Source of the DNA: Dehalococcoidia bacterium
GTDB lineage: Bacteria > Chloroflexota > Dehalococcoidia > GIF9 > AB-539-J10
DNA length: 64,000 nt
Direction of reading: 5' to 3'
NCBI GenBank assembly: GCA_030615625.1
Contig: JAUWYX010000003.1
Location: forward strand, 1 to 64,000
Of the stretch, positions 1 to 64,000 are shown piece after piece. Both the position numbers and the translations under genes were made by a program. The notes beneath the pieces are model-generated. The model was not told where the DNA came from, did no database searches, and saw only the letters and a program-made list of their open reading frames with translations. Position 1 is the stretch's first letter; every line of letters begins with the position of its first letter.

Positions 1-23
1 AAGAGATTCAAGTAGCGAGCTAG

Positions 24-52
24 TTGACATTATGACATATATCTGTTATAGT
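24..52 (+). promoter_or_regulatory. Sigma70-type promoter of the toxin-antitoxin operon with an overlapping operator
   Basis: A perfect -35 (TTGACA, 24-29) is followed after 17 bases by TATAGT (47-52). Between and over these boxes, 31-50 is a 20-base imperfect palindrome with 16 of 20 positions symmetric (TATgACAtATATcTGTtATA). That is the expected place for a ribbon-helix-helix antitoxin to bind and repress its own operon. The boxes are seen directly; the operator role is inferred. Confidence 0.7.
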
Positions 53-84
53 GAGCAAAGATAATTAAGCTATAGGAGTTAAGG

Positions 85-324
85 ATGAAAAAAACTATGG
101 TTTATATTAGTGAGGAGCGTCACCAGGGGCTGAAGAAATTAGCTTTTGAGAAGAATGTTTCTATTGCTGAGCTCATTCGGAGGGCTATTGATATCGTCTA
201 CGGAGAGGATATTGAAGACATTAAAGATATGGAGGAGGAATTAGCTCGATATCAAAGCCAACTTGGCTCGGCAATAGAGTTGGAAGAGTATCTGAGCCGG
301 AAGAAGGCATGTGCACAAGGTTGA
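85..324 (+). CDS. Ribbon-helix-helix antitoxin / CopG-like repressor
   Basis: This 79-residue protein has a short N-terminal strand (KKTMVYISEERHQGLKKLA, residues 2-20) followed by two helices, the layout of ribbon-helix-helix DNA-binding proteins. The C-terminal half is acidic and helical (about 42-75), as expected for the part that wraps the toxin. A good ribosome site AGGAG (74-78) lies 6 bases before the ATG. It overlaps the downstream RelE-like gene by 14 bases, so the two are probably translationally coupled. The likely job is to neutralise the toxin and repress the operon through the palindrome at 31-50. The fold call rests on pattern, not alignment. Confidence 0.75.
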   Translation: MKKTMVYISEERHQGLKKLAFEKNVSIAELIRRAIDIVYGEDIEDIKDMEEELARYQSQLGSAIELEEYLSRKKACAQG

Positions 325-556
325 GCTTACTCTTAGGGCCCAGCATGAATTAGATAAGCTTGGCAGGGTAGAGTTTGAGCGTATAGTTGCCGTTATTCGT
401 GCGCTGGAGGCTAATCCTCGCCCTTTAGGAGCAAGAAAGCTCAGGGGACCTATTTATCGAATTCGTGTTGGCGATTGGCGTATTATTTACGCTGTGTTTG
501 ATAAGGATCGACTGGTGATTGTCGGTAAGATAGCTAGACGTTCCGAAGATACCTAA
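311..556 (+). CDS. RelE/ParE-family toxin
   Basis: This 81-residue basic protein starts at GTG inside the end of the antitoxin gene. It has the RelE/ParE pattern: an N-terminal helical part with 'AQHELDKLG', then 'LEANPRPLGARKLRG' (about 41-55), then the C-terminal strands 'YRIRVGDWRIIYAV' (about 58-71) that form the toxin core. RelE relatives cleave mRNA on the ribosome and ParE relatives poison gyrase; the sequence alone does not say which. The R..GDWRIIY stretch is closest to the RelE-type mRNA interferases. Its length is normal for the family, and the gene looks intact. Confidence 0.8.
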   Translation: MHKVELTLRAQHELDKLGRVEFERIVAVIRALEANPRPLGARKLRGPIYRIRVGDWRIIYAVFDKDRLVIVGKIARRSEDT

Positions 557-633
557 TTCCTTATAATTCTTCCTCCGCTAGCGGGAGGGAGCATTAGTAT
601 AGATTGCTTTGGATAGCAGAGACCGTTTAAAAA

Positions 634-858
634 TGTAGTTGCCCAATTTATTGGGCGGGTAAAAGCCCTATCGTAGGGGAGGGTCTTGTACCCTCACAAA
701 TGGGCGGGGACTGTCATTGCGAGGGGTGAGATTCCTCGCTGTACTTCGGAACAGGCTCCGCAATCTGGGTGGGGAGGCAATGAGATTGCCACGCCCCGAC
801 AAGTCGGGGCTCGCAATGACAAAAAGCGAAATGCTCCGATGAAATCGGGGCAACTACA
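634..858. repeat. Nested MITE-like element with 11-base terminal inverted repeats
   Basis: This fills most of the 356-base gap between the toxin and the hydrolase. The outer ends are TGTAGTTGCCC (634-644) and its exact reverse complement GGGCAACTACA (848-858). Each end continues inward into a small hairpin: GCCCAATTTATTGGGC at 641-656, and CCGATGAAATCGG near 836-848. A third hairpin, GAGGGTCTTGTACCCTC, lies at about 679-695. No transposase is encoded. The translated frames across it are shadows of the repeat. The nesting suggests a non-autonomous element that later received, or carries, the inner repeat at 713-820. Confidence 0.6.
713..820. repeat. Inner palindromic repeat ending in GTCATTGCGAG / CTCGCAATGAC
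   Basis: GTCATTGCGAG (713-723) is exactly inverted at 810-820 (CTCGCAATGAC), giving a 108-base element. An internal perfect hairpin, CCCCGACAAGTCGGGG, lies at 794-809. Related but shorter or degenerate copies occur at 2797-2820 (inside cimA), 7899-7930, 10895-11014 and about 23678-23712, so this is a dispersed repeat family of the genome. Confidence 0.7.
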
Positions 859-912
859 AAAATGCCCAAAATTGAACTGGGAATCAAAATTAAACAGTGT
901 CATTGATAAAAG

Positions 913-1668
913 ATGGAAATAAAGGAAATTCGCTTGAAAGCCGATGGACTTGAACTCGCCGGCGAGCTTCATATCCCGTCAGGGGACAAGGTTCACCCTG
1001 CCTTGTGCATCTGCCATGGCATTCCGGCTGTTCCCCCCGACCCCACCGATAGGGGCTATACACTACTGGCGCAACGCTTCTGCCACGCTGGCTTCATCAC
1101 CTTAATCTTTAACTTCCGGGGAGCGGGAAGGAGCGAAGGTAACTTAGACATCCTGGGCTGGAGTCGAGATTTACAAGCTGCTCTTGATTTCCTGTATAAC
1201 CTGAAGGAGGTAGACAAAACTCGTTTCTGCTTGCTCGGATTTAGCGGAGGGGCAGCGGTTTCCGTTTATACCGCAGCCCATGACCCTAGGGTATCTTCCG
1301 TGGTAACCTGTGCCTGTCCTGCGGATTTTCGCTCTCTCTCTCAAAGAGAAACGCCTCTGGACACCATCCAACGGTTTCGCCAAATCGGGGCAATCAGGGA
1401 TAAAGATTTTCCATCCTCAATAGAAGAATGGAAAAAAGGATTTGAGACCGTCTCTCCAATCAAGTGGATTGATAAAATTTCTCCCCGTCCCCTGCTTTTG
1501 GTTCATGGAGATGCCGACGAATTAATACCCCTGGAGCACGCCCGTAAGCTCTACCAGAAAGCTAAAGAACCCAAAGAGTTAAAAATAATACCTGGGACCA
1601 GGCACAAAATGCGCCTGGAAAAGGCAGCGATGGCCTTTGTTCTGGATTGGCTAAAGGCGAGGTGCTAA
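913..1668 (+). CDS. Alpha/beta hydrolase, serine esterase/peptidase-like
   Basis: This 251-residue cytoplasmic protein has the alpha/beta-hydrolase layout. The oxyanion-hole region is CHGIPA (34-39), the nucleophile elbow is GFSGG (109-113) with Ser111, an acidic residue sits in HGDADE (Asp202 most likely), and the catalytic His is in GTRHKM (His231). 'NFRGAGRSEG' (67-76) is the usual loop of the dienelactone-hydrolase/acyl-peptidase branch. There is no signal peptide or membrane segment. The ribosome site is weak and the gene stands alone between the repeat and the convergent cimA, so its substrate cannot be guessed from context. Confidence 0.8.
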   Translation: MEIKEIRLKADGLELAGELHIPSGDKVHPALCICHGIPAVPPDPTDRGYTLLAQRFCHAGFITLIFNFRGAGRSEGNLDILGWSRDLQAALDFLYNLKEVDKTRFCLLGFSGGAAVSVYTAAHDPRVSSVVTCACPADFRSLSQRETPLDTIQRFRQIGAIRDKDFPSSIEEWKKGFETVSPIKWIDKISPRPLLLVHGDADELIPLEHARKLYQKAKEPKELKIIPGTRHKMRLEKAAMAFVLDWLKARC

Positions 1669-1791
1669 ACCGCGAGAGCATTTTCAGTAAACGAAGGGGG
1701 CAGCCTTGAAGGATTTGAAAGTGCTAAGCATAGCCTTGTTTTTGAAATCAAATCTCAAGGGCTTCTTATTTTGCTCACGTTGTAATGGAAG

Positions 1792-3405
1792 TCAGCCCTT
1801 TGCCTTGCCAGCCTGCTTTGTCAGCCAGTACTCGATACTGTCGGCCAGGGCCAGCCAGCTAGCTTCGATGATATTAGTGGAGCTGCCTACCGTCCTCCAG
1901 TTTTCCCTGCCGTCGCTGGATTCAATGAGCACCCTGACTTGCGATGCGGTGCCCGCGGTTTCCTCGAGGATGCGCACCTTATAATCAATAAGTTTTACAT
2001 CAGCCAAGTCAGGATAGAACTGGAGTAAAGCTTTGCGCAGAGCCTGGTCGAGGGCGCTGACCGGGCCATCGCCCTCAGCAGCCGTATGCACTATCCTGTT
2101 ATCCACCTTGACCTTGATAGTGGCTTCTGACAATGGCTCTTCTTGATTTCCTCTGCTGGGCGGGCGGCGCCGTTTCTCCACCACCACCATGAAATCAACT
2201 AGCTCAAAAGGTGGCTGATAGTCGGGCTGAACCCGGCGGAGCAAAAGGTCGAAGGACGCCTCGGCAACATCATATTGAAAACCCTGCTTCTCTAATAACT
2301 TAATTTGCTTCAGCACTTCTTCAATTTCCTTGCCTTTAGGGATAGGTAGTCCACGCTCTTTAGCTTTAAAGATAATACTTCCCTTCCCGGCCAGCTCGGA
2401 AACAACAACATGCGGGCGGCTACCCACTAGATTTGGATTTATGTGCTGGTAGCTATCTTTCCATTTTATTAAGCCTGATACGTGAATCCCGCCTTTATGG
2501 GTGAAGGCATCATCGCCTACATAGGGAAGCCGGTCATAATGAGGCATGTTAGCCAGTTCTGATATATAGCGAGAGACGTCGCTGAGCTTGTTTAGCTGCT
2601 TGTCAGTAACGCAATCAATGCCCATCTTAAGTTTCAAAGTTGGTATGATGGAACAGAGATTGGCGTTGCCACAGCGCTCACCATAGCCATTAATGGTTCC
2701 TTGAACCTGAATAACTCCCGCCTCCACGGCAGCCAGGGAGTTAGCTACAGCAAGTTCGGCATCATTATGGGTGTGAATGCCCAAAGGAACAAGGGGCATT
2801 GCCAGCGAAGCGAAGCAATTCCTAACAGCTTTAACAGCTTCTACTATCTGTTGTGGCAGGGTGCCGCCATTGGTATCGCAAAGAACCAGGTATTCCGCAC
2901 CAGCTTTAGCCGCTGCCTCCACCACCTGCAAGGCATATTCAGGATTACCTTTATATCCATCGAAGAAGTGCTCGGCATCAAAGAAAACCTTGAGCCCTTT
3001 TGCTCTGAGGTAACTTATGGAATCTGTAATCATGCTGAGGTTTTCTTCCAGCGTTGTTTCCAGAACCCGGGTTACCTGCTTATCCCAGGCTTTTCCTACG
3101 ATAGTGACCACCTTGGTTTTGGCTTGAAGCAAGGCCTGGAGATTAAGGTCTTCTTCCGCCCGAGAATTCACGTGTCTGGTGCTGCCAAAGGCAACCAGGG
3201 TAGAATGGGTCAAGCGCAAATTCTGTGCTCTGGCAAAGAACTCGGTATCCTTAGGGTTAGAACCGGGCCAGCCACCCTCTATGAAGTCAATGCCCAGCTC
3301 ATCTAGCTTCTGGCAAATCTTCAGCTTGTCCCCAACGGAAAAAGAAATGCCCTCCTGTTGGACACCATCCCTCAGAGTGGTATCATAAAGCTGTACTGTT
3401 GACAT
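1792..3405 (-). CDS. cimA: (R)-citramalate synthase
   Basis: Condenses acetyl-CoA with pyruvate to give citramalate, the first step of the threonine-independent isoleucine route. The N-terminal HMGL/DRE-TIM barrel starts with YDTTLRDGVQQEG (residues 7-19) and contains the metal-binding HTHND and the loop GYGERCGNANLCSIIP. The last ~130 residues form the LeuA-type allosteric dimerisation domain, which usually senses isoleucine. Length (537) is normal for CimA. The ribosome site AAGGAG precedes the ATG. It lies 11 bases downstream of leuB, which also serves this pathway. An odd feature is the segment NCFASLAM just before PLVPLGIHTHND, encoded by a copy of the genome's dispersed repeat (2797-2820); see findings. 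Confidence 0.93.
   Translation of the reverse strand: MSTVQLYDTTLRDGVQQEGISFSVGDKLKICQKLDELGIDFIEGGWPGSNPKDTEFFARAQNLRLTHSTLVAFGSTRHVNSRAEEDLNLQALLQAKTKVVTIVGKAWDKQVTRVLETTLEENLSMITDSISYLRAKGLKVFFDAEHFFDGYKGNPEYALQVVEAAAKAGAEYLVLCDTNGGTLPQQIVEAVKAVRNCFASLAMPLVPLGIHTHNDAELAVANSLAAVEAGVIQVQGTINGYGERCGNANLCSIIPTLKLKMGIDCVTDKQLNKLSDVSRYISELANMPHYDRLPYVGDDAFTHKGGIHVSGLIKWKDSYQHINPNLVGSRPHVVVSELAGKGSIIFKAKERGLPIPKGKEIEEVLKQIKLLEKQGFQYDVAEASFDLLLRRVQPDYQPPFELVDFMVVVEKRRRPPSRGNQEEPLSEATIKVKVDNRIVHTAAEGDGPVSALDQALRKALLQFYPDLADVKLIDYKVRILEETAGTASQVRVLIESSDGRENWRTVGSSTNIIEASWLALADSIEYWLTKQAGKAKG
2797..2820. repeat. Dispersed-repeat copy inside the cimA reading frame
   Basis: On the minus strand this reads AATTGCTTCGCTTCGCTGGCAATG, closely matching the intergenic repeat copy at 7899-7930 (GATTGCTTCGCTCTGCTCGCAATGAC). 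It keeps the frame open and adds the residues NCFASLAM to the barrel domain of CimA. Confidence 0.55.
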
Positions 3406-3416
3406 GGAAAGCTCCT

Positions 3417-4505
3417 TTAACCTCTCACCTTTTGAGCAATCAAATCTCCCATCTCCTTTGTTCCCACCCGAATCTTGCCTTCTGACATTATATCGTAAGT
3501 TCTATAACCTTGCTCCAGGATAGCGAGGACAGCATTTTCTATAGTCTGTGATTCAGTTTCCAGGGCAAAAGAATAGCGGAGCATCATAGCTACACTCAAG
3601 ATAGTGGCAATAGGGTTAGCCAGGTTTTGCCCCGCTCGACTGGGAGCACTGCCATGAATTGGCTCATACATGCCGAAGGTTCTTCCCCTGGGAACTCCTG
3701 CTAAACTAGCCGAAGGGAGCATGCCCATAGAGCCAGCCAGCATCGAAGCCTCGTCGGTGAGAATATCACCAAACATGTTTTCCGTGACCAGGACATCCAA
3801 GTCAGCAGGACGCTGAATAAACCTCATAGCACAGGCATCAACCAGCATATGCTGAAGTTCAACATCGGGGTAATCGGCGGAAATTTCTATAGCAATCTGC
3901 CGCCATAGCCGGGACGACTGGAGAACATTGGCTTTGTCAACCGAAATTAGCTTCTTACGGCGGTTTAGGGCTAACTCAAAACCAACCCTTAATATGCGCT
4001 CAATTTCCATCTCAGAATAAGCCATGGTATCAACAGCCTGCCTTCCCTCCGGAGTTTGCCACTGTTTCTTGGGCTGACCAAAGTAAAGTCCGCCTGTGAG
4101 CTCTCTAACCACCACCAGGTCAACCCCCTTAATCACTTCCGGCTTGAGATTAGTAGAATCCACCAGCATAGGAAAAACCTTTATGGGACGCAAATTAGCA
4201 AATAACGCCAGCCCCTTGCGCAAAGCCAGAAGTCCATCTTCAGGATGAATTTTGGCTTGAGGGTCATCCCATTTAGAACCACCAACTGCGCCAAGCAGCA
4301 CCGCATCACATTGTCTACACATCTTCAAGGTTTCATCACTGAGGGCTGTGCCCAGGGTGTCTATAGCAACGCCACCTATGAGACCATCATGGAGGTGAAA
4401 GCTATGCCCGAATTTCTCACCCACGGTCTGTAAAACTTTTAGCGCCTGAGCTATAACCTCAGGACCAATGCCATCGCCGGGTAAAACCGCTACATCAAAT
4501 TCCAT
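3417..4505 (-). CDS. leuB: 3-isopropylmalate dehydrogenase
   Basis: NAD-dependent oxidation and decarboxylation of 3-isopropylmalate in leucine synthesis. It also acts on citramalate-derived methylmalate in the CimA isoleucine route, which fits cimA directly downstream (11-base gap). The N-terminal GDGIGPEV (10-17), the [11 protein letters not shown] loop, the substrate/metal segment [17 protein letters not shown], and YEPIHGSAP all match the beta-decarboxylating dehydrogenase family. The 362 residues are full length. leuC and leuD, which would make its substrate, are not next to it. Confidence 0.95.
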
Positions 4506-4586
4506 ACCTACTTACCTCTCATTCTTCGCTGCCTATCATGGAAACCACGCTTGTTATGATGAGTGCTAAGTTCATCACAAAGGACT

Positions 4587-6725
4587 CTACTTTTTACCTA
4601 ACGGTAACGGAATAATATTATCAGCTACCTTATCATATAAATCGCTCAGCGTGAATATTATGATCTGATAATCCGAGGCCAGCGTTTTGAAAAAGTCTAG
4701 CGTGTTAGCCAGACGGACAGAGTCAAAATTAACAAAGGGGTCATCCAGTATCAAAGGCGGCTTCTTATCGCCAAATATCAGCTTTGCCAGGGCAAGTCGA
4801 AATGCTAGATAAAATTCGTCAATCACACCTCCGCTCAAGTCCTCGGGCTTAGCCCAGTCTCCTTTCTCATCCGAATATACCCCGAACTCCAAGGCTTCTT
4901 TGTTAACTCTTACCTGCTTATATTTACCATTGGTAAAGACAGCCAAATATCTCTGAATTTCTTTCTCCAAAGCTTCCTCAACTGACGAAAGAACCTCGGT
5001 TCTCGCCTTAGAGATGAATTCCCTTGCTAATTCATAAACTTTCCCTTTTCTCTCTTCATGTTTCAATGATTCCTGAAGTCCTTCCAGTTTCTCTTCCAGC
5101 CTGACTTGCTCCTCAGCATCATGTTTCGCTGCCTTAAGGATTGCCATGCTATCCCTTTTACGGTCTTCAAGATCATTTCGTGTCGCCTCTAATCTCTGAA
5201 CCTTCCTTTCTAATTCGATATATTCTTCCGGGCTCAGGTGTGTTTCTATCAAGTCCTCGGTCAGTTTCGCCTGCTCAACTGCTAAATCCCTCGCTATTTC
5301 TCGTTTTTGCTTTTGGAAATCTTCGATCGCCTTGCCTCTCAACATCCCCTTTAGCTGAGCTTCTAAGCTCCTTTTCTCTTTAAGCCAAAATTTAAAATCC
5401 CTTTCCTTTTTATCGAACTCGCCAACTATGTTACACTTAACCTCAGCCAGCAATTCCTTCTCTTCCTTGCCAAGTTCACCAAGAGCTTCCTTCATTTCTT
5501 CAATGCGCTTGTCAATACCCAAAATGTTGGTCTTATCTCGAATGAGGGCAGTTCTCGCCTTTATGGTTATGGCAAGAAGAACTGCGCCCACGATTATCAA
5601 CCCCAGGAGGTAAAAGGGACCAACCAAGGTTCCAATTATCCCGCCTGCCAATATTATTATCGAAGTAGCTATGCCTCTCCCTGAACCGAGGAATCTAACA
5701 GATTTTCTTCTGTCCAGCTTTTCTTTCGTCTCAGTTACCCTTTTTTCTTGCGTAGCTAGACCCTTCTCGATATCCCCACGTCTATTCTGGATTGCATCCA
5801 GCCTCTTTCTAAATTCCGAGGACTGCTGCTCATTTTCAAGTCCTTCAATAGACTTAAGCGCCGTGTTTGCCTTTTCAAGCTTGGTCATTAGTTTATCTAT
5901 CCCGTCAAGCAGATCTCCCACCTCATCATATTTCTGTTTTAAGCCTTTTATAGATGCCTCGATATCTTTACGCTGTTTATTTTTCTCCAACAAAACCCTG
6001 GCATTTTCATATTCCTCCTTGACCTGAGCCAGTTGCTTGTTTACTTTCATCAGCTCGATTTTTTGTGCCTCAACTTTGGAGACCTCATCCCTAACCTCAT
6101 TATAGCTCTGTGAAAAATCCTCTAGTTGGCTTCTCAGACTCGCCAAGCTGCCTGGGATTTTTGCTGGTCTGTCCAATCCCTTCCTAATCTCAGAGATTTT
6201 GTCATCTAGCTTCTGTATCACTTGCAAGGCAAGGGTGCCTTCTTTACCCCCACTCACAACTTCCTCTAAGCTTTCGTTAATCTCCTTCTTACCTGATGAG
6301 ATTTCACTTACCTGCGTTTGACGAATACAAGAGGAACACAAGAAGAGCTTGTCAGATTTGGTTCCCAGTAGCTCAGCCATTTTCTCTGAAATCTCTTTGA
6401 AAGTATCAAGTTCTTCTCGAGTATTATCATCAATAAGCCTGACGGTTCCTTTGTCAAAATCCTTCTCCAACAAATATCTGTTCCCTTTATCCTCAAACTC
6501 AAGGCTGGTTTGACAGTGCCTGGTTGAGCCCCAGGAAACATAATCTTTAAGCTCCTTTGCAGTGCTTTTAGGATTATGAAAAAGGGCAACAACGATACCA
6601 TCAAGTAAAGTGGACTTTCCCATTTCATTTAGCGGACCTTTGACCACATTTACCCCAGGGCTAAACTGAGCTTGAAAATCAACAAGTCTCTTGAAGTTTT
6701 TGAGCTCAATTCTTTTCAACCACAT
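4587..6725 (-). CDS. SbcC/Rad50-like coiled-coil ATPase of the YhaN type
   Basis: This 712-residue protein has split ABC-ATPase ends. Walker A is GPLNEMGKST (30-39) at the N-terminus; the signature LSGGVIDEFYLAF and Walker B LILDDP lie near 620-660. Long charged coiled coils separate them. In place of a CxxC zinc hook, the middle (about 347-390) holds two hydrophobic segments (GIATSIIILAGGIIGTLVG and FYLLGLIIVGAVLLAITI), as in YhaN-type proteins, so the tip of the coil may sit in the membrane. It overlaps the upstream nuclease gene as TAATG, indicating tight coupling and probably a nuclease-ATPase complex for DNA end processing. The exact function of the membrane-tipped type is poorly known. 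Confidence 0.85.
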   Translation of the reverse strand: MWLKRIELKNFKRLVDFQAQFSPGVNVVKGPLNEMGKSTLLDGIVVALFHNPKSTAKELKDYVSWGSTRHCQTSLEFEDKGNRYLLEKDFDKGTVRLIDDNTREELDTFKEISEKMAELLGTKSDKLFLCSSCIRQTQVSEISSGKKEINESLEEVVSGGKEGTLALQVIQKLDDKISEIRKGLDRPAKIPGSLASLRSQLEDFSQSYNEVRDEVSKVEAQKIELMKVNKQLAQVKEEYENARVLLEKNKQRKDIEASIKGLKQKYDEVGDLLDGIDKLMTKLEKANTALKSIEGLENEQQSSEFRKRLDAIQNRRGDIEKGLATQEKRVTETKEKLDRRKSVRFLGSGRGIATSIIILAGGIIGTLVGPFYLLGLIIVGAVLLAITIKARTALIRDKTNILGIDKRIEEMKEALGELGKEEKELLAEVKCNIVGEFDKKERDFKFWLKEKRSLEAQLKGMLRGKAIEDFQKQKREIARDLAVEQAKLTEDLIETHLSPEEYIELERKVQRLEATRNDLEDRKRDSMAILKAAKHDAEEQVRLEEKLEGLQESLKHEERKGKVYELAREFISKARTEVLSSVEEALEKEIQRYLAVFTNGKYKQVRVNKEALEFGVYSDEKGDWAKPEDLSGGVIDEFYLAFRLALAKLIFGDKKPPLILDDPFVNFDSVRLANTLDFFKTLASDYQIIIFTLSDLYDKVADNIIPLPLGKK

Positions 6726-7846
6726 TATAAGACTTCCTTCCCATCCAGAAGAGCTACGCCATACTGAAGGGCATTTTCAGCAATGTCTTTCTCTTCCCCT
6801 TCCGAGCTCTCGATTTGCCTCTTCATTAGCTTAATAAATCTATTTATAATCAACTGCTCTTCATAAGTGGCCTCTGAGACTTCTTCTAACTTCGGATGAG
6901 ATTTATCCATAACACTAAGATGAAAAAATTCCTCCCCCAACTCGGTTTCCAATTCCTCAGGATTTGCTATAAGTTCGGCATCGCGAAGCCCCTTAAGAGT
7001 GGCTTTTCTTATCAAATTTTGCTTTGCCCCCTCGGAGATTCTCGCTTTTAGCGTCGCCAGGTCTTGAACTCCACTCACATCTATCTCTAGTTCATCATAG
7101 TCACGAAGTCCAAGCTTTTTGGGTTCAACCTTAACCTCACCTGAGTTCGAAAGGCTAACTAAAAGCACAGCACCTTTTTCTCTTTGGTCAGGTATCCACT
7201 CCGGCGGGCCGGAATACCAGGCTGGAGGCTGCTCTGAGCAGCTATAGACTCGGTGCCAGTGCCCCAGCGCCAGATAGTGCATTCCACTGGCTTTAACTTC
7301 CTCAAGCCTGAAGACATGGTCATCCTCAGCTATCTTTTCTGGGATATAGAACGACCCGTGAGCCATAGCGATATGAAACTTACTTGAGGTCGAAGGCTTG
7401 AGCCCTTTTAGTGGGCTTATGGAGGACCTATTACTCAGATTTGGCTTCCCATACACCGTTAAATCGAGGCCGGGATACTCCTTGTAGGATATATTCTCGT
7501 CAGCAAAAATCTTTAGATTGGAGCATTTTCCTTCAAAGTCAACTTTCCTGTAAATTGACGAGGAATCAAGAGAATCATGCGTGCCGGGGATAAGGCAGAC
7601 TGGAATATTATTCTGTTTGAGCAGGTCGAACTGTTCTATTACCAAATCTATATTTCGTTGTGGCTGTTGGTTAGCATCGAATAGGTCTCCGGCAATTAAA
7701 ACGATGTTTACCCTTTCATCTATCGCAGTGGCTATGATGTTCTTGAATGTAGCTCTCAACTGCTCTCGTTGAGAAGCACCCTCATTTCCTAGACCCGAGA
7801 ACTTCGCCCCGAGGTGAATATCAGCAGTGTGCAAAATTTTGAGCAT
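6725..7846 (-). CDS. SbcD/Mre11-like metallophosphoesterase nuclease (YhaO type)
   Basis: This 373-residue calcineurin-like phosphoesterase is the nuclease partner of the following ATPase gene. Metal-binding motifs appear in order: HTADIHLGAKF (Asp9, His11), LIAGDLFDA, PGTHDS, MAHGSF and LALGHWHR. The usual GNHD box reads GTHD here, so the conserved Asn is Thr; whether activity is altered is unknown. The C-terminal ~120 residues are helical and may bind the ATPase coils. The shared TAATG junction with the next gene supports a 1:1 complex. AGAGG lies upstream of the ATG. Confidence 0.85.
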   Translation of the reverse strand: MLKILHTADIHLGAKFSGLGNEGASQREQLRATFKNIIATAIDERVNIVLIAGDLFDANQQPQRNIDLVIEQFDLLKQNNIPVCLIPGTHDSLDSSSIYRKVDFEGKCSNLKIFADENISYKEYPGLDLTVYGKPNLSNRSSISPLKGLKPSTSSKFHIAMAHGSFYIPEKIAEDDHVFRLEEVKASGMHYLALGHWHRVYSCSEQPPAWYSGPPEWIPDQREKGAVLLVSLSNSGEVKVEPKKLGLRDYDELEIDVSGVQDLATLKARISEGAKQNLIRKATLKGLRDAELIANPEELETELGEEFFHLSVMDKSHPKLEEVSEATYEEQLIINRFIKLMKRQIESSEGEEKDIAENALQYGVALLDGKEVL

Positions 7847-7898
7847 GACAAATGCCTCTTTGCCAAGAGTGTCGTTAAAATCCTTAAATCGGCGTTCT

Positions 7899-7930
7899 CA
7901 TTGAGATTGCTTCGCTCTGCTCGCAATGAC
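7899..7930. repeat. Short dispersed repeat copy
   Basis: CATTGAG...GCTCGCAATGAC, a compact copy of the repeat at 713-820, lies in the 88-base gap between the MgtC-like and YhaO-like genes. Confidence 0.6.
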
Positions 7931-7934
7931 TTTC

Positions 7935-8348
7935 TTAGCCACGAATCTTGGGAATAAACAAAACACCTACGGTGACCACAGTTGCTATAACGGAGACCAA
8001 ATACATTCCTGCCCCGGCAGCTAGACCTATGGCGGCAGTTATCCAGATGGTAGCAGCAGTGGTTAGTCCTGCCACTTCCTCCTCGCGTGCGCCGCGGAGA
8101 ATAACGCCAGCGCCGATAAAACCAATTCCAACTACTACTCCAGCAGCAACCCGAGAGATGTCAACCGCTGTACTACTAAACCCGTATATAGATACCAAGG
8201 TGAAAAGGGCTGCTCCAGAGCTAACTAATATATGCGTGCGCATTCCTGCTACCTTGCCTGCCCGTTCCCGCTGATAACCAATGCCCGCCCCCAAGGCAAC
8301 AGCCAATAAAAACCTCAATATCATTTCTAGCCAGGGACTCAAATTCAT
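7935..8348 (-). CDS. MgtC/SapB-family membrane protein (short form)
   Basis: This 137-residue integral membrane protein has four hydrophobic segments. The MgtC hallmarks are GIGYQRERAGKVAGMRTH (23-40), GIGFIGAGVI and TTAATIWITAAIGLAAGAG. It ends shortly after the last membrane segment, so it lacks the C-terminal soluble ACT-like domain of Salmonella MgtC and belongs to the short SapB-like form. MgtC proteins are linked to magnesium limitation and ATP-synthase control, but the role of short forms is uncertain. The start is placed at ATG 8348, with GGAGGTG directly upstream; GTG at 8351 is the alternative. Confidence 0.85.
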   Translation of the reverse strand: MNLSPWLEMILRFLLAVALGAGIGYQRERAGKVAGMRTHILVSSGAALFTLVSIYGFSSTAVDISRVAAGVVVGIGFIGAGVILRGAREEEVAGLTTAATIWITAAIGLAAGAGMYLVSVIATVVTVGVLFIPKIRG

Positions 8349-8413
8349 CACCTCCGCGCTCAGAAAATCTCAGAGAGCTTAATTTCTAAATTCGAGAGCA
8401 TTTGCCTTCGATA

Positions 8414-9934
8414 TTACTTACCCCCCTTTTTTGCCGCCAACAAACGATTTAGGGCATTCATGTACGCCTTGGCACTGGCAACAATGACATCAGTGGCAGC
8501 ACCACGCCCGGTATAGGTTACACCCTTGCTCTCTATTCGTATCAAAACCTCCCCGATGGCATCAATCCCCTCGGTAACCGATTTAACAGTGAACTCCGTG
8601 AGTTTATTAGGTATCCCAACTATGCGGTTGATAGCTTTATATACGGCATCCACAGGACCTGTGCCCAAGGCAGCATCAGCCAAATTTTGCCCGTCTGGAC
8701 CGATGAGCCTAACTGTTGCAGTGGGGATACTATGGTCACCGCAGGAAACTTCAACATGGTCAAGATGGTACACTTCGGTAATAGTGCGCAGTTCCTCGGC
8801 TATCAGAGATTCAATATCTCGGTCTGTGATTTCCTTTTTCTTATCTGCCAACTCCTTGAAGCCCTGAAAGGCGTGGTTTAAGTCTTCTTCGCTTAAAATA
8901 TAGCCAAGCTCGGATAGTCTCTCCTTGAAGGCATGTCTACCACTCACCTTACTCAGCACCAAGGTACTCGAGGGTATGCCCACTGATTTAGGGTCCATAA
9001 TTTCGTAAGTGATAGACTTTTTGAGCACGCCATCTTGATGGATACCTGACTGATGGCGGAAGGCGTTTGCTCCAATGATAGCTTTGTTAGGCTGGATGGA
9101 AAAACCAGTAAGCTCACTAACTAAACGACTTGCCCGGTAAATTTGAGTTGTATCAATACTGGTGGTGAGATTGAAGAAATCCTGGCGAGTTTTTAAAGCC
9201 ATGACAATTTCCTCTAAAGAAGCATTGCCAGCTCTCTCACCGATGCCGTTAATAGTACATTCAACCTGCCGCGCACCTACCCTTATTGCCTCAAGACTAT
9301 TAGCCACAGCCAACCCGAGATCGTTATGACAATGTACACTGATCACAGCCTTGCGGACATTGGGCACGTTGTCCAGTATACCCTGGATTAAGCCGCCAAA
9401 TTCCTGGGGGGTAGCATAGCCCACAGTATCGGGGATGTTAACCGTGGTTGCTCCAGCGTTTATCACTGCCTCCAGAATCTGGTAGATGTAAGCAGGGTCA
9501 GCACGACTGGCATCCATCGGTGAGAATTCAACGTCGTTTAAATAACTCTTAGCTCGAGCCACCATTTCCTGAGACATTTTTAGAATCTCATCCCGACTTT
9601 TCTTAAGCTGGTGAGCAAGGTGAATGTCTGAAGCTGAAAGAAAAACATGAATCCGGGGATGCTCGGCTTCTTTAACTGCCTCCCAGGCCTTGTCTATGGC
9701 TCCAATATTGGCAAGGCTCAGAGCGCAAATTGTGGGACGCTTAAGCTCCTGGGCAATAAGGCGGACAGCCTCAAGCTCTCCAACTGAGCTGGCAGGAAAG
9801 CCAGCTTCAATAACATCAACGCCAAGTTTATCCAGTTGCCTGGCTATTCCCAGCTTTTCCTGTGGGTTCAAGCTCGCTCCCGCAGCTTGCTCGCCATCTC
9901 GTAAGGTAGTGTCGAAAATGATGACCTTTTCCAT
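8414..9934 (-). CDS. leuA: 2-isopropylmalate synthase
   Basis: Condenses acetyl-CoA with 2-oxoisovalerate, the first step of leucine synthesis. The barrel opens with [17 protein letters not shown], has the metal-binding HCHNDLG, and [18 protein letters not shown]. The C-terminal LeuA dimerisation/feedback domain occupies roughly the last 120 residues. The ATG at 9934 is chosen because AAGGAG sits 6 bases upstream of it and the family N-terminus ([14 protein letters not shown]) begins there. That gives 506 residues, normal length. It shares ancestry with CimA at 1792, but each has its own substrate-specific residues. Confidence 0.94.
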
Positions 9935-10164
9935 GATTCTCTCCTTCAATAGAATGAGCAATCCCTGTTGCTTCTTCGGCAGATTTTATCCTGATTTCTG
10001 ATTCTACTTCTCCTATCTTAAATCCAGATACGCATAAAGAATCACATAGCCTTTGAAGCCCTAGCCAAGATGTCCCTTTTCAGCTATGATACAGCAAATA
10101 ACATCTGCATCAAAAAGGCCTGCTTGTGCCCGCATGACAGACAGGTGCTTGTAAGGAGACAACG

Positions 10165-10221
10165 ATGAATAGGATAAACGCCAAGGACAAATTTGTCAAT
10201 GACAGCCAAGTGGAGACATAA
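10165..10221 (+). CDS. Possible 18-residue small ORF upstream of pabA
   Basis: ATG at 10165 has a strong ribosome site AAGGAG (10153-10158) at 6 bases. It opens an 18-codon frame (MNRINAKDKFVNDSQVET) that stops 67 bases before pabA. The rest of the 354-base gap between leuA and pabA shows no other feature except the candidate leuA promoter on the other strand. The peptide is not tryptophan-rich, so it is not an obvious attenuator leader. It may be a chance frame. Confidence 0.25.
   Translation: MNRINAKDKFVNDSQVET
10171..10199 (-). promoter_or_regulatory. Candidate promoter of leuA
   Basis: On the minus strand, TTGACA (complement of 194-199 in the 10,000s) is followed after 17 bases by TATCCT (complement of 10171-10176). 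This would give a leader of about 230 bases before leuA. I see no T-box core and no leucine-rich leader peptide in that leader. Confidence 0.4.
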
Positions 10222-10288
10222 TTTAGTATTAAAACATTAACCACAATGAGAGGAGCGGGACTACTCTATCCTGGCAACAAACTTAAAA

Positions 10289-10879
10289 ATGGTACTGATA
10301 ATAGATAACTATGATTCCTTCGTTTACAACTTGGCCCAATACCTGGGGGAACTGGGCTGGCAGCCGGTGGTCTATCGCAATGACCAGATAACTTTAGCTC
10401 AAATCGAAGAGCTAGCTCCCAGCCATATTATTATCTCTCCAGGGCCCTGTACACCCTTAGAAGCAGGCATGTCTAACGAGACAGTGCGACATTTCGGTGG
10501 AAAAATCCCCGTACTGGGTGTGTGTTTGGGGCATCAATGCATTGGCTACGTTTATGGGGGCAAAATTGGTCAGACCTTGCCAGTCCACGGCAAGACCTCC
10601 ATTATCCACCACGATGGCAAAACTATCTATCAGGGCTTACCCAATCCCTTTCCAGCAACACGCTACCATTCCTTAATTATCGAAGCTGAGGGTCTTCCAT
10701 CCTGCCTCGAAGTCACTGCCAAAACTCCTGAAGGGATAATAATGGGGGTAAGACACCGAGATTATGTAGTGGAGGGGGTTCAGTTTCACCCCGAATCCAT
10801 CCTCACCGAAGTAGGACACGATATTTTGACCAACTTTCTTCGTTTTACCCGGCCAGTTTGGGACGAAAGTAGTATTTAA
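10289..10879 (+). CDS. pabA: Glutamine amidotransferase component (aminodeoxychorismate/anthranilate synthase II)
   Basis: This class I glutamine amidotransferase releases ammonia from glutamine for the chorismate-using partner enzyme (PabB or TrpE). The catalytic triad is visible: Cys79 in GVCLGHQ, and His167 and Glu169 in FHPES. The N-terminus IIDNYDSFVYNL is typical of the family, so the ATG is safe although its ribosome site is poor. At 196 residues it is a stand-alone subunit. The following class IV aminotransferase gene resembles pabC, which favours folate (pabA) over tryptophan (trpG). No pabB or trpE is nearby, and this amidotransferase often serves both. Confidence 0.85.
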   Translation: MVLIIDNYDSFVYNLAQYLGELGWQPVVYRNDQITLAQIEELAPSHIIISPGPCTPLEAGMSNETVRHFGGKIPVLGVCLGHQCIGYVYGGKIGQTLPVHGKTSIIHHDGKTIYQGLPNPFPATRYHSLIIEAEGLPSCLEVTAKTPEGIIMGVRHRDYVVEGVQFHPESILTEVGHDILTNFLRFTRPVWDESSI

Positions 10880-10894
10880 CTAACGTGAAGCGAC

Positions 10895-11014
10895 GTCATT
10901 GTGAGCCCTCATCTACTATTACCGACACCACCTGTCATTGTGAACGAAGTGAAGCAATCTCGGTGGCAGGGCATTCTTGGGGATTGCTTCGGCACTCAGG
11001 TGCCCCGCAATGAC
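10895..11014. repeat. Dispersed repeat between pabA and the aminotransferase gene
   Basis: GTCATTGTGA occurs at 10895-10904 and GTCATTG again at 10934-10940. The latter is inverted as CAATGAC at 11008-11014, with GAAGCAATCT and GATTGCTTC arms inside. It belongs to the same family as 713-820 and ends only 16 bases before the next start codon. Confidence 0.6.
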
Positions 11015-11030
11015 GAGCAGAGTTGAAATC

Positions 11031-11909
11031 ATGGCTGAAATTATTTATCTCAACGGCCAACTTATCCCCCGCTCAAAGGCTAAGCTATCTCCCTTCGACC
11101 ATGGCTTCCTTTACGGATATGGGCTATTCGAGACCATGCGGGCCTACAATGGGCATATCTTTCGCTTCGACCATCACCTCGCCCGCCTTCGCCACTCTGC
11201 CCAGAGCCTCGGCCTGACACATAGCATTCTGAACGTAGTGGAGGGGAAGCAATCTCTGGAAACCGCCTGCATGGAGACTTTGGAGGCTAATAAGCTCAAG
11301 GACGCTCGCCTGAGGCTCACCGTTTCGGCCGGAGAAGGCGACATGACACCTGACCCCAGCACATGCCCCAGCCCTACCGTCTTAATCACCGCCAGAAACC
11401 TTATTCCCTTGCCACCGGAAAAATATGAATCAGGCTTTAAAGCAGCGCTATCCCCCCTGCGCCGCAATAGCCAGTCGCCATTATCCCGGCTAAAGTCTAC
11501 CTGCTATATGGAAAATATCCTCGCCCGGATGGCAGCCAGAGCTGCTGGATGCGATGAAGCTATCTTGCTCAATGAACAGGGCTACCTGGCCGAAGGCAGC
11601 ACGACTAACATCTTCCTGGCGAGTAATGGAGAGCTCATCACGCCCTCTCTGGAAAGTGGCGTACTGCCTGGAATCACCAGAGAAGCAGTCTTGGAAATAG
11701 CTCGGGCTTCAAATATCAAAACCCTGGAAAGACAGGTGGAGTTAAAAGAGCTAATTGAGGCTGAAGAAGCCTTTGTCACCAATTCCATACTGGAGCTTAT
11801 GCCCTTGACCTGGTTTGAGGGTAAGCCTATCGGCACAGGCAAACCCGGTCAGCTAACCAAAGAATTGCTGGCTGCCTATAGAAAACTCGTAGACGAAGCA
11901 TTACAATAA
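11031..11909 (+). CDS. pabC: Class IV PLP aminotransferase / aminodeoxychorismate lyase-like
   Basis: This 292-residue fold-type IV PLP enzyme starts at ATG 11031 (MAEIIYLNGQLIPRSKAK). An upstream in-frame start exists, but the added residues would come from the repeat. Family marks are SPFDHGFLYGYGLFETMR (about 20-37), the PLP-lysine region RLKSTCYMENILA, and EAILLNEQGYLAEGSTTNIF. Branched-chain aminotransferase, D-amino-acid aminotransferase and aminodeoxychorismate lyase share this fold. The neighbour pabA favours lyase (4-aminobenzoate formation), but branched-chain aminotransferase is a real alternative given leuA, leuB and cimA close by. Confidence 0.7.
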   Translation: MAEIIYLNGQLIPRSKAKLSPFDHGFLYGYGLFETMRAYNGHIFRFDHHLARLRHSAQSLGLTHSILNVVEGKQSLETACMETLEANKLKDARLRLTVSAGEGDMTPDPSTCPSPTVLITARNLIPLPPEKYESGFKAALSPLRRNSQSPLSRLKSTCYMENILARMAARAAGCDEAILLNEQGYLAEGSTTNIFLASNGELITPSLESGVLPGITREAVLEIARASNIKTLERQVELKELIEAEEAFVTNSILELMPLTWFEGKPIGTGKPGQLTKELLAAYRKLVDEALQ

Positions 11910-11921
11910 ACAAGCGAAGCC

Positions 11922-12770
11922 ATGAATCCAAACGAAGCAGGCGAGCTCCTTTTCGGAACAGGCGGTGTCCCTGTCAGTGCCAAACTCCGTTCCACAGAGG
12001 CTGGCATTGAGCGTATCGCTGAGCTTGGCCTCGGCTGCATGGAGGTAGAATTTGTCCAGGGGGTAAAGATGAGCCCCAAGGTTGCTGTGTCGGTGGGAGA
12101 ATTGGCAGCAAGAAAGAAGGTAGTGCTCAGTGCTCACGGACCTTACTTTATAAACCTAAATGCCGTTGAGCCGGAAAAAGTACACATGAGCAAAGAAAGG
12201 ATACTGCAAACTGCTCGTATTGCCGCTCTTTTCAGCGCCAGAAGTATCACCTTCCATGCCGCTTCTTATCTCAAAAGTACCCCCACAGAGACCTACACCA
12301 CGGTCAAAAGGCATCTAGAGGAGATAGTGAACATCCTGAGGAACGAAGGCAATAAGGTAATTATTTCCCCTGAAGTTACCGGAAAACCTTCTCAATTTGG
12401 CACCTTGGAGGAAATACTTCAGCTTAGCAGCGAGATAGAAGGAATTGCCCCTTGCCTTGATTTTTCTCATTGGCATGCCCGGACGGGAAAAGCTAACTCC
12501 TATCAAGAATTTCTCGATATCTTAGACCAGATTGAAAAGAAATTAGGCAGGCGAGCCTTAGATAACATGCATATCCATCTCTCCGGGATTGCTTACGGCA
12601 AGAAGGGAGAAATCAAGCATCTGATGCTCCCTGACTCAGATTTTCGATATGCAGAGCTACTTAAAGCCCTAAAGGGACGGAAGGCAAAGGGAGTAGTTAT
12701 CAGCGAGAGTATGCCCTACTTAGAAAACGATGCTCTCCTCCTTCAGCAGACCTATCGGGCTCTCCCCTAG
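11922..12770 (+). CDS. Endonuclease IV-like / xylose isomerase-like TIM barrel protein
   Basis: This 282-residue TIM barrel has motifs of the AP-endonuclease family 2: SAHGPYFINL, TFHAASY, SPEVTGKPSQFGTLEEI, CLDFSHWHAR and MHIHLSGI..GKKGEIKH. The His, Glu and Asp residues in these match the zinc ligands of endonuclease IV, which cuts DNA at abasic sites. It starts 12 bases after the aminotransferase gene and is probably co-transcribed. DNA repair is the likely role; a sugar isomerase cannot be excluded from sequence alone. Confidence 0.75.
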   Translation: MNPNEAGELLFGTGGVPVSAKLRSTEAGIERIAELGLGCMEVEFVQGVKMSPKVAVSVGELAARKKVVLSAHGPYFINLNAVEPEKVHMSKERILQTARIAALFSARSITFHAASYLKSTPTETYTTVKRHLEEIVNILRNEGNKVIISPEVTGKPSQFGTLEEILQLSSEIEGIAPCLDFSHWHARTGKANSYQEFLDILDQIEKKLGRRALDNMHIHLSGIAYGKKGEIKHLMLPDSDFRYAELLKALKGRKAKGVVISESMPYLENDALLLQQTYRALP

Positions 12771-12847
12771 CTAGTACCTCACGAAAATTTCGCTTCGCTC
12801 TTCTAAATAGCTACAAAAGGGATTTTGCGATTAACTATTAACTATAT

Positions 12848-13405
12848 TCAGGGGGCTTTGACCTGGTATTTGGCTTTGCCTTCTTCGTAGAGGTCGCCGC
12901 CGTAGATGTCGTTTACTACCGTAACGGGGAAGTCTTCTACCTCCAGACGGCGAAGGGCCTCAGCACCAAGTTCTTCGTAGGCTACCACCTCTGCCTTCTT
13001 GATGCTCCTGGAAATTATGGCGCCGGCACCCCCTATTGCCCCCAGGTAGACCGCCTTATATTTCACCATGGCATCCTTGACTGCTTTTGACCGCAAACCT
13101 TTGCCAATCATCCCCTTCAGTCCCTCGGCCATTAAACGGGGGGCATAAGCATCCATCCTTCCACTGGTGGTGGGACCAGCCGAGCCTATTACCCTCCCCG
13201 GCCTGGCCGGGCTAGGTCCCATGTAGTATATGGTTGCCCCCTTAATATCAAAAGGCAGAGTCTTCCCCTGGTCCAGAGCTTCGACCATTCTCTTATGGGC
13301 AGCATCACGGGCAACGTAGACAACACCGGTGAGCAGGAGATTGTCCCCGGCTTTGAGGTCTTTCAAGACTTCGTCAGTTAAAGGAAGCGTAACTTTTTTA
13401 GACAT
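12848..13405 (-). CDS. fumB: Fumarate hydratase class I, beta subunit
   Basis: Small subunit of the oxygen-sensitive [4Fe-4S] class I fumarase, which interconverts malate and fumarate. At 185 residues from ATG 13405 it matches the usual beta-subunit length. An upstream TTG would add 19 residues that the family lacks. GPTTSGRMDAYAPRLM, GAIGGAGAIIS and VEDFPVTVVNDIYGGDLY are characteristic. A related call would be L(+)-tartrate dehydratase beta. It is the last gene of the minus-strand cluster, 47 bases after the fumarate reductase flavoprotein, while its alpha partner lies four genes upstream of that. Confidence 0.88.
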   Translation of the reverse strand: MSKKVTLPLTDEVLKDLKAGDNLLLTGVVYVARDAAHKRMVEALDQGKTLPFDIKGATIYYMGPSPARPGRVIGSAGPTTSGRMDAYAPRLMAEGLKGMIGKGLRSKAVKDAMVKYKAVYLGAIGGAGAIISRSIKKAEVVAYEELGAEALRRLEVEDFPVTVVNDIYGGDLYEEGKAKYQVKAP

Positions 13406-13452
13406 AGCTTTCAACCTATATTTATCATTACTCTTTGCTTCAAGCCCGATTT

Positions 13453-15126
13453 TTACCTCCAAGTCCCCAAGTAGCTTGCGGTAAGCTGCTTTTCTTTTAC
13501 TTCAGGCCTAGTATAATCGGGAAGGAGCATGGGGGCCACTCTATCAGTTATAATGCCGGCCTCTTCGAGCTCTTTATGATATCTCTTTACGTGCTCCAAG
13601 GTTAGCTTTCCCTCTTTTGCTTTCTCCCTGGCGAATATAGCAGCATTCTTTCCCGCAATCCGGCCAAATACTACAATATCCATAAGCGAATTGCCCATCA
13701 GCCTGTTTTCTCCATGCAACCCCCCAGTTACTTCCCCGGCAACATAAAGCCCGGGCACAGTAGTTTTGCATTCGTCATCGTCCTTAAGCCCCCCATTCTG
13801 ATAATGGAGTGTGGGATAGACCAGCATGGGTGCTTTAGATATATCAATTCCTAAGCGGTTGTATACCTTCCATTTCCCCACAAAGGCGGTTCGCACCCTC
13901 CCCTCACCGTGGAGGATGTCAAGCATGGGGGAATCGAGCCATATTCCTACTTTTCCAGTAGGAGTGGGAACGCCCTTGCCATCCAGGCATTCTTTGATAA
14001 ACCGGGCTGATTCCACATCCCTGGGCTCGCGCTCATTGACAAACTTCTCCCCGTGGACATTCAAAATGTCCGCCCCCTCTGACCGGAACCTCTCGGTAAT
14101 GAGCCATCCCTCTATTTGCTCCGGGAAAATGACGCCTGTGGGGTGATATTGAACAGTATGCATGAAAGCCAAAGGCACACCTGCTCTGTAGCCTAAAACA
14201 ATACCATCGGCGGTGGCACCATAATGATTGGTGGTTATAAACCCTTGAATATGGAGCCTTCCGGCACCACCGGTAGCTAAAACCACCGCCTTGGCTCTGA
14301 CAACAATGTACTCCTCAGTTTCCATGTTATAGAGCAAGGCTCCAGCACACTGCCCGTATTCGTTCAAGATAAGCTCTACTGCCGGGGAAAACTCCAGAAC
14401 TTTGATATTAGCCCGATTACGAGCTTCATCGCGCACTGTGCGCATGATTTCCAGTCCACTGAGGTCGGCGCAATAATGCATCCTTTTTCGGCAAGTTCCC
14501 CCACCATGCATAGCATCCAGCCTGCCATCGGGAAACTTGGAGAACATAACTCCAAGATTTTCCAACCACCGGAGGGCATCAGGAGCTTGCTTCACAAAAG
14601 TAGCCACAATCTCGGGGTCATTTTTGAAATGTCCTCCTCCCATCACATCCAAGTAGTGATAGTAAGGAGAATCCTTCTCCCCTTTTGAGGCAGCCTGAAT
14701 CCCACCTTCAGCCATCATAGTATTAGCATCGCCATGCCGAAGCTTGGTAGCCACAATAACCTGGGCACCATTTTCCTCGGCGATAAGGGCGGCAATGGTG
14801 GCAGCCCCTCCACCCCCAATAACTAAGACATCGGTTCCATAGTCAGCCCTCGTGAGGTCCACCTTATCAGGATCAACCTTACTCTTAGCCTCCAACAGGT
14901 CAACAAACTCGTGAGCTATTCTATAGCCCTTATTTGGGCCAACTTTTATCTCTCTTTTCCCTTCCTCCTTATAATCAGGGTGATGTTTCAATATCTCCTG
15001 CCTTTCTTCCAGGGACATAAAGGGAAATTCCTCCCCTTTCCTCCTTTTATCTACACGGGCAGGTCTGTTCTGTTCTACCTTCTTGATATAGGGCTCGAAG
15101 AAGTCTGGATATCCTAAGTAACTCAT
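13453..15126 (-). CDS. frdA: Fumarate reductase / succinate dehydrogenase flavoprotein subunit
   Basis: FAD-carrying catalytic subunit that interconverts fumarate and succinate. The dinucleotide fold is VLVIGGGGAATIAALIAEE (about 100-118). Next come MMAEGGIQAA, the capping-domain segment HTVQYHPTG, the substrate Arg region TERFRSEGADILN, and ENRLMGNSLMDIVVFGR near the C-terminus. AGGAGG lies 4 bases before ATG 15126, which fixes the start and gives 557 residues. The ~95-residue N-terminal extension before the FAD fold is unusual for standard SdhA/FrdA. No membrane anchor gene follows; instead the upstream genes encode Hdr-like subunits, as in thiol:fumarate reductase and type E succinate dehydrogenases. 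Confidence 0.9.
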   Translation of the reverse strand: MSYLGYPDFFEPYIKKVEQNRPARVDKRRKGEEFPFMSLEERQEILKHHPDYKEEGKREIKVGPNKGYRIAHEFVDLLEAKSKVDPDKVDLTRADYGTDVLVIGGGGAATIAALIAEENGAQVIVATKLRHGDANTMMAEGGIQAASKGEKDSPYYHYLDVMGGGHFKNDPEIVATFVKQAPDALRWLENLGVMFSKFPDGRLDAMHGGGTCRKRMHYCADLSGLEIMRTVRDEARNRANIKVLEFSPAVELILNEYGQCAGALLYNMETEEYIVVRAKAVVLATGGAGRLHIQGFITTNHYGATADGIVLGYRAGVPLAFMHTVQYHPTGVIFPEQIEGWLITERFRSEGADILNVHGEKFVNEREPRDVESARFIKECLDGKGVPTPTGKVGIWLDSPMLDILHGEGRVRTAFVGKWKVYNRLGIDISKAPMLVYPTLHYQNGGLKDDDECKTTVPGLYVAGEVTGGLHGENRLMGNSLMDIVVFGRIAGKNAAIFAREKAKEGKLTLEHVKRYHKELEEAGIITDRVAPMLLPDYTRPEVKEKQLTASYLGTWR

Positions 15127-15134
15127 CTCGCCTC

Positions 15135-15917
15135 CTATAGATACCTTGTATCTTTTGGTTTCCAATCCTCCCCGGCTACCATTGGCTCCGCCTCCCGTTC
15201 CTGATATAACTTTTTCAGCTCATCTTCCTTCACATGCTTCAACTCTTCTAGAATTTGGTCATACCTTCCTTCGTTAATCGTTCCTACCATTTCGGCCAAA
15301 TGTTCTGCCCTGGGGAGAATTTTAGCTCCGTAAATTCTTCGCGCGAGTTGGATCATATGATACTGAGCTAATTCCCCAAAGCAGCGACTGGCGCATAACC
15401 CACATTGGATACAATCGAAACTAAGTCGAGCAGCCTCGGCGATATTCCCTTGTTTCAAAGCTGCGATGGCATCCATGACCTCTACTCCCTGAGGGCAAGC
15501 TTTCGTGCAGGCATTGCAGGCCACACAGCGGAATAGCTCAGGATATAGTTTAAAAACCTCTTCAGGGGCGGAAGTTAAATCAGCGAATTCATACTGGGCC
15601 CGATTGACAGGGAAAAAGGGTATTTGGGCCATATACATATCTGGCTCGACTGTCTTCTGGCAAGCAAGCGCTACCTGTAATTTATAATCGCCAGGCTTAC
15701 GATAAACCGTACCGCAGGCACCGCAGGTTCCTCCCCGACATCCACAACCCCTAACGAACTTATAGCCAGCATATTCCATGGCTTTCATAATGGTAAGACC
15801 TTCGGGAACTTCATAGCGCTTTCCCATGATATATACCGGAATCAGTTTAGCCGCTACTTGTTTCTTTTCCTTAACCGCTGTTTCTGCTGGATTTTTGTTT
15901 TCCTCTTTGACGCTCAT
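15135..15917 (-). CDS. frdB: Fumarate reductase iron-sulfur subunit, 2Fe-2S plus two [4Fe-4S] motifs
   Basis: This 260-residue electron-transfer subunit carries a ferredoxin-type [2Fe-2S] site with Cys58, Cys60, Cys65, Cys68 and Cys86 (GCGCRGGTCGACG). Two CxxCxxCxxxC sites follow at Cys131-141 and Cys169-179. Standard SdhB/FrdB has one such site plus a 3Fe-4S motif. It should carry electrons between the HdrB-like subunit and the flavoprotein. It ends 8 bases before frdA. The first ~25 residues are Lys/Glu-rich and probably flexible. Confidence 0.88.
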   Translation of the reverse strand: MSVKEENKNPAETAVKEKKQVAAKLIPVYIMGKRYEVPEGLTIMKAMEYAGYKFVRGCGCRGGTCGACGTVYRKPGDYKLQVALACQKTVEPDMYMAQIPFFPVNRAQYEFADLTSAPEEVFKLYPELFRCVACNACTKACPQGVEVMDAIAALKQGNIAEAARLSFDCIQCGLCASRCFGELAQYHMIQLARRIYGAKILPRAEHLAEMVGTINEGRYDQILEELKHVKEDELKKLYQEREAEPMVAGEDWKPKDTRYL

Positions 15918-15949
15918 TTTTAACCCCCAATCGGTTAAAAGCTTTCACC

Positions 15950-16828
15950 TCAGGAAAGTAAGTCTTTTTCCCTCAGAAGTGATTCCGGGCTACCATAATT
16001 TAGCTCAAAATGACATACCTGAGAATCGAGCCCTAAGGCAAGAGCTAGAAGTTGAGTGAAATAAAATAACGGCATCTCTTTAAATTCGTTATGTTTCTTA
16101 ATCAATTCCTTCTGCCCCCGGCCCAAATTATAATCACATAAAGGGCAGGTGAGAACCAAGGCTTCTGCACCATGACTCAATGCCGAGTTTAAGATATCCC
16201 GCGCATATTCAGAAATATCATCTGGATTGCTTATTATTTGATAAGACCCACAGCACCGCGTGGATTCAGGAAAATCAACAGGACTAGCTCCGAGCGCTTC
16301 AAGGAACTCCCGTAAGATGGTAGGGTTCTCTACACTATCTATAGCTATCTCCCTGGGGCGAAGCAGGGTACACCCATAATAAGGGGCAATTTTTAATTCC
16401 CTGAGAGGGAGTTTCACCTTCTGAGCAAGAACTTCCCATCCTATTTCATCTCTCAATACCTCTAAAAGATGAACTACTTTTACTTCTCCACCATAATCTA
16501 TCTCTTCATCCATAAAGCTATTAAGAGTATTTCTTTTTTCCGCATTTTCTCTCATCAAAAGATTGGCTCTCTTTAAAGTATTAAAGCAGAAAGCACATAA
16601 CGTAGCTAGCTTATCCTTCCCTTGTTCCTTTACTCGGATGAGGTTGCGAATAGGTGCTACCTGATGGATTAAATCATCCTCAGCTAAAGAATAAACTGCG
16701 CCACAGCAGTTCCACCTGGGAATCTCCTCCAACTTAAACCCCAAAACTTCCAGAGAGGCGATGCCAGGCTCCTCCAGATTCCTTGCCTTGGTTTTCAAGG
16801 TACATCCGGGATAATAAGCTAAGCTCAT
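15950..16828 (-). CDS. hdrB: HdrB-like heterodisulfide reductase subunit / SdhE-type subunit
   Basis: This 292-residue protein has two complete CCG domains: Cys9, Cys41-Cys42 and Cys78/Cys81, then Cys153, Cys192-Cys193 and Cys228/Cys231. In HdrB these residues bind the noncubane [4Fe-4S] clusters that reduce disulfides. In type E succinate dehydrogenase the same domain (SdhE) replaces the membrane anchor, and in methanogen thiol:fumarate reductase it is fused to TfrB. Here it is a separate gene, 11 bases after hdrC and 32 bases before frdB. No membrane segment is present. Confidence 0.88.
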   Translation of the reverse strand: MSLAYYPGCTLKTKARNLEEPGIASLEVLGFKLEEIPRWNCCGAVYSLAEDDLIHQVAPIRNLIRVKEQGKDKLATLCAFCFNTLKRANLLMRENAEKRNTLNSFMDEEIDYGGEVKVVHLLEVLRDEIGWEVLAQKVKLPLRELKIAPYYGCTLLRPREIAIDSVENPTILREFLEALGASPVDFPESTRCCGSYQIISNPDDISEYARDILNSALSHGAEALVLTCPLCDYNLGRGQKELIKKHNEFKEMPLFYFTQLLALALGLDSQVCHFELNYGSPESLLREKDLLS

Positions 16829-16839
16829 TTTTTATTTCT

Positions 16840-17247
16840 TTAGCCGGTAAACTTCCTCAAGCCACTGACCATAGCTATTTGAGGAAGTTCGCAGCGTTCT
16901 TGTGGTGAAATATCCTCGGGGCGTATGTAGTTAATATTTTTCCTCAGGGTGAGAAGCCTTATTGCCTCCATCATCTTAGAGAGGTCAAATCCTCTAGGGC
17001 AATTGACAGTACAGGCAAAACAAGAGGCACAAATCCAAACAGTTTTGGAATTGGCAATTTCCTCTTCCAACCCTAATCGTGTCAGCTCAATAATCTGGCG
17101 AGGGGAAAGGTCCATATTGGAAGCCGCGGGACAATTTCCGGAACACATACCACATTGGTAACATAACTGAAGGTTTTGTCCACTGAGCTCCTTGACTTTC
17201 CTTACAAACACACGGCGTAGCCTTTTGGGCGAAATGGTTACAGACAT
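16840..17247 (-). CDS. hdrC: HdrC-like ferredoxin subunit
   Basis: This 135-residue protein has two [4Fe-4S] sites: Cys29/32/35/39 (CYQCGMCSGNC) and Cys73/76/79/83 (CASCFACTVNC). The spacing and length are those of HdrC, the partner that feeds electrons to HdrB. It sits 11 bases before hdrB and 24 bases after fumarase alpha. With hdrB it would form an Hdr-type electron entry or exit for the fumarate reductase. Confidence 0.87.
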   Translation of the reverse strand: MSVTISPKRLRRVFVRKVKELSGQNLQLCYQCGMCSGNCPAASNMDLSPRQIIELTRLGLEEEIANSKTVWICASCFACTVNCPRGFDLSKMMEAIRLLTLRKNINYIRPEDISPQERCELPQIAMVSGLRKFTG

Positions 17248-17271
17248 CCTCTTATCACTCTTTCCACTGCT

Positions 17272-18117
17272 TTACAGAATTGCTTCTTCACGGCGAGAAC
17301 ACCAGCACTGCATGTTTACCGCTACAGGCATGCTGGCAATATGGCAAGGGAAGGTTTCCACATGAACTGCTAAGGCGGTAACTGTGCCACCATAGCCCAT
17401 AGCACCGATGCCCAGATTGTTAACTCTCTCCAGAATTTCCCTCTCTAAATCGGCAACCTCAGGGTCAGGACTTGGCTCGCCAAGTTTGCGTAACAGCGCC
17501 TTTTTGGCTATAAACATGGCCTTGTCCGTCGTCCCACCTATGCCAACACCGATAATAACCGGTGGACAGGGATTGCTACCAACCTCGTCAACAAGGTTGA
17601 CGACAAAATCTATCACCCCCTGACGTCCCTTAGCTGGAGTTAGAACAGTCAGACGAGAACAATTTTCCGAGCCACCTCCCTTGGGCAAGACACTGATTTT
17701 CAGCCTGTCTCCAGGAACTATATCAGTATGAATCATAGCTGGTGCGTTATCTTTGGTGTTTACCCTGGCAAAACAAGGCTGGCTCACTATGGATTTACGT
17801 AAATAACCCCTATCATACCCCTGGCGCACCCCTTCGTTGACTGCTGTATAAAGGTCTCCATTGGTTATGTGCACTTCCTGGCCTAGCTCTAACATGACCA
17901 CGGCGGCACCGGTGTCCTGACAAAGAGGAATTTGTTCCTCGCCGGCAATGTTTGCATTTTCCAATATCCTATCCAGCACATCACGGCAAACAGGAGATTT
18001 TTCTTTTTCTTTTGCTTGCCTCAATGCAATTATCACATCTGGGGGCAAATAATGGCAAGAATGCTCAAATAAACGGCCTATGGTGTTCGTTACGTCACCA
18101 GCTTTGATTTCCTTCAT
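17272..18117 (-). CDS. fumA: Fumarate hydratase class I, alpha subunit
   Basis: This 281-residue large subunit of the two-subunit class I fumarase carries the [4Fe-4S] cluster. PLCQDTGAAVV contains the first cluster Cys; GGSENCSRL and NPCPPVIIGVGIGGTTDKA hold the other conserved Cys and substrate residues. GIGAMGYGGTVTALAVHVE is typical. It pairs with the beta subunit at 12848, but the two genes are separated by the whole fumarate reductase block, which physically links malate/fumarate and fumarate/succinate steps. L(+)-tartrate dehydratase is the main alternative. Confidence 0.88.
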   Translation of the reverse strand: MKEIKAGDVTNTIGRLFEHSCHYLPPDVIIALRQAKEKEKSPVCRDVLDRILENANIAGEEQIPLCQDTGAAVVMLELGQEVHITNGDLYTAVNEGVRQGYDRGYLRKSIVSQPCFARVNTKDNAPAMIHTDIVPGDRLKISVLPKGGGSENCSRLTVLTPAKGRQGVIDFVVNLVDEVGSNPCPPVIIGVGIGGTTDKAMFIAKKALLRKLGEPSPDPEVADLEREILERVNNLGIGAMGYGGTVTALAVHVETFPCHIASMPVAVNMQCWCSRREEAIL

Positions 18118-18175
18118 CTTTCTTTGCCGGCTTATCCTGGCTTCCTGATGCTGGCTGCGTTGGATGTTAACATGT

Positions 18176-19423
18176 CTATCCCATTACCTTTGGCACAGTA
18201 AGGCTAGCATCCATCAGAAACAGGATTTTTGCCTTTTCTCCCTTCTTTTCAATTGCTCTATCTAGTGCCTCCTGAACTTCGTGACAGGGTTTGATAAATG
18301 CTTGTTCCATATCTTGCTCCGCAAGCCCGGTTACTCCCCAGATTTCTGCCCGGGTGGCAATTTCAGCCATTTTAGCAGCTTTATGATAACCCAGCTTGTA
18401 GCCTTGCTCAATTCTTTGCAGAGCTTCCTGAGGAGTTTTACTGCTGGCCAAGAGATTAAAGTATGCCTCGTCTCCTATACCAGACCTGCACTCAGAGACA
18501 AGTATAAGAATACCTCCCTCCTTCAGAGCCAGTTTCCCATTATCAAGCGCCTTTTGTGATTGATATAAATCCACGTCTGAGGGATAACCGGCGACAGCAA
18601 CGACGATGTCCGTTTTTTCCTTTATATCCACACAGTAAACTTCGTGAGCTTTCTCTATAGCCATCAGGAATGAATCATGAATATGTCCTGAGGTACAATG
18701 GTAAATCCTTTTTTCGCCATCGAGAACAGTCTGGATGGAAAATATTTCCTTTCCTTCTATCGTCTTGAGGGCATCAACCATATCTTCATGAACCGGATTG
18801 CCCTCCAAAACCAGCGTCTGTGCGCGGGGACTAAGGGCATGCTTATGGTTTTGCTCTATTGTCTTATAAGATGCAATGCCGGGGAGAAATGATTTCCTTC
18901 CTCCTGTATAGCCAGCGAAATAATGAGGCTCTACTGAACCAATAGTTACCAGCTTATGTGCCTCTACACCTATTTTGTTTACATACATCTCGGTACCAGT
19001 GGAGGACCTTCCCAAATATACCATATCTTCATCTTTGCGAGCATCGTGGATATAGATTCTGTCCTTTAGCAAGTTGTGATAATTTCCGAAGATAAAGTTG
19101 AATTCCTCTTCAGTTGGTGCACGGTGAATTCCAGTGGCAATGATAAACCTTGTATTTTTATCCTTGGTTTTAGGGTAAATTACTTCTAGTATTTTTGCCG
19201 TAGGAGTGGGTCTGGTGTAATCATTAATAATGAAAAGCAAATCTCTAGCATCGGCGATAAACTCATCAAAACTCCTGGAGTTAATGGGTTGTTCAACTCC
19301 CTTGCGGATGGTCTTTGTTTCATCGCCAACAGAAACAACGTTTGGTTCAACTATTCCGGCAACCCTGTTTTCCTCAACTTCAACCTCTACCTTTTCCTTT
19401 CCGTAAGGGATTCTTATTTTCAT
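18176..19423 (-). CDS. larA: LarA-type nickel-dependent 2-hydroxyacid racemase
   Basis: This 415-residue protein of the lactate racemase family uses the nickel pincer nucleotide cofactor. DYTRP (69-73), TGIHR with His100, PHYFAGYTGGRKSF with Lys177, and His193 correspond to the Arg75, His108, Lys184 and His200 set of Lactobacillus plantarum LarA; Lys184 is the cofactor attachment site there. Family members act on lactate, malate and other short hydroxyacids, so with fumarase next door a malate racemase is possible, while the GlcD-like dehydrogenase upstream favours lactate. larB, larC and larE (cofactor synthesis) are not in the window. Confidence 0.85.
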   Translation of the reverse strand: MKIRIPYGKEKVEVEVEENRVAGIVEPNVVSVGDETKTIRKGVEQPINSRSFDEFIADARDLLFIINDYTRPTPTAKILEVIYPKTKDKNTRFIIATGIHRAPTEEEFNFIFGNYHNLLKDRIYIHDARKDEDMVYLGRSSTGTEMYVNKIGVEAHKLVTIGSVEPHYFAGYTGGRKSFLPGIASYKTIEQNHKHALSPRAQTLVLEGNPVHEDMVDALKTIEGKEIFSIQTVLDGEKRIYHCTSGHIHDSFLMAIEKAHEVYCVDIKEKTDIVVAVAGYPSDVDLYQSQKALDNGKLALKEGGILILVSECRSGIGDEAYFNLLASSKTPQEALQRIEQGYKLGYHKAAKMAEIATRAEIWGVTGLAEQDMEQAFIKPCHEVQEALDRAIEKKGEKAKILFLMDASLTVPKVMG

Positions 19424-19549
19424 AGCTAATTTTGTCTCCCTTTTTTAGTCTCTATCAGCGGAGATAGCTCAACACTGAGGACTCCCGTTTGTTTCGCTGC
19501 CTCACAGCTCCCTATAATCTGCTCTCTGTGAAATTCAGCCTCCCAATTT

Positions 19550-20488
19550 TCATATTGGCCCCAAGGATGCTATTTCACTCACAAAACTATCCACCGCATT
19601 CTTAAGTTTTTGAGCCTCACCGGTGGCAAAATGTTCTAACTTAAGCCTTTGTGGTTCAACACCAAGCACACCAAGCAGTCTCTCAACCAATGCACATCTC
19701 TCTTGAGCCCTATAGTTTCCATCGTGTTCACATTCATCAAGCGGGCAACAGGCAATCATCATCCCCCATGCGCCCTGGTAAAATGTGTCCAATATCAATC
19801 CTGGGTCAATACGGCCGGCACACACAGTCACGATAATCCCCGATGTATTCTCTGCCCCCGTCAGCTCCATCCGAGACAGTCGGAGCCCAGGATATATTGA
19901 CCAATCACAACAGAATATAATTACTTTGGGGATTCCATTCATGCTTCTGAGGGAGCTTTCAATTTTCGCAGAGAGTTCTTTTTTTGATACTCCAAATCCC
20001 TCTTTTTGCGACATTGCTCCAACAGGACACTCCGCTACACACACACCACAACCCTTACACTTAACCTTGTCGACCAGGACTCTCATATTCTCCATATCCA
20101 TAGAAAGTGCTTCAGATTTACATACCGAGACACATCTTTCACAGGCTATACATAGTTTTTCGGCATTCCTAACTGTGGTGCCCTGCACCTCGAAGCCAGA
20201 TTCCATAAGGTCAGCTCTGACATCGGTAAAGATGTCAGTAGGCGAAACTTTTGCTGAACAGCTTTTGCTACAATTCTTGCAGTAAAAGCATTGAAAAAGC
20301 TTTTCCGCAACGTATGTAGATGGTTCGACCTCGCCCGTGAGAAGCCCATAAGCAAGCAACAGCCTCCCCCTGGGCGTATCAATTTCCCAATTGGACACCT
20401 TATATAAAGGGCAATGCTCATAACAATAGCCACACCTTATACATATATTTAGTTCGTTTCCCCACTTACGTAGTCTGTTAAATTCCAT
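19550..20488 (-). CDS. Four-cluster ferredoxin fused to an FlpD/MvhD-type domain
   Basis: This 312-residue electron-transfer protein has four CxxCxxCxxxC motifs: CIRCGYCYEHC (about 16-26), CFYCKNCSKSC (about 67-77), CIACERCVSVC (about 112) and CKGCGVCVAEC (about 142). The first pair resembles GlcF/LutA, the partner of GlcD. From about residue 188 on, FCCDWSIYP, CAGRIDPGLIL, CCPLDECEHDGNYRA and EPQRLKLEHF match MvhD/FlpD, the protein that connects hydrogenase or formate dehydrogenase to HdrA. The gene follows the GlcD-like dehydrogenase by 75 bases, so it probably accepts its electrons and passes them to an Hdr-type system. A GTG 6 bases upstream is an alternative start. Confidence 0.82.
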   Translation of the reverse strand: MEFNRLRKWGNELNICIRCGYCYEHCPLYKVSNWEIDTPRGRLLLAYGLLTGEVEPSTYVAEKLFQCFYCKNCSKSCSAKVSPTDIFTDVRADLMESGFEVQGTTVRNAEKLCIACERCVSVCKSEALSMDMENMRVLVDKVKCKGCGVCVAECPVGAMSQKEGFGVSKKELSAKIESSLRSMNGIPKVIIFCCDWSIYPGLRLSRMELTGAENTSGIIVTVCAGRIDPGLILDTFYQGAWGMMIACCPLDECEHDGNYRAQERCALVERLLGVLGVEPQRLKLEHFATGEAQKLKNAVDSFVSEIASLGPI

Positions 20489-20563
20489 TTTCACCTAGCT
20501 TATCCCAAGGCTTCCAAGCAAGAAGAGACACCAGCTCTTTGGAGATTCGATTTCCGTTTTTCT

Positions 20564-21994
20564 TTATAGCTCCACCGGGTATCTGAGTTTAGTTGCCGTA
20601 ACCCAGTCATCCGGTGCATCCATCAATTTATGAGGATTTAAGATATTGTTGGGGTCAAGAGCCATTTTTATAGCCTTCATCATTTGAAGTGAATCTGCCT
20701 TTTCTTTTTTCCAAGAGGGCGCCTTGGAGATTGCAATGCCGTGCTCTCCTGAGGTTGTCCCCCCCACACTTCGGACATAATCATATACCTCCTCAACTGC
20801 CCGCCTGGCATTTTCCCACTGCTCTTTCCTGGTAGCCTCCATCAATATCTTTGTATGTAGCAATCCTATACCACAATGACCATAAGCATTCATCACTACG
20901 TGATTGCGTTCTCCGATTTCGTGAATCTTGCGGGCGCATTCCGCTATCTTTGAGCTAGGGACAGCCATGTCATCAGCTAACGATGTGCAGACAAATCCCT
21001 CCCTATATCTTGAGAGCGCAGCAAAAAGTTTTTTCCTCCCGCTATAGATTCGTTCCATCTCCTTGGCATCGCTGCCCATTTCAATTCCAAAGGCATTATG
21101 TTTCTCACATACCTCTTTGATGGTTTCCATATCGTAGTTCACAGCTTCTTTTAATCGTCCATCACACTCATATACCACAATCGCTTCTACCTGGGGAAGA
21201 TTCATGTTAAGGGTCTTGTTAAGAGCAGTGATGGCTATATCGTCTACAAGCTCAAGCAATGAGGGCGTTACTTCAGATGCCACTATGTCTGATATTGTCT
21301 CACCCGCATCTTCTAGTTTATTGAACTTCGCCATTCCCATAGCTCTAAATTTAGGCAGGTGTCTGAGCAAAAGTGTCGCTTCTACAATTATGCCCAGAGT
21401 GCCTTCAGAGCCAACTATAAGCCTATCAAGCTGGTAACCCGATGCCTGAGCGCGTGTATCAGCACCAAGAGTAACTAAATCTCCATTTGCCAGAACAACC
21501 TTCATTCCTAAGACATAGTCCCGCATTGTTCCGTACTTTATCGCCCTTACCCCAGAGCCATTGTTGGCAATAGCTCCGCCAATGGTGGCAATTCTGCCCG
21601 ACTCTGGAGCCGAAGGAAACCAAAGACCATAGGGCTGAAGCGCCCTGTTTAAATCATCCCAGACTACTCCCGGCTCAACTTTGCACAGTATATCTCGGGG
21701 TCTTATCGCCAGGATTCGGTTTATTCGCTTCAAATCCATGACAATGCCACCATCTATGGGAACAGTGTGTCCCGAAGCGCCAGAACCGGCACCTCGGGCG
21801 ATAACAGGTATTAACTCGGCATTGGCATAGCGTACAATCTCCTGCACTTCCTCTATTGTTTCAGGTCTGACAACAACCGAAGGATTGGCTTCATGAACCG
21901 AGGAGTCAGAGCCATAGACATAAAGATCAGCAATGTTATCTCTGACATTTTTCTCTCCCACGATCTCCTTCAATCTTTCAACGTCTATCTCCAT
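20564..21994 (-). CDS. glcD: FAD-linked 2-hydroxyacid dehydrogenase (GlcD / D-lactate dehydrogenase family)
   Basis: This 476-residue protein has the vanillyl-alcohol-oxidase-type FAD domain. The pyrophosphate loop is ARGAGSGASGH (about 66-76); TIGGAIANNGSG and VGSEGTLGIIVEATL follow. The C-terminal FAD-oxidase domain contains AYGHCGIGLLHTK, SGEHGI and a final DPNNILNPHK. Family members oxidise D-lactate, glycolate or D-2-hydroxyglutarate. The adjacent Fe-S protein and LarA racemase point to use of both lactate enantiomers. AGGAGG sits before the ATG. Confidence 0.87.
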   Translation of the reverse strand: MEIDVERLKEIVGEKNVRDNIADLYVYGSDSSVHEANPSVVVRPETIEEVQEIVRYANAELIPVIARGAGSGASGHTVPIDGGIVMDLKRINRILAIRPRDILCKVEPGVVWDDLNRALQPYGLWFPSAPESGRIATIGGAIANNGSGVRAIKYGTMRDYVLGMKVVLANGDLVTLGADTRAQASGYQLDRLIVGSEGTLGIIVEATLLLRHLPKFRAMGMAKFNKLEDAGETISDIVASEVTPSLLELVDDIAITALNKTLNMNLPQVEAIVVYECDGRLKEAVNYDMETIKEVCEKHNAFGIEMGSDAKEMERIYSGRKKLFAALSRYREGFVCTSLADDMAVPSSKIAECARKIHEIGERNHVVMNAYGHCGIGLLHTKILMEATRKEQWENARRAVEEVYDYVRSVGGTTSGEHGIAISKAPSWKKEKADSLQMMKAIKMALDPNNILNPHKLMDAPDDWVTATKLRYPVEL

Positions 21995-22059
21995 CTCTAC
22001 CTCCTCCTATATCGTTATTTTTCTTCCCTTTGTGCGAAATATATGTGTGCCTATTTATC

Positions 22060-22109
22060 ATCTCCGATGAAAACATTGAAGGTTCTCACGCCTGCTCTTT
22101 TTCGGAGAT
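22060..22109. repeat. 8-base inverted repeat in the oadA-glcD gap
   Basis: ATCTCCGA (22060-22067) and TCGGAGAT (22102-22109) are exact complements around a 34-base loop, inside the 125-base gap between two cluster genes. No T-run follows, so it is not a simple terminator; an mRNA processing or binding site is possible. Confidence 0.4.
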
Positions 22110-22119
22110 TGATTTTTCT

Positions 22120-23664
22120 CTAACTTCCCTTCAACTTGCCAGCTTTAACTTGAGCAATAAGTTCATCCTCTCTTTTCACCTCCTCAAGAGTCTTGGGGGC
22201 ATGGGGTGGCTTCCAATCGTCTGGGATGGTCTTATCTATATCATATTTATAATTTAAGAAGCGTGCACCAGTGGTAGGGTAAAGAGCATAAATAAGGACA
22301 TCTTGAATATTCTTAGTAAATTCTTTTGATTCCTCTTTAGCTTTTTCCAGTTCTGGCTCGAGCAGGTCTGCCGGCCGACAGGTGATAGGCACCTTATCTT
22401 TAAGAATTGTCTTCTGGATGTCTGGGGCAATTTGAGCTGGTGGCTTGCCATAACCTCCATATACATATTCCCTTGCCTCCTTGGAGACAAGCTTGTAGCG
22501 CCCTATCAGAACATTCTGTACTGCCTGGACACCAACAATCTGGCTCGTAGGTGTAACCAAAGGTGGATAGCCAAATTCCGCCCTGACTCTAGCAGTTTCC
22601 TGTCGCACCTCAGCCAGCTTGTCCAGAGCATTCATTTGTTTGAGCTGTGCCACCAAGTTCGTAGTCATGCCACCAGGAATTTGATGCAGCAGGGCTCCGG
22701 TATCGATGATCGACATTGCCGATGTATCCAGAAAATCTCTGTATTTAGGTGCGATCTGTTCCAACATTTGAGCACACTTGAATAGTTGTTCAATGTCAAG
22801 CCCTGTATCTCTGTCTGTGCCATATAGGGCAACTACCAGAGGCTCGATAGCCGGCTGTGAGGAGCGTAAAGCAAAGGGAGACAAAGCGGTGTCAACAATG
22901 TCGACCCCGGCCTCAATGGCCTTCAACACAGACATGGATGCCTGGCCGGTGGTGTAGTGAGTATGGAGGTCGACAGGTACTTTCAAGTTTTCCTTAAGGG
23001 CTTTGATTAGTTCATAAGCATCATAAGGGGAGATAAGTCCAGCCTGGTCTTTAATACATATGGAATCAGCACCCATGTCCTGGAGAACGAGAGCTTTTTT
23101 GACATAGTATTCCAGATTATAGATCGGCCCACCCATCCTGGGCTGGGTGAGCGAGTAACATATGGCTCCTTGATAATGTTTTCCACATTTTTTAATTGCT
23201 TTGGCAGCACATTCGTGATTACGCTCGTCATTCACAGCATCGAAAACACGGAAAATATCAATGCCCACTTCAGCGGCCTGTTCCACAAAGGCATCAACCA
23301 AATCATCAGGATGGTTTCGATAAGCGACTAAATTCTGTCCCCGTAAAAGCATCTGTAGTGGAGTATCGGGCATGAGTTTCTTTAATTTGCGAGGCCTATC
23401 CCAGGGGTCTTCACCCAAAAAACGATGGGCTGCGTCAAATGTTGCCCCACCCCAGACCTCCATTGAGTAGAAGCCACATTTATTCATTTCAGGGGCCATC
23501 CACTCCATATCCTCAGTCCGCATCCTTGTAGCTAATGTGCATTGATGCCCATCACGAAAGGTAGTGTCACAAATTTTGACCGGGTTTTTAGCTTGCGGCC
23601 GCGTCTTCACCTTATCAGTGGTTAAGTCTTTGGCCAAAATGGGACCTTCTCTTATTTCGCTCAC
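22120..23664 (-). CDS. oadA: Pyruvate/oxaloacetate carboxyltransferase subunit (OadA/PycB/transcarboxylase 5S type)
   Basis: This 514-residue enzyme moves a carboxyl group between biotin and pyruvate/oxaloacetate. The barrel has DTTFRDGHQ, LLRGQNLVAYRNHPDD, the carbamylated-Lys region CIKDQAGLISPYDA, and the metal-binding HTHYTTGQAS. The C-terminal conserved carboxylase domain follows, but the protein ends without a biotinyl domain (no MKM motif). A separate biotin carrier is therefore needed, and none is in the window. The neighbour pccB/mmdA homologue suggests a 5S + 12S transcarboxylase. It starts at GTG with AAAGGAG upstream. Confidence 0.88.
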   Translation of the reverse strand: MSEIREGPILAKDLTTDKVKTRPQAKNPVKICDTTFRDGHQCTLATRMRTEDMEWMAPEMNKCGFYSMEVWGGATFDAAHRFLGEDPWDRPRKLKKLMPDTPLQMLLRGQNLVAYRNHPDDLVDAFVEQAAEVGIDIFRVFDAVNDERNHECAAKAIKKCGKHYQGAICYSLTQPRMGGPIYNLEYYVKKALVLQDMGADSICIKDQAGLISPYDAYELIKALKENLKVPVDLHTHYTTGQASMSVLKAIEAGVDIVDTALSPFALRSSQPAIEPLVVALYGTDRDTGLDIEQLFKCAQMLEQIAPKYRDFLDTSAMSIIDTGALLHQIPGGMTTNLVAQLKQMNALDKLAEVRQETARVRAEFGYPPLVTPTSQIVGVQAVQNVLIGRYKLVSKEAREYVYGGYGKPPAQIAPDIQKTILKDKVPITCRPADLLEPELEKAKEESKEFTKNIQDVLIYALYPTTGARFLNYKYDIDKTIPDDWKPPHAPKTLEEVKREDELIAQVKAGKLKGS

Positions 23665-23677
23665 AAATTATCTCCTT

Positions 23678-23712
23678 TCCGTCATTACGAGCCCTTTGCT
23701 TCTTGTTGTTCT
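23678..23712. repeat. Degenerate dispersed repeat in the 221-base gap between two carboxyltransferase genes
   Basis: CCGTCATTACGAGCCC is followed by GTTGTTCTGAGCGCAGCCAAGAATC, resembling the ends of the repeat at 713-820. The rest of 23665-23885 holds no convincing gene; the open minus-strand frame across it is repeat-derived. Confidence 0.4.
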
Positions 23713-23885
23713 GAGCGCAGCCAAGAATCCAGACCATTTGCTAGACTCTTCGTCTCGTTTAGAGCCTCAGCTCGGGATAGCAGCCAAATGTTGTCGTCTA
23801 GGAACAATTCTTCGCTGCCAGAGCAGCAGTAATGGCAGCTACCGTTCCTTTTTTTCTTTTCAATTGCGCCTCTGCTCAAACTTCT

Positions 23886-25439
23886 TTACACAGGAATATT
23901 TCCATGCTTCTTTGGTGGTCTCATCTCTTGTTTAGTAGAGAGAAATTCCAAGGCCTTGATTATCTTGGGGCGACTCTCACGGGGTAGGATAATTTCGTCA
24001 ACATATCCCCGCGAGGCGGCAATGTAAGGATTATATAGCAGGTCACGATATTCCCGAATCTTTTCTTGCTCTTTTGCTTCAGGATCCGGCGCAGCCTCTA
24101 TTTCCTTGCGAAAGATAATCGGGGTAGCCCCTTCAGCACCCATCACTGCAATCTCCGCTGTGGGCCAGGCGAAAACAAAATCAGCACCTAGGTCTCTACT
24201 ACACATGGCAAGATATGAACCCCCATAGTCCTTGCGAATGACCAGAGTGATTTTAGGAACCGTGGCCTCGGAGTAAGCCCACAAAAGCTTAGCTCCGTGT
24301 CTTATTATTCCCAGCCACTCCTGATCTTTTCCTGGCAAGTAACCAGGGACATCGGCAATGGTAAGCAGTGGGATGTTGAAGGCATCACAGAACCTGATAA
24401 ATCGGGTGATTTTATCCGAGGCATTGACATCAAGACACCCAGCAAGATGCATCGATTGATTAGCGATAACGCCCACTGTTCTACCATTAAGCCTGGCAAA
24501 GCAAATAATGGCGTTCTGAGCATAATGATAATGGGGCTCAAGTATTTCACCGTTATCCACAATGGATTTGATAACATCCCTCATATTATAAACCTTGTTG
24601 GGCTCTTCCGGTATTATGGTGTCAAGAATAGGGTCAACACGGTTTGGGTTATCAGTAGGCTCAATTAAAGGGGGGTCTTCCATATTATTTGAAGGAAGAT
24701 AACTCAGAAGTTTTTTTATGAGTTCAATAGCCTGAGCATCGCTATCGCCGGTAAAATGGCATACGCCACTTTTAGTGGCATGAGTCATGGCACCGCCCAG
24801 CTCTTCGGAAGTGATCTCTTCCCCAGTAACCTGTTTGATAACTGCCGGGCCAGTGATGTGCATGTAGCTTGTCCCCTTTGTCATGAACACCCAATCTGTC
24901 ATGGCAGGTGAATAGACTGCTCCCCCAGCAGTAGGCCCCATGATTGCCGAGAGTTGGGGAATAACCCCTGAGGCTGCAGAATTCCGGAAGAATATCTGCC
25001 CATAGCCTGAAAGGGCATCAACACCTTCCTGAATCCGGGCCCCTCCAGAGTCATTAAAGCCTACTATGGGAACACCACACTTCATAGCTAAATCCATTAC
25101 CTTGCATATCTTTTTAGCATGCATCTCGCCTAGTGTCCCTCCCATAGAGGTAAAGTCCTGAGAAAAAGCACATACAGGGCGACCATTTACCATCCCATAT
25201 CCAGTAACGACTCCTTCTGCGGGGACGACAACCTTATCCATGCCAAAGAGCGTAGCTTGATGCTGAACAAACAAATCAAGCTCGTGAAAGCTGCCAGGGT
25301 CAAAAAGCAGGTCAAACCTTTCACGAGCAGTTAATTTCCCCGATTTGTGCTGCTTTTCCACCCGCTCCGGGCCTCCCAAGGCTTTTATCTTGCTTTCTTT
25401 GTCCCTCAGTTCCTTCAACCGGTCAGCAACCGTACCCAT
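23886..25439 (-). CDS. mmdA: Acyl-CoA carboxyltransferase (methylmalonyl-CoA/propionyl-CoA, MmdA/PccB/12S type)
   Basis: This 517-residue carboxyltransferase transfers a carboxyl group between biotin and propionyl-CoA/methylmalonyl-CoA (or acetyl-CoA). The N-terminal carboxyltransferase domain contains KLTARERFDLLFDPGSF, FSQDFTSMGGTLGEMH, and the oxyanion segment NDSGGARIQEGVDALSGYG. The C-terminal half has DVPGYLPGKDQEWLGIIRHGAKLLWAY and KITLVIRKDYGGSYLAM. Its length and motifs match methylmalonyl-CoA decarboxylase alpha and transcarboxylase 12S. It is the first gene of the minus-strand cluster and has a strong AGGAGG site. Confidence 0.9.
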   Translation of the reverse strand: MGTVADRLKELRDKESKIKALGGPERVEKQHKSGKLTARERFDLLFDPGSFHELDLFVQHQATLFGMDKVVVPAEGVVTGYGMVNGRPVCAFSQDFTSMGGTLGEMHAKKICKVMDLAMKCGVPIVGFNDSGGARIQEGVDALSGYGQIFFRNSAASGVIPQLSAIMGPTAGGAVYSPAMTDWVFMTKGTSYMHITGPAVIKQVTGEEITSEELGGAMTHATKSGVCHFTGDSDAQAIELIKKLLSYLPSNNMEDPPLIEPTDNPNRVDPILDTIIPEEPNKVYNMRDVIKSIVDNGEILEPHYHYAQNAIICFARLNGRTVGVIANQSMHLAGCLDVNASDKITRFIRFCDAFNIPLLTIADVPGYLPGKDQEWLGIIRHGAKLLWAYSEATVPKITLVIRKDYGGSYLAMCSRDLGADFVFAWPTAEIAVMGAEGATPIIFRKEIEAAPDPEAKEQEKIREYRDLLYNPYIAASRGYVDEIILPRESRPKIIKALEFLSTKQEMRPPKKHGNIPV

Positions 25440-25481
25440 ATGAATTCCTCCTCACGAATCAATTTCCTTATAAAGAAAGTT

Positions 25482-25510
25482 ATTTTAAACGGAATTCGCA
25501 ACTAAGGCAA
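25482..25510 (-). promoter_or_regulatory. Candidate promoter of the 11-gene minus-strand cluster
   Basis: On the minus strand TTGCCT (complement of 25505-25510) is followed after 17 bases by TAAAAT (complement of 25482-25487). This lies 43 bases upstream of the first start codon in the divergent 263-base gap to cmk. The remainder of that gap shows only a plus-strand TATAAT at 25581-25586 without a good -35. Confidence 0.4.
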
Positions 25511-25702
25511 ATCCTTGAGCCCACGGAATTACCGCTAATATTTGCCGGTCTATGGTACCTCTATTTAAGGAATTTTCTAGTATAATCTCATCAAATTTGT
25601 AGCTTAAGCTTGCTTTTGGGCATAATAGTAATATTTAGCTTTATTGGAAAGCGACGTCGAGCTCAGACTTAAAAGCTTGACAGACTGGCCTAGAATGATA
25701 TT

Positions 25703-26383
25703 ATGGAGGGAAATTTGAAACCACAGCTAATTGCTATAGACGGTCCTGTGGCAGTCGGCAAGAGTAGTGTCGGTTCACTGCTAGCAAAAAGATTGGGCTA
25801 TGTTTTCTTCGATACCGGGATGATGTATCGAGCATTCACCTGGAAGGTTCTCAATTCAGGTATCTCCATAGAGGACGAAAAGAAGCTTTGTCAGTTAGCC
25901 AACACCACTAAATTTGATTTTGTTCCCTTACAAGAATGGCATCTCTCTCCCCTCATTGATGATGAAGATGTCTCCTCCAAGCTGCTTTGCCCTGAGGTAG
26001 AGGCACAAGTTTCCCTGGCATCGAAGATAGCAGGGGTACGCCAAACACTGATCTTGGAACAGCGTAAATTAGCCCAGCGGGGAAAGGTAGTCATGGCAGG
26101 CAGAGACATTGGCACGGTAGTCTTACCTTGGGCAGAATTAAAGATTTTTCTCACCGCCTCCACCGAAGAGCGAGCCAGGCGCCGCCACAAGGAACTATTA
26201 AAACGAGGAGAAAATTCGAGCCTGGAAATCGTCCTCGCCGATTTAAAGAAGCGAGATGAGATGGATATCCATAGAACCATCTCGCCGCTTAAACCGGCTG
26301 AGGATGCCATAATCATCGATACAGAAAACCTTAGCCTGGAGCAAGTTGTAGACAAAATATATACTCTGGCGGTAAATCTATGA
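25703..26383 (+). CDS. cmk: Cytidylate kinase
   Basis: Phosphorylates CMP/dCMP. The P-loop is IDGPVAVGKSS (about 12-22), with VFFDTGMMYRAFT (CMP-binding) and MAGRDIGTVVLPWAELKIFLTAS plus the lid EERARRR. At 226 residues it is full length. The start is uncertain: ATG 25703 has no ribosome site before it, whereas TTG 25715, in the same frame, has GGAGGG 4 bases upstream. The stop overlaps plsC as ATGA. Confidence 0.92.
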   Translation: MEGNLKPQLIAIDGPVAVGKSSVGSLLAKRLGYVFFDTGMMYRAFTWKVLNSGISIEDEKKLCQLANTTKFDFVPLQEWHLSPLIDDEDVSSKLLCPEVEAQVSLASKIAGVRQTLILEQRKLAQRGKVVMAGRDIGTVVLPWAELKIFLTASTEERARRRHKELLKRGENSSLEIVLADLKKRDEMDIHRTISPLKPAEDAIIIDTENLSLEQVVDKIYTLAVNL

Positions 26384-27030
26384 CCCCCTCTCAAAAATTT
26401 CTCTTAGCCACATGCAGACCTTTGCTCAATATTCTTTTCTCATGGAAAGCCGAAGGAAGAGAAAACGTACCATTAACTGGTCCGCTGATTTTGGTAGCCA
26501 ACCATGTTCATGTCCTCGACCCAATTTTTCTCGCATTTAGCCTTCCGCGATGGATTACTTTCATGGCAAAAGAGGAACTCTTTCGTTCTCCCTTTTTGAG
26601 ATTCTGGCTCCGCTGGGCTGGATCCGTTTCCATACGCCGTGAAGGTAAGGTTAGAGAGAAACAGAAGATACTTAAGAGTGCCAGAGATGCATTGGAAAGG
26701 GAACTAATCCTGGGAATGTTCCCGGAGGGCGGCAGAAGTCACGACGGCAAACTCAGAAAAGGCAAACCAGGCTCCGCAGTTATAGCCTCAAAAACAAATG
26801 TCCCTCTTCTTCCTGTCGGCATCGTCGGCACAGACAAGATTAAGGGCATAAGCTGGCTATGGAAACGCCCTCGCATAGTTGTCAACATTGGCAAGCCATT
26901 TAAGCTACCTCCAACCTCCAGCAGGATGAGCAAGTCACAAATGCAATTATTGACCACACAACTGATGAGGGAAATCGCTGTTCTTTTGCCACTCGAATAT
27001 CAAGGCGACTATGAAAAACATGAAGGTTGA
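26380..27030 (+). CDS. plsC: 1-acyl-sn-glycerol-3-phosphate acyltransferase
   Basis: This 216-residue membrane-associated acyltransferase makes phosphatidic acid. The catalytic HX4D box is His42...Asp47 (NHVHVLDP), and the glycerol-phosphate-binding FPEGGRSHDGKL and the late VPLLPVGIVGT segment are present. Its start overlaps cmk by four bases and its end overlaps ispH, giving a tightly coupled cmk-plsC-ispH run, an order seen in several bacteria. Confidence 0.9.
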   Translation: MTPSQKFLLATCRPLLNILFSWKAEGRENVPLTGPLILVANHVHVLDPIFLAFSLPRWITFMAKEELFRSPFLRFWLRWAGSVSIRREGKVREKQKILKSARDALERELILGMFPEGGRSHDGKLRKGKPGSAVIASKTNVPLLPVGIVGTDKIKGISWLWKRPRIVVNIGKPFKLPPTSSRMSKSQMQLLTTQLMREIAVLLPLEYQGDYEKHEG

Positions 27031-27862
27031 GAAGGCGGAGAAGCTGGGCCTGTGCTTCGGCGTCAGACGGGCCATCAAGTTGTTGAAGGAGACAGCTAAC
27101 AAATATGGAGAAATAGAAACGCTGGGACCTGTAGCACACAATCGCCTGCTAGTGGAAGCATTAGTCAATCTAGGAGTAAAGCCCATAAATCATCTCGACC
27201 AAGCCCAAGGCAAAATCCTGGCTATCACCACTCATGGTACAAGCCCAGCGGTATTATCTGAGATCAGAGCCCATCATATTCATATCATTGACACTACTTG
27301 CCACATAGTCCGCAAAGCCCAAAACGCAGCCAAGGAATTAGTCGAAGCTGGTTTTGACGTTTTCATATTTGGAGACGCAAAGCATTCCGAGGTCAAAGGA
27401 CTACTAGGTTGGACAGGAGACAAAGGCATAGCTACTCTCAACATGAAGCAACTATATAGTTCGGGAAAATCACCATCACGCCTGGGCATTATCTCCCAGA
27501 CAACCCAAACCCGATCTGCCTTTATCGAATTTGCCAGACAGCTTATGGATGTGGTTGGGCCTAAGATTGAGGAAATACGCCTCGTTAATACTTTATGTAA
27601 AGTAACACAGGGGCAACAAGAAGCTGCCATAAAATTAGCTCGCAAGAGTCAACTCATGATAGTGATAGGCGGAGGTAATAGCGCCAATGCCAGACACCTT
27701 GTTGAAATATGCTCTCCTTTGGTGGAAACTCATTTGGTAGAAACAGCAGACGAAGTCGATACTTCCTGGCTCGTGGGTAGGCACCACATTGGTATTACCG
27801 CTGGAGCATCCACCCCAGATGAAGCTGTAGAAGAATTAATAGACAAGTTAAGGTCTTTATAA
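27011..27862 (+). CDS. ispH: 4-hydroxy-3-methylbut-2-enyl diphosphate reductase
   Basis: Last step of the MEP isoprenoid pathway, producing IPP and DMAPP with a [4Fe-4S] cluster. The three cluster Cys are in GLCFGVRRAI (Cys15), IDTTCHIVRKAQ and NTLCKVTQGQQ. HSEVKGLLGW, ISQTTQT, GGGNSANARHLVEI and GITAGASTPDEAVEE complete the pattern. The 283 residues are full length without the S1 extension of some Firmicutes. ATG 27020 is an alternative start. Confidence 0.93.
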   Translation: MKNMKVEKAEKLGLCFGVRRAIKLLKETANKYGEIETLGPVAHNRLLVEALVNLGVKPINHLDQAQGKILAITTHGTSPAVLSEIRAHHIHIIDTTCHIVRKAQNAAKELVEAGFDVFIFGDAKHSEVKGLLGWTGDKGIATLNMKQLYSSGKSPSRLGIISQTTQTRSAFIEFARQLMDVVGPKIEEIRLVNTLCKVTQGQQEAAIKLARKSQLMIVIGGGNSANARHLVEICSPLVETHLVETADEVDTSWLVGRHHIGITAGASTPDEAVEELIDKLRSL

Positions 27863-27865
27863 TCT

Positions 27866-28213
27866 TCAGCCAAGCTTGGCGTCCAGCTTCCTGCCACCAA
27901 TAAGGTGAAGGTGAAGGTGAGGCACCAGTTGTCCCCCTTCAGGGCCACAATTTATCACCAAGCGATAACCCTTCTTGGCTATCCCTTCTTTCTCAGCCAG
28001 ATTCTTAGCTATGATTATAAGGCGCCCAGCAAGCTTTTGTTGTCCCTCAGTAAGTTCAGCCGCAGATGTAATATGGGTTTTAGGTATAATGAGCACGTGT
28101 GTAGGTGCTTTAGGCAAGATATCCCTGAATGCTAGAAAATCTTCATCTTGATAGACTATGTCGCTAGGCACCTCACCAGCAACAATTCGACAAAAAATAC
28201 ATTCTTCGGCCAT
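27866..28213 (-). CDS. HIT-family nucleotide hydrolase (HinT-like)
   Basis: This 115-residue protein has the C-terminal histidine triad PHLHLHLIGGR and the upstream THVLIIPKTHI, as in HinT purine nucleoside phosphoramidases. The N-terminal CIFCRI supplies two Cys that, with His, often bind zinc. The gene is 12 bases downstream of the CoA-transferase on the same strand and converges with ispH, separated by only 3 bases. Confidence 0.88.
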   Translation of the reverse strand: MAEECIFCRIVAGEVPSDIVYQDEDFLAFRDILPKAPTHVLIIPKTHITSAAELTEGQQKLAGRLIIIAKNLAEKEGIAKKGYRLVINCGPEGGQLVPHLHLHLIGGRKLDAKLG

Positions 28214-28225
28214 AATCTAACTTCT

Positions 28226-29437
28226 TTAACATACTACACCTTCCTGTCGTAAATTCTCAATCTCCTCCCGCTTATAGCCTAGTTCCTGTAATATTTCATC
28301 AGTATGTTCCCCAGGAATTGGAGATAAACTTCTCACCTTGCCTGGTGTGCTTGAGAGCTTAGGAGCTATGCCAACTTGCTTGATCTTGCCCAAGGTAGGA
28401 TGTTCCACCTCTATTACCATTTGGCGATGAATCACTTGTGGGTCACTAAAAACCTCGTCCGGTGTATAAACTTTGCCAGCAGGGACATCATTATGAATCA
28501 ACAATTCAAACCATTCATCTCTTGTCTTAGTTAGGAAAATTTGCTTCAAAGAAGAGCGGATCTCATTCCATTTCTCATCTTCTGGCTTATGAAAGGTGTG
28601 TTCCAGGGCGAAGTGATAGGGGATATATTCTTCCTTTCCTAGAAATCGGCATAGGTTCTCCCAGAAATGTGGCTCGAGGCAGCCAATGGTAATATGTTTA
28701 CCATCCTTGGTTTCGTACACTCCGTAATAGGGATAGGCACCATGAAGCCACGATTCACCTCTCTTCAACATTGACCCGTCAAAAAAGTAACCACAAGTGA
28801 ACCAGGTCATGAGTGATACTGCTCCATCCATGTAAGCCATGTCCACATATTGCCCTTTGCCTGTCTTGTTTCTAGCCACCAAAGCTACTGAAATACCCAA
28901 AGCTCCATATAACGCTGCCCCCGCAAAGTCAGCAACCAGATTTAAGGGGATAACTGGAGGTCCTTCGCTGGACCCAATTAAGCCTAAGATACCAGCCATA
29001 GCTATATAGTTGATATCATGCCCGGGAAAAGCATGGTAAGGCCCATCCTGACCATAGCCACTAAGCGAGCAGTAAATGATCTTAGGATTTAGCTTACTTA
29101 TGGTTTCGTAATCTATCCTCAAGCGCTTGGCTACTCCGGGTCTAAAACCCTCAACAATAACGTCTGCGTGCCGGGAAAGGCGGTAAAATATCTCTCGTCC
29201 TGCTTCCGATTTTAGGTTAACCACGATGCTTTTCTTATTGCGATCAGGGGCATAATAAGCCGCTGCCTTTCGGTTTTCTTCCCCTTGAAGCGATTTCGCT
29301 GAACCCATAAATTCAGTTATCCCTGGCGCTTCAATTTTAAGTACTTCAGCCCCCAAATCTCCCAGGAGCATGGTGCAAAATGTACCTGGAATCAACCTCG
29401 ACAAATCCAAAATTTTCACACCTTCCAAAGCTAACAT
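28226..29437 (-). CDS. Family III CoA-transferase (CaiB/BaiF)
   Basis: This 403-residue CoA-transferase has the N-terminal LDLSRLIPGTFCTMLLGDLGAEV..IE, the signature VVEGFRPGVAKRL, SGYGQDGPY, and the catalytic Asp region VDMAYMDGAVS. The ATG 29437 is chosen because GGGAGG sits just upstream. Substrates vary widely (formyl-, carnitinyl-, succinyl-, benzylsuccinyl-CoA), so none is assigned. The carboxyltransferase cluster lies only 3 kb away, and a role with succinyl- or propionyl-CoA is a guess. Confidence 0.85.
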   Translation of the reverse strand: MLALEGVKILDLSRLIPGTFCTMLLGDLGAEVLKIEAPGITEFMGSAKSLQGEENRKAAAYYAPDRNKKSIVVNLKSEAGREIFYRLSRHADVIVEGFRPGVAKRLRIDYETISKLNPKIIYCSLSGYGQDGPYHAFPGHDINYIAMAGILGLIGSSEGPPVIPLNLVADFAGAALYGALGISVALVARNKTGKGQYVDMAYMDGAVSLMTWFTCGYFFDGSMLKRGESWLHGAYPYYGVYETKDGKHITIGCLEPHFWENLCRFLGKEEYIPYHFALEHTFHKPEDEKWNEIRSSLKQIFLTKTRDEWFELLIHNDVPAGKVYTPDEVFSDPQVIHRQMVIEVEHPTLGKIKQVGIAPKLSSTPGKVRSLSPIPGEHTDEILQELGYKREEIENLRQEGVVC

Positions 29438-29537
29438 ATTCCCTCCCAAATTGATTAATTGCCCATTATAAGCTATTTAGACAATCTTTTGCATTTTTAA
29501 CTTAAATATGTTAAATTAAAATAAATAAATTTAACCT

Positions 29538-29564
29538 AAAGGTGGGGGTTACCCACCTTTTTAT
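29538..29564 (+). terminator. Rho-independent-type hairpin in the nusA leader
   Basis: AAAGGTGGG pairs with CCCACCTTT around a five-base loop and is followed by a T-run. The gene upstream is divergent, so this hairpin does not end a plus-strand gene. It stands in the leader of nusA-ylxR-infB-rbfA, where it can act as an attenuator. A weak promoter (TAGACA 29478-29483, 18 bases, TTAAAT 29502-29507) precedes it. Confidence 0.6.
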
Positions 29565-29596
29565 TAAATAGTAAAAAATTAAATAGGAATGGGAAG

Positions 29597-30952
29597 ATGA
29601 AAACAGAGCTTAGGACTGCGATTACTCAGCTTTCGGCTGAGAGAAAGTTGCCTAAAGAAGTGGTCTTGGCTGCCTTGGAATCAGCGTTGGCCTCAGCATA
29701 TAAAAAAAGCGGGTCTGCTCTGGAACAAGATGTTCTGGTAAAAGTTGACCCTGACATCGGCGAAATCAATTTCTATATTCAAAAAGTTATAGTTGAGTCA
29801 GTTACCAATCCAAATCATGAAATCTCCATCAACGAAGCTCGAAACCTGCGAGCTACAGCACAACTTGGTGATGTAATAAACATAGAATGCACGCCCAAGA
29901 ATATTGGCCGTATCGCTGTTCAAGCAGCAAAACAAGTCGTTCTACAGCGATTGCGGGAAGCAGAACACCGCATTGTTTATGAAGAGTTCACCGATAGGGA
30001 AGGAAATGTTGTTAGTGGAACAATTCAATTCATCGAACCTAAACGAATTTATGTCAGACTGAATAGAATAGAGGCGATACTTCCTTTGAGTGAACAGATT
30101 CCTAATGAACATTATTATAGAGGGCAGCGACTTAAATTTTATATTCTTGAGATGGTCCAGAGGGACAAAGAGCCTCAAATAATAGTTTCTCGCTCTCATC
30201 CCAACCTGATACGTGGCCTCTTTGAGCTAGAAATCCCTGAAGTTCACAACGGGATTGTGGAGTTAAAAGCCATAGCTCGCGAGGCTAGACATCGAACTAA
30301 AGTGGCAGTGGCAACTACTCAAGAAAACGTTGACCCTGTAGGTTGCTGTCTTGGCCCTCGGGGCATAAGGCTCCAAAGCATCATTAATGAACTAAATGGC
30401 GAAAAAATAGATGTAATCCAGTGGCATGCCGACCCTGGGGTGTTTATCTCTAACGCCCTTAGCCCAGCTCAAGTAGCAAGCATTAAAATCGATGAGGGAA
30501 GAAACACATCTACTGTGGTTGTCCCTGATAAGCAACTTTCTCTAGCTATAGGCAAAGAAGGACAGAATGCCAGGCTAGCAGCGAAACTCACAGGCTGGCG
30601 GATCGATATCAAGAGCGTCTCTGCTATTGAGTCGGAAAGGGCTGTTATACAAGAGCCAGAGACAGCAGCAGAAGTCATTCCCCCTGAAGTTACGGAAAGG
30701 GAGCCACTTGAAGCAGAGCCAGCTGAGGAGATTGGAGTGGAAGAGTCGGTTGAATTTCCAAGCATTCCAGAAGCTCCGCCTGAGAAGACTGAAGAAAAAC
30801 AGATTCGCTTTGCTGAAGATATCTTAACGGGGGCATTAAAAGTAGAAATACCAGACAAGCTAAAAAGCGGAATTAAAGGTAAAAGAAAGGAAAAAGTGAT
30901 AAAGTATAAAAAGCAAGATGACCATTTTATAGATGATGCGCGCGAAGAATAA
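29597..30952 (+). CDS. nusA: Transcription termination/antitermination factor NusA
   Basis: RNA-polymerase-binding factor controlling pausing, termination and antitermination. The N-terminal polymerase-binding domain spans about 1-125, an S1 domain follows, and then two KH domains: [18 protein letters not shown]...GEKIDVIQW in the first and [20 protein letters not shown] in the second. Residues ~350-451 form an acidic, low-complexity tail ending in a Lys-rich stretch. The usual upstream gene rimP is absent here. The 3' end overlaps ylxR by 20 bases. Confidence 0.94.
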
Positions 30953-31220
30953 GTATTTACCTCAGCGTACTTGCATAGCTTGTCGAGAGATTAAGGAAAA
31001 GAAGGCCTTGATTCGCTTAGTGAGTACTGAGAACGGCGTTGCTGAGATAGATGTATTTGGAAAGAAGCCAGGCAGAGGTGCTTACTTATGCCCCAAAAAA
31101 ACCTGTTGGGAGTTAGCTCTGAGGAAAAATCGACTGGATTATGCTCTACGAACAAAACTTCATGATGTCAATCGACAAACCTTACTTGAGTACAGTCATA
31201 ACTCGTTGGAGGAAAGCTAA
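30933..31220 (+). CDS. ylxR: YlxR/RnpM family RNA-binding protein
   Basis: This 95-residue DUF448 protein has [19 protein letters not shown] and the core [24 protein letters not shown]. YlxR in Bacillus (RnpM) binds RNase P RNA and modulates its activity. The position between nusA and infB is conserved in many bacteria. It overlaps nusA and stops two bases before infB, so translation is likely coupled. Confidence 0.88.
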
Positions 31221-31222
31221 AT

Positions 31223-32974
31223 TTGGATGATAGCAAACCGAGATTGAAGAAAGACCTACCACAAGTTGAGCTTCCACCTTCTATAACTGTGAGGCAGCTG
31301 GCCGACGTATTAAAAGTAGAGCCTACAAAAATAATTAAACAACTTATGCGCAAAGGCATCATGGCCAATATTAACCAGAGCATCGACTTTAATACTGCAA
31401 GCATAACAGCTGCAGAGTTTGGCTATGCTGCTAAAGCAGCAAAAGAGCGTAGAGCTTCGCCTTCCCGAAAGGAAAGAAAAAAAGGAAAACTATCAGTTCG
31501 CCCTCCAGTGGTTACTGTCATGGGACATGTTGACCACGGAAAAACCACCCTTCTTGATGTCATCAGAAAGACTAATGTAACTGCTCACGAGGTAGGAGCA
31601 ATTACCCAACATATTGGTGCCTACCAGGCTTTAGTGGATGGACGCAAAATCACCTTTTTGGATACACCGGGACATGAGGCCTTCACTGTCATGAGAGCCC
31701 GAGGGGCACAAGCAACTGATATTGTAATTTTGGTGGTTGCCGTCGATGACGGTGTTATGCCTCAGACTGTGGAAGCTATAAACCACGCCAGGGCTGCCAA
31801 GGTGCCCATAGTAGTTGCCATCAATAAGATTGATAAATCTGATGCTAATCCCGAACGTGTAAAACAACAGCTTGCCGATTTAGGTCTGGTTGTTGAGGAG
31901 TGGGGGGGCGATACTGTTTGTGTACCCATATCAGCCAAGCAAGGCCAAGGAATATCGGATTTATTGGAAAACATATTCTTAGTTGCTGACATATTAGAAC
32001 TAAAAGCTGATCCCGATAGCGCAGCAGAAGGAGTAATCATTGAAGCTAAGTTGGACAAAACTAAAGGTCCTTTAGCTACCCTTCTTGTCCAGAAGGGCAC
32101 CCTTAGACTAGGCAATGTTGTAGTAGCTGGCGGTGCTTGGGGAAAAATAAAAGCCATGTTTGATGATAAAGGAAAGCAAGTTCACAAAGCTGAACCGTCC
32201 ACTCCAGTAGAGATCCTCGGCTTAAATGAGGTGGCGAAATCGGGAGACCTCTTTATTGTGCTTCCCGATGAGCATGAAGCACGAAGCATTGTAGAAAAAC
32301 AAAAATATCCTAGGCCACGTCCCACCCTAAGTTTAAGTGCGCTTTCCAGCCAAATAAGTGACGGGCAAATAAAAGAACTCAACATAGTTTTGAAGACAGA
32401 TGTCGAGGGCAGCATTGAACCCATAAAAACTTCCGTAGAAAGGCTGGGCACAGAGAAGGCGAAAGCCAGAGTCATCCATACTGCTAGCGGGAGCATCACC
32501 GAAAGTGATGTCCTTTTGGCCTCAGCCTCAAAAGGCATTATCATCGGTTTTAATACTCCTACCTCACCTGGAGCAACACAGCTAGCCAACATAGAAGGAG
32601 TGAGCATCCAACAATATGATGTAATCTACAAGCTAATAGAAGACATGGACAGGACATTGAAGGGGATGCTTGAGCCAACTTACGCTGAAGTGCTCAGCGG
32701 GCGCGCTGAAGTAAGGGCTATCTTCCCCAGCAGCAAGTCGGGGAAAATAGCCGGAGTTTATGTTATGGAAGGAAAGATATGGAGAGATGCCCAAGTTAAA
32801 ATATTGCGCCAAAATAAAGTTATTTGTGACTCTCGTGTCTCCAGTCTAAAGCGTTTTAAAGAGGACGCCGCCGAAGTCTCCGCTGGCCTCGAATGTGGCT
32901 TGGGTATAGAAGGTATTGTCGATTTTCAGATTGGCGATATCATTGAATTCTACCGGCAGGAAAGAACAGGCTAA
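31223..32974 (+). CDS. infB: Translation initiation factor IF-2 (short form)
   Basis: GTPase that brings initiator tRNA to the 30S subunit. An IF2_N-type domain ([20 protein letters not shown], about 20-39) is followed by the G domain with [18 protein letters not shown] and NKIDK, then domains II-IV. The protein is 583 residues because the long, variable N-terminal region of E. coli IF2 is missing. It starts at TTG with GGAGG about 10 bases upstream. No other in-frame start fits better. Confidence 0.95.
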
Positions 32975-33000
32975 TTATACTCCCCAGATAGGAGATTCAA

Positions 33001-33348
33001 ATGAACAGGCGAAGTGAACGAACAAGTAAACTTATTCAGCGAGAAATCAGTGAACTGCTTGAGCGTCAGGTCAATGACCCCAGACTGAGCAGGCTTATCT
33101 CAGTAACAGAAGTCACCCTTTCACCTGATCTTAAGCATGCCAAGATATTTGTTAGCACCTTGGGCAGCAAAATAGATAAAGAAGATATGCTGACGAGCTT
33201 TAACAACGCTTCAGGATTCTTGCGCAAGGAACTTGCGTTACATTTAAAATTGAAATATACACCGCAACTCAGCTTTCATTATGATGATTCCATTGAGCGA
33301 GGAGCAAGGTTACTCAAATTGATCGGAGAACTAACCAACACTGAATAG
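33001..33348 (+). CDS. rbfA: Ribosome-binding factor A
   Basis: This 115-residue KH-like protein aids late 16S rRNA maturation. The N-terminal helix with IQREISELLERQVNDPR and the VTLSPDLKHAKIFVS segment are typical, as is the end HYDDSIERGARLLKLI. AGGAG precedes the ATG by 6 bases. It closes the nusA-ylxR-infB-rbfA run. Confidence 0.93.
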   Translation: MNRRSERTSKLIQREISELLERQVNDPRLSRLISVTEVTLSPDLKHAKIFVSTLGSKIDKEDMLTSFNNASGFLRKELALHLKLKYTPQLSFHYDDSIERGARLLKLIGELTNTE

Positions 33349-33384
33349 CTCTATTCGGTTTTCGCTTAGATCGCTTTGAAGGTA

Positions 33385-33414
33385 TTGACATTAGCATCTA
33401 TAAATATGTATAAA
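33385..33414 (+). promoter_or_regulatory. Sigma70-type promoter of ino1
   Basis: TTGACA (33385-33390), an 18-base spacer and TATAAA (33409-33414) lie about 100 bases before ino1. This starts a new transcription unit after rbfA. The leader between it and the gene shows no recognisable riboswitch. Confidence 0.65.
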
Positions 33415-33520
33415 TTGGTATATAAAGGGGATCTGCCCTGTGCGCGGAACCAAGGTATTCAGAATAGGTAAGGCCTAATTTCCATAGCAAGTTTTCCGCA
33501 TTTATGAAAAGGAGATGAGA

Positions 33521-34645
33521 ATGGGAACGATAAATGTAGCCATCATAGGTGTTGGTAATTGTGCTTCTTCCTTAGTGCAAGGAGTTCACTACTACAAGGA
33601 TGCTAAGGAAGATGAATTTGTCCCCGGTCTAATGCATGTCAACCTGGGAGGCTATCATATATCTGATATCAACTTCGTGGCTGCCTTTGATATTGATAAA
33701 AACAAAGTAGGCAAGGATTTAGCTGAGGCTATTTTCATCAAACCAAACAACACAATTAAATTTTGTGATGTGCCTAAGACAGGCATCCGAGTTGAGCGGG
33801 GTATGACCCACGATGGACTGGGCAAGTATCTGTCTCAAATTATCACTAAGGCGCCAGGCCCGACTGCCAATATTGTAGACATACTCAAGAAGACCGCAAC
33901 TGACGTGTTGATTAATTATCTGCCTGTAGGGAGCGAGGAGGCAACTAAATGGTATGTAGAGCAAGTGCTAACTGCCGGCTGCGGCTTCATCAATTGTATA
34001 CCTGTTTTTATTGCACGTGAGCCTTATTGGCAAAATCGATTTGCCGAGCACAGACTTCCCCTCATTGGCGATGATATTAAGTCCCAGGTTGGAGCCACCA
34101 TCACCCATCGACTATTAACCAAGCTTTTCCGCGACCGTGGCGTCAAGTTAGAGCGAACTTACCAATTGAACTTTGGTGGCAATACTGATTTCTACAATAT
34201 GCTAGAACGAGAGCGCTTGGAATCTAAGAAGATTTCCAAGACTAATGCCATTACTTCACAGTTAGACTATGTTCTCGATCCTGATAACATTCACGTCGGT
34301 CCCAGTGACTATGTGCCCTGGCTAGCCGACCGCAAATTTTGCTACCTGAAAATGGAGGGTCGCGCCTTCGGCGATGTCCCTCTGAATCTAGAACTGAAGA
34401 TGGAGGTGTGGGATAGTCCTAATTCAGCCGGGGTAGTTATTGATGCCATAAGATGCTGTAAACTAGCCCTAGACCGTAGCTTAAGCGGAACCATAGTGGG
34501 GCCTTCAGCTTATTTCATGAAATCTCCACCTATTCAATATTCTGACGAGGAAGCTCGTGTAAAAACCGAGGCATTTATCGCAGGGCAAGGGCAAGAATGT
34601 CCTATCTCTCTGCCTGAGCTAGAGTCAGCTGAAATTGAAGGATAA
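33521..34645 (+). CDS. ino1: Myo-inositol-1-phosphate synthase
   Basis: Converts glucose 6-phosphate to L-myo-inositol 1-phosphate with NAD. It belongs to the short bacterial/archaeal type (374 residues). The NAD fold is [17 protein letters not shown]; the conserved core includes [36 protein letters not shown] and [16 protein letters not shown] is 6 bases before ATG 33521, which beats the ATG six bases earlier. The gene two further down encodes a CDP-alcohol phosphatidyltransferase, so the product probably feeds inositol-phospholipid synthesis. Confidence 0.92.
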
Positions 34646-34749
34646 ACCGCCTTTATGCAAAAATGCTAACTTCAAACAACGTAGCTTAAAAATAAATCTA
34701 TTTGTGACCTTACTTATTGGAGCTTACTACGTTTGAGAAAGGTAGCAAG

Positions 34750-35658
34750 TTGCTCGAAGTTTCCCTCTCCACCATGTGGGTTAAAGATAGATTTAGCCAC
34801 ATGGCGAGATTTGCCGCCAAAGCTAAAGAATTAGGCTTTACCCACATAGAAGTAAATGCCTCAATTTCCCCAAGAATGCTCAGTGAGCTTCTCAAGACCA
34901 CAATTCCTATTTCAAGCATTCATTCTCCCTGTCCATCGATATTGTCATCCAGAGGAATCCCCATAAGTAGCCTTTCCTTAAGTTCTCTGGACGAGAGCGA
35001 GCGAATAGAGGCTGTTAGCTTTACCAAGCAAACGATAGACCTTGCGGCAAGCGTGAGGGCCAGGGCTGTTGTCCTTCATATGGGTGAAGTGCCAATTGAC
35101 CTGAGTTTACAAGATAGGCTGTATAAGCTTCACGATGGAGGCTACGCTCAAACCAAAGAATATAGCCAGACTAAAGAAGAGCTAGTTTACCAACGTACTT
35201 CCCAAGCTCTTCATTACCTTGATGCAGCGAGAAAAAGTCTTCAAGAGCTTAGTGAATATAGCCGGCAAAAGGGTATAATGTTGGGACTTGAGACCAGATT
35301 CCATCCTCACGAGATACCAAATATGGACGAAATGGCAGAGCTACTTAACGAAATAGCAGAAAGCCTGGTGGGCTACTGGCATGACGTAGGGCATGCTGAA
35401 GTGCAACAGCAGCTTGGATTTAGCTTGCATGAAGAATGGCTTTCACGGTTCAGAGACAGGATGGTCGGCATCCATTTGCACGACATTCTTGGCATTTCCG
35501 ATCACCATGCCCCAGGAAAGGGAGACATGAATTGGGAAATGGTGGCCAAATATTTACCTCCGGGAATAGTAAAAGTTTGCGAAATCGGCGAATGGAATGA
35601 CGAAGAGCAAATGCAAGGAATAGTCAAATTTCTTCAAAAGAAAGGGATAGTAGGCTAG
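34750..35658 (+). CDS. Sugar phosphate isomerase/epimerase-like TIM barrel protein
   Basis: This ~302-residue xylose-isomerase-like TIM barrel has HIEVNASISPRML, ISSIHSPCPS, AVVLHMGEVP, GLETRFHPHEIPN, YWHDVGHAEVQ and GIHLHDILG..DHHAPGKGDMNW. The His, Glu and Asp residues look like a metal site. TTG 34750 is preferred because AAAGG lies upstream; TTG 34717 is the alternative. It sits between ino1 and a phosphatidyltransferase, hinting at inositol or sugar-phosphate metabolism, but the reaction is unknown. Confidence 0.72.
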   Translation: MLEVSLSTMWVKDRFSHMARFAAKAKELGFTHIEVNASISPRMLSELLKTTIPISSIHSPCPSILSSRGIPISSLSLSSLDESERIEAVSFTKQTIDLAASVRARAVVLHMGEVPIDLSLQDRLYKLHDGGYAQTKEYSQTKEELVYQRTSQALHYLDAARKSLQELSEYSRQKGIMLGLETRFHPHEIPNMDEMAELLNEIAESLVGYWHDVGHAEVQQQLGFSLHEEWLSRFRDRMVGIHLHDILGISDHHAPGKGDMNWEMVAKYLPPGIVKVCEIGEWNDEEQMQGIVKFLQKKGIVG

Positions 35659-35671
35659 CTGGAAGAGCTGA

Positions 35672-36265
35672 ATGAATTTAATAGACGTTCGACGTAATTT
35701 AGCCTATCGTATTACCGATCCTGTAGTCAGGATTTTGAGTAAAAGCAGGATAACGCCCAATGCTCTTACCTTTATCAACCTGGCTCTGAATATAGTTACG
35801 GCATATGTTATCGCTACGGGGCGCCTTCCCCTTGGCGGGGTTTTAGTCCTAGTTTCAGGCTTATTTGACCTCCTTGACGGAGCCTTAGCTCGCTTCACCA
35901 AGCAAACTACAAAGTTTGGCGCCATTCTGGATTCAACGGTTGACCGCATTTCTGAAGCTGCGATACTCTGCGGTCTCTGGATTTGGTATATACCACAAGA
36001 GGAAGCCAGCCTGGAAATCGTGCTTATTTTTGTTGTTTTAATTGGTTCCTTCCTGGTTAGCTATATAAGAGCTAGGGCAGAAGGACTCGGCTGGCAATGC
36101 CAGGTTGGCTTGTTTACTAGAGCAGAACGGGTTATAGTATTAGCAATAGGTTTGCTGATAAATCAGATTTTTATTGCTTTATGTGTTCTGGTGGTCTTTG
36201 TCTCTATCACTGTAGTTCAAAGGTTAGTTTACCTATGGAAGCAAGGAAACATTAAAGGTGATTAA
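35672..36265 (+). CDS. CDP-alcohol phosphatidyltransferase (probable phosphatidylinositol-phosphate synthase)
   Basis: This 197-residue membrane enzyme has about five hydrophobic segments and the full family signature: DLLDGALARF (the DxxDGxxAR part), eight residues, then GAILDSTVD (Gx3Dx3D). It attaches an alcohol phosphate to CDP-diacylglycerol. Proximity to ino1 suggests inositol 1-phosphate as acceptor, as in actinobacterial and archaeal PIP synthases. Phosphatidylglycerol-phosphate synthase is the main alternative. It stops immediately before the GTG of purA. Confidence 0.82.
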   Translation: MNLIDVRRNLAYRITDPVVRILSKSRITPNALTFINLALNIVTAYVIATGRLPLGGVLVLVSGLFDLLDGALARFTKQTTKFGAILDSTVDRISEAAILCGLWIWYIPQEEASLEIVLIFVVLIGSFLVSYIRARAEGLGWQCQVGLFTRAERVIVLAIGLLINQIFIALCVLVVFVSITVVQRLVYLWKQGNIKGD

Positions 36266-37552
36266 GTGGCTGTTATAGTTATCGTAGGAGGGCAGTGGGG
36301 TGATGAAGGTAAAGGAAAGATAATTGATCTCCTAGCTGAGAAAGCGAAGGTAGTAGCTCGTTTCTCTGGGGGAGATAATGCTGGCCACACTGTGATCAAC
36401 CCTTATGGCGAGTTCCGGCTTCATCTTGTCCCTTCGGGCATCTTTAACCCCCAGGTAACTTGCATTATCAGCAATGGCGTAGCTATTAACCCAGCAGTGC
36501 TTCTTGGAGAAATAGACGACCTGCACAATCATGGTGTCGATACAAGTCGCCTCTTTATTAGTGACCGTGCTCACCTGATCATGCCCTATCATACTCTTCT
36601 CGATGCACTGGAAGAGGAAAGGCGTAGTAAAGGAGCCTTGGGTACTACCCGCAGAGGGATTGGTCCTGTTTTTGCCGATAAAGTAGCTCGTTTGGGAATT
36701 CGTGCTGGAGATTTATTAGATAAGGATGTATTTTGGAGCCGCTTGAGCATAGCTCTTGAGCTTAAGAATATTATCTTGACAAAAGTATACCAGGTCTCAC
36801 CTCTATTGTTGGAAGAAATTTATGACCAATACTGTCATTATGGAGAGCAGCTAGCTCCTTTTATCCGGGAAACTAGCTCCATAATCCGCGAAGCGGCGAC
36901 AAAAGGAGAGTTGGTTTTATTAGAAGGTGCCCAGGGAGCTTTACTTGACCCTGACTTTGGCACCTATCCCTATGTGACCTCTTCTTCACCGTTGGCCGGG
37001 GCAGGCTGTATTGGAGCAGGCCTGGGCCCAAGGGAAATCGATCGTGTGGTGGGCATATTTAAAGCATATAACACTAGAGTCGGTGCCGGACCCATGCCCA
37101 CAGAACTCAAGGACGAAATTGGTGACCTTATCCGGGAAAAGGCTCGTGAATATGGTGCTACCACAGGAAGGCCACGAAGATGCGGTTGGTTTGATGCTGT
37201 GGCAGGTCGCTTCAGCGTTCAAATAAATGGCCTTAGTGATATAGCTCTAACTCACCTCGATATCTACGATGGTTTCCCCTCAATTAAAATATGCACCGCT
37301 TACAAATTTAATGATGAGGTCCTGACTTCTTTCCCTAGCGATATAGCCATATTGGAAAAATGCCAACCTGTCTACGAAGAATTGGACGGCTGGCAAGAAT
37401 CAATAAGTGGAATTCGAAATTTCGAAAAGCTGCCGGCAAGAGCTCGCAATTATATGTCCCGGCTTGAAGACCTCCTTTCCTGCCCCATCAGTCTTGTTTC
37501 CGTAGGACCAAATAGGAGGCAAATAATATTGGTTAAAGACTTCTTCAGTTGA
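36266..37552 (+). CDS. purA: Adenylosuccinate synthetase
   Basis: GTP-dependent conversion of IMP and aspartate to adenylosuccinate in AMP synthesis. GGQWGDEGKGKI (8-19), FSGGDNAGHT, TTRRGIGPVFADK, GAQGALLDPDFGTYPYVTSS and TGRPRRCGWFDAV are diagnostic. The 428 residues are full length. It begins with GTG directly after the TAA of the preceding gene, with AAGGTG 5 bases upstream. It converges with dapA, with only 13 bases between stops and no visible terminator. Confidence 0.95.
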   Translation: MAVIVIVGGQWGDEGKGKIIDLLAEKAKVVARFSGGDNAGHTVINPYGEFRLHLVPSGIFNPQVTCIISNGVAINPAVLLGEIDDLHNHGVDTSRLFISDRAHLIMPYHTLLDALEEERRSKGALGTTRRGIGPVFADKVARLGIRAGDLLDKDVFWSRLSIALELKNIILTKVYQVSPLLLEEIYDQYCHYGEQLAPFIRETSSIIREAATKGELVLLEGAQGALLDPDFGTYPYVTSSSPLAGAGCIGAGLGPREIDRVVGIFKAYNTRVGAGPMPTELKDEIGDLIREKAREYGATTGRPRRCGWFDAVAGRFSVQINGLSDIALTHLDIYDGFPSIKICTAYKFNDEVLTSFPSDIAILEKCQPVYEELDGWQESISGIRNFEKLPARARNYMSRLEDLLSCPISLVSVGPNRRQIILVKDFFS

Positions 37553-37565
37553 TAACCCTCAGCCA

Positions 37566-38510
37566 TCAGCCCTTGGGGATAGGCAAATCTATCCTATAGT
37601 TCTTTAGTGTCGCCTGTATGAGATCGGCTGACTTTTCATCAGGCTCAATTAGAGGCAAGCGAGGTTTACCCACTGAAAAGCCTATATAATTCAGAGCCCA
37701 CTTGACAGGCATAGGATTGGGAACGATGAACAGGGCATCTATCAGAGGTAATAAGTGTCGGTGAATCTCGGCTGCTTCTCGAGCTTCACCGTTAAGGAAC
37801 TTCTCCATCATATCCTTTATCTGGATTCCTACTAGATGAGAGGCGACGCTAATCGCGCCATAACCGCCCAAAGCGAGTATTAGGAAATTATCACTATCAT
37901 TGCCGCTATAAACTAAGAAATCCTCTTTTGTTCTATGAATAATCTCAGCTATCTGCCCAAGATTGCCACTGGCTTCCTTGATGCCCACAATATTATCAAT
38001 TTGGCTCAGCTTGACTACCGTATCGGCAGTGAGGTTAGTAGCTGTACGTGATGGCACATTATAGAGGATGCAGGGCAAGGTAGTACTCTGAGCAATGGCT
38101 TTAAAATGCTCCCACAAGCCTTGCTGGGTTGGCCGATTATAATAGGGAACTACCAAGAGACAAGCATCGACACCAGTTTTCTCCGCCTCCTTGGTCAATT
38201 CTTGACTTTCTCTTGTATTATAGTTGCCCGTGCCAGCTACTACTGTTCCCCGGTTACCCAACGCTGATTTCGTTTCAGCGAAAAGCCGTAGTTTCTCTTC
38301 CTTGCTCAGAGTAGGAGACTCGCCAGTGGAGCCCGAGACCAACACCCCATCACTACCCGAATCCAGTAAAGATAATGCCAATCTCTTAGCTTGTTTATAG
38401 TCAACCTCGCCCTGGGCATCAAAAGGCGTAACTATCGCTGTTAATAAGCGACCCAGCCTATTTTTACCCAAAGAATTCAAAGAGCCTCTGGAAAACCCTG
38501 GCTTATTCAT
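37566..38510 (-). CDS. dapA: 4-hydroxy-tetrahydrodipicolinate synthase
   Basis: Condenses aspartate semialdehyde with pyruvate in lysine and diaminopimelate synthesis. The pyruvate site GSTGESPTLS, the YNVPSRTATNL loop with the catalytic Tyr, and the Schiff-base Lys in VGIKEASGN are all present. The 314 residues include an N-terminal ~20-residue extension before LLTAIVTPF. The ATG overlaps the asd stop by 8 bases, suggesting coupling; a shorter start is possible but lacks a better ribosome site. Confidence 0.94.
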   Translation of the reverse strand: MNKPGFSRGSLNSLGKNRLGRLLTAIVTPFDAQGEVDYKQAKRLALSLLDSGSDGVLVSGSTGESPTLSKEEKLRLFAETKSALGNRGTVVAGTGNYNTRESQELTKEAEKTGVDACLLVVPYYNRPTQQGLWEHFKAIAQSTTLPCILYNVPSRTATNLTADTVVKLSQIDNIVGIKEASGNLGQIAEIIHRTKEDFLVYSGNDSDNFLILALGGYGAISVASHLVGIQIKDMMEKFLNGEAREAAEIHRHLLPLIDALFIVPNPMPVKWALNYIGFSVGKPRLPLIEPDEKSADLIQATLKNYRIDLPIPKG

Positions 38511-39549
38511 TTAAACTCACTAAACTCTCTCTAAGGCTTATCCAACCCCTCTCTATCCCCTCCTCAGCAATTTGTACAGCATTTAGCGCTCCCCCTTTAC
38601 GCAGATTATCAGCCACTATCCACATAACAAGTCCGTTGAGATTCGAAATATCCTTCCTAATTCGGCCCACAAATACATGATCTGACCCACTAGCAGCCCA
38701 GGGTTGAGGATAAAAACTAACGGCGGGATCATCAAGTACCCTGACCCCAGGAGCTTGAGCCAAAATCCTCCTTGCTTCTTCAGAGGCGATGGGCGAACTA
38801 AATTCCACATTAACTGATTCACTATGCCCGAAGTAAACAGGAACTCGGACGCAAGTAGCCGAAATAGCTATGTCCTCAGTATGCAGTATCTTCCGTGTTT
38901 CTTCCACCAATTTCTGTTCTTCCTTAGTATATCCATTATCCAAAAAGACACCGATTTCTGGCAGTACATTAAAGGCTATTTGGTGAGAATAGACGTGAGG
39001 ACAAATACGGCGCCCTTCCAAAACTAACCGTGCTTGATTTGTCACTTCTCTCAGAGCAGCACCGCCACTACTTGATACTGACTCATAAGTGCTCACTATA
39101 ATTCGCTTTATGGGATTGATCCTGTGCAAGGGGTGAAGCGCTACCACCATTTGGATTGTGGAGCAATTCGGACTGGCGATTATCCCCTTATGCCATTCTA
39201 TATCCCCAGGATTGACCTCCGGGACTACCAGAGGCACTGTAGGGTTCATCCTGAAAGCAGTACTATTATCAATGACCACTGCTCCAGCTTCTGCAGCCAA
39301 AGGCGATAACCTCCGACTAATATCAGCACCAGCAGAGAAAAAGGCAATATCAACATCGCGAAACGCCTCTGGCTGCGCTTCTCTAACCTCAATTCTTTGA
39401 TGCTTAAAGAGGACTTTCACCCCAGAAGAATACTCCGGGGCTAGTAATCGGATGGAGGCTACGGGGAACTTACGCTGCTCAAGTACCTTAATAATTTCTT
39501 GCCCTACAATCTCGGTAGCGCCAACAACAGCTATATTGAATCCTTCCAT
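38503..39549 (-). CDS. asd: Aspartate-semialdehyde dehydrogenase
   Basis: NADPH-dependent reduction of aspartyl phosphate to the semialdehyde, the branch point to lysine, threonine and methionine. NIAVVGATEIVGQEI (5-19) is the nucleotide fold, the catalytic Cys is in ASPNCSTIQMV, and the substrate region is VSTYESVSSSGGAAL. Full length at 348 residues. It starts 8 bases after dapB and overlaps dapA. Confidence 0.94.
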   Translation of the reverse strand: MEGFNIAVVGATEIVGQEIIKVLEQRKFPVASIRLLAPEYSSGVKVLFKHQRIEVREAQPEAFRDVDIAFFSAGADISRRLSPLAAEAGAVVIDNSTAFRMNPTVPLVVPEVNPGDIEWHKGIIASPNCSTIQMVVALHPLHRINPIKRIIVSTYESVSSSGGAALREVTNQARLVLEGRRICPHVYSHQIAFNVLPEIGVFLDNGYTKEEQKLVEETRKILHTEDIAISATCVRVPVYFGHSESVNVEFSSPIASEEARRILAQAPGVRVLDDPAVSFYPQPWAASGSDHVFVGRIRKDISNLNGLVMWIVADNLRKGGALNAVQIAEEGIERGWISLRESLVSLNE

Positions 39550-39557
39550 GGCCTTTC

Positions 39558-40367
39558 CTACAGCTTTAGCAAGGCATCCAACCCGTAAGTTAGCCCCTTG
39601 CGTTTTGTCACTTCCTTAATTGCCAGAATAACGCCAGGTAGGAAACACTCCCGACTTATAATATTGTGACGTAAGCTTAGAGTTTCACCTGCTCCGCTAA
39701 ATACAACTTCCTGCCCAGCCATAAATCCCGGCAACCTTAAGCTATGGATAGCTATGCCATCCATCTGCCCTCCTCTGGTATTGCTGAGTATTTCACGTGT
39801 AACTTCAGGATAAACGAATGGTTTGCCATGCGTTTTCAACATCTCTCTGGCTGTAGCTATAGCAGTCCCTGAAGGAGCATCAGCCTTTTTATCATGATGC
39901 ATTTCGATAATTTCGGCGTGGTTGAAAAACTTAGCAGCAAATTTTGATAGCTGTATCAAAATTGCCGCCCCCAGAGAAAAATTGGGTGCCACTACCACCC
40001 CTACCTTATAGGTCCGGCATAATTGTTCAATTTCTGCCAAATTCTCTTCGGAAAGGCCTGTGGTGCCTATAACCATGTTAACTTTTTGTTTTATAGCAAT
40101 GCGAGCGGCTGCTATAGAAACCTCGGCATTAGTGAAATCTACCACCACATCAGCGTCGCAGCTCTTTAGAAGCGAGTCTAAATCAGAAGAAAGGGGTATC
40201 AGTTCGGAAGCCTCAGCTAAAGGAAGATATTGCTGAGTTACTTCCTTTTCCACAGCACCCACTGCCCTTAATCCGGGCTCGCAAACCACAGCTTTAGTTA
40301 TTTCCTGCCCCATCCTGCCTAAAGCGCCATTAATAACTACTCTTATGGGTTCTAAAGAAGAAGTCAT
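39558..40367 (-). CDS. dapB: 4-hydroxy-tetrahydrodipicolinate reductase
   Basis: NAD(P)H-dependent reductase after DapA. VVINGALGRMGQEI is the nucleotide-binding turn, VIGTTGLSEENL and APNFSLGAAIL follow, and EMHHDKKADAPSGTA contains the catalytic His/Lys and substrate loop. The 269 residues are normal. It lies 32 bases downstream of pnp in the same run, so lysine genes appear to ride on the rpsO-pnp transcript. Confidence 0.94.
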   Translation of the reverse strand: MTSSLEPIRVVINGALGRMGQEITKAVVCEPGLRAVGAVEKEVTQQYLPLAEASELIPLSSDLDSLLKSCDADVVVDFTNAEVSIAAARIAIKQKVNMVIGTTGLSEENLAEIEQLCRTYKVGVVVAPNFSLGAAILIQLSKFAAKFFNHAEIIEMHHDKKADAPSGTAIATAREMLKTHGKPFVYPEVTREILSNTRGGQMDGIAIHSLRLPGFMAGQEVVFSGAGETLSLRHNIISRECFLPGVILAIKEVTKRKGLTYGLDALLKL

Positions 40368-40399
40368 GTTCCTTTCTCACCCCTCGCCAGTAAAGCAAT

Positions 40400-42586
40400 T
40401 TATTTACTACGGTTGCCATCTTGTTCACCCCTGCCACGTGGGTGAACAAATTTCCTCTGCCGGTCCTTGGGAGCCGAGGAATTCTCAACCCTAGCACCAG
40501 GGAGACGGGAAGGTCCTTCAAATACCGCTTTGCGCGATAAATTTATCCTACCAGAATTGTCGATCCCAATGACTTTCACCATTACCTCATCACCCACTTT
40601 AACCACATCCTCGACTTGAGGTACATGGTAGTTAGCAAGCTCGCTGATATGGACGAGGCCCTCCTTCCCCGGCAGGATTTCTACCATGGCACCAAAATTG
40701 AACAGCCTGGTTACTTTTCCAGTGTAAACCTCTCCTTGCTCCACTTCCCGGGTTAAATTCTCTATTATTTTGATTGCTTTCTGGGCTGCCTCCGCGGTTG
40801 GAGAGCCAACGATAACCGTACCATCGTTCTTTATATCTATAGTTGCCTTGGTTTCATCTATAATAGACCTTATAACCCTACCCCCAGGACCAATGACGCT
40901 CCCAATCTTACTTGTATCGATCGTCATTTCATACATCCTGGGAGCATAAGGACTAAGTTCAGAGCGACTAGCACTAATAGTTAAACTCATTTTCCCCAGT
41001 ATTTCCAACCTTGCCTCACGAGCCTGACTTAAGGCTTCAGCCAGGACGTCATAATCTATCCCTCGGAGCTTGATATCAAGCTGCAAAGCTGTGAGTCCTC
41101 GAGCTGTGCCAGCAGCTTTGAAATCCATGTCCCCGTAGGCATCTTCCATACCCACAATGTCAGTTAGAACAACATAGTCCTCATCCTTTCCGGTAACTAA
41201 ACCTATGGCTATCCCAGCCACAGGCGCCTTGATAGGTACACCGGCATCCATCAAGGAGAGGGTCGAAGCACAAGCGCTAGCCATGGATGTGCTTCCGTGA
41301 GAACTAAGTACCTCGGAAACCAGGCGTATAGTGTAAGGAAAATCATCCTCCGATGGCAGTACTGTCGCAATAGCTCGTTCCACTAAAGCGCCATGCCCAA
41401 TCTCTCGCCTCCCTGTTGTTCCTATTCGTTTCACTTCCCCAGTAGAAAAGGGAGGAAAATTATAGTGATGCATAAAGCGTTTAGTTTCCTCCAGACCTAA
41501 GCCATCCAATAACTGCTCCTGCCTTGTAGACCCCAAAGTGGTAATAGTCAACACCTGTGTTTCCCCCCGAGCAAATAATCCTGAGCCATGGGTACGAGGC
41601 AAGATGCCAACTTCACAGCTAATAGGACGAATTTCTTTAGCTTGACGGCCGTCCAAGTGCCGCCTTGTCTGCAATATTTTTTCCCTCACCGCAGCTCTAA
41701 GCTGGGTTTCAAAAGCAAAATTGATTTCATCTTCAGAAAAAGAATCAAGTAACTTTTCCCCTGTTTCTTCTTTGAGAGACGTTAAAGCCTTCTCTCTTTG
41801 CAGTTTCTCTGGTTCCTCCAGAACCTGGGTTAATTTCTCACCAAGTAGGGAAGCGATTTGAGATGAAAGCTGAGGAGCAAGTTCCTTATGTTCAACTTCC
41901 ACCTTGGCTTTGCCATAAGTTCGCTGTAGCTCTTCTTGAAGCTTAATGACCTCCTGATTTGCCTCGTGTCCCAACTTAATTGCCTTTAGCAGTATTTCTT
42001 CGGAAACTTCCTTAGCACCTGCTTCCACCATTACAACGTCTTCTTTACTGCTAGCAACAATCAGGTCAAGCAAGCTATTTTCCATTTGGGGCAGGGTGGG
42101 ATTAACAACTAAAGTATCATCTATATAGCCGACATGTATTGCTGATATAGGACCAAAGAACGGGATATCCGATAATGTCAAGGCTGCTGAAGCGCCAACA
42201 AGGGCACAAATATCCGGGTCATTTTCTTGGTCAACAGATAGCACTATCGCCACAATCTGAACATCGTGCTTAAGTTCTTTAGGGAAAAGAGGGCGCAGGG
42301 AGCGATCGATGAGCCGACTAGTTATAACCGCTTCCTCCGTAGGGCGTCCTTCTCGCCTGATGAAGCTGCCTGGTATTTTACCCGCTGCATAGAGCTTTTC
42401 TTCATAATCCACTGTTAGAGGTACGAAATCGATTCCCTCTCGGGGCTCAGAGCTTACACAGGCAGTAACCAAGACAATCGTGTTACCATACTGAACAGCA
42501 ACAGCACCATTGGCTTGCTGAGCGAATTTCCCGACCTGAATGCTAAGCGCCCTACCAGCTACTGAACGCTCAAAAACATCAGACAT
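40400..42586 (-). CDS. pnp: Polyribonucleotide nucleotidyltransferase (PNPase)
   Basis: This phosphorolytic 3'-5' exoribonuclease has 728 residues. Two RNase PH domains are separated by a helical domain; HLDGRQAKEIRPISCEVGIL and GSGLFARGETQ mark the second. The KH domain (IGSVIGPGGRVIRSIIDETKATIDI) and S1 domain (GKVTRLFNFGAMVEILPGKEGLVHISEL) follow. A basic, low-complexity tail of about 45 residues ends the protein. It starts one base after rpsO, the conserved order in which PNPase often autoregulates. Confidence 0.95.
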   Translation of the reverse strand: MSDVFERSVAGRALSIQVGKFAQQANGAVAVQYGNTIVLVTACVSSEPREGIDFVPLTVDYEEKLYAAGKIPGSFIRREGRPTEEAVITSRLIDRSLRPLFPKELKHDVQIVAIVLSVDQENDPDICALVGASAALTLSDIPFFGPISAIHVGYIDDTLVVNPTLPQMENSLLDLIVASSKEDVVMVEAGAKEVSEEILLKAIKLGHEANQEVIKLQEELQRTYGKAKVEVEHKELAPQLSSQIASLLGEKLTQVLEEPEKLQREKALTSLKEETGEKLLDSFSEDEINFAFETQLRAAVREKILQTRRHLDGRQAKEIRPISCEVGILPRTHGSGLFARGETQVLTITTLGSTRQEQLLDGLGLEETKRFMHHYNFPPFSTGEVKRIGTTGRREIGHGALVERAIATVLPSEDDFPYTIRLVSEVLSSHGSTSMASACASTLSLMDAGVPIKAPVAGIAIGLVTGKDEDYVVLTDIVGMEDAYGDMDFKAAGTARGLTALQLDIKLRGIDYDVLAEALSQAREARLEILGKMSLTISASRSELSPYAPRMYEMTIDTSKIGSVIGPGGRVIRSIIDETKATIDIKNDGTVIVGSPTAEAAQKAIKIIENLTREVEQGEVYTGKVTRLFNFGAMVEILPGKEGLVHISELANYHVPQVEDVVKVGDEVMVKVIGIDNSGRINLSRKAVFEGPSRLPGARVENSSAPKDRQRKFVHPRGRGEQDGNRSK

Positions 42587-42587
42587 A

Positions 42588-42851
42588 TTACTCCTTCAAA
42601 CCCAATCTGCCAATAAGAGAATGATACCGTTCGGGCGCCGTCCTGTTTAAGTAGCCTAAAAAACGCCTCCTCCTCCCTATCACCCCATGGAGCGCATGTC
42701 GGGAGTGCCGATCCTGGGGATATAACTTAAGATGCTCCGTTAACCGATTTATCCTCTCGTTAAGCAAAGCCACCTGGACCTCGACAGACCCGGTATCATT
42801 TTCCTTAAGTCTAAATTGGGTGATGATTTCTCCTTTTCTTTCCTTGTCCAC
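42588..42851 (-). CDS. rpsO: 30S ribosomal protein S15
   Basis: This 87-residue 16S rRNA-binding protein has NDTGSVEVQVALLNERINRL and the core HSRHALHGVIGRRRRFLGYL. It starts at GTG with GGGAG about 10 bases upstream. A possible promoter on this strand (TATACA, 18 bases, TATGAT) lies in the 117-base divergent gap to purF. Confidence 0.95.
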   Translation of the reverse strand: MDKERKGEIITQFRLKENDTGSVEVQVALLNERINRLTEHLKLYPQDRHSRHALHGVIGRRRRFLGYLNRTAPERYHSLIGRLGLKE

Positions 42852-42917
42852 TGTTATAGACTCCCTAACTTAGTAATGCCGTATATCATATCACGATAAA
42901 AAAATCTTGTATAGAAA

Positions 42918-42946
42918 TTGACCAAAAGAGCGAGATACTTTATAAT
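42918..42946 (+). promoter_or_regulatory. Sigma70-type promoter of purF-purM-purH
   Basis: TTGACC (42918-42923), 17 bases, TATAAT (42941-42946). The predicted start gives a leader of only about 15 bases, so there is no room for a purine riboswitch. Confidence 0.7.
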
Positions 42947-42968
42947 TGGCTAGTAAAGGCAACTTTTT

Positions 42969-44381
42969 ATGCACGAAAGTTGCGGCGTTTTTGGTGTTTA
43001 TGCCCCAGGCATAAATGTAGCTCAGACGACTTTTTTTGGCCTCTTTGCTTTACAACATCGTGGTCAAGAAAGTGCCGGCATCGCTGTCACTGATGGCAAC
43101 GAAATAAAAATGCATACCAGCATGGGATTAGTTTCCCAGGTATTCACGGAAAGTGACCTCGCTTTGCTCACAGGATACATTGGCATCGGGCATAATCGCT
43201 ACTCCACTACAGGCTCAAGCAGACCCACGAATGCCCAGCCCATTATAGCGAAATCAGAGGGGTTGACCATTGCCCTGGCACATAATGGCAATATCATCAA
43301 CTCCAAACTGCTCCGCGATGAACTCCAGGAGCGTGGCTATCATTTTCACACTAGCAGTGATTCCGAAGTCATTGCCAACCTGATTTTGGCCTCCCCCGGC
43401 CGGAACTGGCAGCAAAAAATAAGACATGCCATGCACCGCCTCCAAGGAGCTTATTCCCTGGTAATCTTAACTGAAAATGAACTGATCGGAGTTCGTGACT
43501 CCTTCGGTGTTCGTCCTCTCTGTCTCGGAACTATTGACAGTGGATGGAGCATCGCCTCGGAAAGTTGTGCCTTAGACCATATAGGTGCCCAATTCATAAG
43601 GGAAATCGAACCCGGGGAAATTGTAGTCATCAATAGCCATGGAGTGAAGAGCTTTAAGAAGGGAGATGGTAAAAGGGCCCTATGCATCTTTGAATACATT
43701 TACTTCGCCCGTCCCGACAGCATCATCCAAGGCAAACTACTCTACCCGACAAGGGAAGCTATGGGTAGAATATTGGCTGAAGAATATCCTGTTGATGCTG
43801 ATTTCGTCATGGGTGTTCCTGATTCAGCTACTGCCGCCGGCATTGGCTATTCTAATGCCTCAGGTATCCCATATTGCGAAGGCCTGTTAAAAAATCGCTA
43901 TGTAGGACGTACCTTTATTGAGCCTGACCAAAGGATACGGGAGCTTGGCGTCCAATTAAAATTCAACCCCCTTTCCCGCATAATTGCTGGGAAAAGGTTA
44001 GTAGTCGTCGATGACAGTATTGTTCGTGGCACCACTACTCCTCGTGTGGTTAGTCTGCTCAAAAAAGCAGGTGCTGCAGAGGTTCATCTCCGCATCTGTG
44101 CCCCTCCTATTTGTTACCCTTGCTTCTTCGGGGTGGATATGGCATCTAGATGGCAACTCATCGCTGCAAGAAAGACTGTTCCGGAAATCAGGGAATACCT
44201 CGGTGCTGATTCGCTGGGATACCTTAGCCTCGATGGCCTAATTCGAGCTGTAGATTTGCCCAGAGATATTTTCTGCCTTGCTTGTTTTACTGGAGTATAT
44301 CCCATTCCAGTTCAAATAGAAATGGACAAACTGGCTTTGGAAGTACTCCCCCAGGAGGAGCTCAGTGAAATCAACCTCTAG
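42969..44381 (+). CDS. purF: Amidophosphoribosyltransferase
   Basis: First committed step of purine synthesis: PRPP plus glutamine to phosphoribosylamine. The glutaminase domain starts HESCGVFG, so Cys5 should become the N-terminal nucleophile after removal of a four-residue leader. GLFALQHRGQESAGIAV, GHNRYSTTGSSRPTNAQP and the PRPP loop VVVDDSIVRGTTTPRVV match the family. Cys residues near CAPPICYPCFFGVDM and FCLACFTGVYP are positioned like the [4Fe-4S] ligands of Bacillus-type enzymes. Overlaps purM by 17 bases. Confidence 0.95.
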   Translation: MHESCGVFGVYAPGINVAQTTFFGLFALQHRGQESAGIAVTDGNEIKMHTSMGLVSQVFTESDLALLTGYIGIGHNRYSTTGSSRPTNAQPIIAKSEGLTIALAHNGNIINSKLLRDELQERGYHFHTSSDSEVIANLILASPGRNWQQKIRHAMHRLQGAYSLVILTENELIGVRDSFGVRPLCLGTIDSGWSIASESCALDHIGAQFIREIEPGEIVVINSHGVKSFKKGDGKRALCIFEYIYFARPDSIIQGKLLYPTREAMGRILAEEYPVDADFVMGVPDSATAAGIGYSNASGIPYCEGLLKNRYVGRTFIEPDQRIRELGVQLKFNPLSRIIAGKRLVVVDDSIVRGTTTPRVVSLLKKAGAAEVHLRICAPPICYPCFFGVDMASRWQLIAARKTVPEIREYLGADSLGYLSLDGLIRAVDLPRDIFCLACFTGVYPIPVQIEMDKLALEVLPQEELSEINL

Positions 44382-45408
44382 AGCGCTTCATTCTACTCAT
44401 GACAAGGCCTATGCTCTTGCTGGTGTAGACATTAATCTTGCTGACAAAGTAAAGGGAACCGTTGCCCAGCAAGCTCGATCTACTTTTCGACCCGAAGTCA
44501 TAGGCTCGGGATTTTTCGGCAGTATGTTCCAGCTCAAAGGATATGACAAGCCGGTTCTGGTCTCCAGCACTGATGGAGTAGGCACCAAGCTCAAAATAGC
44601 CTCGCTCCTGGGTAAAAACGACACCGTGGGCATTGACATCGTCAACCACTGCGTGAATGATATCCTTTGTTGTGGCGCCGAGCCCCTTTTCTTCCTCGAC
44701 TATATTGCCATGGCCAAACTTAGGCCTGAGCAAATAGAAGCCATCATTTCGGGTATAGTCCAGGCCTGCCGAGAAGTTGGTTGTTCGTTAATTGGCGGTG
44801 AAACCGCCGAGATGCCCGGTATATACTCCCGTGAGAGCTATGACTTGGTAGGCTTCATTGTCGGAGTGGTAGAAAAAAAGAATATTATCGACGGCACTTC
44901 CATTGCTCCAGATGATGTAATCCTTGGCCTGTCTTCGTCTGGTTTACATACCAATGGTTATTCATTAGTGCGAAGAGTATTTGGTACAGATGCTAATCCT
45001 TCGTGCTTAAATAAATTTTATCCTGAACTGGGAAAGAGCCTCGGTGAAGAATTGCTCCAGGCCCACCGTTGTTACTATCCGCAACTTAAGCCAGCCTTGC
45101 CATTGATTAAAGGTATAGCTCATATTACCGGTGGTGGCTTTGCGGGTAATATACCTCGCATCCTACCTCAAGGCCTCGCTGCTCATCTTCATAAGGATTC
45201 CTGGGATATACTGCCCATTTTCAAACTTATCCAAGAAAACGGTGATATAAAAGAAGTGGAAATGTATCAAGTGTTCAACATGGGGATAGGCATGACCATT
45301 GTTTGTTCACCCCAGCAGGTAGCCAAGATTGTCAGTATCTTGCCCCAGGCTAAAGCTATCGGCGAGATAATTAAGGCAAAAGACGAGGAAAGAGTAATAA
45401 TAAATTAA
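44365..45408 (+). CDS. purM: Phosphoribosylformylglycinamidine cyclo-ligase (AIR synthetase)
   Basis: ATP-dependent ring closure to aminoimidazole ribotide. YALAGVDINLADKV, LVSSTDGVGTKLKIA, NDILCCGAEPLFFLDY, IGGETAEMPGIY and HITGGGFAGNIPRIL are diagnostic. GTG start with GGAGGAG just upstream, inside the end of purF. 347 residues, full length. Confidence 0.95.
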   Translation: MKSTSRALHSTHDKAYALAGVDINLADKVKGTVAQQARSTFRPEVIGSGFFGSMFQLKGYDKPVLVSSTDGVGTKLKIASLLGKNDTVGIDIVNHCVNDILCCGAEPLFFLDYIAMAKLRPEQIEAIISGIVQACREVGCSLIGGETAEMPGIYSRESYDLVGFIVGVVEKKNIIDGTSIAPDDVILGLSSSGLHTNGYSLVRRVFGTDANPSCLNKFYPELGKSLGEELLQAHRCYYPQLKPALPLIKGIAHITGGGFAGNIPRILPQGLAAHLHKDSWDILPIFKLIQENGDIKEVEMYQVFNMGIGMTIVCSPQQVAKIVSILPQAKAIGEIIKAKDEERVIIN

Positions 45409-45418
45409 AGGAGGCTCT

Positions 45419-46948
45419 GTGCGCGCTATAGTCAGTGTTTCGGATAAATCAGGCATAGCTGACTTTGCCCGAGGTCTACAAGAGCTGGGCATTGAGATAT
45501 TCAGCACCGGCGGAACCAAGAAGTCTTTAGAGGCTGCTGGAGTAAAAATACTTAGTATCTCAGAGCTTACTGGCTTTCCTGAGATCCTCGATGGCCGGGT
45601 GAAGACTTTGCATCCCGCAGTGCATGGAGGCATCTTAGCCCGACGTGACCTTCCCCAGCATTTATCCGAGCTAACCCAGAACCGTATTGAGCCCATTGAC
45701 ATGGTGGTGGTCAACCTCTATCCCTTTGTGGAAACAGTGACCAAGGCTGAAGTTTCCCTAGACGAGGCACTAGAGAACATCGATATTGGCGGACCAAGCA
45801 TGCTTCGCTCCGCAGCCAAAAATTTCCCCTCCGTCCTGGTAGTAGTCGACCCAGGGGATTACGATACAATCTTGCAAAAGCTGCGCCAGGGCAATATAGA
45901 TTCAGAATATAGGAAGCGGTTAGCCCAGAAAGCTTTCCAGCATGTTGCCCTTTATGATACGGCCATCGCTCAATACCTTAACGAAGAAGCTTTCCCCGAA
46001 GAGATGACGATAGCCTTAAAAAAGGTCCGTAGCTTTCGCTATGGCGAGAATCCCCATCAGCAAGCTGCCTTTTATATTGAACAAAATGTAAGACAAAGGC
46101 AAGACGGCCTGGCATCCCTGGCACAGCTTGGCGGACCCGAAATTTCCTTCAACAACCTTCTCGATTTAGATGCAGCTTTAACCGTGTTGAGCGATTTTAC
46201 TGCTCCCACCATTGCCGTAATGAAGCACACTAATTCCTGCGGACTTGCCTCCCATAATGATTTAGCCGAGGCTTATCGACGAGCGTTAGCTGGCGACCCT
46301 GTGGCTGCCTTTGGCGGCATAGTTGCCAGCAACCGAATTATTGATTTAGCTACTGCCCAAGAGATAGATAAGTCTCATTACGACGCCATTGTCGCCCCAG
46401 AATATGAAAAAAAGGCTCTGGAATTACTAAGACGAAAAGAAAGCCTGCGCCTTGCTAAAGTTGCCCCTTATCGTCCTTCGCCCTCCGAACTACATCTCGA
46501 TTTTCGCCATGTCAGAGGCAGCTTTCTGGCCCAGATGCCGGACACTTTAATCGAAACCGAACTTAAGCCTCGCGTCGTAACCAAGCGCCAACCAAGCGAG
46601 ACAGAGTTATCAGACCTGCTCTTTGCCTGGAAGGCAGTTAAAGGCATAAAATCTAACGCCATAGTTATCGCCAAGGACAAAACATTGTTAGGCATGGGAG
46701 CCGGACAGCCAAGCCGGGTAGTAAGCGTTGAGCTAGCTTTGAAAAGAGCTGGTGACCAAGCTAAAGGCAGCGTCCTTGCCTCAGACGCCTTCTTCCCTTT
46801 TACCGATGGCCCGGAATTGGCAATCAAGCGCGGAGTTACCGCCATTATCCAACCCGGTGGCTCGGTAAGAGACAAAGAGGTAATTGAGCTGGCAGACAAG
46901 TATAATGTAGCCATGGTATTTACCGGTGTCCGCCACTTTAGACACTGA
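45419..46948 (+). CDS. purH: Bifunctional AICAR transformylase / IMP cyclohydrolase
   Basis: Last two steps of IMP synthesis. The N-terminal cyclohydrolase (MGS-like) domain shows SVSDKSGIADFARGL, FSTGGTKKSL and GRVKTLHPAVHGGIL; the transformylase domain shows FRYGENPHQQAAFY, MKHTNSCGLA and DPVAAFGGIVA. AAAGGAGG precedes the GTG start. Length 509 is normal. After the gene a weak AT-rich hairpin (46961-47001) lacks a T-run. Confidence 0.95.
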   Translation: MRAIVSVSDKSGIADFARGLQELGIEIFSTGGTKKSLEAAGVKILSISELTGFPEILDGRVKTLHPAVHGGILARRDLPQHLSELTQNRIEPIDMVVVNLYPFVETVTKAEVSLDEALENIDIGGPSMLRSAAKNFPSVLVVVDPGDYDTILQKLRQGNIDSEYRKRLAQKAFQHVALYDTAIAQYLNEEAFPEEMTIALKKVRSFRYGENPHQQAAFYIEQNVRQRQDGLASLAQLGGPEISFNNLLDLDAALTVLSDFTAPTIAVMKHTNSCGLASHNDLAEAYRRALAGDPVAAFGGIVASNRIIDLATAQEIDKSHYDAIVAPEYEKKALELLRRKESLRLAKVAPYRPSPSELHLDFRHVRGSFLAQMPDTLIETELKPRVVTKRQPSETELSDLLFAWKAVKGIKSNAIVIAKDKTLLGMGAGQPSRVVSVELALKRAGDQAKGSVLASDAFFPFTDGPELAIKRGVTAIIQPGGSVRDKEVIELADKYNVAMVFTGVRHFRH

Positions 46949-47056
46949 CTTGGGCAAACACAAAATCCCTTAGCTCTAAATATTTAGGAACTGAGATTTT
47001 GAATTTGTTATTTAGAAATTAGTGCTTAGAGTTTATAGAGGTGAAGGAGGTGAGAA

Positions 47057-47377
47057 ATGTTCATGATTAGCAAAGAAACTATGCACAGCGTTATGTCACT
47101 TAGAGAGAAGATAGCTGACCCGGGAAAAAGGGCAGAGTGTATTGCCGATGTGGAAAATATGATAAAAATAAAGGAATCCCATCTGGCAAGGGCAGAGTGG
47201 GGTTCTTGTTGTGGCAACATCTCCAATCTGGCACCCCAGATAGACAGCGAACTACAGATGCTCCAGAACACTTTAGAGGTTTTAAGGAAGGAGGATAGCA
47301 CGAAGGCAGCTTCTTTGTTAGAAGATTACATTGCCTTCCTGCAGAAAAACTACAGCCCAGAGCCTGATCATTGGTGA
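47057..47377 (+). CDS. Small protein of unknown function
   Basis: This 106-residue protein was not recognised. It has a very strong ribosome site (AAGGAGGTGA), looks mostly helical and charged, and contains one close Cys pair (SCCGN near 50) but no CxxC or membrane segment. It ends five bases before the NAD-salvage fusion gene, so the two are almost certainly co-translated. A role linked to nicotinamide salvage is only a guess from position. Confidence 0.65.
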   Translation: MFMISKETMHSVMSLREKIADPGKRAECIADVENMIKIKESHLARAEWGSCCGNISNLAPQIDSELQMLQNTLEVLRKEDSTKAASLLEDYIAFLQKNYSPEPDHW

Positions 47378-47381
47378 TGCC

Positions 47382-48908
47382 ATGGCTAGAGTAGTAATTG
47401 TATCAGATATGTTACGTGGCTTTCTCGAGGAAGGTTATCCACTTTATTGCGGCATCGAGGCCCGTAGTATCATACCCAATATCCAGAAATTACTGGAGCG
47501 AGAGCTAGAACAGGGCTCGAAAATCTTCTATTTATGTGACCACCATATACCCAACGACCCAGAATTCAAAATGTTCCCACCCCATTGCATTGAAGGTACT
47601 AAGGAAACTGAACTCATACCCGAGCTTTTGCAATATCCCGGTGAAATAATACCCAAAAGAACTTTTAGCAGTTTCTACAACACTTCTTTAGACAAGAGAC
47701 TGGAGGCAATCAAGCCCGAAACCATAGTTGTCTGTGGCGTAACCACCCATATTTGTGTTCTGAATGCAGTAATTGATGCCAGAAACAGAGACTATGAAGT
47801 GGAAGTCCCCGTTGATTGTGTTGCTTCCTTCGACAAAAAAGCTCACTTCTTCGCCCTGGACTATATGGAGAGGGTGCTTGGAGCCAAGCTTATTAAACCC
47901 TTAGTTAAGGTTTCTCCGCCTCGTTTCGAAATTGCCGATTCATGGTTGAGTGGGGAAACTGCCGACATCTATTTTCCCCGCACCGTGGAAATACTTAAGA
48001 AAGAGGGAATTAATCCCGTAGCAACTATGGAGGTATTTCCTCGCCGAGCTGGTATCTTGTGCGGCATAGAAGAAGTTAAAGCTTTGCTCGCCAAAGTTCT
48101 TCCCGAGGATAATTGTGAAGTATGGTCGCTATCTCAAGGCGAGCCTTTCGACAGAAAAGAAGTAGTCTTGCGCATAAAAGCCCCTTATCAAAGCTACGGA
48201 ACTTATGAAACAGCTTATCTAGGCATACTCTCCCATTGCAGCGGCTGGGCCACCGCTGCCCGAGAATGCGTTGATGCTGCCCGAGGCATTCCTGTCATCA
48301 GCTTTGGAGCCCGCCATGTCCACCCTTCGGTGGTCGGCATTATGGAATACTCTGCTATAGTGGGAGGCTGCACTGGCTGTGCCAGTACCGCTGGAGCAGA
48401 ACTTGCCGGCATCCAACCCACAGGGACTATTCCCCATGCCCTAATCATTATTATGGACAGTACTGCTAAGGCCACTCTTGCTTTCGACAAGCATATGCCT
48501 TCCGAAGTGCCGCGTATTGCTCTGGTAGATACTTTTGAGGACGAGGTTAGAGAAAGTGTAACTGTGGCCAAAGCGATGCAAGGAAAATTACAAGGCGTAA
48601 GATTAGATACACCTTCAGAAAGAGGTCGCGTTACTGCCGACTTGGTCAAAGAAGTTAGAGCCTGGCTGGACCTCGAGGGATTTAAGGACGTGAGAATAGT
48701 TGTCAGCGGTGGACTTGACCCAGAACGAATCAGATATTTTATCGATGAAGGGGCACCCGTGGATATTTTCGCTGTTGGTAGCTATATCAGCGATACCAAT
48801 CCCATTGACTTCACCGCTGACCTTCACGAAATAGAAGGCAAACCCATCGCCAAAAAAGGCAGAATGCCCGGCATCACCCCTAACCCCAGGCTGAAAAGGG
48901 TGATGTAA
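47382..48908 (+). CDS. Fused nicotinamidase - nicotinate phosphoribosyltransferase
   Basis: This 508-residue protein joins two NAD-salvage enzymes. Residues 1-~185 are isochorismatase/nicotinamidase-like: the catalytic triad Asp9 (VSDMLRG), Lys92 (IIPKRTF) and Cys125 (THICVLN) is complete, with CDHH (52-55) and His69 as likely metal ligands. Residues ~190-508 are a nicotinate phosphoribosyltransferase: GILCGIEEVK, HCSGWATAARECV, SFGARHVHPSV, and the phosphate-binding VSGGLDPERIRY. It would turn nicotinamide into nicotinate mononucleotide in one polypeptide. ATG 47382 follows GGTGA and starts the nicotinamidase fold directly. A TTG 51 bases earlier gives a non-conserved extension. Confidence 0.87.
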   Translation: MARVVIVSDMLRGFLEEGYPLYCGIEARSIIPNIQKLLERELEQGSKIFYLCDHHIPNDPEFKMFPPHCIEGTKETELIPELLQYPGEIIPKRTFSSFYNTSLDKRLEAIKPETIVVCGVTTHICVLNAVIDARNRDYEVEVPVDCVASFDKKAHFFALDYMERVLGAKLIKPLVKVSPPRFEIADSWLSGETADIYFPRTVEILKKEGINPVATMEVFPRRAGILCGIEEVKALLAKVLPEDNCEVWSLSQGEPFDRKEVVLRIKAPYQSYGTYETAYLGILSHCSGWATAARECVDAARGIPVISFGARHVHPSVVGIMEYSAIVGGCTGCASTAGAELAGIQPTGTIPHALIIIMDSTAKATLAFDKHMPSEVPRIALVDTFEDEVRESVTVAKAMQGKLQGVRLDTPSERGRVTADLVKEVRAWLDLEGFKDVRIVVSGGLDPERIRYFIDEGAPVDIFAVGSYISDTNPIDFTADLHEIEGKPIAKKGRMPGITPNPRLKRVM

Positions 48909-48984
48909 AAACTCCCAGAAGAACTTTATTACGCTTATTCATGTAATCAGCAATACATACATTAGCTTTGATGCTTTTATGTCT

Positions 48985-49803
48985 TTATGCTTTTCTTAGC
49001 TCTTCCACTATCCTGGGCAATATCTCACCTGTCTTCCCTTGAATTAAATAGTCTGATACGCCTTCGTGGGTGAGCGGCGTAGGGTCCGCATTTACTTCTA
49101 TTATCTTCACGTTAGTCTTATACCCCACTACATCCAGGCCTGCAAATAATCTACGCGTATGAAATCTTGCCATCCTGGGTAGATTGGCAAAAGGATAAAC
49201 CACTGCTGATGTTCCGCAGATAAGCATCAAGTCACATCCCAAAGCTTCTTTTTCCGATTCCTCCATGACGTCTAAAGGTATTGGCTCCTTGAAGTGAACT
49301 ACATCATCTTTCAGGACAGCACCACATTTACAGCGAGGCGGAAGCTCATCCAGGGAGACTTCTTCCCAGGCAAACCTTGAGCCGCAAGAAATACACCTCA
49401 CCGCATTGACACTGCCGTGATATTCTAAAACCCTCTTACTCCCTGCCTTTTTATGTAGACCATCAATGTTTTGTGTGATTACACACTTTAGTAGCCCCAG
49501 AGCTTCGAGCTCAGCCAGAGCATAGTGCCCTGGATTTGGCTTAGCCTGCCTGATTTGTTCATGAAACGTTCCGTATGTCCCCTGAAGCCCCAGCATTTCC
49601 TCCCAGTATGCCCTGGGGTTGTTCAGGAAAAGCTCGTATCTTTGATAAGCCTTAGCCTCCGCCTCTTTATTCGTGGTCCAGATGCCCTTTGGTCCCCTGA
49701 AATCAGGTATTTCTGATTCGGTTGACATGCCCGCCCCGGTTAAGGCAATGGCATATTTACTTTCCGCCAAATCCTTTGCTGCCCGCTTAATTAAACTCTC
49801 CAT
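48985..49803 (-). CDS. NAD-dependent protein deacylase (Sir2 family)
   Basis: This 272-residue sirtuin uses NAD to remove acyl groups from lysines and releases nicotinamide. It has LTGAGMSTESEIPDFRG, the TQNIDGLHKKAGS loop, the catalytic His in LEYHGS, four zinc Cys (CISC...CKC), and CGTSAVVYPFANLP. The zinc-side pair is CxC rather than CxxC. It converges with the nicotinamidase fusion gene, whose substrate is the sirtuin by-product. ATG 49803 follows GGGGGTGA; a GTG six bases upstream is possible. Confidence 0.9.
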   Translation of the reverse strand: MESLIKRAAKDLAESKYAIALTGAGMSTESEIPDFRGPKGIWTTNKEAEAKAYQRYELFLNNPRAYWEEMLGLQGTYGTFHEQIRQAKPNPGHYALAELEALGLLKCVITQNIDGLHKKAGSKRVLEYHGSVNAVRCISCGSRFAWEEVSLDELPPRCKCGAVLKDDVVHFKEPIPLDVMEESEKEALGCDLMLICGTSAVVYPFANLPRMARFHTRRLFAGLDVVGYKTNVKIIEVNADPTPLTHEGVSDYLIQGKTGEILPRIVEELRKA

Positions 49804-49871
49804 ATTCACCCCCGAAACACTACTATTGCGGCAAAATCCAGCTTGTCTGCCAGACTCATCCTAAACATCCT

Positions 49872-50906
49872 TCAGGCGAAGCCAATCCCCGTTATCTCCA
49901 GGAGATTGCCATTAATTTTTGTTCTGGCGCCAAGAAATTCCTCGATAAGCCACAAGTTTGTCTCCACATGTTCAGTAATGCGAGGAACCGAATACCTTGC
50001 AAACCCCTCGGCTAAGCCAGCGTAGATTATGAGCTGGTCTGCGATATATCTATCAACTGCGGCGCCAGTTTTAACATCTTCTATAAATCTCTCCGCTACA
50101 TATCTGCCTATGGATTCCGAGCTTCTGCCTGGCCTCCCTGCCCTGTCGGAACCCACCCGGTTACCCAGGCTCGTCTCGGCATATATCGCCAGGGCTGCTC
50201 CTTCTTGAAGGGAGCTTTCGTCCTCGATTTTCTCAATTTCTGCTTTATAACCATAAGAGCTTAATACCCTCTGGCATTCCGCTGCCATCCTCTGGCTTAC
50301 CCTCTTTTCTTTCAAATGCGAGGAAAGCGCTATGCCTTTGATACTGAAAATCTCCCCCTGCTCGGTAAGATTTAATGGCTTCAATTTCCCCGACGGCTCA
50401 ACTCTAACTTCTATAATCCCACCGCCTCTTGGCACATAGCCAGGACGGATTATGTCAAGTTCAGCCCGGACACCCATTCGCTTTAGAAACGGAAGCAAAA
50501 CAAACTTCATATGATAAGCCGAAGGGGCAAAATCCTGAAACAGCCCGCCTTCCAGTCTGAATTTGGAGGGCTTTCGGGCAAAGCAAGCCAAAGGCAAAAG
50601 CGTCTGGGCCATCATGATGGTTGAGCCCGCCGTCCCTATATCCCAGCTGTACTCTCCTCCATCAAACCTTCCTCTGGGTGTGTAGGTAATCTCCTTAGAG
50701 CCCACCGCAGCATTGTCCACCGCCCCATGGCACATCTCCTGGCAAGCCTGCACCACTTTAAGATGCTGCGCCCTCAGCCCTGGCTTATCCCTCCCGGCCC
50801 TGATATTTTCTATCCTTATTTCTTTACCCAGCAGGCTAGCCAGCGCCACAGAATAGCGGACTATGGTTCCACTTCCCGACCTGGCTGCACCATCTATAGT
50901 TATCAT
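49872..50906 (-). CDS. rtcA: RNA 3'-terminal phosphate cyclase
   Basis: ATP-dependent conversion of RNA 3'-phosphate to 2',3'-cyclic phosphate. IDGAARSGSGTIVRYSVALA, IRAGRDKPGLRAQHL and PRGRFDGGEYSWDIGTAGST match the family. The catalytic His for adenylylation lies in ITEHVETNLWLIEEF. Full length at 344 residues. No rtcB or rtcR is adjacent; the 68-base gap to the sirtuin gene leaves co-transcription open. Confidence 0.9.
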   Translation of the reverse strand: MITIDGAARSGSGTIVRYSVALASLLGKEIRIENIRAGRDKPGLRAQHLKVVQACQEMCHGAVDNAAVGSKEITYTPRGRFDGGEYSWDIGTAGSTIMMAQTLLPLACFARKPSKFRLEGGLFQDFAPSAYHMKFVLLPFLKRMGVRAELDIIRPGYVPRGGGIIEVRVEPSGKLKPLNLTEQGEIFSIKGIALSSHLKEKRVSQRMAAECQRVLSSYGYKAEIEKIEDESSLQEGAALAIYAETSLGNRVGSDRAGRPGRSSESIGRYVAERFIEDVKTGAAVDRYIADQLIIYAGLAEGFARYSVPRITEHVETNLWLIEEFLGARTKINGNLLEITGIGFA

Positions 50907-51088
50907 GTGGACCCACTTTTATCTCATTGCTCCTAAGAACCCTCACCAGTTATCCCGCGACACTGGCGGTCAGTTTTCGTAAAGAAGTTCTTTCTGGAGC
51001 CTCTTCGTAATCAGGAATTTACCCAAACACCCTCGGACTTCAACGCAACTTAGTGCCCAGGAAAGTTGTTTTTGTGCCGGCCGATTTA

Positions 51089-52357
51089 TTACCGCCGAAA
51101 TCCCCACAGTAGTTTTCCCAGAGCTACCCTTTTTTGAACGCTTCCGGTCAACAATCTGTCCGAATTGAAAATGCGAACCGCTACCGCTATCATTATTGCC
51201 GTGAAAATTGCTGTATATGCAATACCGCCGATTACAAGCGAATAATTATCCAGCATAAGAGCCCGCACAGCCATCATAGGGTGGGAAAAAGGTGTGGCGA
51301 ACACAAGAATTCTTAAGACGGCGGGAATGGTATCGAAATCTTTAAACATGGTTATGAACATGGAGATCATAGCAAGAGCGGTTATCGGGAAGATGAGTGT
51401 CTGGGCACTTCTGTAATTCTTCGCAAATGTTCCCAGAACTATACATAGTGAAAGCCCTGCTAAAAGAGCTACGAATAACGAAATTCCTATCAATAAATAA
51501 TCTTGCATGCCCAGGGCCAACCCAAAATCTGCCAGATTTATATCTGAAATCTGGAACGAACTCATGTAGCGTGAAAATCCAATCATATAGATAGCTGCCA
51601 TTATCATCCCTACCAGGGCGCTGCCGACTATTTTGCCAATTACTATATGACTTCTCCTTACGGGCAGGGTTAACAATGTCTCCAGGGTCTTGTTTTCCTT
51701 CTCCATGCCCATCGAAGATATTACGGAAGCCCCGGCCATGATTATGAGCATCATTACCACAATTGGAATAGCTATTGATTGTGAACTTAGCATATTACCC
51801 AGTTGACTTGACGATAGCCCTTCTATCTCCTTTCCCTTGAAAAATGTGGTTTCAACTCTTTGCGTCGGGGCCAAGACGAGGGCTGGATCAAAGGAACTAT
51901 CTTCTTGTATCAGTTTCGTCGATATCCCCTGGTTCACTGCTTGGATAAGCCCTTCAACCGCACCTGAGGATATGGAATCCATTATCCCCGCCCCTCTCAT
52001 TATCCAGTAAATTTCTATTTCGCCGGGATGATTGGCATAAAGGTTCTGGCTGAAGTTTTCAGGTATTACCAGAAGCGCAACTCCATTTTCTTCCCTTACT
52101 TCTTCCAAGCCTTCTTCAGCATCATTGCCATCATAGATAACCTCCGCCTTCTCGATAAGAACGGACATGGCTGTATCAGAAAAATCGCCATTGTCCATAT
52201 CCACGATTCCTATGACCGGCTTCTCTTTCATGGTTTCCCCGACGTTGCCAATCGTTTGCCCTACAAGTCCAAACACTACGGCAATAACCACTATTGGGAG
52301 TATGGTTGAGAGGACAAACAATTCCTTGAATTCTTTCTTTATTATGTTGCCAATCAC
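51089..52357 (-). CDS. ABC-2 type exporter permease
   Basis: This 422-residue membrane protein has one N-terminal helix (ILPIVVIAVVFGLVGQTIG), a ~150-residue extracytoplasmic domain, and five or six C-terminal helices. This is the NatB/YhaP-like ABC-2 layout; METLL-type 'MEKENKTLETLLTLPV' marks the coupling helix. It starts at GTG overlapping the stop of the ATPase gene. Cargo is unknown; sodium, drugs or a peptide are family options. Confidence 0.85.
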   Translation of the reverse strand: MIGNIIKKEFKELFVLSTILPIVVIAVVFGLVGQTIGNVGETMKEKPVIGIVDMDNGDFSDTAMSVLIEKAEVIYDGNDAEEGLEEVREENGVALLVIPENFSQNLYANHPGEIEIYWIMRGAGIMDSISSGAVEGLIQAVNQGISTKLIQEDSSFDPALVLAPTQRVETTFFKGKEIEGLSSSQLGNMLSSQSIAIPIVVMMLIIMAGASVISSMGMEKENKTLETLLTLPVRRSHIVIGKIVGSALVGMIMAAIYMIGFSRYMSSFQISDINLADFGLALGMQDYLLIGISLFVALLAGLSLCIVLGTFAKNYRSAQTLIFPITALAMISMFITMFKDFDTIPAVLRILVFATPFSHPMMAVRALMLDNYSLVIGGIAYTAIFTAIMIAVAVRIFNSDRLLTGSVQKRVALGKLLWGFRR

Positions 52358-53070
52358 TTTATTGCCTTAACGAAAGCCTCTTCTATATTTCTAGCGTCAT
52401 ATTTATTTTTGAGTTCCTCAACAGTCCCGCTGGCAACGATTATCCCATCGTTTATCAAAGCGATGCGGTGACATAAGAGCTCCACCTCAAGCATATTATG
52501 CGAAGACAATAAGACCGCCACTCCTGCCTCGACTGAGCTATTTATTATCCTCCTCACCTCTTGAGCATTTACCACATCCAAGCCAGAGGTAGGTTCATCT
52601 AATATTGCCAATCTCGGGTTTACCATTAAAGCTCTGCCCACAAGCAAACGCCGTGTCATTCCCTTGCTGTATGTATCAACTTTATCGTTTATTCTCTCTC
52701 CCAAATTAGCTATTTCCAGTCCTCTCTGGACCATATTCTGGAACTTCTCTCCCTCGCCAAAGAATTTGGCGATAAAATTCAGGTACTCTTTGCCCCTGAG
52801 ATTTTTATAGGCACCAGCCTCTTCGGGCAAATAGCTTATTATTTTTCTCACCTCTCCCGCCTCTTTAGGAAGTTCATAGCCAAAGACCGTTACCGAGCCA
52901 GAGGTTATTTGAAGCAGCGTGGCAATAACTCTCAATGCGGTTGTCTTTCCCGCACCATTAGGACCTATCAGACCAAATATCTCCCCTTCGTTTACCTCAA
53001 AAGAGATTCCGTTTATTGCCCTGAAGTTCCCATAGTCCTTGACCAGTTCTCTAACTTCTACTGCTTTCAT
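52354..53070 (-). CDS. ABC transporter ATP-binding protein
   Basis: This 238-residue nucleotide-binding subunit has Walker A GPNGAGKTT, a variant signature YSKGMTRR instead of LSGGQ, Walker B LAILDEPTSGLD, and the switch His in SSHNML. The variant signature is common in NatA-like ATPases that pair with ABC-2 permeases. It overlaps the permease by four bases, so they form one two-gene exporter unit. Confidence 0.92.
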   Translation of the reverse strand: MKAVEVRELVKDYGNFRAINGISFEVNEGEIFGLIGPNGAGKTTALRVIATLLQITSGSVTVFGYELPKEAGEVRKIISYLPEEAGAYKNLRGKEYLNFIAKFFGEGEKFQNMVQRGLEIANLGERINDKVDTYSKGMTRRLLVGRALMVNPRLAILDEPTSGLDVVNAQEVRRIINSSVEAGVAVLLSSHNMLEVELLCHRIALINDGIIVASGTVEELKNKYDARNIEEAFVKAIK

Positions 53071-53091
53071 TCATCTCACGTATCGCAACAG

Positions 53092-53217
53092 TTAAACTTC
53101 AATATTTTCTAAGGCTTCTTATCTGTTTTACCTTGACTTACACACCCTTGGAATACTGGGACATTCGACAATAGACAAACCGTCTTCATGCTGGTCAATA
53201 ATTATAACAAACTTCAT
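53092..53217 (-). pseudogene. Decayed HicB-like antitoxin gene
   Basis: From ATG 53217, with AGGAGG 6 bases upstream, 29 codons read MKFVIIIDQHEDG... and contain IVECPSIP, the N-terminal pattern of HicB (UPF0150) antitoxins. A TAA (53128-53130) then interrupts. In the same frame a second TAA (53119-53121) is followed by EALENI, the next conserved HicB segment, and a final TAA at 53092. So an intact frame has gained two stops and lost its C-terminal DNA-binding part. No hicA toxin was found beside it. Identification is by motif, not alignment. Confidence 0.65.
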
Positions 53218-53243
53218 CGCTTCCTCCTTCTTAATTCTTGCTA

Positions 53244-53328
53244 GCCTAGCGTTCTGTATGTATCTGAAGCCAGTGTGGACGATTTAGCTGATAGCGCAGC
53301 TCGAACCAGATACATACCATTGTTAGGC
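53244..53328 (-). other. attC-like inverted repeat
   Basis: On the minus strand the 85-base site begins with GCCTAAC (fits RYYYAAC) and ends with GCTAGGC, one mismatch from GTTRRRY. Just inside, GTATGTATCTG (complement of 53307-53317) pairs perfectly with CAGATACATAC (complement of 53256-53266) around a 40-base variable centre. The short unpaired spacers (AATG / AGAA) between the outer and inner arms match the architecture of integron attC sites. It follows the DGQHR gene and precedes the hicB remnant. No integrase is in the window. Confidence 0.4.
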
Positions 53329-53380
53329 GACTCCAAAGGTGAAGCGTTTTGCTTGGTGGCATATAAGACGTCACAACCAA

Positions 53381-54406
53381 TTATGGAGATGGACGAATAG
53401 GGGACAAAGACTTTTCTAACATGTCGGATAGTGTACGTTGCCCCTTCCGACCACCAAATGCACCAAGTTGCTTCCCGGAAAAATCGATAACTTCTGAACC
53501 TGTTTCAGTTGGTACCTGAAGCTTAGGTAAATCTTTTAGTAGATCTCTCATCGTAGACATAGTAAAGCTGTTTCTAATTCTGCAGTGGATAAGTACCTTT
53601 GGCATGATTAAAAGAACTGCAGCGACGCCAAGAGTCTTACACAAAACATACTTTCTACTAGCCCAAGCATTAGGGAATAAATCCCTCAGCACCAAAAAAT
53701 AGTCTTTTAATATTTTTATCTGCTCGCCAACAGGATAATCCTTCATAATAGCGTGTTGTAGGAGTCTCCTAAGTTCACTAATAAACGCTGCTTGGGAGAT
53801 TATTCCCTTTCCTACACCAAGCATTTTTATCTGACCCTTCCACGGCGAATCATCGTCTTCGTTCAAGCTTTTTACAATTTCGTGTGCTCTTTCATCTAAA
53901 TACTCAGCATCTTTAGTTAGGTCAATGAGGTCATAAATTAGGGATGGACTTACTCCCATTTGCGTTGAATTAATAACCTTAAATATAGTCGCTTGGTCGG
54001 CGGCAGCTAAACCTAAGTATGCGGCGACAAGTAAATCAAATTCCTTTCCCTCGCTGCGTTCAAAACCATATAACCTGTGCTGCCCATCAATAATCCATGC
54101 AACACCCGGCTCTCTTGGGATTATCATTGTTCCACGGTTACCATCGGCAGGCTCGAAGCGAGCCTTTTTTGGGTCTAGGTTAAGAATTATGCTATTTGGG
54201 AAAGTAGCTCTAGGTTTCTTTATATACTCTCCCACTTCCATTAATCTTTTAGAGCTTAGATATCTCTGATAACCTTGCGGATTTGTAATCTCTCTTCTAC
54301 TGACGTATGCTATTTCCCGCAATGTCTTGGAATCTATCACAAAAGCATAGAATTCTTGTCCACCTTGCTGAACTTTGGTGCAGTCTTTTCTAATTTCTGC
54401 TGGCAT
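53381..54406 (-). CDS. DGQHR-domain protein (DndB-related)
   Basis: This 341-residue protein has the eponymous motif in WIIDGQHRLYGFE (about 106-118), preceded by a region with YQRYLSSKRLMEVGEYIKKP and followed by a long helical part. DGQHR proteins include DndB of DNA phosphorothioation systems and proteins near deazapurine DNA modification and phage-defence loci. No dnd or dpd modification genes are here; the only partner is the HNH gene, whose stop lies two bases upstream and which supplies the ribosome site GGAGGTGG. A defence or DNA-modification-sensing role is inferred. Confidence 0.75.
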   Translation of the reverse strand: MPAEIRKDCTKVQQGGQEFYAFVIDSKTLREIAYVSRREITNPQGYQRYLSSKRLMEVGEYIKKPRATFPNSIILNLDPKKARFEPADGNRGTMIIPREPGVAWIIDGQHRLYGFERSEGKEFDLLVAAYLGLAAADQATIFKVINSTQMGVSPSLIYDLIDLTKDAEYLDERAHEIVKSLNEDDDSPWKGQIKMLGVGKGIISQAAFISELRRLLQHAIMKDYPVGEQIKILKDYFLVLRDLFPNAWASRKYVLCKTLGVAAVLLIMPKVLIHCRIRNSFTMSTMRDLLKDLPKLQVPTETGSEVIDFSGKQLGAFGGRKGQRTLSDMLEKSLSPIRPSP

Positions 54407-54408
54407 GT

Positions 54409-54888
54409 TTAACCACCTCCTTCAAAACATTTATTTGATTTTCCTATATTACATTCTGTGCATAAAGTCTGGAGGTTATCAGCAACCGTCGGTCCTCCCC
54501 AATCCCACGGTAGGATATGGTCTACTTCCAGTTCTACATTTGGCGCCTTCTTGCCACATCTTTGACAAATAGACTTATCCCGTATTAGTACTTGATACCT
54601 TAAAGATGGGGGGATGTCTTCTCTTGTCTCAGAAGGATCCCGAACAAATTTGTACCAATAATCCACATCTTCATACTTCCATTCATGCTTTGTCATCTGC
54701 TCTAGAAATTTCCAATATCGCTCAAAGGACTTCCCCTCACGAAACCATATCTCGTTCGGCGTCAACAAAGATTTTACTCTATTTTTTAATTCAGTTTCTG
54801 TTCCTTCCAAGAATTCAACATAGTCTATTCCTGCTAAAGAACATAAGTGCCTTATTCTTTCTATGGATTTTACCTCTTTTTCATTCAT
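54409..54888 (-). CDS. HNH endonuclease
   Basis: This ~159-residue protein has a C-terminal HNH domain. CQRCGKK supplies a zinc CxxC, then LEVDHILPWDWGGPTVADN (catalytic His in VDHI, Asn in ADN), then LCTECNIGK with the second CxxC. The N-terminal ~90 residues are helical and unassigned. It is directly coupled to the DGQHR gene, which suggests a two-gene system with a nuclease effector. A TTG 21 bases upstream of ATG 54888 is possible; neither has a strong ribosome site. Confidence 0.82.
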   Translation of the reverse strand: MNEKEVKSIERIRHLCSLAGIDYVEFLEGTETELKNRVKSLLTPNEIWFREGKSFERYWKFLEQMTKHEWKYEDVDYWYKFVRDPSETREDIPPSLRYQVLIRDKSICQRCGKKAPNVELEVDHILPWDWGGPTVADNLQTLCTECNIGKSNKCFEGGG

Positions 54889-55031
54889 CGTTACACTTGC
54901 AGTCGCCAAGCAAAATTTTATCTAACTTTAGTATATACGAAATTTAGCTTTTTGGTCAGTAGTCCATCCGACGAGTAATGGGCGCAGCCTCCTGCACCAA
55001 GATAGCAATGCCATTAGGGCAAGCGCTGTTG

Positions 55032-55037
55032 TATAAT
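55032..55037 (+). promoter_or_regulatory. Candidate -10 box of the DUF763 operon
   Basis: A perfect TATAAT lies 17 bases before the start codon in the divergent gap to the HNH gene. The -35 region (near 55009) is poor. Confidence 0.35.
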
Positions 55038-55053
55038 ATACTTGGAGCAGGAG

Positions 55054-56139
55054 ATGTCTAGCTCGGGACAGAGGACGGGGATTGCTAATTTGCCTTTGCA
55101 TTATGGCAAGGTGCCGCCGTGGCTGTTCGGGCGAATGTCCCAGCTTGCCCGGGAGATTACCATTGTTACGGTAACTGAGTTTGGCTCTGCGGAGATGCTG
55201 CGCCGTCTTTCCGACCCCTTCTGGTTTCAGGCTTTCGGCTGTGTCCTGGGCTATGACTGGCATTCCAGCGGCGTCACCACCACCGTCTGCGGCGCATTAA
55301 AAGAAGGAATGCGAGGGCTAGAAAAAGAGCTTGGCTTATTTGTGGCCGGTGGCAAGGGCAGGACCTCGCGGAAAACCCCTGCCGAGATAGAAAACACCGG
55401 GTATCTGCTAAAGGTAAATCCGTCGTCTCTGGTTTATGCCAGCCGAATGTCGGCCAAGGTTGATAGTTCTGCACTTCAGGATGGCTATCAGCTCTATCAC
55501 CACAGCTTCTTCTTTACCAAAGACGGCTCCTGGGCAGTTATCCAGCAAGGTATGAATGAAGTTAACCGCTATGCGCGCCGCTACCACTGGCTGGGGGAGA
55601 AAGTCAGCGATTTTGTCTGCGAGCCCGAGGCGGCTATCTGTTCCCAGGGCAAGGGGGAGGCATTGAATCTGGTGGCTTTAGAAAGTGCAAAGGTGAGGGA
55701 TGTCATTGCCAAGGTCGCTGCCGAAGAGAAGCCAGATAAAATTGTAACCCAACTAAATCGGCTGAAGACCTTAAACCTGCCTCAGCGACCTTCTGTCAGC
55801 CTGGAAGATATTCACCCTGACAGGCTGAGCAAGATTTTCCTCACTGCCTATGAACATAAACCCGAAAACTTTGAATCACTGCTAGCCCTTGAGGGCGTAG
55901 GAGCCAAAACACTCCGCGCCTTAAGTCTTATTTCAGAGCTAGTTTATGAGACACCAGTCAGCCTGCGAGACCCGGCAAGCTACAGCTTTGCCCATGGCGG
56001 CAAAGATGGCCATCCTTATCCTGTGGACAGGAAGACCTACGATAGCAGCATCCAGTTCCTGGCACAGGCGGTGGAAAAGGCCAAAATCGGAGACAGAGAG
56101 AAGCTCGAAGCCTTCAGGCGCCTGAGAGCCTGGCAGTGA
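55054..56139 (+). CDS. DUF763 protein
   Basis: This 361-residue protein of a mostly archaeal family is of unknown function. The N-terminal half is strongly conserved: TGIANLPLHYGKVPPWLFGRM (about 8-28), RRLSDPFWFQAFGCVLGYDWHSSGVTT, and VAGGKGRTSRKTPAEIE. The C-terminal part contains ALEGVGAKTLRALSLI, a helix-hairpin-helix pattern that usually contacts DNA, then FAHGGKDGHPYPVDRKTYD. ATG 55054 has GGAGCAGGAG upstream. The next gene, 13 bases on, is a RecB/Cas4-type nuclease, so a DNA repair or defence complex is plausible. Confidence 0.8.
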   Translation: MSSSGQRTGIANLPLHYGKVPPWLFGRMSQLAREITIVTVTEFGSAEMLRRLSDPFWFQAFGCVLGYDWHSSGVTTTVCGALKEGMRGLEKELGLFVAGGKGRTSRKTPAEIENTGYLLKVNPSSLVYASRMSAKVDSSALQDGYQLYHHSFFFTKDGSWAVIQQGMNEVNRYARRYHWLGEKVSDFVCEPEAAICSQGKGEALNLVALESAKVRDVIAKVAAEEKPDKIVTQLNRLKTLNLPQRPSVSLEDIHPDRLSKIFLTAYEHKPENFESLLALEGVGAKTLRALSLISELVYETPVSLRDPASYSFAHGGKDGHPYPVDRKTYDSSIQFLAQAVEKAKIGDREKLEAFRRLRAWQ

Positions 56140-56152
56140 AAGGGGTTGAAAA

Positions 56153-57478
56153 GTGAGTGACTTTGACATCGCATCTTACGTTTCCCATATTGAGGCGAAC
56201 CGTTCGGTCAAGGATGCTTTAATGCAAAGCTTGAAGACGCGCCGACCTCCATATCGCATCTCCGTAACTGACTTACTTAACCTCAAACAGGCTTACTTCA
56301 GGAGAAAGTATCCCGAAATCGTTCCGCCTCTGGAGAAACAGCAGCTTATGTGGGCTGGCACCGGCTTTCACAAGACCTTCGGCTCAGCCGTATCCAGCGA
56401 AGAATACCTGGAGCAATTCGTAGAAGCCGAGGGCATTGTCGGTAAGGTTGATATCTACGAAAAGATTCCGGTGGAGGTTAAAACAACCTCCACGCCTATA
56501 GGCACGAAGGATTTATTGAAATACAGGCCAACTTATATCGAGCAGCTTGGCATGTACTGTGCTATGGTCAATACCCACGAGGGAGAAATTATCATCTATC
56601 AGCGCCAGGGAGAGGAATCGCCCTCAACTTCCCCTCTGCTTGTCTATCACGTTACTTTCCCGGACCTGGAAGCAATTCGAGAGGAAATGCGGCGGAGACG
56701 AGACCTCCTGGTGCAAGCACTCATTTCCAACGAGCCCAGCAATCTGCCCGTTTGCCCATGGTTCAACAAGCAGTGTGATTATTCCCAGGTATGCGACTGC
56801 CAGACTACATCAGTCCCAGCATCGCATGAGATAGCTGAGTTAGCAGGGGAAATTTATGTCGATAGCACAACTTGCGAGCAACTCCTCAGCAAAATGGCTG
56901 GGACTCAACCATCCCAACTGTTTGGCATCAACGATATTGTTTTCCCCCGCAAAGCATATTTTGAGCGCCTTAAGTTGAGTGAAGGAGTTCGGGAGGAAAA
57001 GGCAGAGTATCTTCGTTCCATGGATGAGCGTGGCTTTCTCGATGCACTCCGCGATTCATTACGCTACGGTGCCCCAGGCGAAGCGCAGAGGATTCCCGTG
57101 AAGCATGCGCCACTAGCCGACCTGGTCCAAATCTGGCAGAACTTGCCCACCATCCTGCGCGACCCAAAATTTTCTTCACTGGTGGAAAGAGAACGTTTGC
57201 CCAGGGCATTCCCTCATTACTTCCTCCGGCTGGGATTTGATTGTGCCTTAACAGAGAACACAAAAGGCAGGCTGCTGCTCTACTATGTTAGAGTTCCCAG
57301 AGAGGATGCCAAACTGATGGTCTATGATGTAAACTTCAGGAATTTGAACGCTGTTAAAGCTGAAGCATTACGCCGGCTTGAGCTTTTGGAAAAGGCGACA
57401 TCACCACTGCAGCTTCCCAAATGCCCTTCATGGATGTGCTCTTACTGCGACTACAGGCTTGAATGTGGCGAAGCTTAG
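56153..57478 (+). CDS. Tandem Cas4/RecB-like PD-(D/E)XK nuclease
   Basis: This 441-residue protein is built from two related halves. Half one has a complete nuclease core: His73, Asp100 (GKVD), Glu108-x-Lys110 (VEVK) and QLGMY (131-135), then a Cys-rich end (CPWFNKQCDYSQVCDC, about 203-218). Half two begins with the same pattern (GINDIVFPRKAYFERL versus ISVTDLLNLKQAYFRRK) and ends with CPSWMCSYCDYRLEC, but the ExK residues are missing, so it is probably inactive. The Cys clusters may hold [4Fe-4S] clusters as in Cas4. GTG start. No cas1, cas2 or CRISPR repeats are present. Confidence 0.78.
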   Translation: MSDFDIASYVSHIEANRSVKDALMQSLKTRRPPYRISVTDLLNLKQAYFRRKYPEIVPPLEKQQLMWAGTGFHKTFGSAVSSEEYLEQFVEAEGIVGKVDIYEKIPVEVKTTSTPIGTKDLLKYRPTYIEQLGMYCAMVNTHEGEIIIYQRQGEESPSTSPLLVYHVTFPDLEAIREEMRRRRDLLVQALISNEPSNLPVCPWFNKQCDYSQVCDCQTTSVPASHEIAELAGEIYVDSTTCEQLLSKMAGTQPSQLFGINDIVFPRKAYFERLKLSEGVREEKAEYLRSMDERGFLDALRDSLRYGAPGEAQRIPVKHAPLADLVQIWQNLPTILRDPKFSSLVERERLPRAFPHYFLRLGFDCALTENTKGRLLLYYVRVPREDAKLMVYDVNFRNLNAVKAEALRRLELLEKATSPLQLPKCPSWMCSYCDYRLECGEA

Positions 57479-57515
57479 CATAAAAACAATTAGACCGCTC
57501 ATTAAGGAAAGGATA

Positions 57516-57544
57516 TTGAGCAAACAGGTGGTTATCTATAAAAT
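57516..57544 (+). promoter_or_regulatory. Candidate promoter of cvpA
   Basis: TTGAGC (57516-57521), 17 bases, TAAAAT (57539-57544), with the start codon about 33 bases downstream. Confidence 0.5.
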
Positions 57545-57576
57545 TATGATAAAATAAAGGATTGGAGAGGTGAGCA

Positions 57577-58071
57577 ATGAATTGGTTAGACATAGTCATA
57601 ATAGTTGTTGCAGTTTTACTGGGTATTGTGGGCCTGCGGCAAGGAATTATCAAGACAGTATTTGGTATTGCTGGGTTAATAGGTGGCATAGTTTTAGCCG
57701 GGCGTTATTACGACGAGCTTGCGGCAGTGCTTTCTTCCAGCGGTGCTACCTGGGTCAACATAGCTGCCTATGCCATCATCTTAATAGCTACTTTAATTGT
57801 GGCTGGTGTGATTGGCCGACTCGTAGCCAAGCTGGTTCACCTCGTCCTGCTTGGTTGGCTGGATAGGCTTGTGGGCTGTGTCCTCGGCGTCTTTATAGGA
57901 GGCCTGTTATGTGCTGCCTTTCTCGCTATTGTAGTTAAGTATTACCCGGGCACGGAGGCAGTTATTAGTCAATCGGGATTAGCCAAATTCTTGATGGAAG
58001 GATTCCCCTTGTTATTAGCACTTCTGCCTGGGGAATTTGATTTCATCCGCGACTTCTTTATTACGAGCTAG
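57577..58071 (+). CDS. cvpA: CvpA-family membrane protein
   Basis: This 164-residue protein has four hydrophobic segments. The N-terminal WLDIVIIVVAVLLGIVGLRQGIIK and the LGWLDRLVGCVLGVFIGGLL segment are hallmarks of the colicin V production family, which affects envelope functions in other bacteria. GGAGAGGTGA is close to the ATG. Single gene, converging with trxA. Confidence 0.85.
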   Translation: MNWLDIVIIVVAVLLGIVGLRQGIIKTVFGIAGLIGGIVLAGRYYDELAAVLSSSGATWVNIAAYAIILIATLIVAGVIGRLVAKLVHLVLLGWLDRLVGCVLGVFIGGLLCAAFLAIVVKYYPGTEAVISQSGLAKFLMEGFPLLLALLPGEFDFIRDFFITS

Positions 58072-58079
58072 CGTATAAT

Positions 58080-58406
58080 TTACTCCCCAAGAACCTCATC
58101 TAATACCTTTTTGAGTTCCTTCTTAGGCTTGTAGCCCATAATTTGCTGAACAGGCTGACCGCCTTTAAATACGAGCATAGTGGGAATGGCGGCTATTCCG
58201 TACTTGGCAGCCAAAGGACCATTCGCATCCACATCTACTTTAGCGAAGTCTATCTTACCAGTATATTCTTTCGCTAATTCCTCCAGAATAGGAGCGGTAG
58301 CCAGGCAAGGACCACACCATTGTGCCCAGAAATCTACCACAACTGGCGACTTCGATTGCACAACAACGTTTTGAAAGTTATCTTCACCTACTATTGATTG
58401 TATCAT
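58080..58406 (-). CDS. trxA: Thioredoxin
   Basis: This 108-residue thioredoxin has the redox site WAQWCGPC and the cis-Pro in AAIPTMLVF. The Trp-Ala-Gln-Trp variant replaces the usual WAEW. It is the last gene of the dnaJ-HTH-tatD-trxA run, 17 bases after tatD. Confidence 0.95.
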   Translation of the reverse strand: MIQSIVGEDNFQNVVVQSKSPVVVDFWAQWCGPCLATAPILEELAKEYTGKIDFAKVDVDANGPLAAKYGIAAIPTMLVFKGGQPVQQIMGYKPKKELKKVLDEVLGE

Positions 58407-58423
58407 GGAATTGACCTCCTTAC

Positions 58424-59200
58424 TTAAAATGCTATATCTAAAGAAAAAAAGTTAATGGCATTTCTCGTTGTCTGTTCAGCAATTGTAGCTTCAGCAATTC
58501 CTTTAAGTTGGGACACGGCCTCCAGGCCTCTTAAAATATCAGCGGGCCTGGACTCATAACGTGCTGCCCTTCCATAAGTGACAGGGCAATCTGTCTCCAG
58601 AAGTAATCTCTTCAAAGGTGCTTCTTTGATTGCCCTTCTATGCTCTTCATGATACTCCGCAGCTGGCGTGGCAGAAACAAAATAGCCACCATCAATTATA
58701 TCCTTAAGAACACTGGAAAAGCCAGTGAACCAATGAAAAACAGCTTTATCCATGCTGACATCCTGAATCAGGTGTAGTGCATCCTTCCAGGCATATCTGC
58801 TGTGAATTATCGCTGGCTTAGCATATTCCTTAGCTATATTCAGAAGCCGACCAAGAACTTCTTCCTGCAATTCCTTGGACGCTACCTTCAACACCCTCTT
58901 GTCATAGTCCAGACCTATTTCACCAACAGCAATCGCTGAAGCAATATTTTGCTCAATAAATCGCAAATTATCATCTATCCCAAAAGTTCCAAGATTAGCT
59001 AGTTCCCAGGGATGTAAGCCTAAAGCAGGATAGACAAAACGGCGATGTTTTTGCGATATTTCCAATGTTTTTATGTTCGATTGGTGGTTCGACCCCACAG
59101 CTACTATAGCAATAACGCCTGCTTTTTTAGCTTCCTCGAGCATCAAATCGAGGTTTTTTAGTTCGTCAAGATGGGCATGAGTATCGATGAGCTTGTACAC
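58424..59200 (-). CDS. tatD: TatD-family metal-dependent DNase
   Basis: This 258-residue amidohydrolase-like nuclease has IDTHAHLDE (metal His), VGEIGLDYDK, IIHSRYAW, FHWFTG and ETDCPVTYG, the ordered TatD motifs. It starts at GTG, sharing bases with the stop of the preceding gene (TAGTG). Confidence 0.9.
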   Translation of the reverse strand: MYKLIDTHAHLDELKNLDLMLEEAKKAGVIAIVAVGSNHQSNIKTLEISQKHRRFVYPALGLHPWELANLGTFGIDDNLRFIEQNIASAIAVGEIGLDYDKRVLKVASKELQEEVLGRLLNIAKEYAKPAIIHSRYAWKDALHLIQDVSMDKAVFHWFTGFSSVLKDIIDGGYFVSATPAAEYHEEHRRAIKEAPLKRLLLETDCPVTYGRAARYESRPADILRGLEAVSQLKGIAEATIAEQTTRNAINFFSLDIAF

Positions 59201-59511
59201 TAGATTTTCTTCTCTTTAAGCATGGCCTTGTAATACTTAAGCCCCGCCTCAGTCGGCTTGTAGCCATAGAGGGAGAACCTGTCTTCTCGTTCCCTGGTAA
59301 CTAAATTTGCCGATACCAACGCTCGTAACATTGCCTCGCCAAAGTACCCAGCCAAGTTAAGATGATGGTCAGGAACTGCCTTGTTAGTCAATTCATACTC
59401 CCTGCAAATAGCGGCCAAGAGCTTCGCCGGCTCCCTTTCCAAGTTCTGGAGGAGAGCTTGCATAGTCTCTGTCTGCTTTACTACGTCAATAAAATCTTCG
59501 AAAGCACCCAT
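59200..59511 (-). CDS. Small winged-helix-like protein of unknown function
   Basis: This 103-residue, mostly helical protein has a C-terminal segment (LVSANLVTREREDRFSLYGYKPTEAGLKYY) that looks like the recognition helix and wing of a winged-helix domain. No named family was recognised. It overlaps tatD and begins 5 bases after the dnaJ-like gene, so the three are coupled. Confidence 0.65.
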   Translation of the reverse strand: MGAFEDFIDVVKQTETMQALLQNLEREPAKLLAAICREYELTNKAVPDHHLNLAGYFGEAMLRALVSANLVTREREDRFSLYGYKPTEAGLKYYKAMLKEKKI

Positions 59512-59516
59512 ATCCG

Positions 59517-60290
59517 CTAACTCTTAATTTTAACAGTAATGAAGAGGTCACCGGGAGTCTTCCCCTCCAATCCCATCCCCCTCAGTCTTACCTTGGTGCC
59601 GTGGGTAACTCCTGGTGGAACTTTGACTATAAGTTTTTTCTTTTCCTTGCCTCTCTTATATTTTATTTTCTTATCAACACCGGATGCAGCTTCTTCCTGA
59701 GAGAGATAGATTTCATGGTACAAATCCTCTCCCTTGCTCTGCCAGGAGAGTTCCTGCACACCTAGCATTCTCTTAAGAGTAAACCTGATGACCTTGCCGA
59801 AAAGTCGTACTAATAAAGGTGGTCTATACTCCGAAGTCGATGTGAACCAATCTCTTTCTGATGGTTGACCTGAGGAGGTGAAAACAAAACCTCTGCCACC
59901 AAAGAACAAATTGTCCACAAATCCTTCATCAAACCTCAAACCAGCTTCCTGAAACATCCTTGCCAGCTCTTGAAATAAATAGGGATTGGTAAAGGCATCC
60001 GCAAACACCTGCTCCTGGCTGTAATAGCGCCCACCAGCATATTGAGCACCATATCCAGCAAAACCGGCCTGTCTCATTCTATCATATCCCTGCCGCTTCA
60101 CTTCGTCGCCCAACACGGCATAGGCCTCGTTGATTTCCTTAAATTTTTCCCCGGCCCACTTCTCATTTCTTAAATTTCTGTCGGGATGATATTTCATAGC
60201 AAGCTTTCTGAAAGCATGTCTTATTTCCCCGTGACTAGCCTTCTCAGAAACACCAAGAATAGAGTAATAATCCTTCGTGCCGCGATACAT
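59517..60290 (-). CDS. DnaJ-domain co-chaperone, reduced form
   Basis: This 257-residue protein has an N-terminal J domain ([18 protein letters not shown]...YHPDRN, HPD near 37-39) that stimulates DnaK. There is no Cys-rich zinc finger. After a Tyr/Gly-rich middle part, only one DnaJ C-terminal beta domain is recognisable ([15 protein letters not shown]...GDLFITVKI). It resembles CbpA-like co-chaperones but is shorter. It is first gene of a four-gene minus-strand run. Confidence 0.85.
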
Positions 60291-60362
60291 TTTCCTGAAA
60301 AGATATTTTAACGATTAGAGCTCACTGCGGCAACTAAAACAAGGCCACTATTGTCACTGGTA

Positions 60363-60391
60363 TTGACACCTAGGTTAAGCAATGCTATATT
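60363..60391 (+). promoter_or_regulatory. Sigma70-type promoter of the PadR operon
   Basis: TTGACA (60363-60368), 17 bases, TATATT (60386-60391). The inverted pair TGTCA (60352-60356) and TGACA (60364-60368) overlaps the -35 and is a candidate PadR operator. Confidence 0.65.
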
Positions 60392-60426
60392 GAAAGAGAA
60401 GCTAACATACTGAATGAGGTGCAAGG

Positions 60427-60762
60427 ATGAACTATGGGCGTGAGTTATTGAAGGGAAATACTGATTCTTTACTGCTCTGTTTAATTAGTCGTCAGCCTAC
60501 CTATGGCTACCAAATAGTAAAGGAACTGGAGAAAAGGAGTAATGGGTATTTTCAGTTTAAAGAAGGTACTCTTTATCCCGCTCTCCACCGCTTAGAGCGA
60601 GACAACCTTATCAATGGTAAATGGCAGATACTGCCTAATGGACAACAAAGACGTTATTACTACATAACTGAAAGGGGACAGCAGGTCCTAGCTAACAGGT
60701 TAGCTACATGGCAGGATTTTTCTACGGCAGTTAAAGCAGTTATACAAACGGAAACAACCTAG
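60427..60762 (+). CDS. PadR-family transcriptional regulator
   Basis: This 111-residue winged-helix regulator has LLLCLISRQPTYGYQIVKELEKRS, FKEGTLYPALHRLERDNLI and RRYYYITERGQQVL, the classic PadR core. It has a short C-terminal dimerisation helix. It is followed after 7 bases by a HAAS-domain membrane protein, a common pairing in which PadR represses the operon. Confidence 0.92.
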   Translation: MNYGRELLKGNTDSLLLCLISRQPTYGYQIVKELEKRSNGYFQFKEGTLYPALHRLERDNLINGKWQILPNGQQRRYYYITERGQQVLANRLATWQDFSTAVKAVIQTETT

Positions 60763-60769
60763 GGCTAAA

Positions 60770-61663
60770 ATGATGAGTAGCATAAGCCATTATTTAAACA
60801 GGTTTAAAGATTGCCTCCAGATTGACCAGACTATAAGGGACGGCGTGGCTGAGGAGCTTTACACACATTTCGAAGATAAAACTCAGGAGCTAGAAGAAAA
60901 TGGGCTAAGCAGAGAGGAAGCAAGCAAAATCGCGGTACAATCTCTGGGCTCCCCTGAATTAATTGCCCAGCAAATCTATGAAACACATGCTCAAGGTAGC
61001 TGGAAAGAAGCACTTTTCAGTGCCCTGCCCCACCTTTTAGTTGCCTTGCTCTTCACTTCATATTACTGGCAAAATATTGTCTACGTGTCAATTATATTAG
61101 CGCTAACCGTTGGCATAGCAATTTATGGTTGGCATCGAGGTAAGCCAATATGGCTTTTCCCCTGGTTAGGATACTATCTTATGCCAGTAGTAGTTACCGG
61201 GATATTGCTTCTTTCCCTTCCCCAAGGTTGGGGCTGGATAGCAGCGCTCATCTATATCCCCTTGGCTCTTTTTGCTTTTATCCATATAGTGAGACAAACT
61301 GCAAGGCGGGATTGGCTATACGCATCACTGATGCTAGCCCCTATGCTTGTGACATTCAGTTGGTTTTCATCCTTGGGCACAGGAAATGAGCTTTTGGCAA
61401 GTGACTGGATAGCACGCTTGCAAACAAATGCACTTTGGATAGTTATTAGTTTTATTGCTTTGGCAGGAGCAACTATCGCCTTCATCCGCCTCAAGCCGCG
61501 CAGGCATAAAATTATTAGTTTATTAATTCCACCTCTTGTAATCTTACTCTCGGTAACCATGGCAAGCCGAGGGAACATTAATTCCTGGGGTTGGCTGATA
61601 TTGCTCTTTTCGTTATTCGCCTTTGCCATCCCAGTATGGATGCAAGCCAAAGCATACCAATAG
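60770..61663 (+). CDS. HAAS-domain (DUF1700-like) polytopic membrane protein
   Basis: This 297-residue protein has an N-terminal ~75-residue helical HAAS-type signalling domain (VAEELYTHFEDKTQEL...GLSREEASKIAVQSLGSPELIAQQI) followed by about seven membrane helices from residue 85 on. Such proteins are usually encoded next to PadR regulators and are thought to pass envelope signals; the mechanism is not established. ATG 60770 or 60773. Confidence 0.78.
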   Translation: MMSSISHYLNRFKDCLQIDQTIRDGVAEELYTHFEDKTQELEENGLSREEASKIAVQSLGSPELIAQQIYETHAQGSWKEALFSALPHLLVALLFTSYYWQNIVYVSIILALTVGIAIYGWHRGKPIWLFPWLGYYLMPVVVTGILLLSLPQGWGWIAALIYIPLALFAFIHIVRQTARRDWLYASLMLAPMLVTFSWFSSLGTGNELLASDWIARLQTNALWIVISFIALAGATIAFIRLKPRRHKIISLLIPPLVILLSVTMASRGNINSWGWLILLFSLFAFAIPVWMQAKAYQ

Positions 61664-61669
61664 CCATCC

Positions 61670-61690
61670 CTGAAAAACTTCGTTCTTCAG
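61670..61690. other. Hairpin after the membrane protein gene
   Basis: CTGAAAAAC and GTTCTTCAG pair with one mismatch around a TTC loop, just after the stop codon. No T-run follows, so terminator function is doubtful. The rest of the 148-base gap to ruvB shows nothing else convincing. Confidence 0.3.
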
Positions 61691-61811
61691 TATCCCCAAA
61701 ATTTACCCAGTGGCATTTCAGGGGTTCCATGAAATCCATCCACAAAATCAAAGATCTTGCGGGGGCAAGGGAGCGAAGCGGATTTTCCGTGGGGTACTAA
61801 AGAGCCGAAGA

Positions 61812-62846
61812 TTAACTCTGTTCCTGACTCCACAAGCTAGGTTGGGGCTGAATATCCCTTTTGTAAGGCAGCCCCAGGTGTTCATAAGCTAGTCTGGCGG
61901 CTACTCTGCCACGAGGTGTCCGTTCCAGAAAACCTAACTGAAGAAGATACGGCTCGTAAACATCCATAATAGTATCAGCATCCTCGTTAATAGAAGCAGC
62001 AATGGTATCTAGACCTACAGGACCACCGTCAAATTTGTCAATTATTGTATGCAACACTCTATGATCTATGTCATCCAAGCCCACAGAATCTATCTCCAGC
62101 TTTGAAAGTCCTTCCAGAGCTACTTCCTTGGTGACCACTCCATCTGCCATGACCTGAGCATAATCTCTTATTCTCTTTAAGAGACGATTGGCCACTCGAG
62201 GAGTACCTCTAGCACGCTGGGCAATCGGGACAAGCCCCTCTCTCTCTGCCTTCACCTTAAGGATAGTTGCTGACCGCTCCAAAATCGTCTGTATTGCTGC
62301 CTCGTCGTAGAAACCAAGATGATATGTCACCCCAAATCTATCGCGAAGGGGAGGACTCAATAGAGCAAAGCGCGTAGTAGCCCCAATTAAGGTAAAGCGG
62401 GGCAAATTCAACCGTAAATTTCTAGCAGCTGGACCTTTCCCTAAAAAAATGTCAAAAACAAAATCCTCCATTGCCGGATAGAGTTTTTCTTCTATTGTAT
62501 GGCTAAGCCTGTGTATCTCGTCAATAAAAAGGATATCCCCCTCATGCAGATTAGTAAGGATAGCTGCCAAGTCTCCAGTGCGTTCTATCGCCGGCCCGGA
62601 ACTAACTTTAATATTAACTCCCATCTCAGCAGCGATGATGTAGGCAAGGGTAGTCTTTCCCAAACCGGGAGAACCATAAAGAATGATATGATCTAGTGGC
62701 TCGCCTCTTTTTTGAGCAGCGAGAATAGCTATTTTTAGATTATCTTTAATTTTTTCTTGACCTATGAATTCACTAAGGCGTCTAGGACGAAGGTCAAAGT
62801 CAATAAAATTATCCTCGGTTGCTGTTTTACCTGAAATAAGCCTCAT
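61812..62846 (-). CDS. ruvB: Holliday junction branch migration helicase RuvB
   Basis: This 344-residue AAA+ motor drives branch migration with Ruv[19 protein letters not shown], Walker [12 protein letters not shown], Walker [11 protein letters not shown], sensor [18 protein letters not shown], and the C-terminal winged helix with [16 protein letters not shown] are all present. ruvA and ruvC are not adjacent. It lies 27 bases downstream of rpoC. Confidence 0.95.
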
Positions 62847-62873
62847 CGCTAACCTTTGGAAGTTAAAATTTTA

Positions 62874-64000
62874 CTAGTTCTTTAATTTTAAATTCGTAGT
62901 CTCCTCTTCACCAAGACCTTTCCCCTCCAATCTTTTTTCATCATCAGGACTCAGAGAGAGAACCCGAGCTGGGATAAGCTTACCGAGAATAACATTCTCC
63001 TTGAGGCCACGAAGCCCATCCACCTTGCCTTTGACCGCGGCATTAACAAGAACACGGCCGGTTTCTTGGAAAGAAGCAGCTGCTAGCCAACTGTCCTTGC
63101 TTAAGCTAGCTCTGGTTATACCTAGAAACGCAGCTTGAGCCGTTGCTGGCTCACCTCCCTCAGCCAACACCTTGGCATTTATATCTTCATAGTCAAATCG
63201 ACCAACTAACTCACCCGGCAGAAGTTTCGTATCTCCTGAGGAAATGATTCTCACGTTGCTTAACATCTGCCGAATAATGACAGCAATATGTTTATCGTGT
63301 ATAGTCACCGCTTGTGTGCGATATACTTTTTGTATTTCATCAATCAGATATTGCTGGACTGCATCCTTTCCCATAATACGCAGGATATCATGAGGGTCAA
63401 CGGGACCTCTAGTAAGCCTATCGCCCGCTTTGACCTTATCTCCTGATTGAACAAGCAACTGTGTACCATGGGGGACGCTATATTCCCGCTCCTCCCTCTC
63501 TTCATACCTAACATAAACACGGTCATCCTCAATGACGACTTGACCAGCTACTCTAGCTACTAAAGATGGAGATTGCCCTGCTTCACCATGGCTAACAGCT
63601 GGTAATTTCTTGCTAGTCTTCTTTGGCAGAGAAAATAGGATGCTACCGACACCCACCGATTGCCCATCAGTTACAGCTAGCTCCGCTCTTGGCAGAATTG
63701 GGTATTCATCCAAATAGAATTCAGAGCTAATGACCTTGACTACGCTTGCTCCATCAGTATGAGTTACTTCAACAGTCCCATCAAACTCAGAAATGATGGC
63801 ACTGCCATCTGGTGTTCTCGCCTCGAAAAGCTCTTCCACACGAGGCAGTCCAGTGGTAATATCGACACCTACTACGCCCCCTGTATGAAAAGTGCGCAGA
63901 GTGAGCTGAGTTCCAGGCTCACCGATGCTCTGGGCAGCAATAACTCCTGCAGCGGTACCAATCTTTACTAATTGCTTCTTTCCCAAGTCCCTTCCATAGC
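62874..64000 (-). CDS. rpoC: RNA polymerase beta' subunit, C-terminal part (cut by the window edge)
   Basis: The frame is open to the window end, so this is the last ~375 residues of Rpo[42 protein letters not shown] and [12 protein letters not shown] form the conserved bridge-helix/trigger-loop-side region. [44 protein letters not shown] and [22 protein letters not shown] follow to the end. The visible part is intact, and a Glu/Lys-rich tail ends the protein. Confidence 0.95.

Follow-up and report, generated by a model that had tools for sequence, protein, structure and literature searches.

A putative attC relic behind an HNH-DGQHR gene pair in a Dehalococcoidia genome

Genes and hairpin at the locus

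The window, a 64,000-nucleotide stretch of a Dehalococcoidia bacterium contig, carries an HNH-nuclease gene, a DGQHR gene, and a hairpin, one behind the other on the minus strand (Table 1). The DGQHR protein scored 189.9 bits against the NCBIfam DGQHR model and 57.8 bits against Pfam DndB, and its best PADLOC family was DpdB at 124 bits. The R'' box of the hairpin begins 52 bases past the end of the DGQHR gene, on the side and strand that a gene cassette requires. The original prediction had placed the site after this gene unit, and it does follow the pair in cassette orientation. The prediction also saw a toxin-antitoxin (hicB) remnant in the open reading frame fragment on the other side of the site. 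That label is unsupported, as Pfam, NCBIfam, and PDB searches with the 53217-53131 fragment all came back empty.

The inverted arms described by the prediction are present at 53244-53328, where sequence and inverted-repeat analysis gave 7-base outer boxes, an 11-bp inner stem, and a 40-base loop. The order on the minus strand is GCCTAAC (53328-53322), AATGG, TATGTATCTG, the loop, CAGATACATA, CAGAAC, and GCTAGGC (53250-53244), and the inner stem pairs 53256-53266 with 53307-53317 over 11 bp with zero mismatches. Single-stranded DNA folding of 53244-53328 gave z scores of -2.5 (minus strand) and -3.4 (plus strand) with 200 shuffles per strand. A geometry scan then required no more than one mismatch over both R boxes together, formation of all seven box pairs (G-T allowed), and a nested stem of at least 9 bp. 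It returned one instance in the 64-kb window compared to none in 150 first-order Markov replicates, the pairing rule being satisfied on the plus strand only, by a G-T pair whose minus-strand equivalent is an A-C mismatch. When the stem was relaxed to at least 6 bp, the mean was 0.05 per Markov replicate. An Rfam search of the whole window yielded zero families at the gathering score.

Table 1. Features of the proposed cassette and its attC-like site (positions in the window)
Feature	Position	Strand	Evidence or remark
attC-like relic, whole site	53244..53328	-	Bottom strand read 53328 -> 53244; matched end to end by models R1 and R2
R'' box GCCTAAC, fits RYYYAAC	53322..53328	-	Sequence, model alignment
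L'' arm TATGTATCTG; middle G at the expected extrahelical-base position	53307..53316	-	Model alignment
L' arm CAGATACATA, with one extra C pairing with the L'' G	53257..53266	-	C is an insertion in R1 and R2 alignments
R' box GCTAGGC; canonical form GTTRRRY	53244..53250	-	Sequence; GCT in 0/47 and 0/27 distinct matches
GTTAGAT, possible outer cassette junction (G at 54926)	54920..54926	-	At homology start of relatives; role inferred
DGQHR (DndB/DpdB-like) gene, proposed cassette gene	53381..54406	-	NCBIfam, Pfam, PADLOC
HNH-nuclease gene with an uncertain start codon, proposed cassette gene	54409..54909	-	Pfam HNH, 52.3 bits
Broken ORF fragment of 28 codons, past the site; Shine-Dalgarno-like AGGAGG just upstream	53131..53217	-	Called "hicB" in the original prediction

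Fit to attC models and departures from it

Integron integrases (IntI) are present in the phylum, as 42 of 400 genomes scored over the TIGR02249 cut-off in a positive control, and Chloroflexota are among the phyla that have been listed in print as carrying integrons. attC arrays were read from stretches beside 20 integrase genes of the phylum and from the integron stretches of four plasmids. Nine attCs made up covariance model R1, and the 49 matches of R1 (E ≤ 0.05) on 32 integron stretches formed the basis of model R2; the window site was excluded from both. Some of the 49 matches duplicate a place or are a reverse-strand match, and 47 distinct rows were kept. When the attC model was run with stricter filters on the 400 phylum genomes, 67 were matched at E ≤ 1e-4, namely 36 of the 44 with IntI (E ≤ 1e-60) and 31 of the 356 without. 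This enrichment in IntI-bearing genomes supports the model.

With filters off, the top match in the 64-kb window was 53244-53328 on the minus strand for both R1 (23.9 bits, E = 0.002; runner-up, 15.8 bits) and R2 (21.0 bits, E = 0.0076; runner-up, 12.9 bits). Both of our models thus matched exactly at the predicted site, full-length each time and 8 bits above the next window match. Over 96 kb elsewhere in the genome, taken as background, the attC model peaked at 11.3 bits. However, because the E-values rescaled to the 1.62-Mb genome are about 0.05 (R1) and 0.19 (R2), the covariance score by itself is suggestive, and the window site was absent from the list returned by filtered whole-genome searches with R1 and R2. 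The second window match, at 46693-46651 on the minus strand, is too short for an attC and was put down to chance; its counterpart in the relative G242 (L183) scored 12.7 bits.

The site was compared with the attCs of gene cassettes, both class 1 (L206 and L207) and from arrays of the same phylum (L043, L047, and L050). It shares with them the R'' box, the nested L''/L' arms, the canonical spacers of 5 and 6 bases, the variable loop, the canonical position of the would-be extrahelical G, and the place after a gene (R1 alignment and folding). It differs from them in an AT-rich stem and in two defining features. The R' box has GCT in place of the GTT cleavage core, a triplet found in none of the 47 and 27 distinct model matches, and the correctly placed G is not extrahelical but paired to an extra C. 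For these two reasons, the site is read as an attC relic and not as an intact attC. The original claim of an attC-like site therefore stands as far as model match, spacing, and orientation go and falls short on intactness. A strict R''/R' pattern search misses the site on account of its deviant R' box. Given GCT at the cleavage box, the paired extrahelical base, and the failure to detect IntI, in which the host genome also differs from the comparison systems, the site is probably inactive at present.

A plus-strand reading was also considered. It would give a perfect R' box, GTTAGGC, but R'' then becomes GCCTAGC. Strand choice is set by extrahelical bases and spacers, according to PMC8946536. 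The plus-strand reading was rejected since R1 and R2 report the minus strand only, which also fits the gene.

The junction in relatives and attC matches elsewhere

The segment lies between an ABC operon and a DUF763 gene. In the relative G409, the end of the ABC-side homology and the start of the DUF763-side homology are 84 bp apart, compared to a gap of 1.95 kb in the window. Other relatives fill the junction with other genes, for instance a DNA methylase gene (G405) or a ParE-like toxin gene (G419). The junction (window 53071-54930; L181-L193 and L198) is a hotspot of differing accessory genes, most of which point away from DUF763. The DUF763-side homology starts at 54911-54930 in L061, L063, L064, L065, and L088, of which L065 and L088 overlap and represent a single genome. 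GTTAGAT, the possible outer junction, adjoins a conserved GTATATAC block upstream of DUF763. The similarity of L063 extends slightly past it, which makes the exact junction tentative. Many relatives share a conserved block, GTATATACGAAATT (window 54927-54942), upstream of DUF763. It has a YTAAC-like neighbor and might act in transcription, as promoter or operator, or in recombination.

No attC was found at the ABC/DUF763 junction of relatives with R1 (16 loci, E ≤ 5), and R2 reached at most 12.7 bits over 12 loci. The idea that this junction is an attI is unsupported, as these searches gave no attC there in other genomes. R1 and R2 also gave no second attC at the window locus in searches over the 64-kb window. 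Both absences weigh against the attC relic. Separately, the start of a 344-aa gene (49872-50906) recurs as a short copy ahead of the ABC gene in a few congeners (L183, 8887-8926; L191, 3544-3622), a rearrangement trace.

Matches to the DGQHR protein (E ≤ 1e-10) were found in 7 of 120 relatives, including the genome itself, and the other six are 29 to 37% identical. As a further point against the cassette, no attC lies alongside the DGQHR relative of any of three congeners (L252, L255, and L257). A wider survey kept 80 DGQHR loci, from named genomes, of 103 found, and two of the 80 had attC matches (E ≤ 0.01): L139 (Coriobacteriia) with four and L128 (Thermodesulfobacteriota) with one. In both, an attC comes directly after a methylase-like gene that is itself behind the DGQHR gene. 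The L139 gene belongs to the Dam family, and that of L128 is presumably methylase-like, a label taken from the similar start of its protein. This context indicates that a DGQHR gene near an attC is not confined to the present genome. In L139 (2697-6175) and L128 (4290-7492), the attC matches directly follow a long DGQHR gene paired with a methylase-like one, perhaps a defense cassette.

The genome holds three other attC-like matches, in answer to the prediction's question about further copies: C11:162287-162345 (31.2 bits, E = 7.5e-4), C11:165556-165613 (24.1 bits, on stretch L211), and C12:128-186 (18.6 bits, E = 0.71). The C11 pair sits between what we take to be aspS-like and shikimate-kinase-like genes, and about 2.9 kb at this locus is missing from the matching junction of G402. 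The two-attC cluster spans L211 10088-13614. The flank of C12:128 is common to congener stretches L236, L242, L243, and L245, which have other attC matches and other genes. One chromosomal junction, between what we assume to be glyS-like and adenine-deaminase-like genes, is a cassette locus without IntI that five genomes of the genus share (L212, L236, L242, L243, and L245), and its genes and attC matches vary among them. Across the genus, attC matches were found in 13 of 20 genomes at E ≤ 1 and in 9 of 20 at E ≤ 0.001.

The search for an IntI gene that would accompany an integron came out negative. The highest TIGR02249 score in the genome, 90.6 bits in a single piece, stayed below the cut-off of 265, and the same model at the threshold of this search also matched 14 of 14 control genomes. 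None of the 20 genus genomes had IntI at E ≤ 1e-30, in a sample that includes incomplete genomes, so that IntI could be missed. The original prediction offered two options, an integron-like or a cassette remnant. Since IntI was not found, the evidence agrees with the second and not with a resident integron.

Explanations for the site and their meaning

We regard the site as most likely the relic of an attC that closed a minus-strand cassette of the HNH and DGQHR genes (about 54925 to 53250). This view draws on the model match, the spacing, the site's position and orientation, the lack of the segment at the matching junctions of relatives, the further attCs, and the undetected IntI. The cassette would have been placed beside the DUF763 upstream region by an integron integrase that recombined the folded bottom strand of the cassette's attC and that has since been lost or was never resident. 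It might have come as part of a small array, or singly to a secondary site, and past R' there may be the original target or a second cassette, now truncated. According to PMC8618304, cassettes can end up without an integrase through off-target insertion, through rearrangement, or when intI is lost.

A lone cassette may instead have arrived at an attG-type secondary site, in which case the GCT to the right of the junction would be target sequence and not decay; we consider this possible but doubtful. The joined flanks make a plausible promoter-proximal empty site, an excised circle joined at GTTAGAT would carry that sequence as a canonical R' box, and L061 and L080 read AAGCTAAG/CAGCTAAG at the equivalent place. 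Cassette insertion at attG has been published (PMC12901181) and would account for both a lone cassette among ordinary genes and a non-GTT triplet right of the junction; the exact target here is a candidate. However, this account relies on the tentative outer junction and leaves the paired extrahelical base unexplained.

The main challenge to the attC relic comes from an ordinary hairpin 3' of the DGQHR gene, marking the transcript end or stabilizing the mRNA, whose resemblance to attC arose by chance. A perfect 11-bp stem at a gene end would look alike, the two defining attC features failed, and the genome-wide E-value is not decisive. Yet a terminator scan lists no T run at the site. As expected of an attC, GCCTAAC is canonical, the outer box is paired, and the two spacers agree, and this geometry is rare. 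We therefore judge a chance hairpin unlikely. A mobile palindromic repeat (MITE or REP-like) would explain why either end of the element carries inverted repeats, but the element is present in one copy genome-wide, which makes this origin highly improbable.

If the attC relic is accepted, the locus joins a known kind. Integrase-less cassettes occur as CALIN or single attC elements (IntegronFinder classes), in which, according to PMC9024848, cassette genes and attCs are found with the integrase neither nearby nor in the genome; here, too, no integrase was detected. However, a default CALIN needs at least two clustered attCs, whereas the window locus has one, decayed site; the C11 locus has two. 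The window site is a decayed single site of this known kind. Of greater interest is how cassettes are spread through a genus in which no integrase was detected. It adds a genus with chromosomally scattered cassettes and an undetected integrase to a phylum with true integrons. The locus also suggests that the DGQHR/HNH gene pair travels as a cassette.

A more far-reaching reading would have the same junctions hold different cassettes in sister species. Under this reading, the genus would gain and lose cassettes without a resident integrase, a visiting IntI or another tyrosine recombinase would act on attC in trans, and the region upstream of DUF763 would be a preferred landing place; taken as a whole, we rate this reading as quite improbable. 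The tyrosine recombinases of the genome lie on C11 at 30 to 33 kb, on C3 at 16 kb and 130 kb, and on C8 at 184 kb. Sister species with intact and decayed attCs would allow the decay of an attC to be traced. If cassettes still move in this genus, which recombinase moves them becomes a testable question.

Follow-up and report, generated by a model that had tools for sequence, protein, structure and literature searches.

Introduction

In RecBCD-type enzymes, the active nuclease domain of RecB pairs with a catalytically dead domain in RecC. AddB, a protein of about 950-1150 aa, combines a helicase-like region with a C-terminal nuclease of the PDDEXK_1 type (PF12705). Both Cas4 and AddB hold an iron-sulfur staple that uses an N-terminal fourth cysteine, which is present in all Cas4/Csa1 proteins (PMC3466216), and Cas4 also occurs outside CRISPR in the form of solo-Cas4 (PMC5704561).

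Here, a locus from a Dehalococcoidia bacterium was analyzed in which a gene of the DUF763 family is followed by a gene for a tandem PD-(D/E)XK nuclease (Table 1). It is located in the window, i.e., the whole stretch of 64,000 nucleotides under study. An earlier note on this DNA had interpreted the two genes as a possible DNA end-processing machine outside CRISPR, made up of a DUF763 protein and a nuclease with one active and one inactive half. The part of this interpretation concerning the tandem nuclease stood up to the analysis, whereas a machine that includes DUF763 was not supported.

Table 1. Features of the DUF763-nuclease locus, with positions in the window.
Feature	Position	Strand	Basis
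DGQHR / DpdB-like protein, hotspot cargo	53381..54406	-	TIGR03187 190 bits
HNH endonuclease, hotspot cargo	54409..54909	-	PF01844 E 6.4e-14
Repeat unit of a motif (~40 bp), the DUF763 promoter region and the first 19 codons	54918..55110	+	tandem copies in relatives
DUF763 protein, 361 aa, HhH-like region aa 269-289	55054..56139	+	PF05559 447 bits; AlphaFold2 model
Tandem PD-(D/E)XK nuclease, 441 aa, GTG start	56153..57478	+	PDDEXK_1 33 bits; invariant residues in 28 homologues
Nuclease first half, predicted active	56153..56827	+	conserved residues; omega mostly about 0.05-0.12
First-half residues	H73 (56369), D100 (56450), E108 (56474), K110 (56480), Q131 (56543)	+	
First-half cysteines	Cys 201/208/214/216		
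Nuclease second half, predicted catalytically dead	56828..57475	+	homology to first half; omega mostly about 0.08-0.18
Second-half cysteines, kept	Cys 424/429/432/438		
CvpA-family protein	57577..58071	+	PF02674 E 8e-28; synteny
Thioredoxin and TatD, conserved housekeeping flank	58080..59200	-	names by sequence resemblance; synteny

Architecture and conservation of the tandem nuclease

The nuclease matches PDDEXK_1 (PF12705) with an E-value of 7.2e-8 and 33.1 bits, above the Pfam gathering cut-off of 22 bits. Its two-half structure is a true duplication, as the earlier note had assumed: the halves align end to end with 24% identity (BLASTP E 8e-16), and when compared as profiles of 28 homologues they match over 214 columns (hhalign probability 99.6%, E 2.6e-23). 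The catalytic residues assigned to the first half are retained, with D100, E108, K110 and Q131 being invariant in all 28 homologues, including a 25%-identical paralogue, and H73 being kept in 27 of them. The D, ExK and Q motif residues of PDDEXK_1 are thus found in the first half in 28/28 cases, whereas the second half is without them; the positions aligned to the catalytic residues are occupied there by non-catalytic ones, in line with the proposed loss of ExK. On these sequence grounds, nuclease activity is predicted for the first domain. The dead half is nevertheless under purifying selection, since its omega values are well below 1 (Table 1). A single-sequence AlphaFold2 model of the nuclease reached a pLDDT of 33.

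The Cys cluster said to be kept was found in its C-terminal part: C201/C208/C216 and C424/C432/C438 occur in 28/28 homologues, C214 in 27/28 and C429 in 26/28. The position of the N-terminal fourth cysteine holds N43 in the first half and F264 in the second (each 27/28) and thus no cysteine. Since this residue is absent from both halves, the presence of an Fe-S cluster in the nuclease is uncertain.

With Cas4 (TIGR00372/PF01930), the nuclease shares the RecB-like PD-(D/E)XK residues and the C-terminal cysteines, and with solo-Cas4 also the occurrence outside CRISPR. It differs from Cas4 in consisting of two fused copies, one of them dead, and in lacking the N-terminal cysteine of all Cas4/Csa1 proteins (PMC3466216), so that the set of one N-terminal and three C-terminal cysteines is incomplete. 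Furthermore, it scores 17.1 bits against TIGR00372, below the cut-off of 65, and is not associated with cas1/cas2, which likewise applies to solo-Cas4. The PDDEXK_1 domain is common to the nuclease and AddB or RecBCD-type nucleases; however, the helicase-like part of AddB is missing and the protein is composed of two nuclease-like halves only. Its active/inactive pair recalls RecB and the dead domain of RecC, with the two halves here being a duplication within one chain. No Cas1 was found in the window genome and no cas genes were found nearby, which, together with the invariant catalytic residues and the constraint on the dead half, bears out the description as an active/dead AddB/Cas4-like tandem outside CRISPR.

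Distribution and proposed role of the nuclease

The nuclease was detected in Dehalococcoidia only. It was present in 10 of 294 genomes of the class (one being a fragment) and in none of the other classes of the phylum sample. Its carriers nearly always belong to one family, that of the window genome; outside this family, G270 has a nuclease of 42% identity and lacks DUF763.

The reading we favor, and consider reasonably probable, is that of a stand-alone AddB/Cas4-like (PDDEXK_1) nuclease of DNA ends that is independent of DUF763 and has kept a dead second domain. The first PD-(D/E)XK domain would cut DNA, presumably at its ends, via H73-D100-E108-K110-Q131, and the duplicated dead domain, which has a cysteine cluster of its own, might act as a partner that provides structure or binds DNA. 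In one Dehalococcoidia family the gene would have entered the locus between DUF763 and cvpA. In most relatives it would be expressed independently, and its product would work without DUF763 and outside CRISPR.

Insertion hotspot at the 5' end of DUF763

SXT at prfC is a known case of tandem modules located at one gene and accompanied by repeats of the gene end. The same arrangement is found in the ssrA genomic islands of Dehalococcoides, with tandem modules and repeats of the end of ssrA (PMC3146451). The 5' end of DUF763 is likewise an insertion hotspot, in this case for defence-like modules (window 53381-55110; L051 1325-2895; L174 562-4923; L048 7009-7068). The modules are small and differ between relatives: in the window the cargo consists of the HNH and DGQHR genes, and elsewhere of genes for a Type ISP RM enzyme, a UvrD helicase, a GmrSD-like protein, methylases, DUF4062-TPR proteins or a ParE toxin. 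A repeat unit of ~190 bp, comprising the motif, the promoter region and the first 19 codons of DUF763, is present in three tandem copies in G654, in two in G237 and in two in L067/G642 (one degenerate), and copies of it mark the module borders. Stranded copies in G654 and G237 stop at codon 19, and a DUF763 stub in G134 one codon later. The pattern looks as if modules had repeatedly entered DUF763 at its 5' end, with the gene restored each time. Two features set the hotspot apart from the ssrA islands and SXT: its repeat is made up of a promoter plus the 5' codons of a protein-coding gene, and in the hotspot modules scanned no recombinase or integrase was recognised.

Additional copies of 5' ends were observed at other positions. 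In G252, which belongs to another family, 35 bp that exactly repeat codons 4-15 of DUF763 (L056 7335-7369) lie directly after folD and 1.1 kb upstream of the full DUF763 gene, representing an independent example of 5'-end duplication. At the locus of the window family, a copy of the RtcA 5' end precedes ABC transporter genes in G665 (L175 6583-6657), and a copy of the CvpA 5' end is present in G237 (L051 5543-5577). When genes in general were checked for upstream copies of their 5' ends, 6 out of 1243 ORFs had one at E<=1e-8, including two DUF763 genes, and 5'-end copies showed no excess over 3'-end copies on the window's own contig.

The nuclease might itself be a defence gene that lies beside this hotspot and degrades incoming DNA. 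This is the main rival explanation, since the 25%-identical paralogue in G097 (L046 1378-3515) adjoins a 225-aa Cas4-like ORF and an Eco57I-type restriction-modification gene and is part of an RM-like island. The varied defence-like cargo on the other side of DUF763 and the narrow, patchy distribution of the nuclease are also consistent with such a role. However, the nuclease keeps its place behind DUF763 in 8 genera, in contrast to the hotspot cargo, no match to it was obtained in viral contigs, plasmids or phages, and its best PADLOC matches, DruK and Cas4, are weak (E about 3e-4). A function in defence appears rather unlikely.

Occurrence of AddB in the family

Among the 52 genomes of the family, 2 contain both the nuclease and an AddB-like protein, 27 the nuclease only, 11 AddB only and 12 neither. 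This near-exclusion (Fisher p 0.001) is a lead only, because the test ignores shared ancestry, and shared ancestry alone may account for the pattern. One of the AddB-like proteins is encoded in an AddB-AddA operon. A PDDEXK_1 search of the window's own genome was negative but of limited sensitivity, since it missed the window nuclease itself; the same type of search readily found AddB in 13 relatives. It is conceivable, but in our view quite doubtful, that the nuclease took on DNA-end resection in Dehalococcoidia devoid of AddAB, as a single-chain counterpart of RecB/RecC that is possibly helped by DUF763.

DUF763 and its pairing with the nuclease

The assignment of the upstream gene to DUF763 was confirmed by a full-length match of its product to PF05559 (E 4.9e-134, 447 bits; cut-off 35.5 bits). 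The protein has the same conserved residues as the family across phyla, with no difference noted (e.g., D68-W-H-S-S-G, V136-D137, Q142, Q164-Q165-G166, A174-R-R-Y-x-W and G315-G-K-D), and these residues suggest an enzyme or a nucleic-acid binder. The helix-hairpin-helix (HhH) that had been placed at its end corresponds to a match at aa 269-289, which is sub-threshold in Pfam (E 0.018). An AlphaFold2 model built from 62 sequences (pLDDT 82.7, pTM 0.82) had no Foldseek match in the PDB at E<=0.001 (best E 0.33, TM 0.14), and profile-based comparison with solved structures yielded nothing usable for either DUF763 or the nuclease.

Within the class Dehalococcoidia, 57 of 294 genomes contain DUF763. 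In the wider genome collection it occurs in at least 589 stretches, spread over many bacterial phyla, and it is also present on rhizobial plasmids and in Sulfolobus acidocaldarius. No recurring neighbor was seen when the surroundings of DUF763 were compared among 80 genomes from many phyla and on the rhizobial plasmids. On a Shinella plasmid (L045), ligD is located ~2.6 kb downstream of DUF763, with a second ligD and Ku beyond it; the two other annotated plasmid regions inspected show no Ku/LigD near DUF763.

If DUF763 and the nuclease formed one DNA end-processing machine, as the earlier note had suggested, the HhH of DUF763 might bind or remodel DNA and load the nuclease. The described gap of 13 bases between the two genes (56140-56152) is correct and, with the same orientation, is shared by the window, G177 and G662, which would fit such a machine. 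Of the 52 genomes of the family, 29 contain the nuclease and 29 a whole or partial DUF763 gene. The two are positively associated (Fisher p 0.011), and in the 21 genomes with both they are always adjacent (21/21). For these tallies, L066, L067 and L069, which by length and coordinates apparently equal contigs of G646, G642 and G659, were counted once.

However, co-occurrence did not extend across lineages: only 3 of 80 fetched DUF763 loci contain the nuclease, all three from the window's own family, as opposed to 0 of 77 loci outside it, covering many phyla with flanks of up to 10 kb on each side. Moreover, each gene is lost alone. The nuclease stays intact in genomes whose DUF763 is reduced to a stub of 20 codons (G134), truncated (G665, G647, G667) or absent (G112, G658), and DUF763 is intact without the nuclease in G650, G651, G669 and G670, with cvpA directly downstream of it. 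As some genomes have DUF763 directly beside cvpA, the gene order suggests that the nuclease was inserted later, into an older block. The order in the family is RtcA, (ABC transporter), DUF763, nuclease, CvpA, thioredoxin and TatD, and since the cvpA-trx-tatD block is equally syntenic, adjacency by itself says little about a shared function. In the other relatives the gap between the two genes measures 44-207 bp, or 897 bp in one lineage, and in most relatives a TATAAT-like, promoter-like sequence lies just upstream of the nuclease start, from which the nuclease would be transcribed independently. The gene trees of DUF763 and the nuclease were weakly supported.

All in all, a common machine seems very unlikely. 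The two genes probably do not form one, because they are neighbors in one family only and each survives without the other; their coupling is a family-level neighborhood and not a conserved system. The adjacency in 21/21 genomes and the positive association still leave room for a functional link. Finally, decay of the second half, which would leave the protein as a lingering single-domain nuclease, is hardly credible. This half does evolve somewhat faster (omega about 1.5-2x that of the first half in most pairs), but at values well below 1, and all 28 homologues, some with as little as 25% identity, have kept the full length and the cysteines.

Conclusion

The window contains a fused active/dead AddB/Cas4-like nuclease outside CRISPR, for which none of the curated models used describes more than PDDEXK_1, next to a member of DUF763. 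No function is known for this family, which is very conserved in bacteria and archaea, and no match to a solved fold was detected. With its hotspot, the 5' end of DUF763 offers a further lead, separate and open to testing, on the movement of defence genes in these uncultured bacteria. Should the near-exclusion between the nuclease and AddAB hold up once phylogeny is taken into account, it would point to an alternative route of DNA-end processing.
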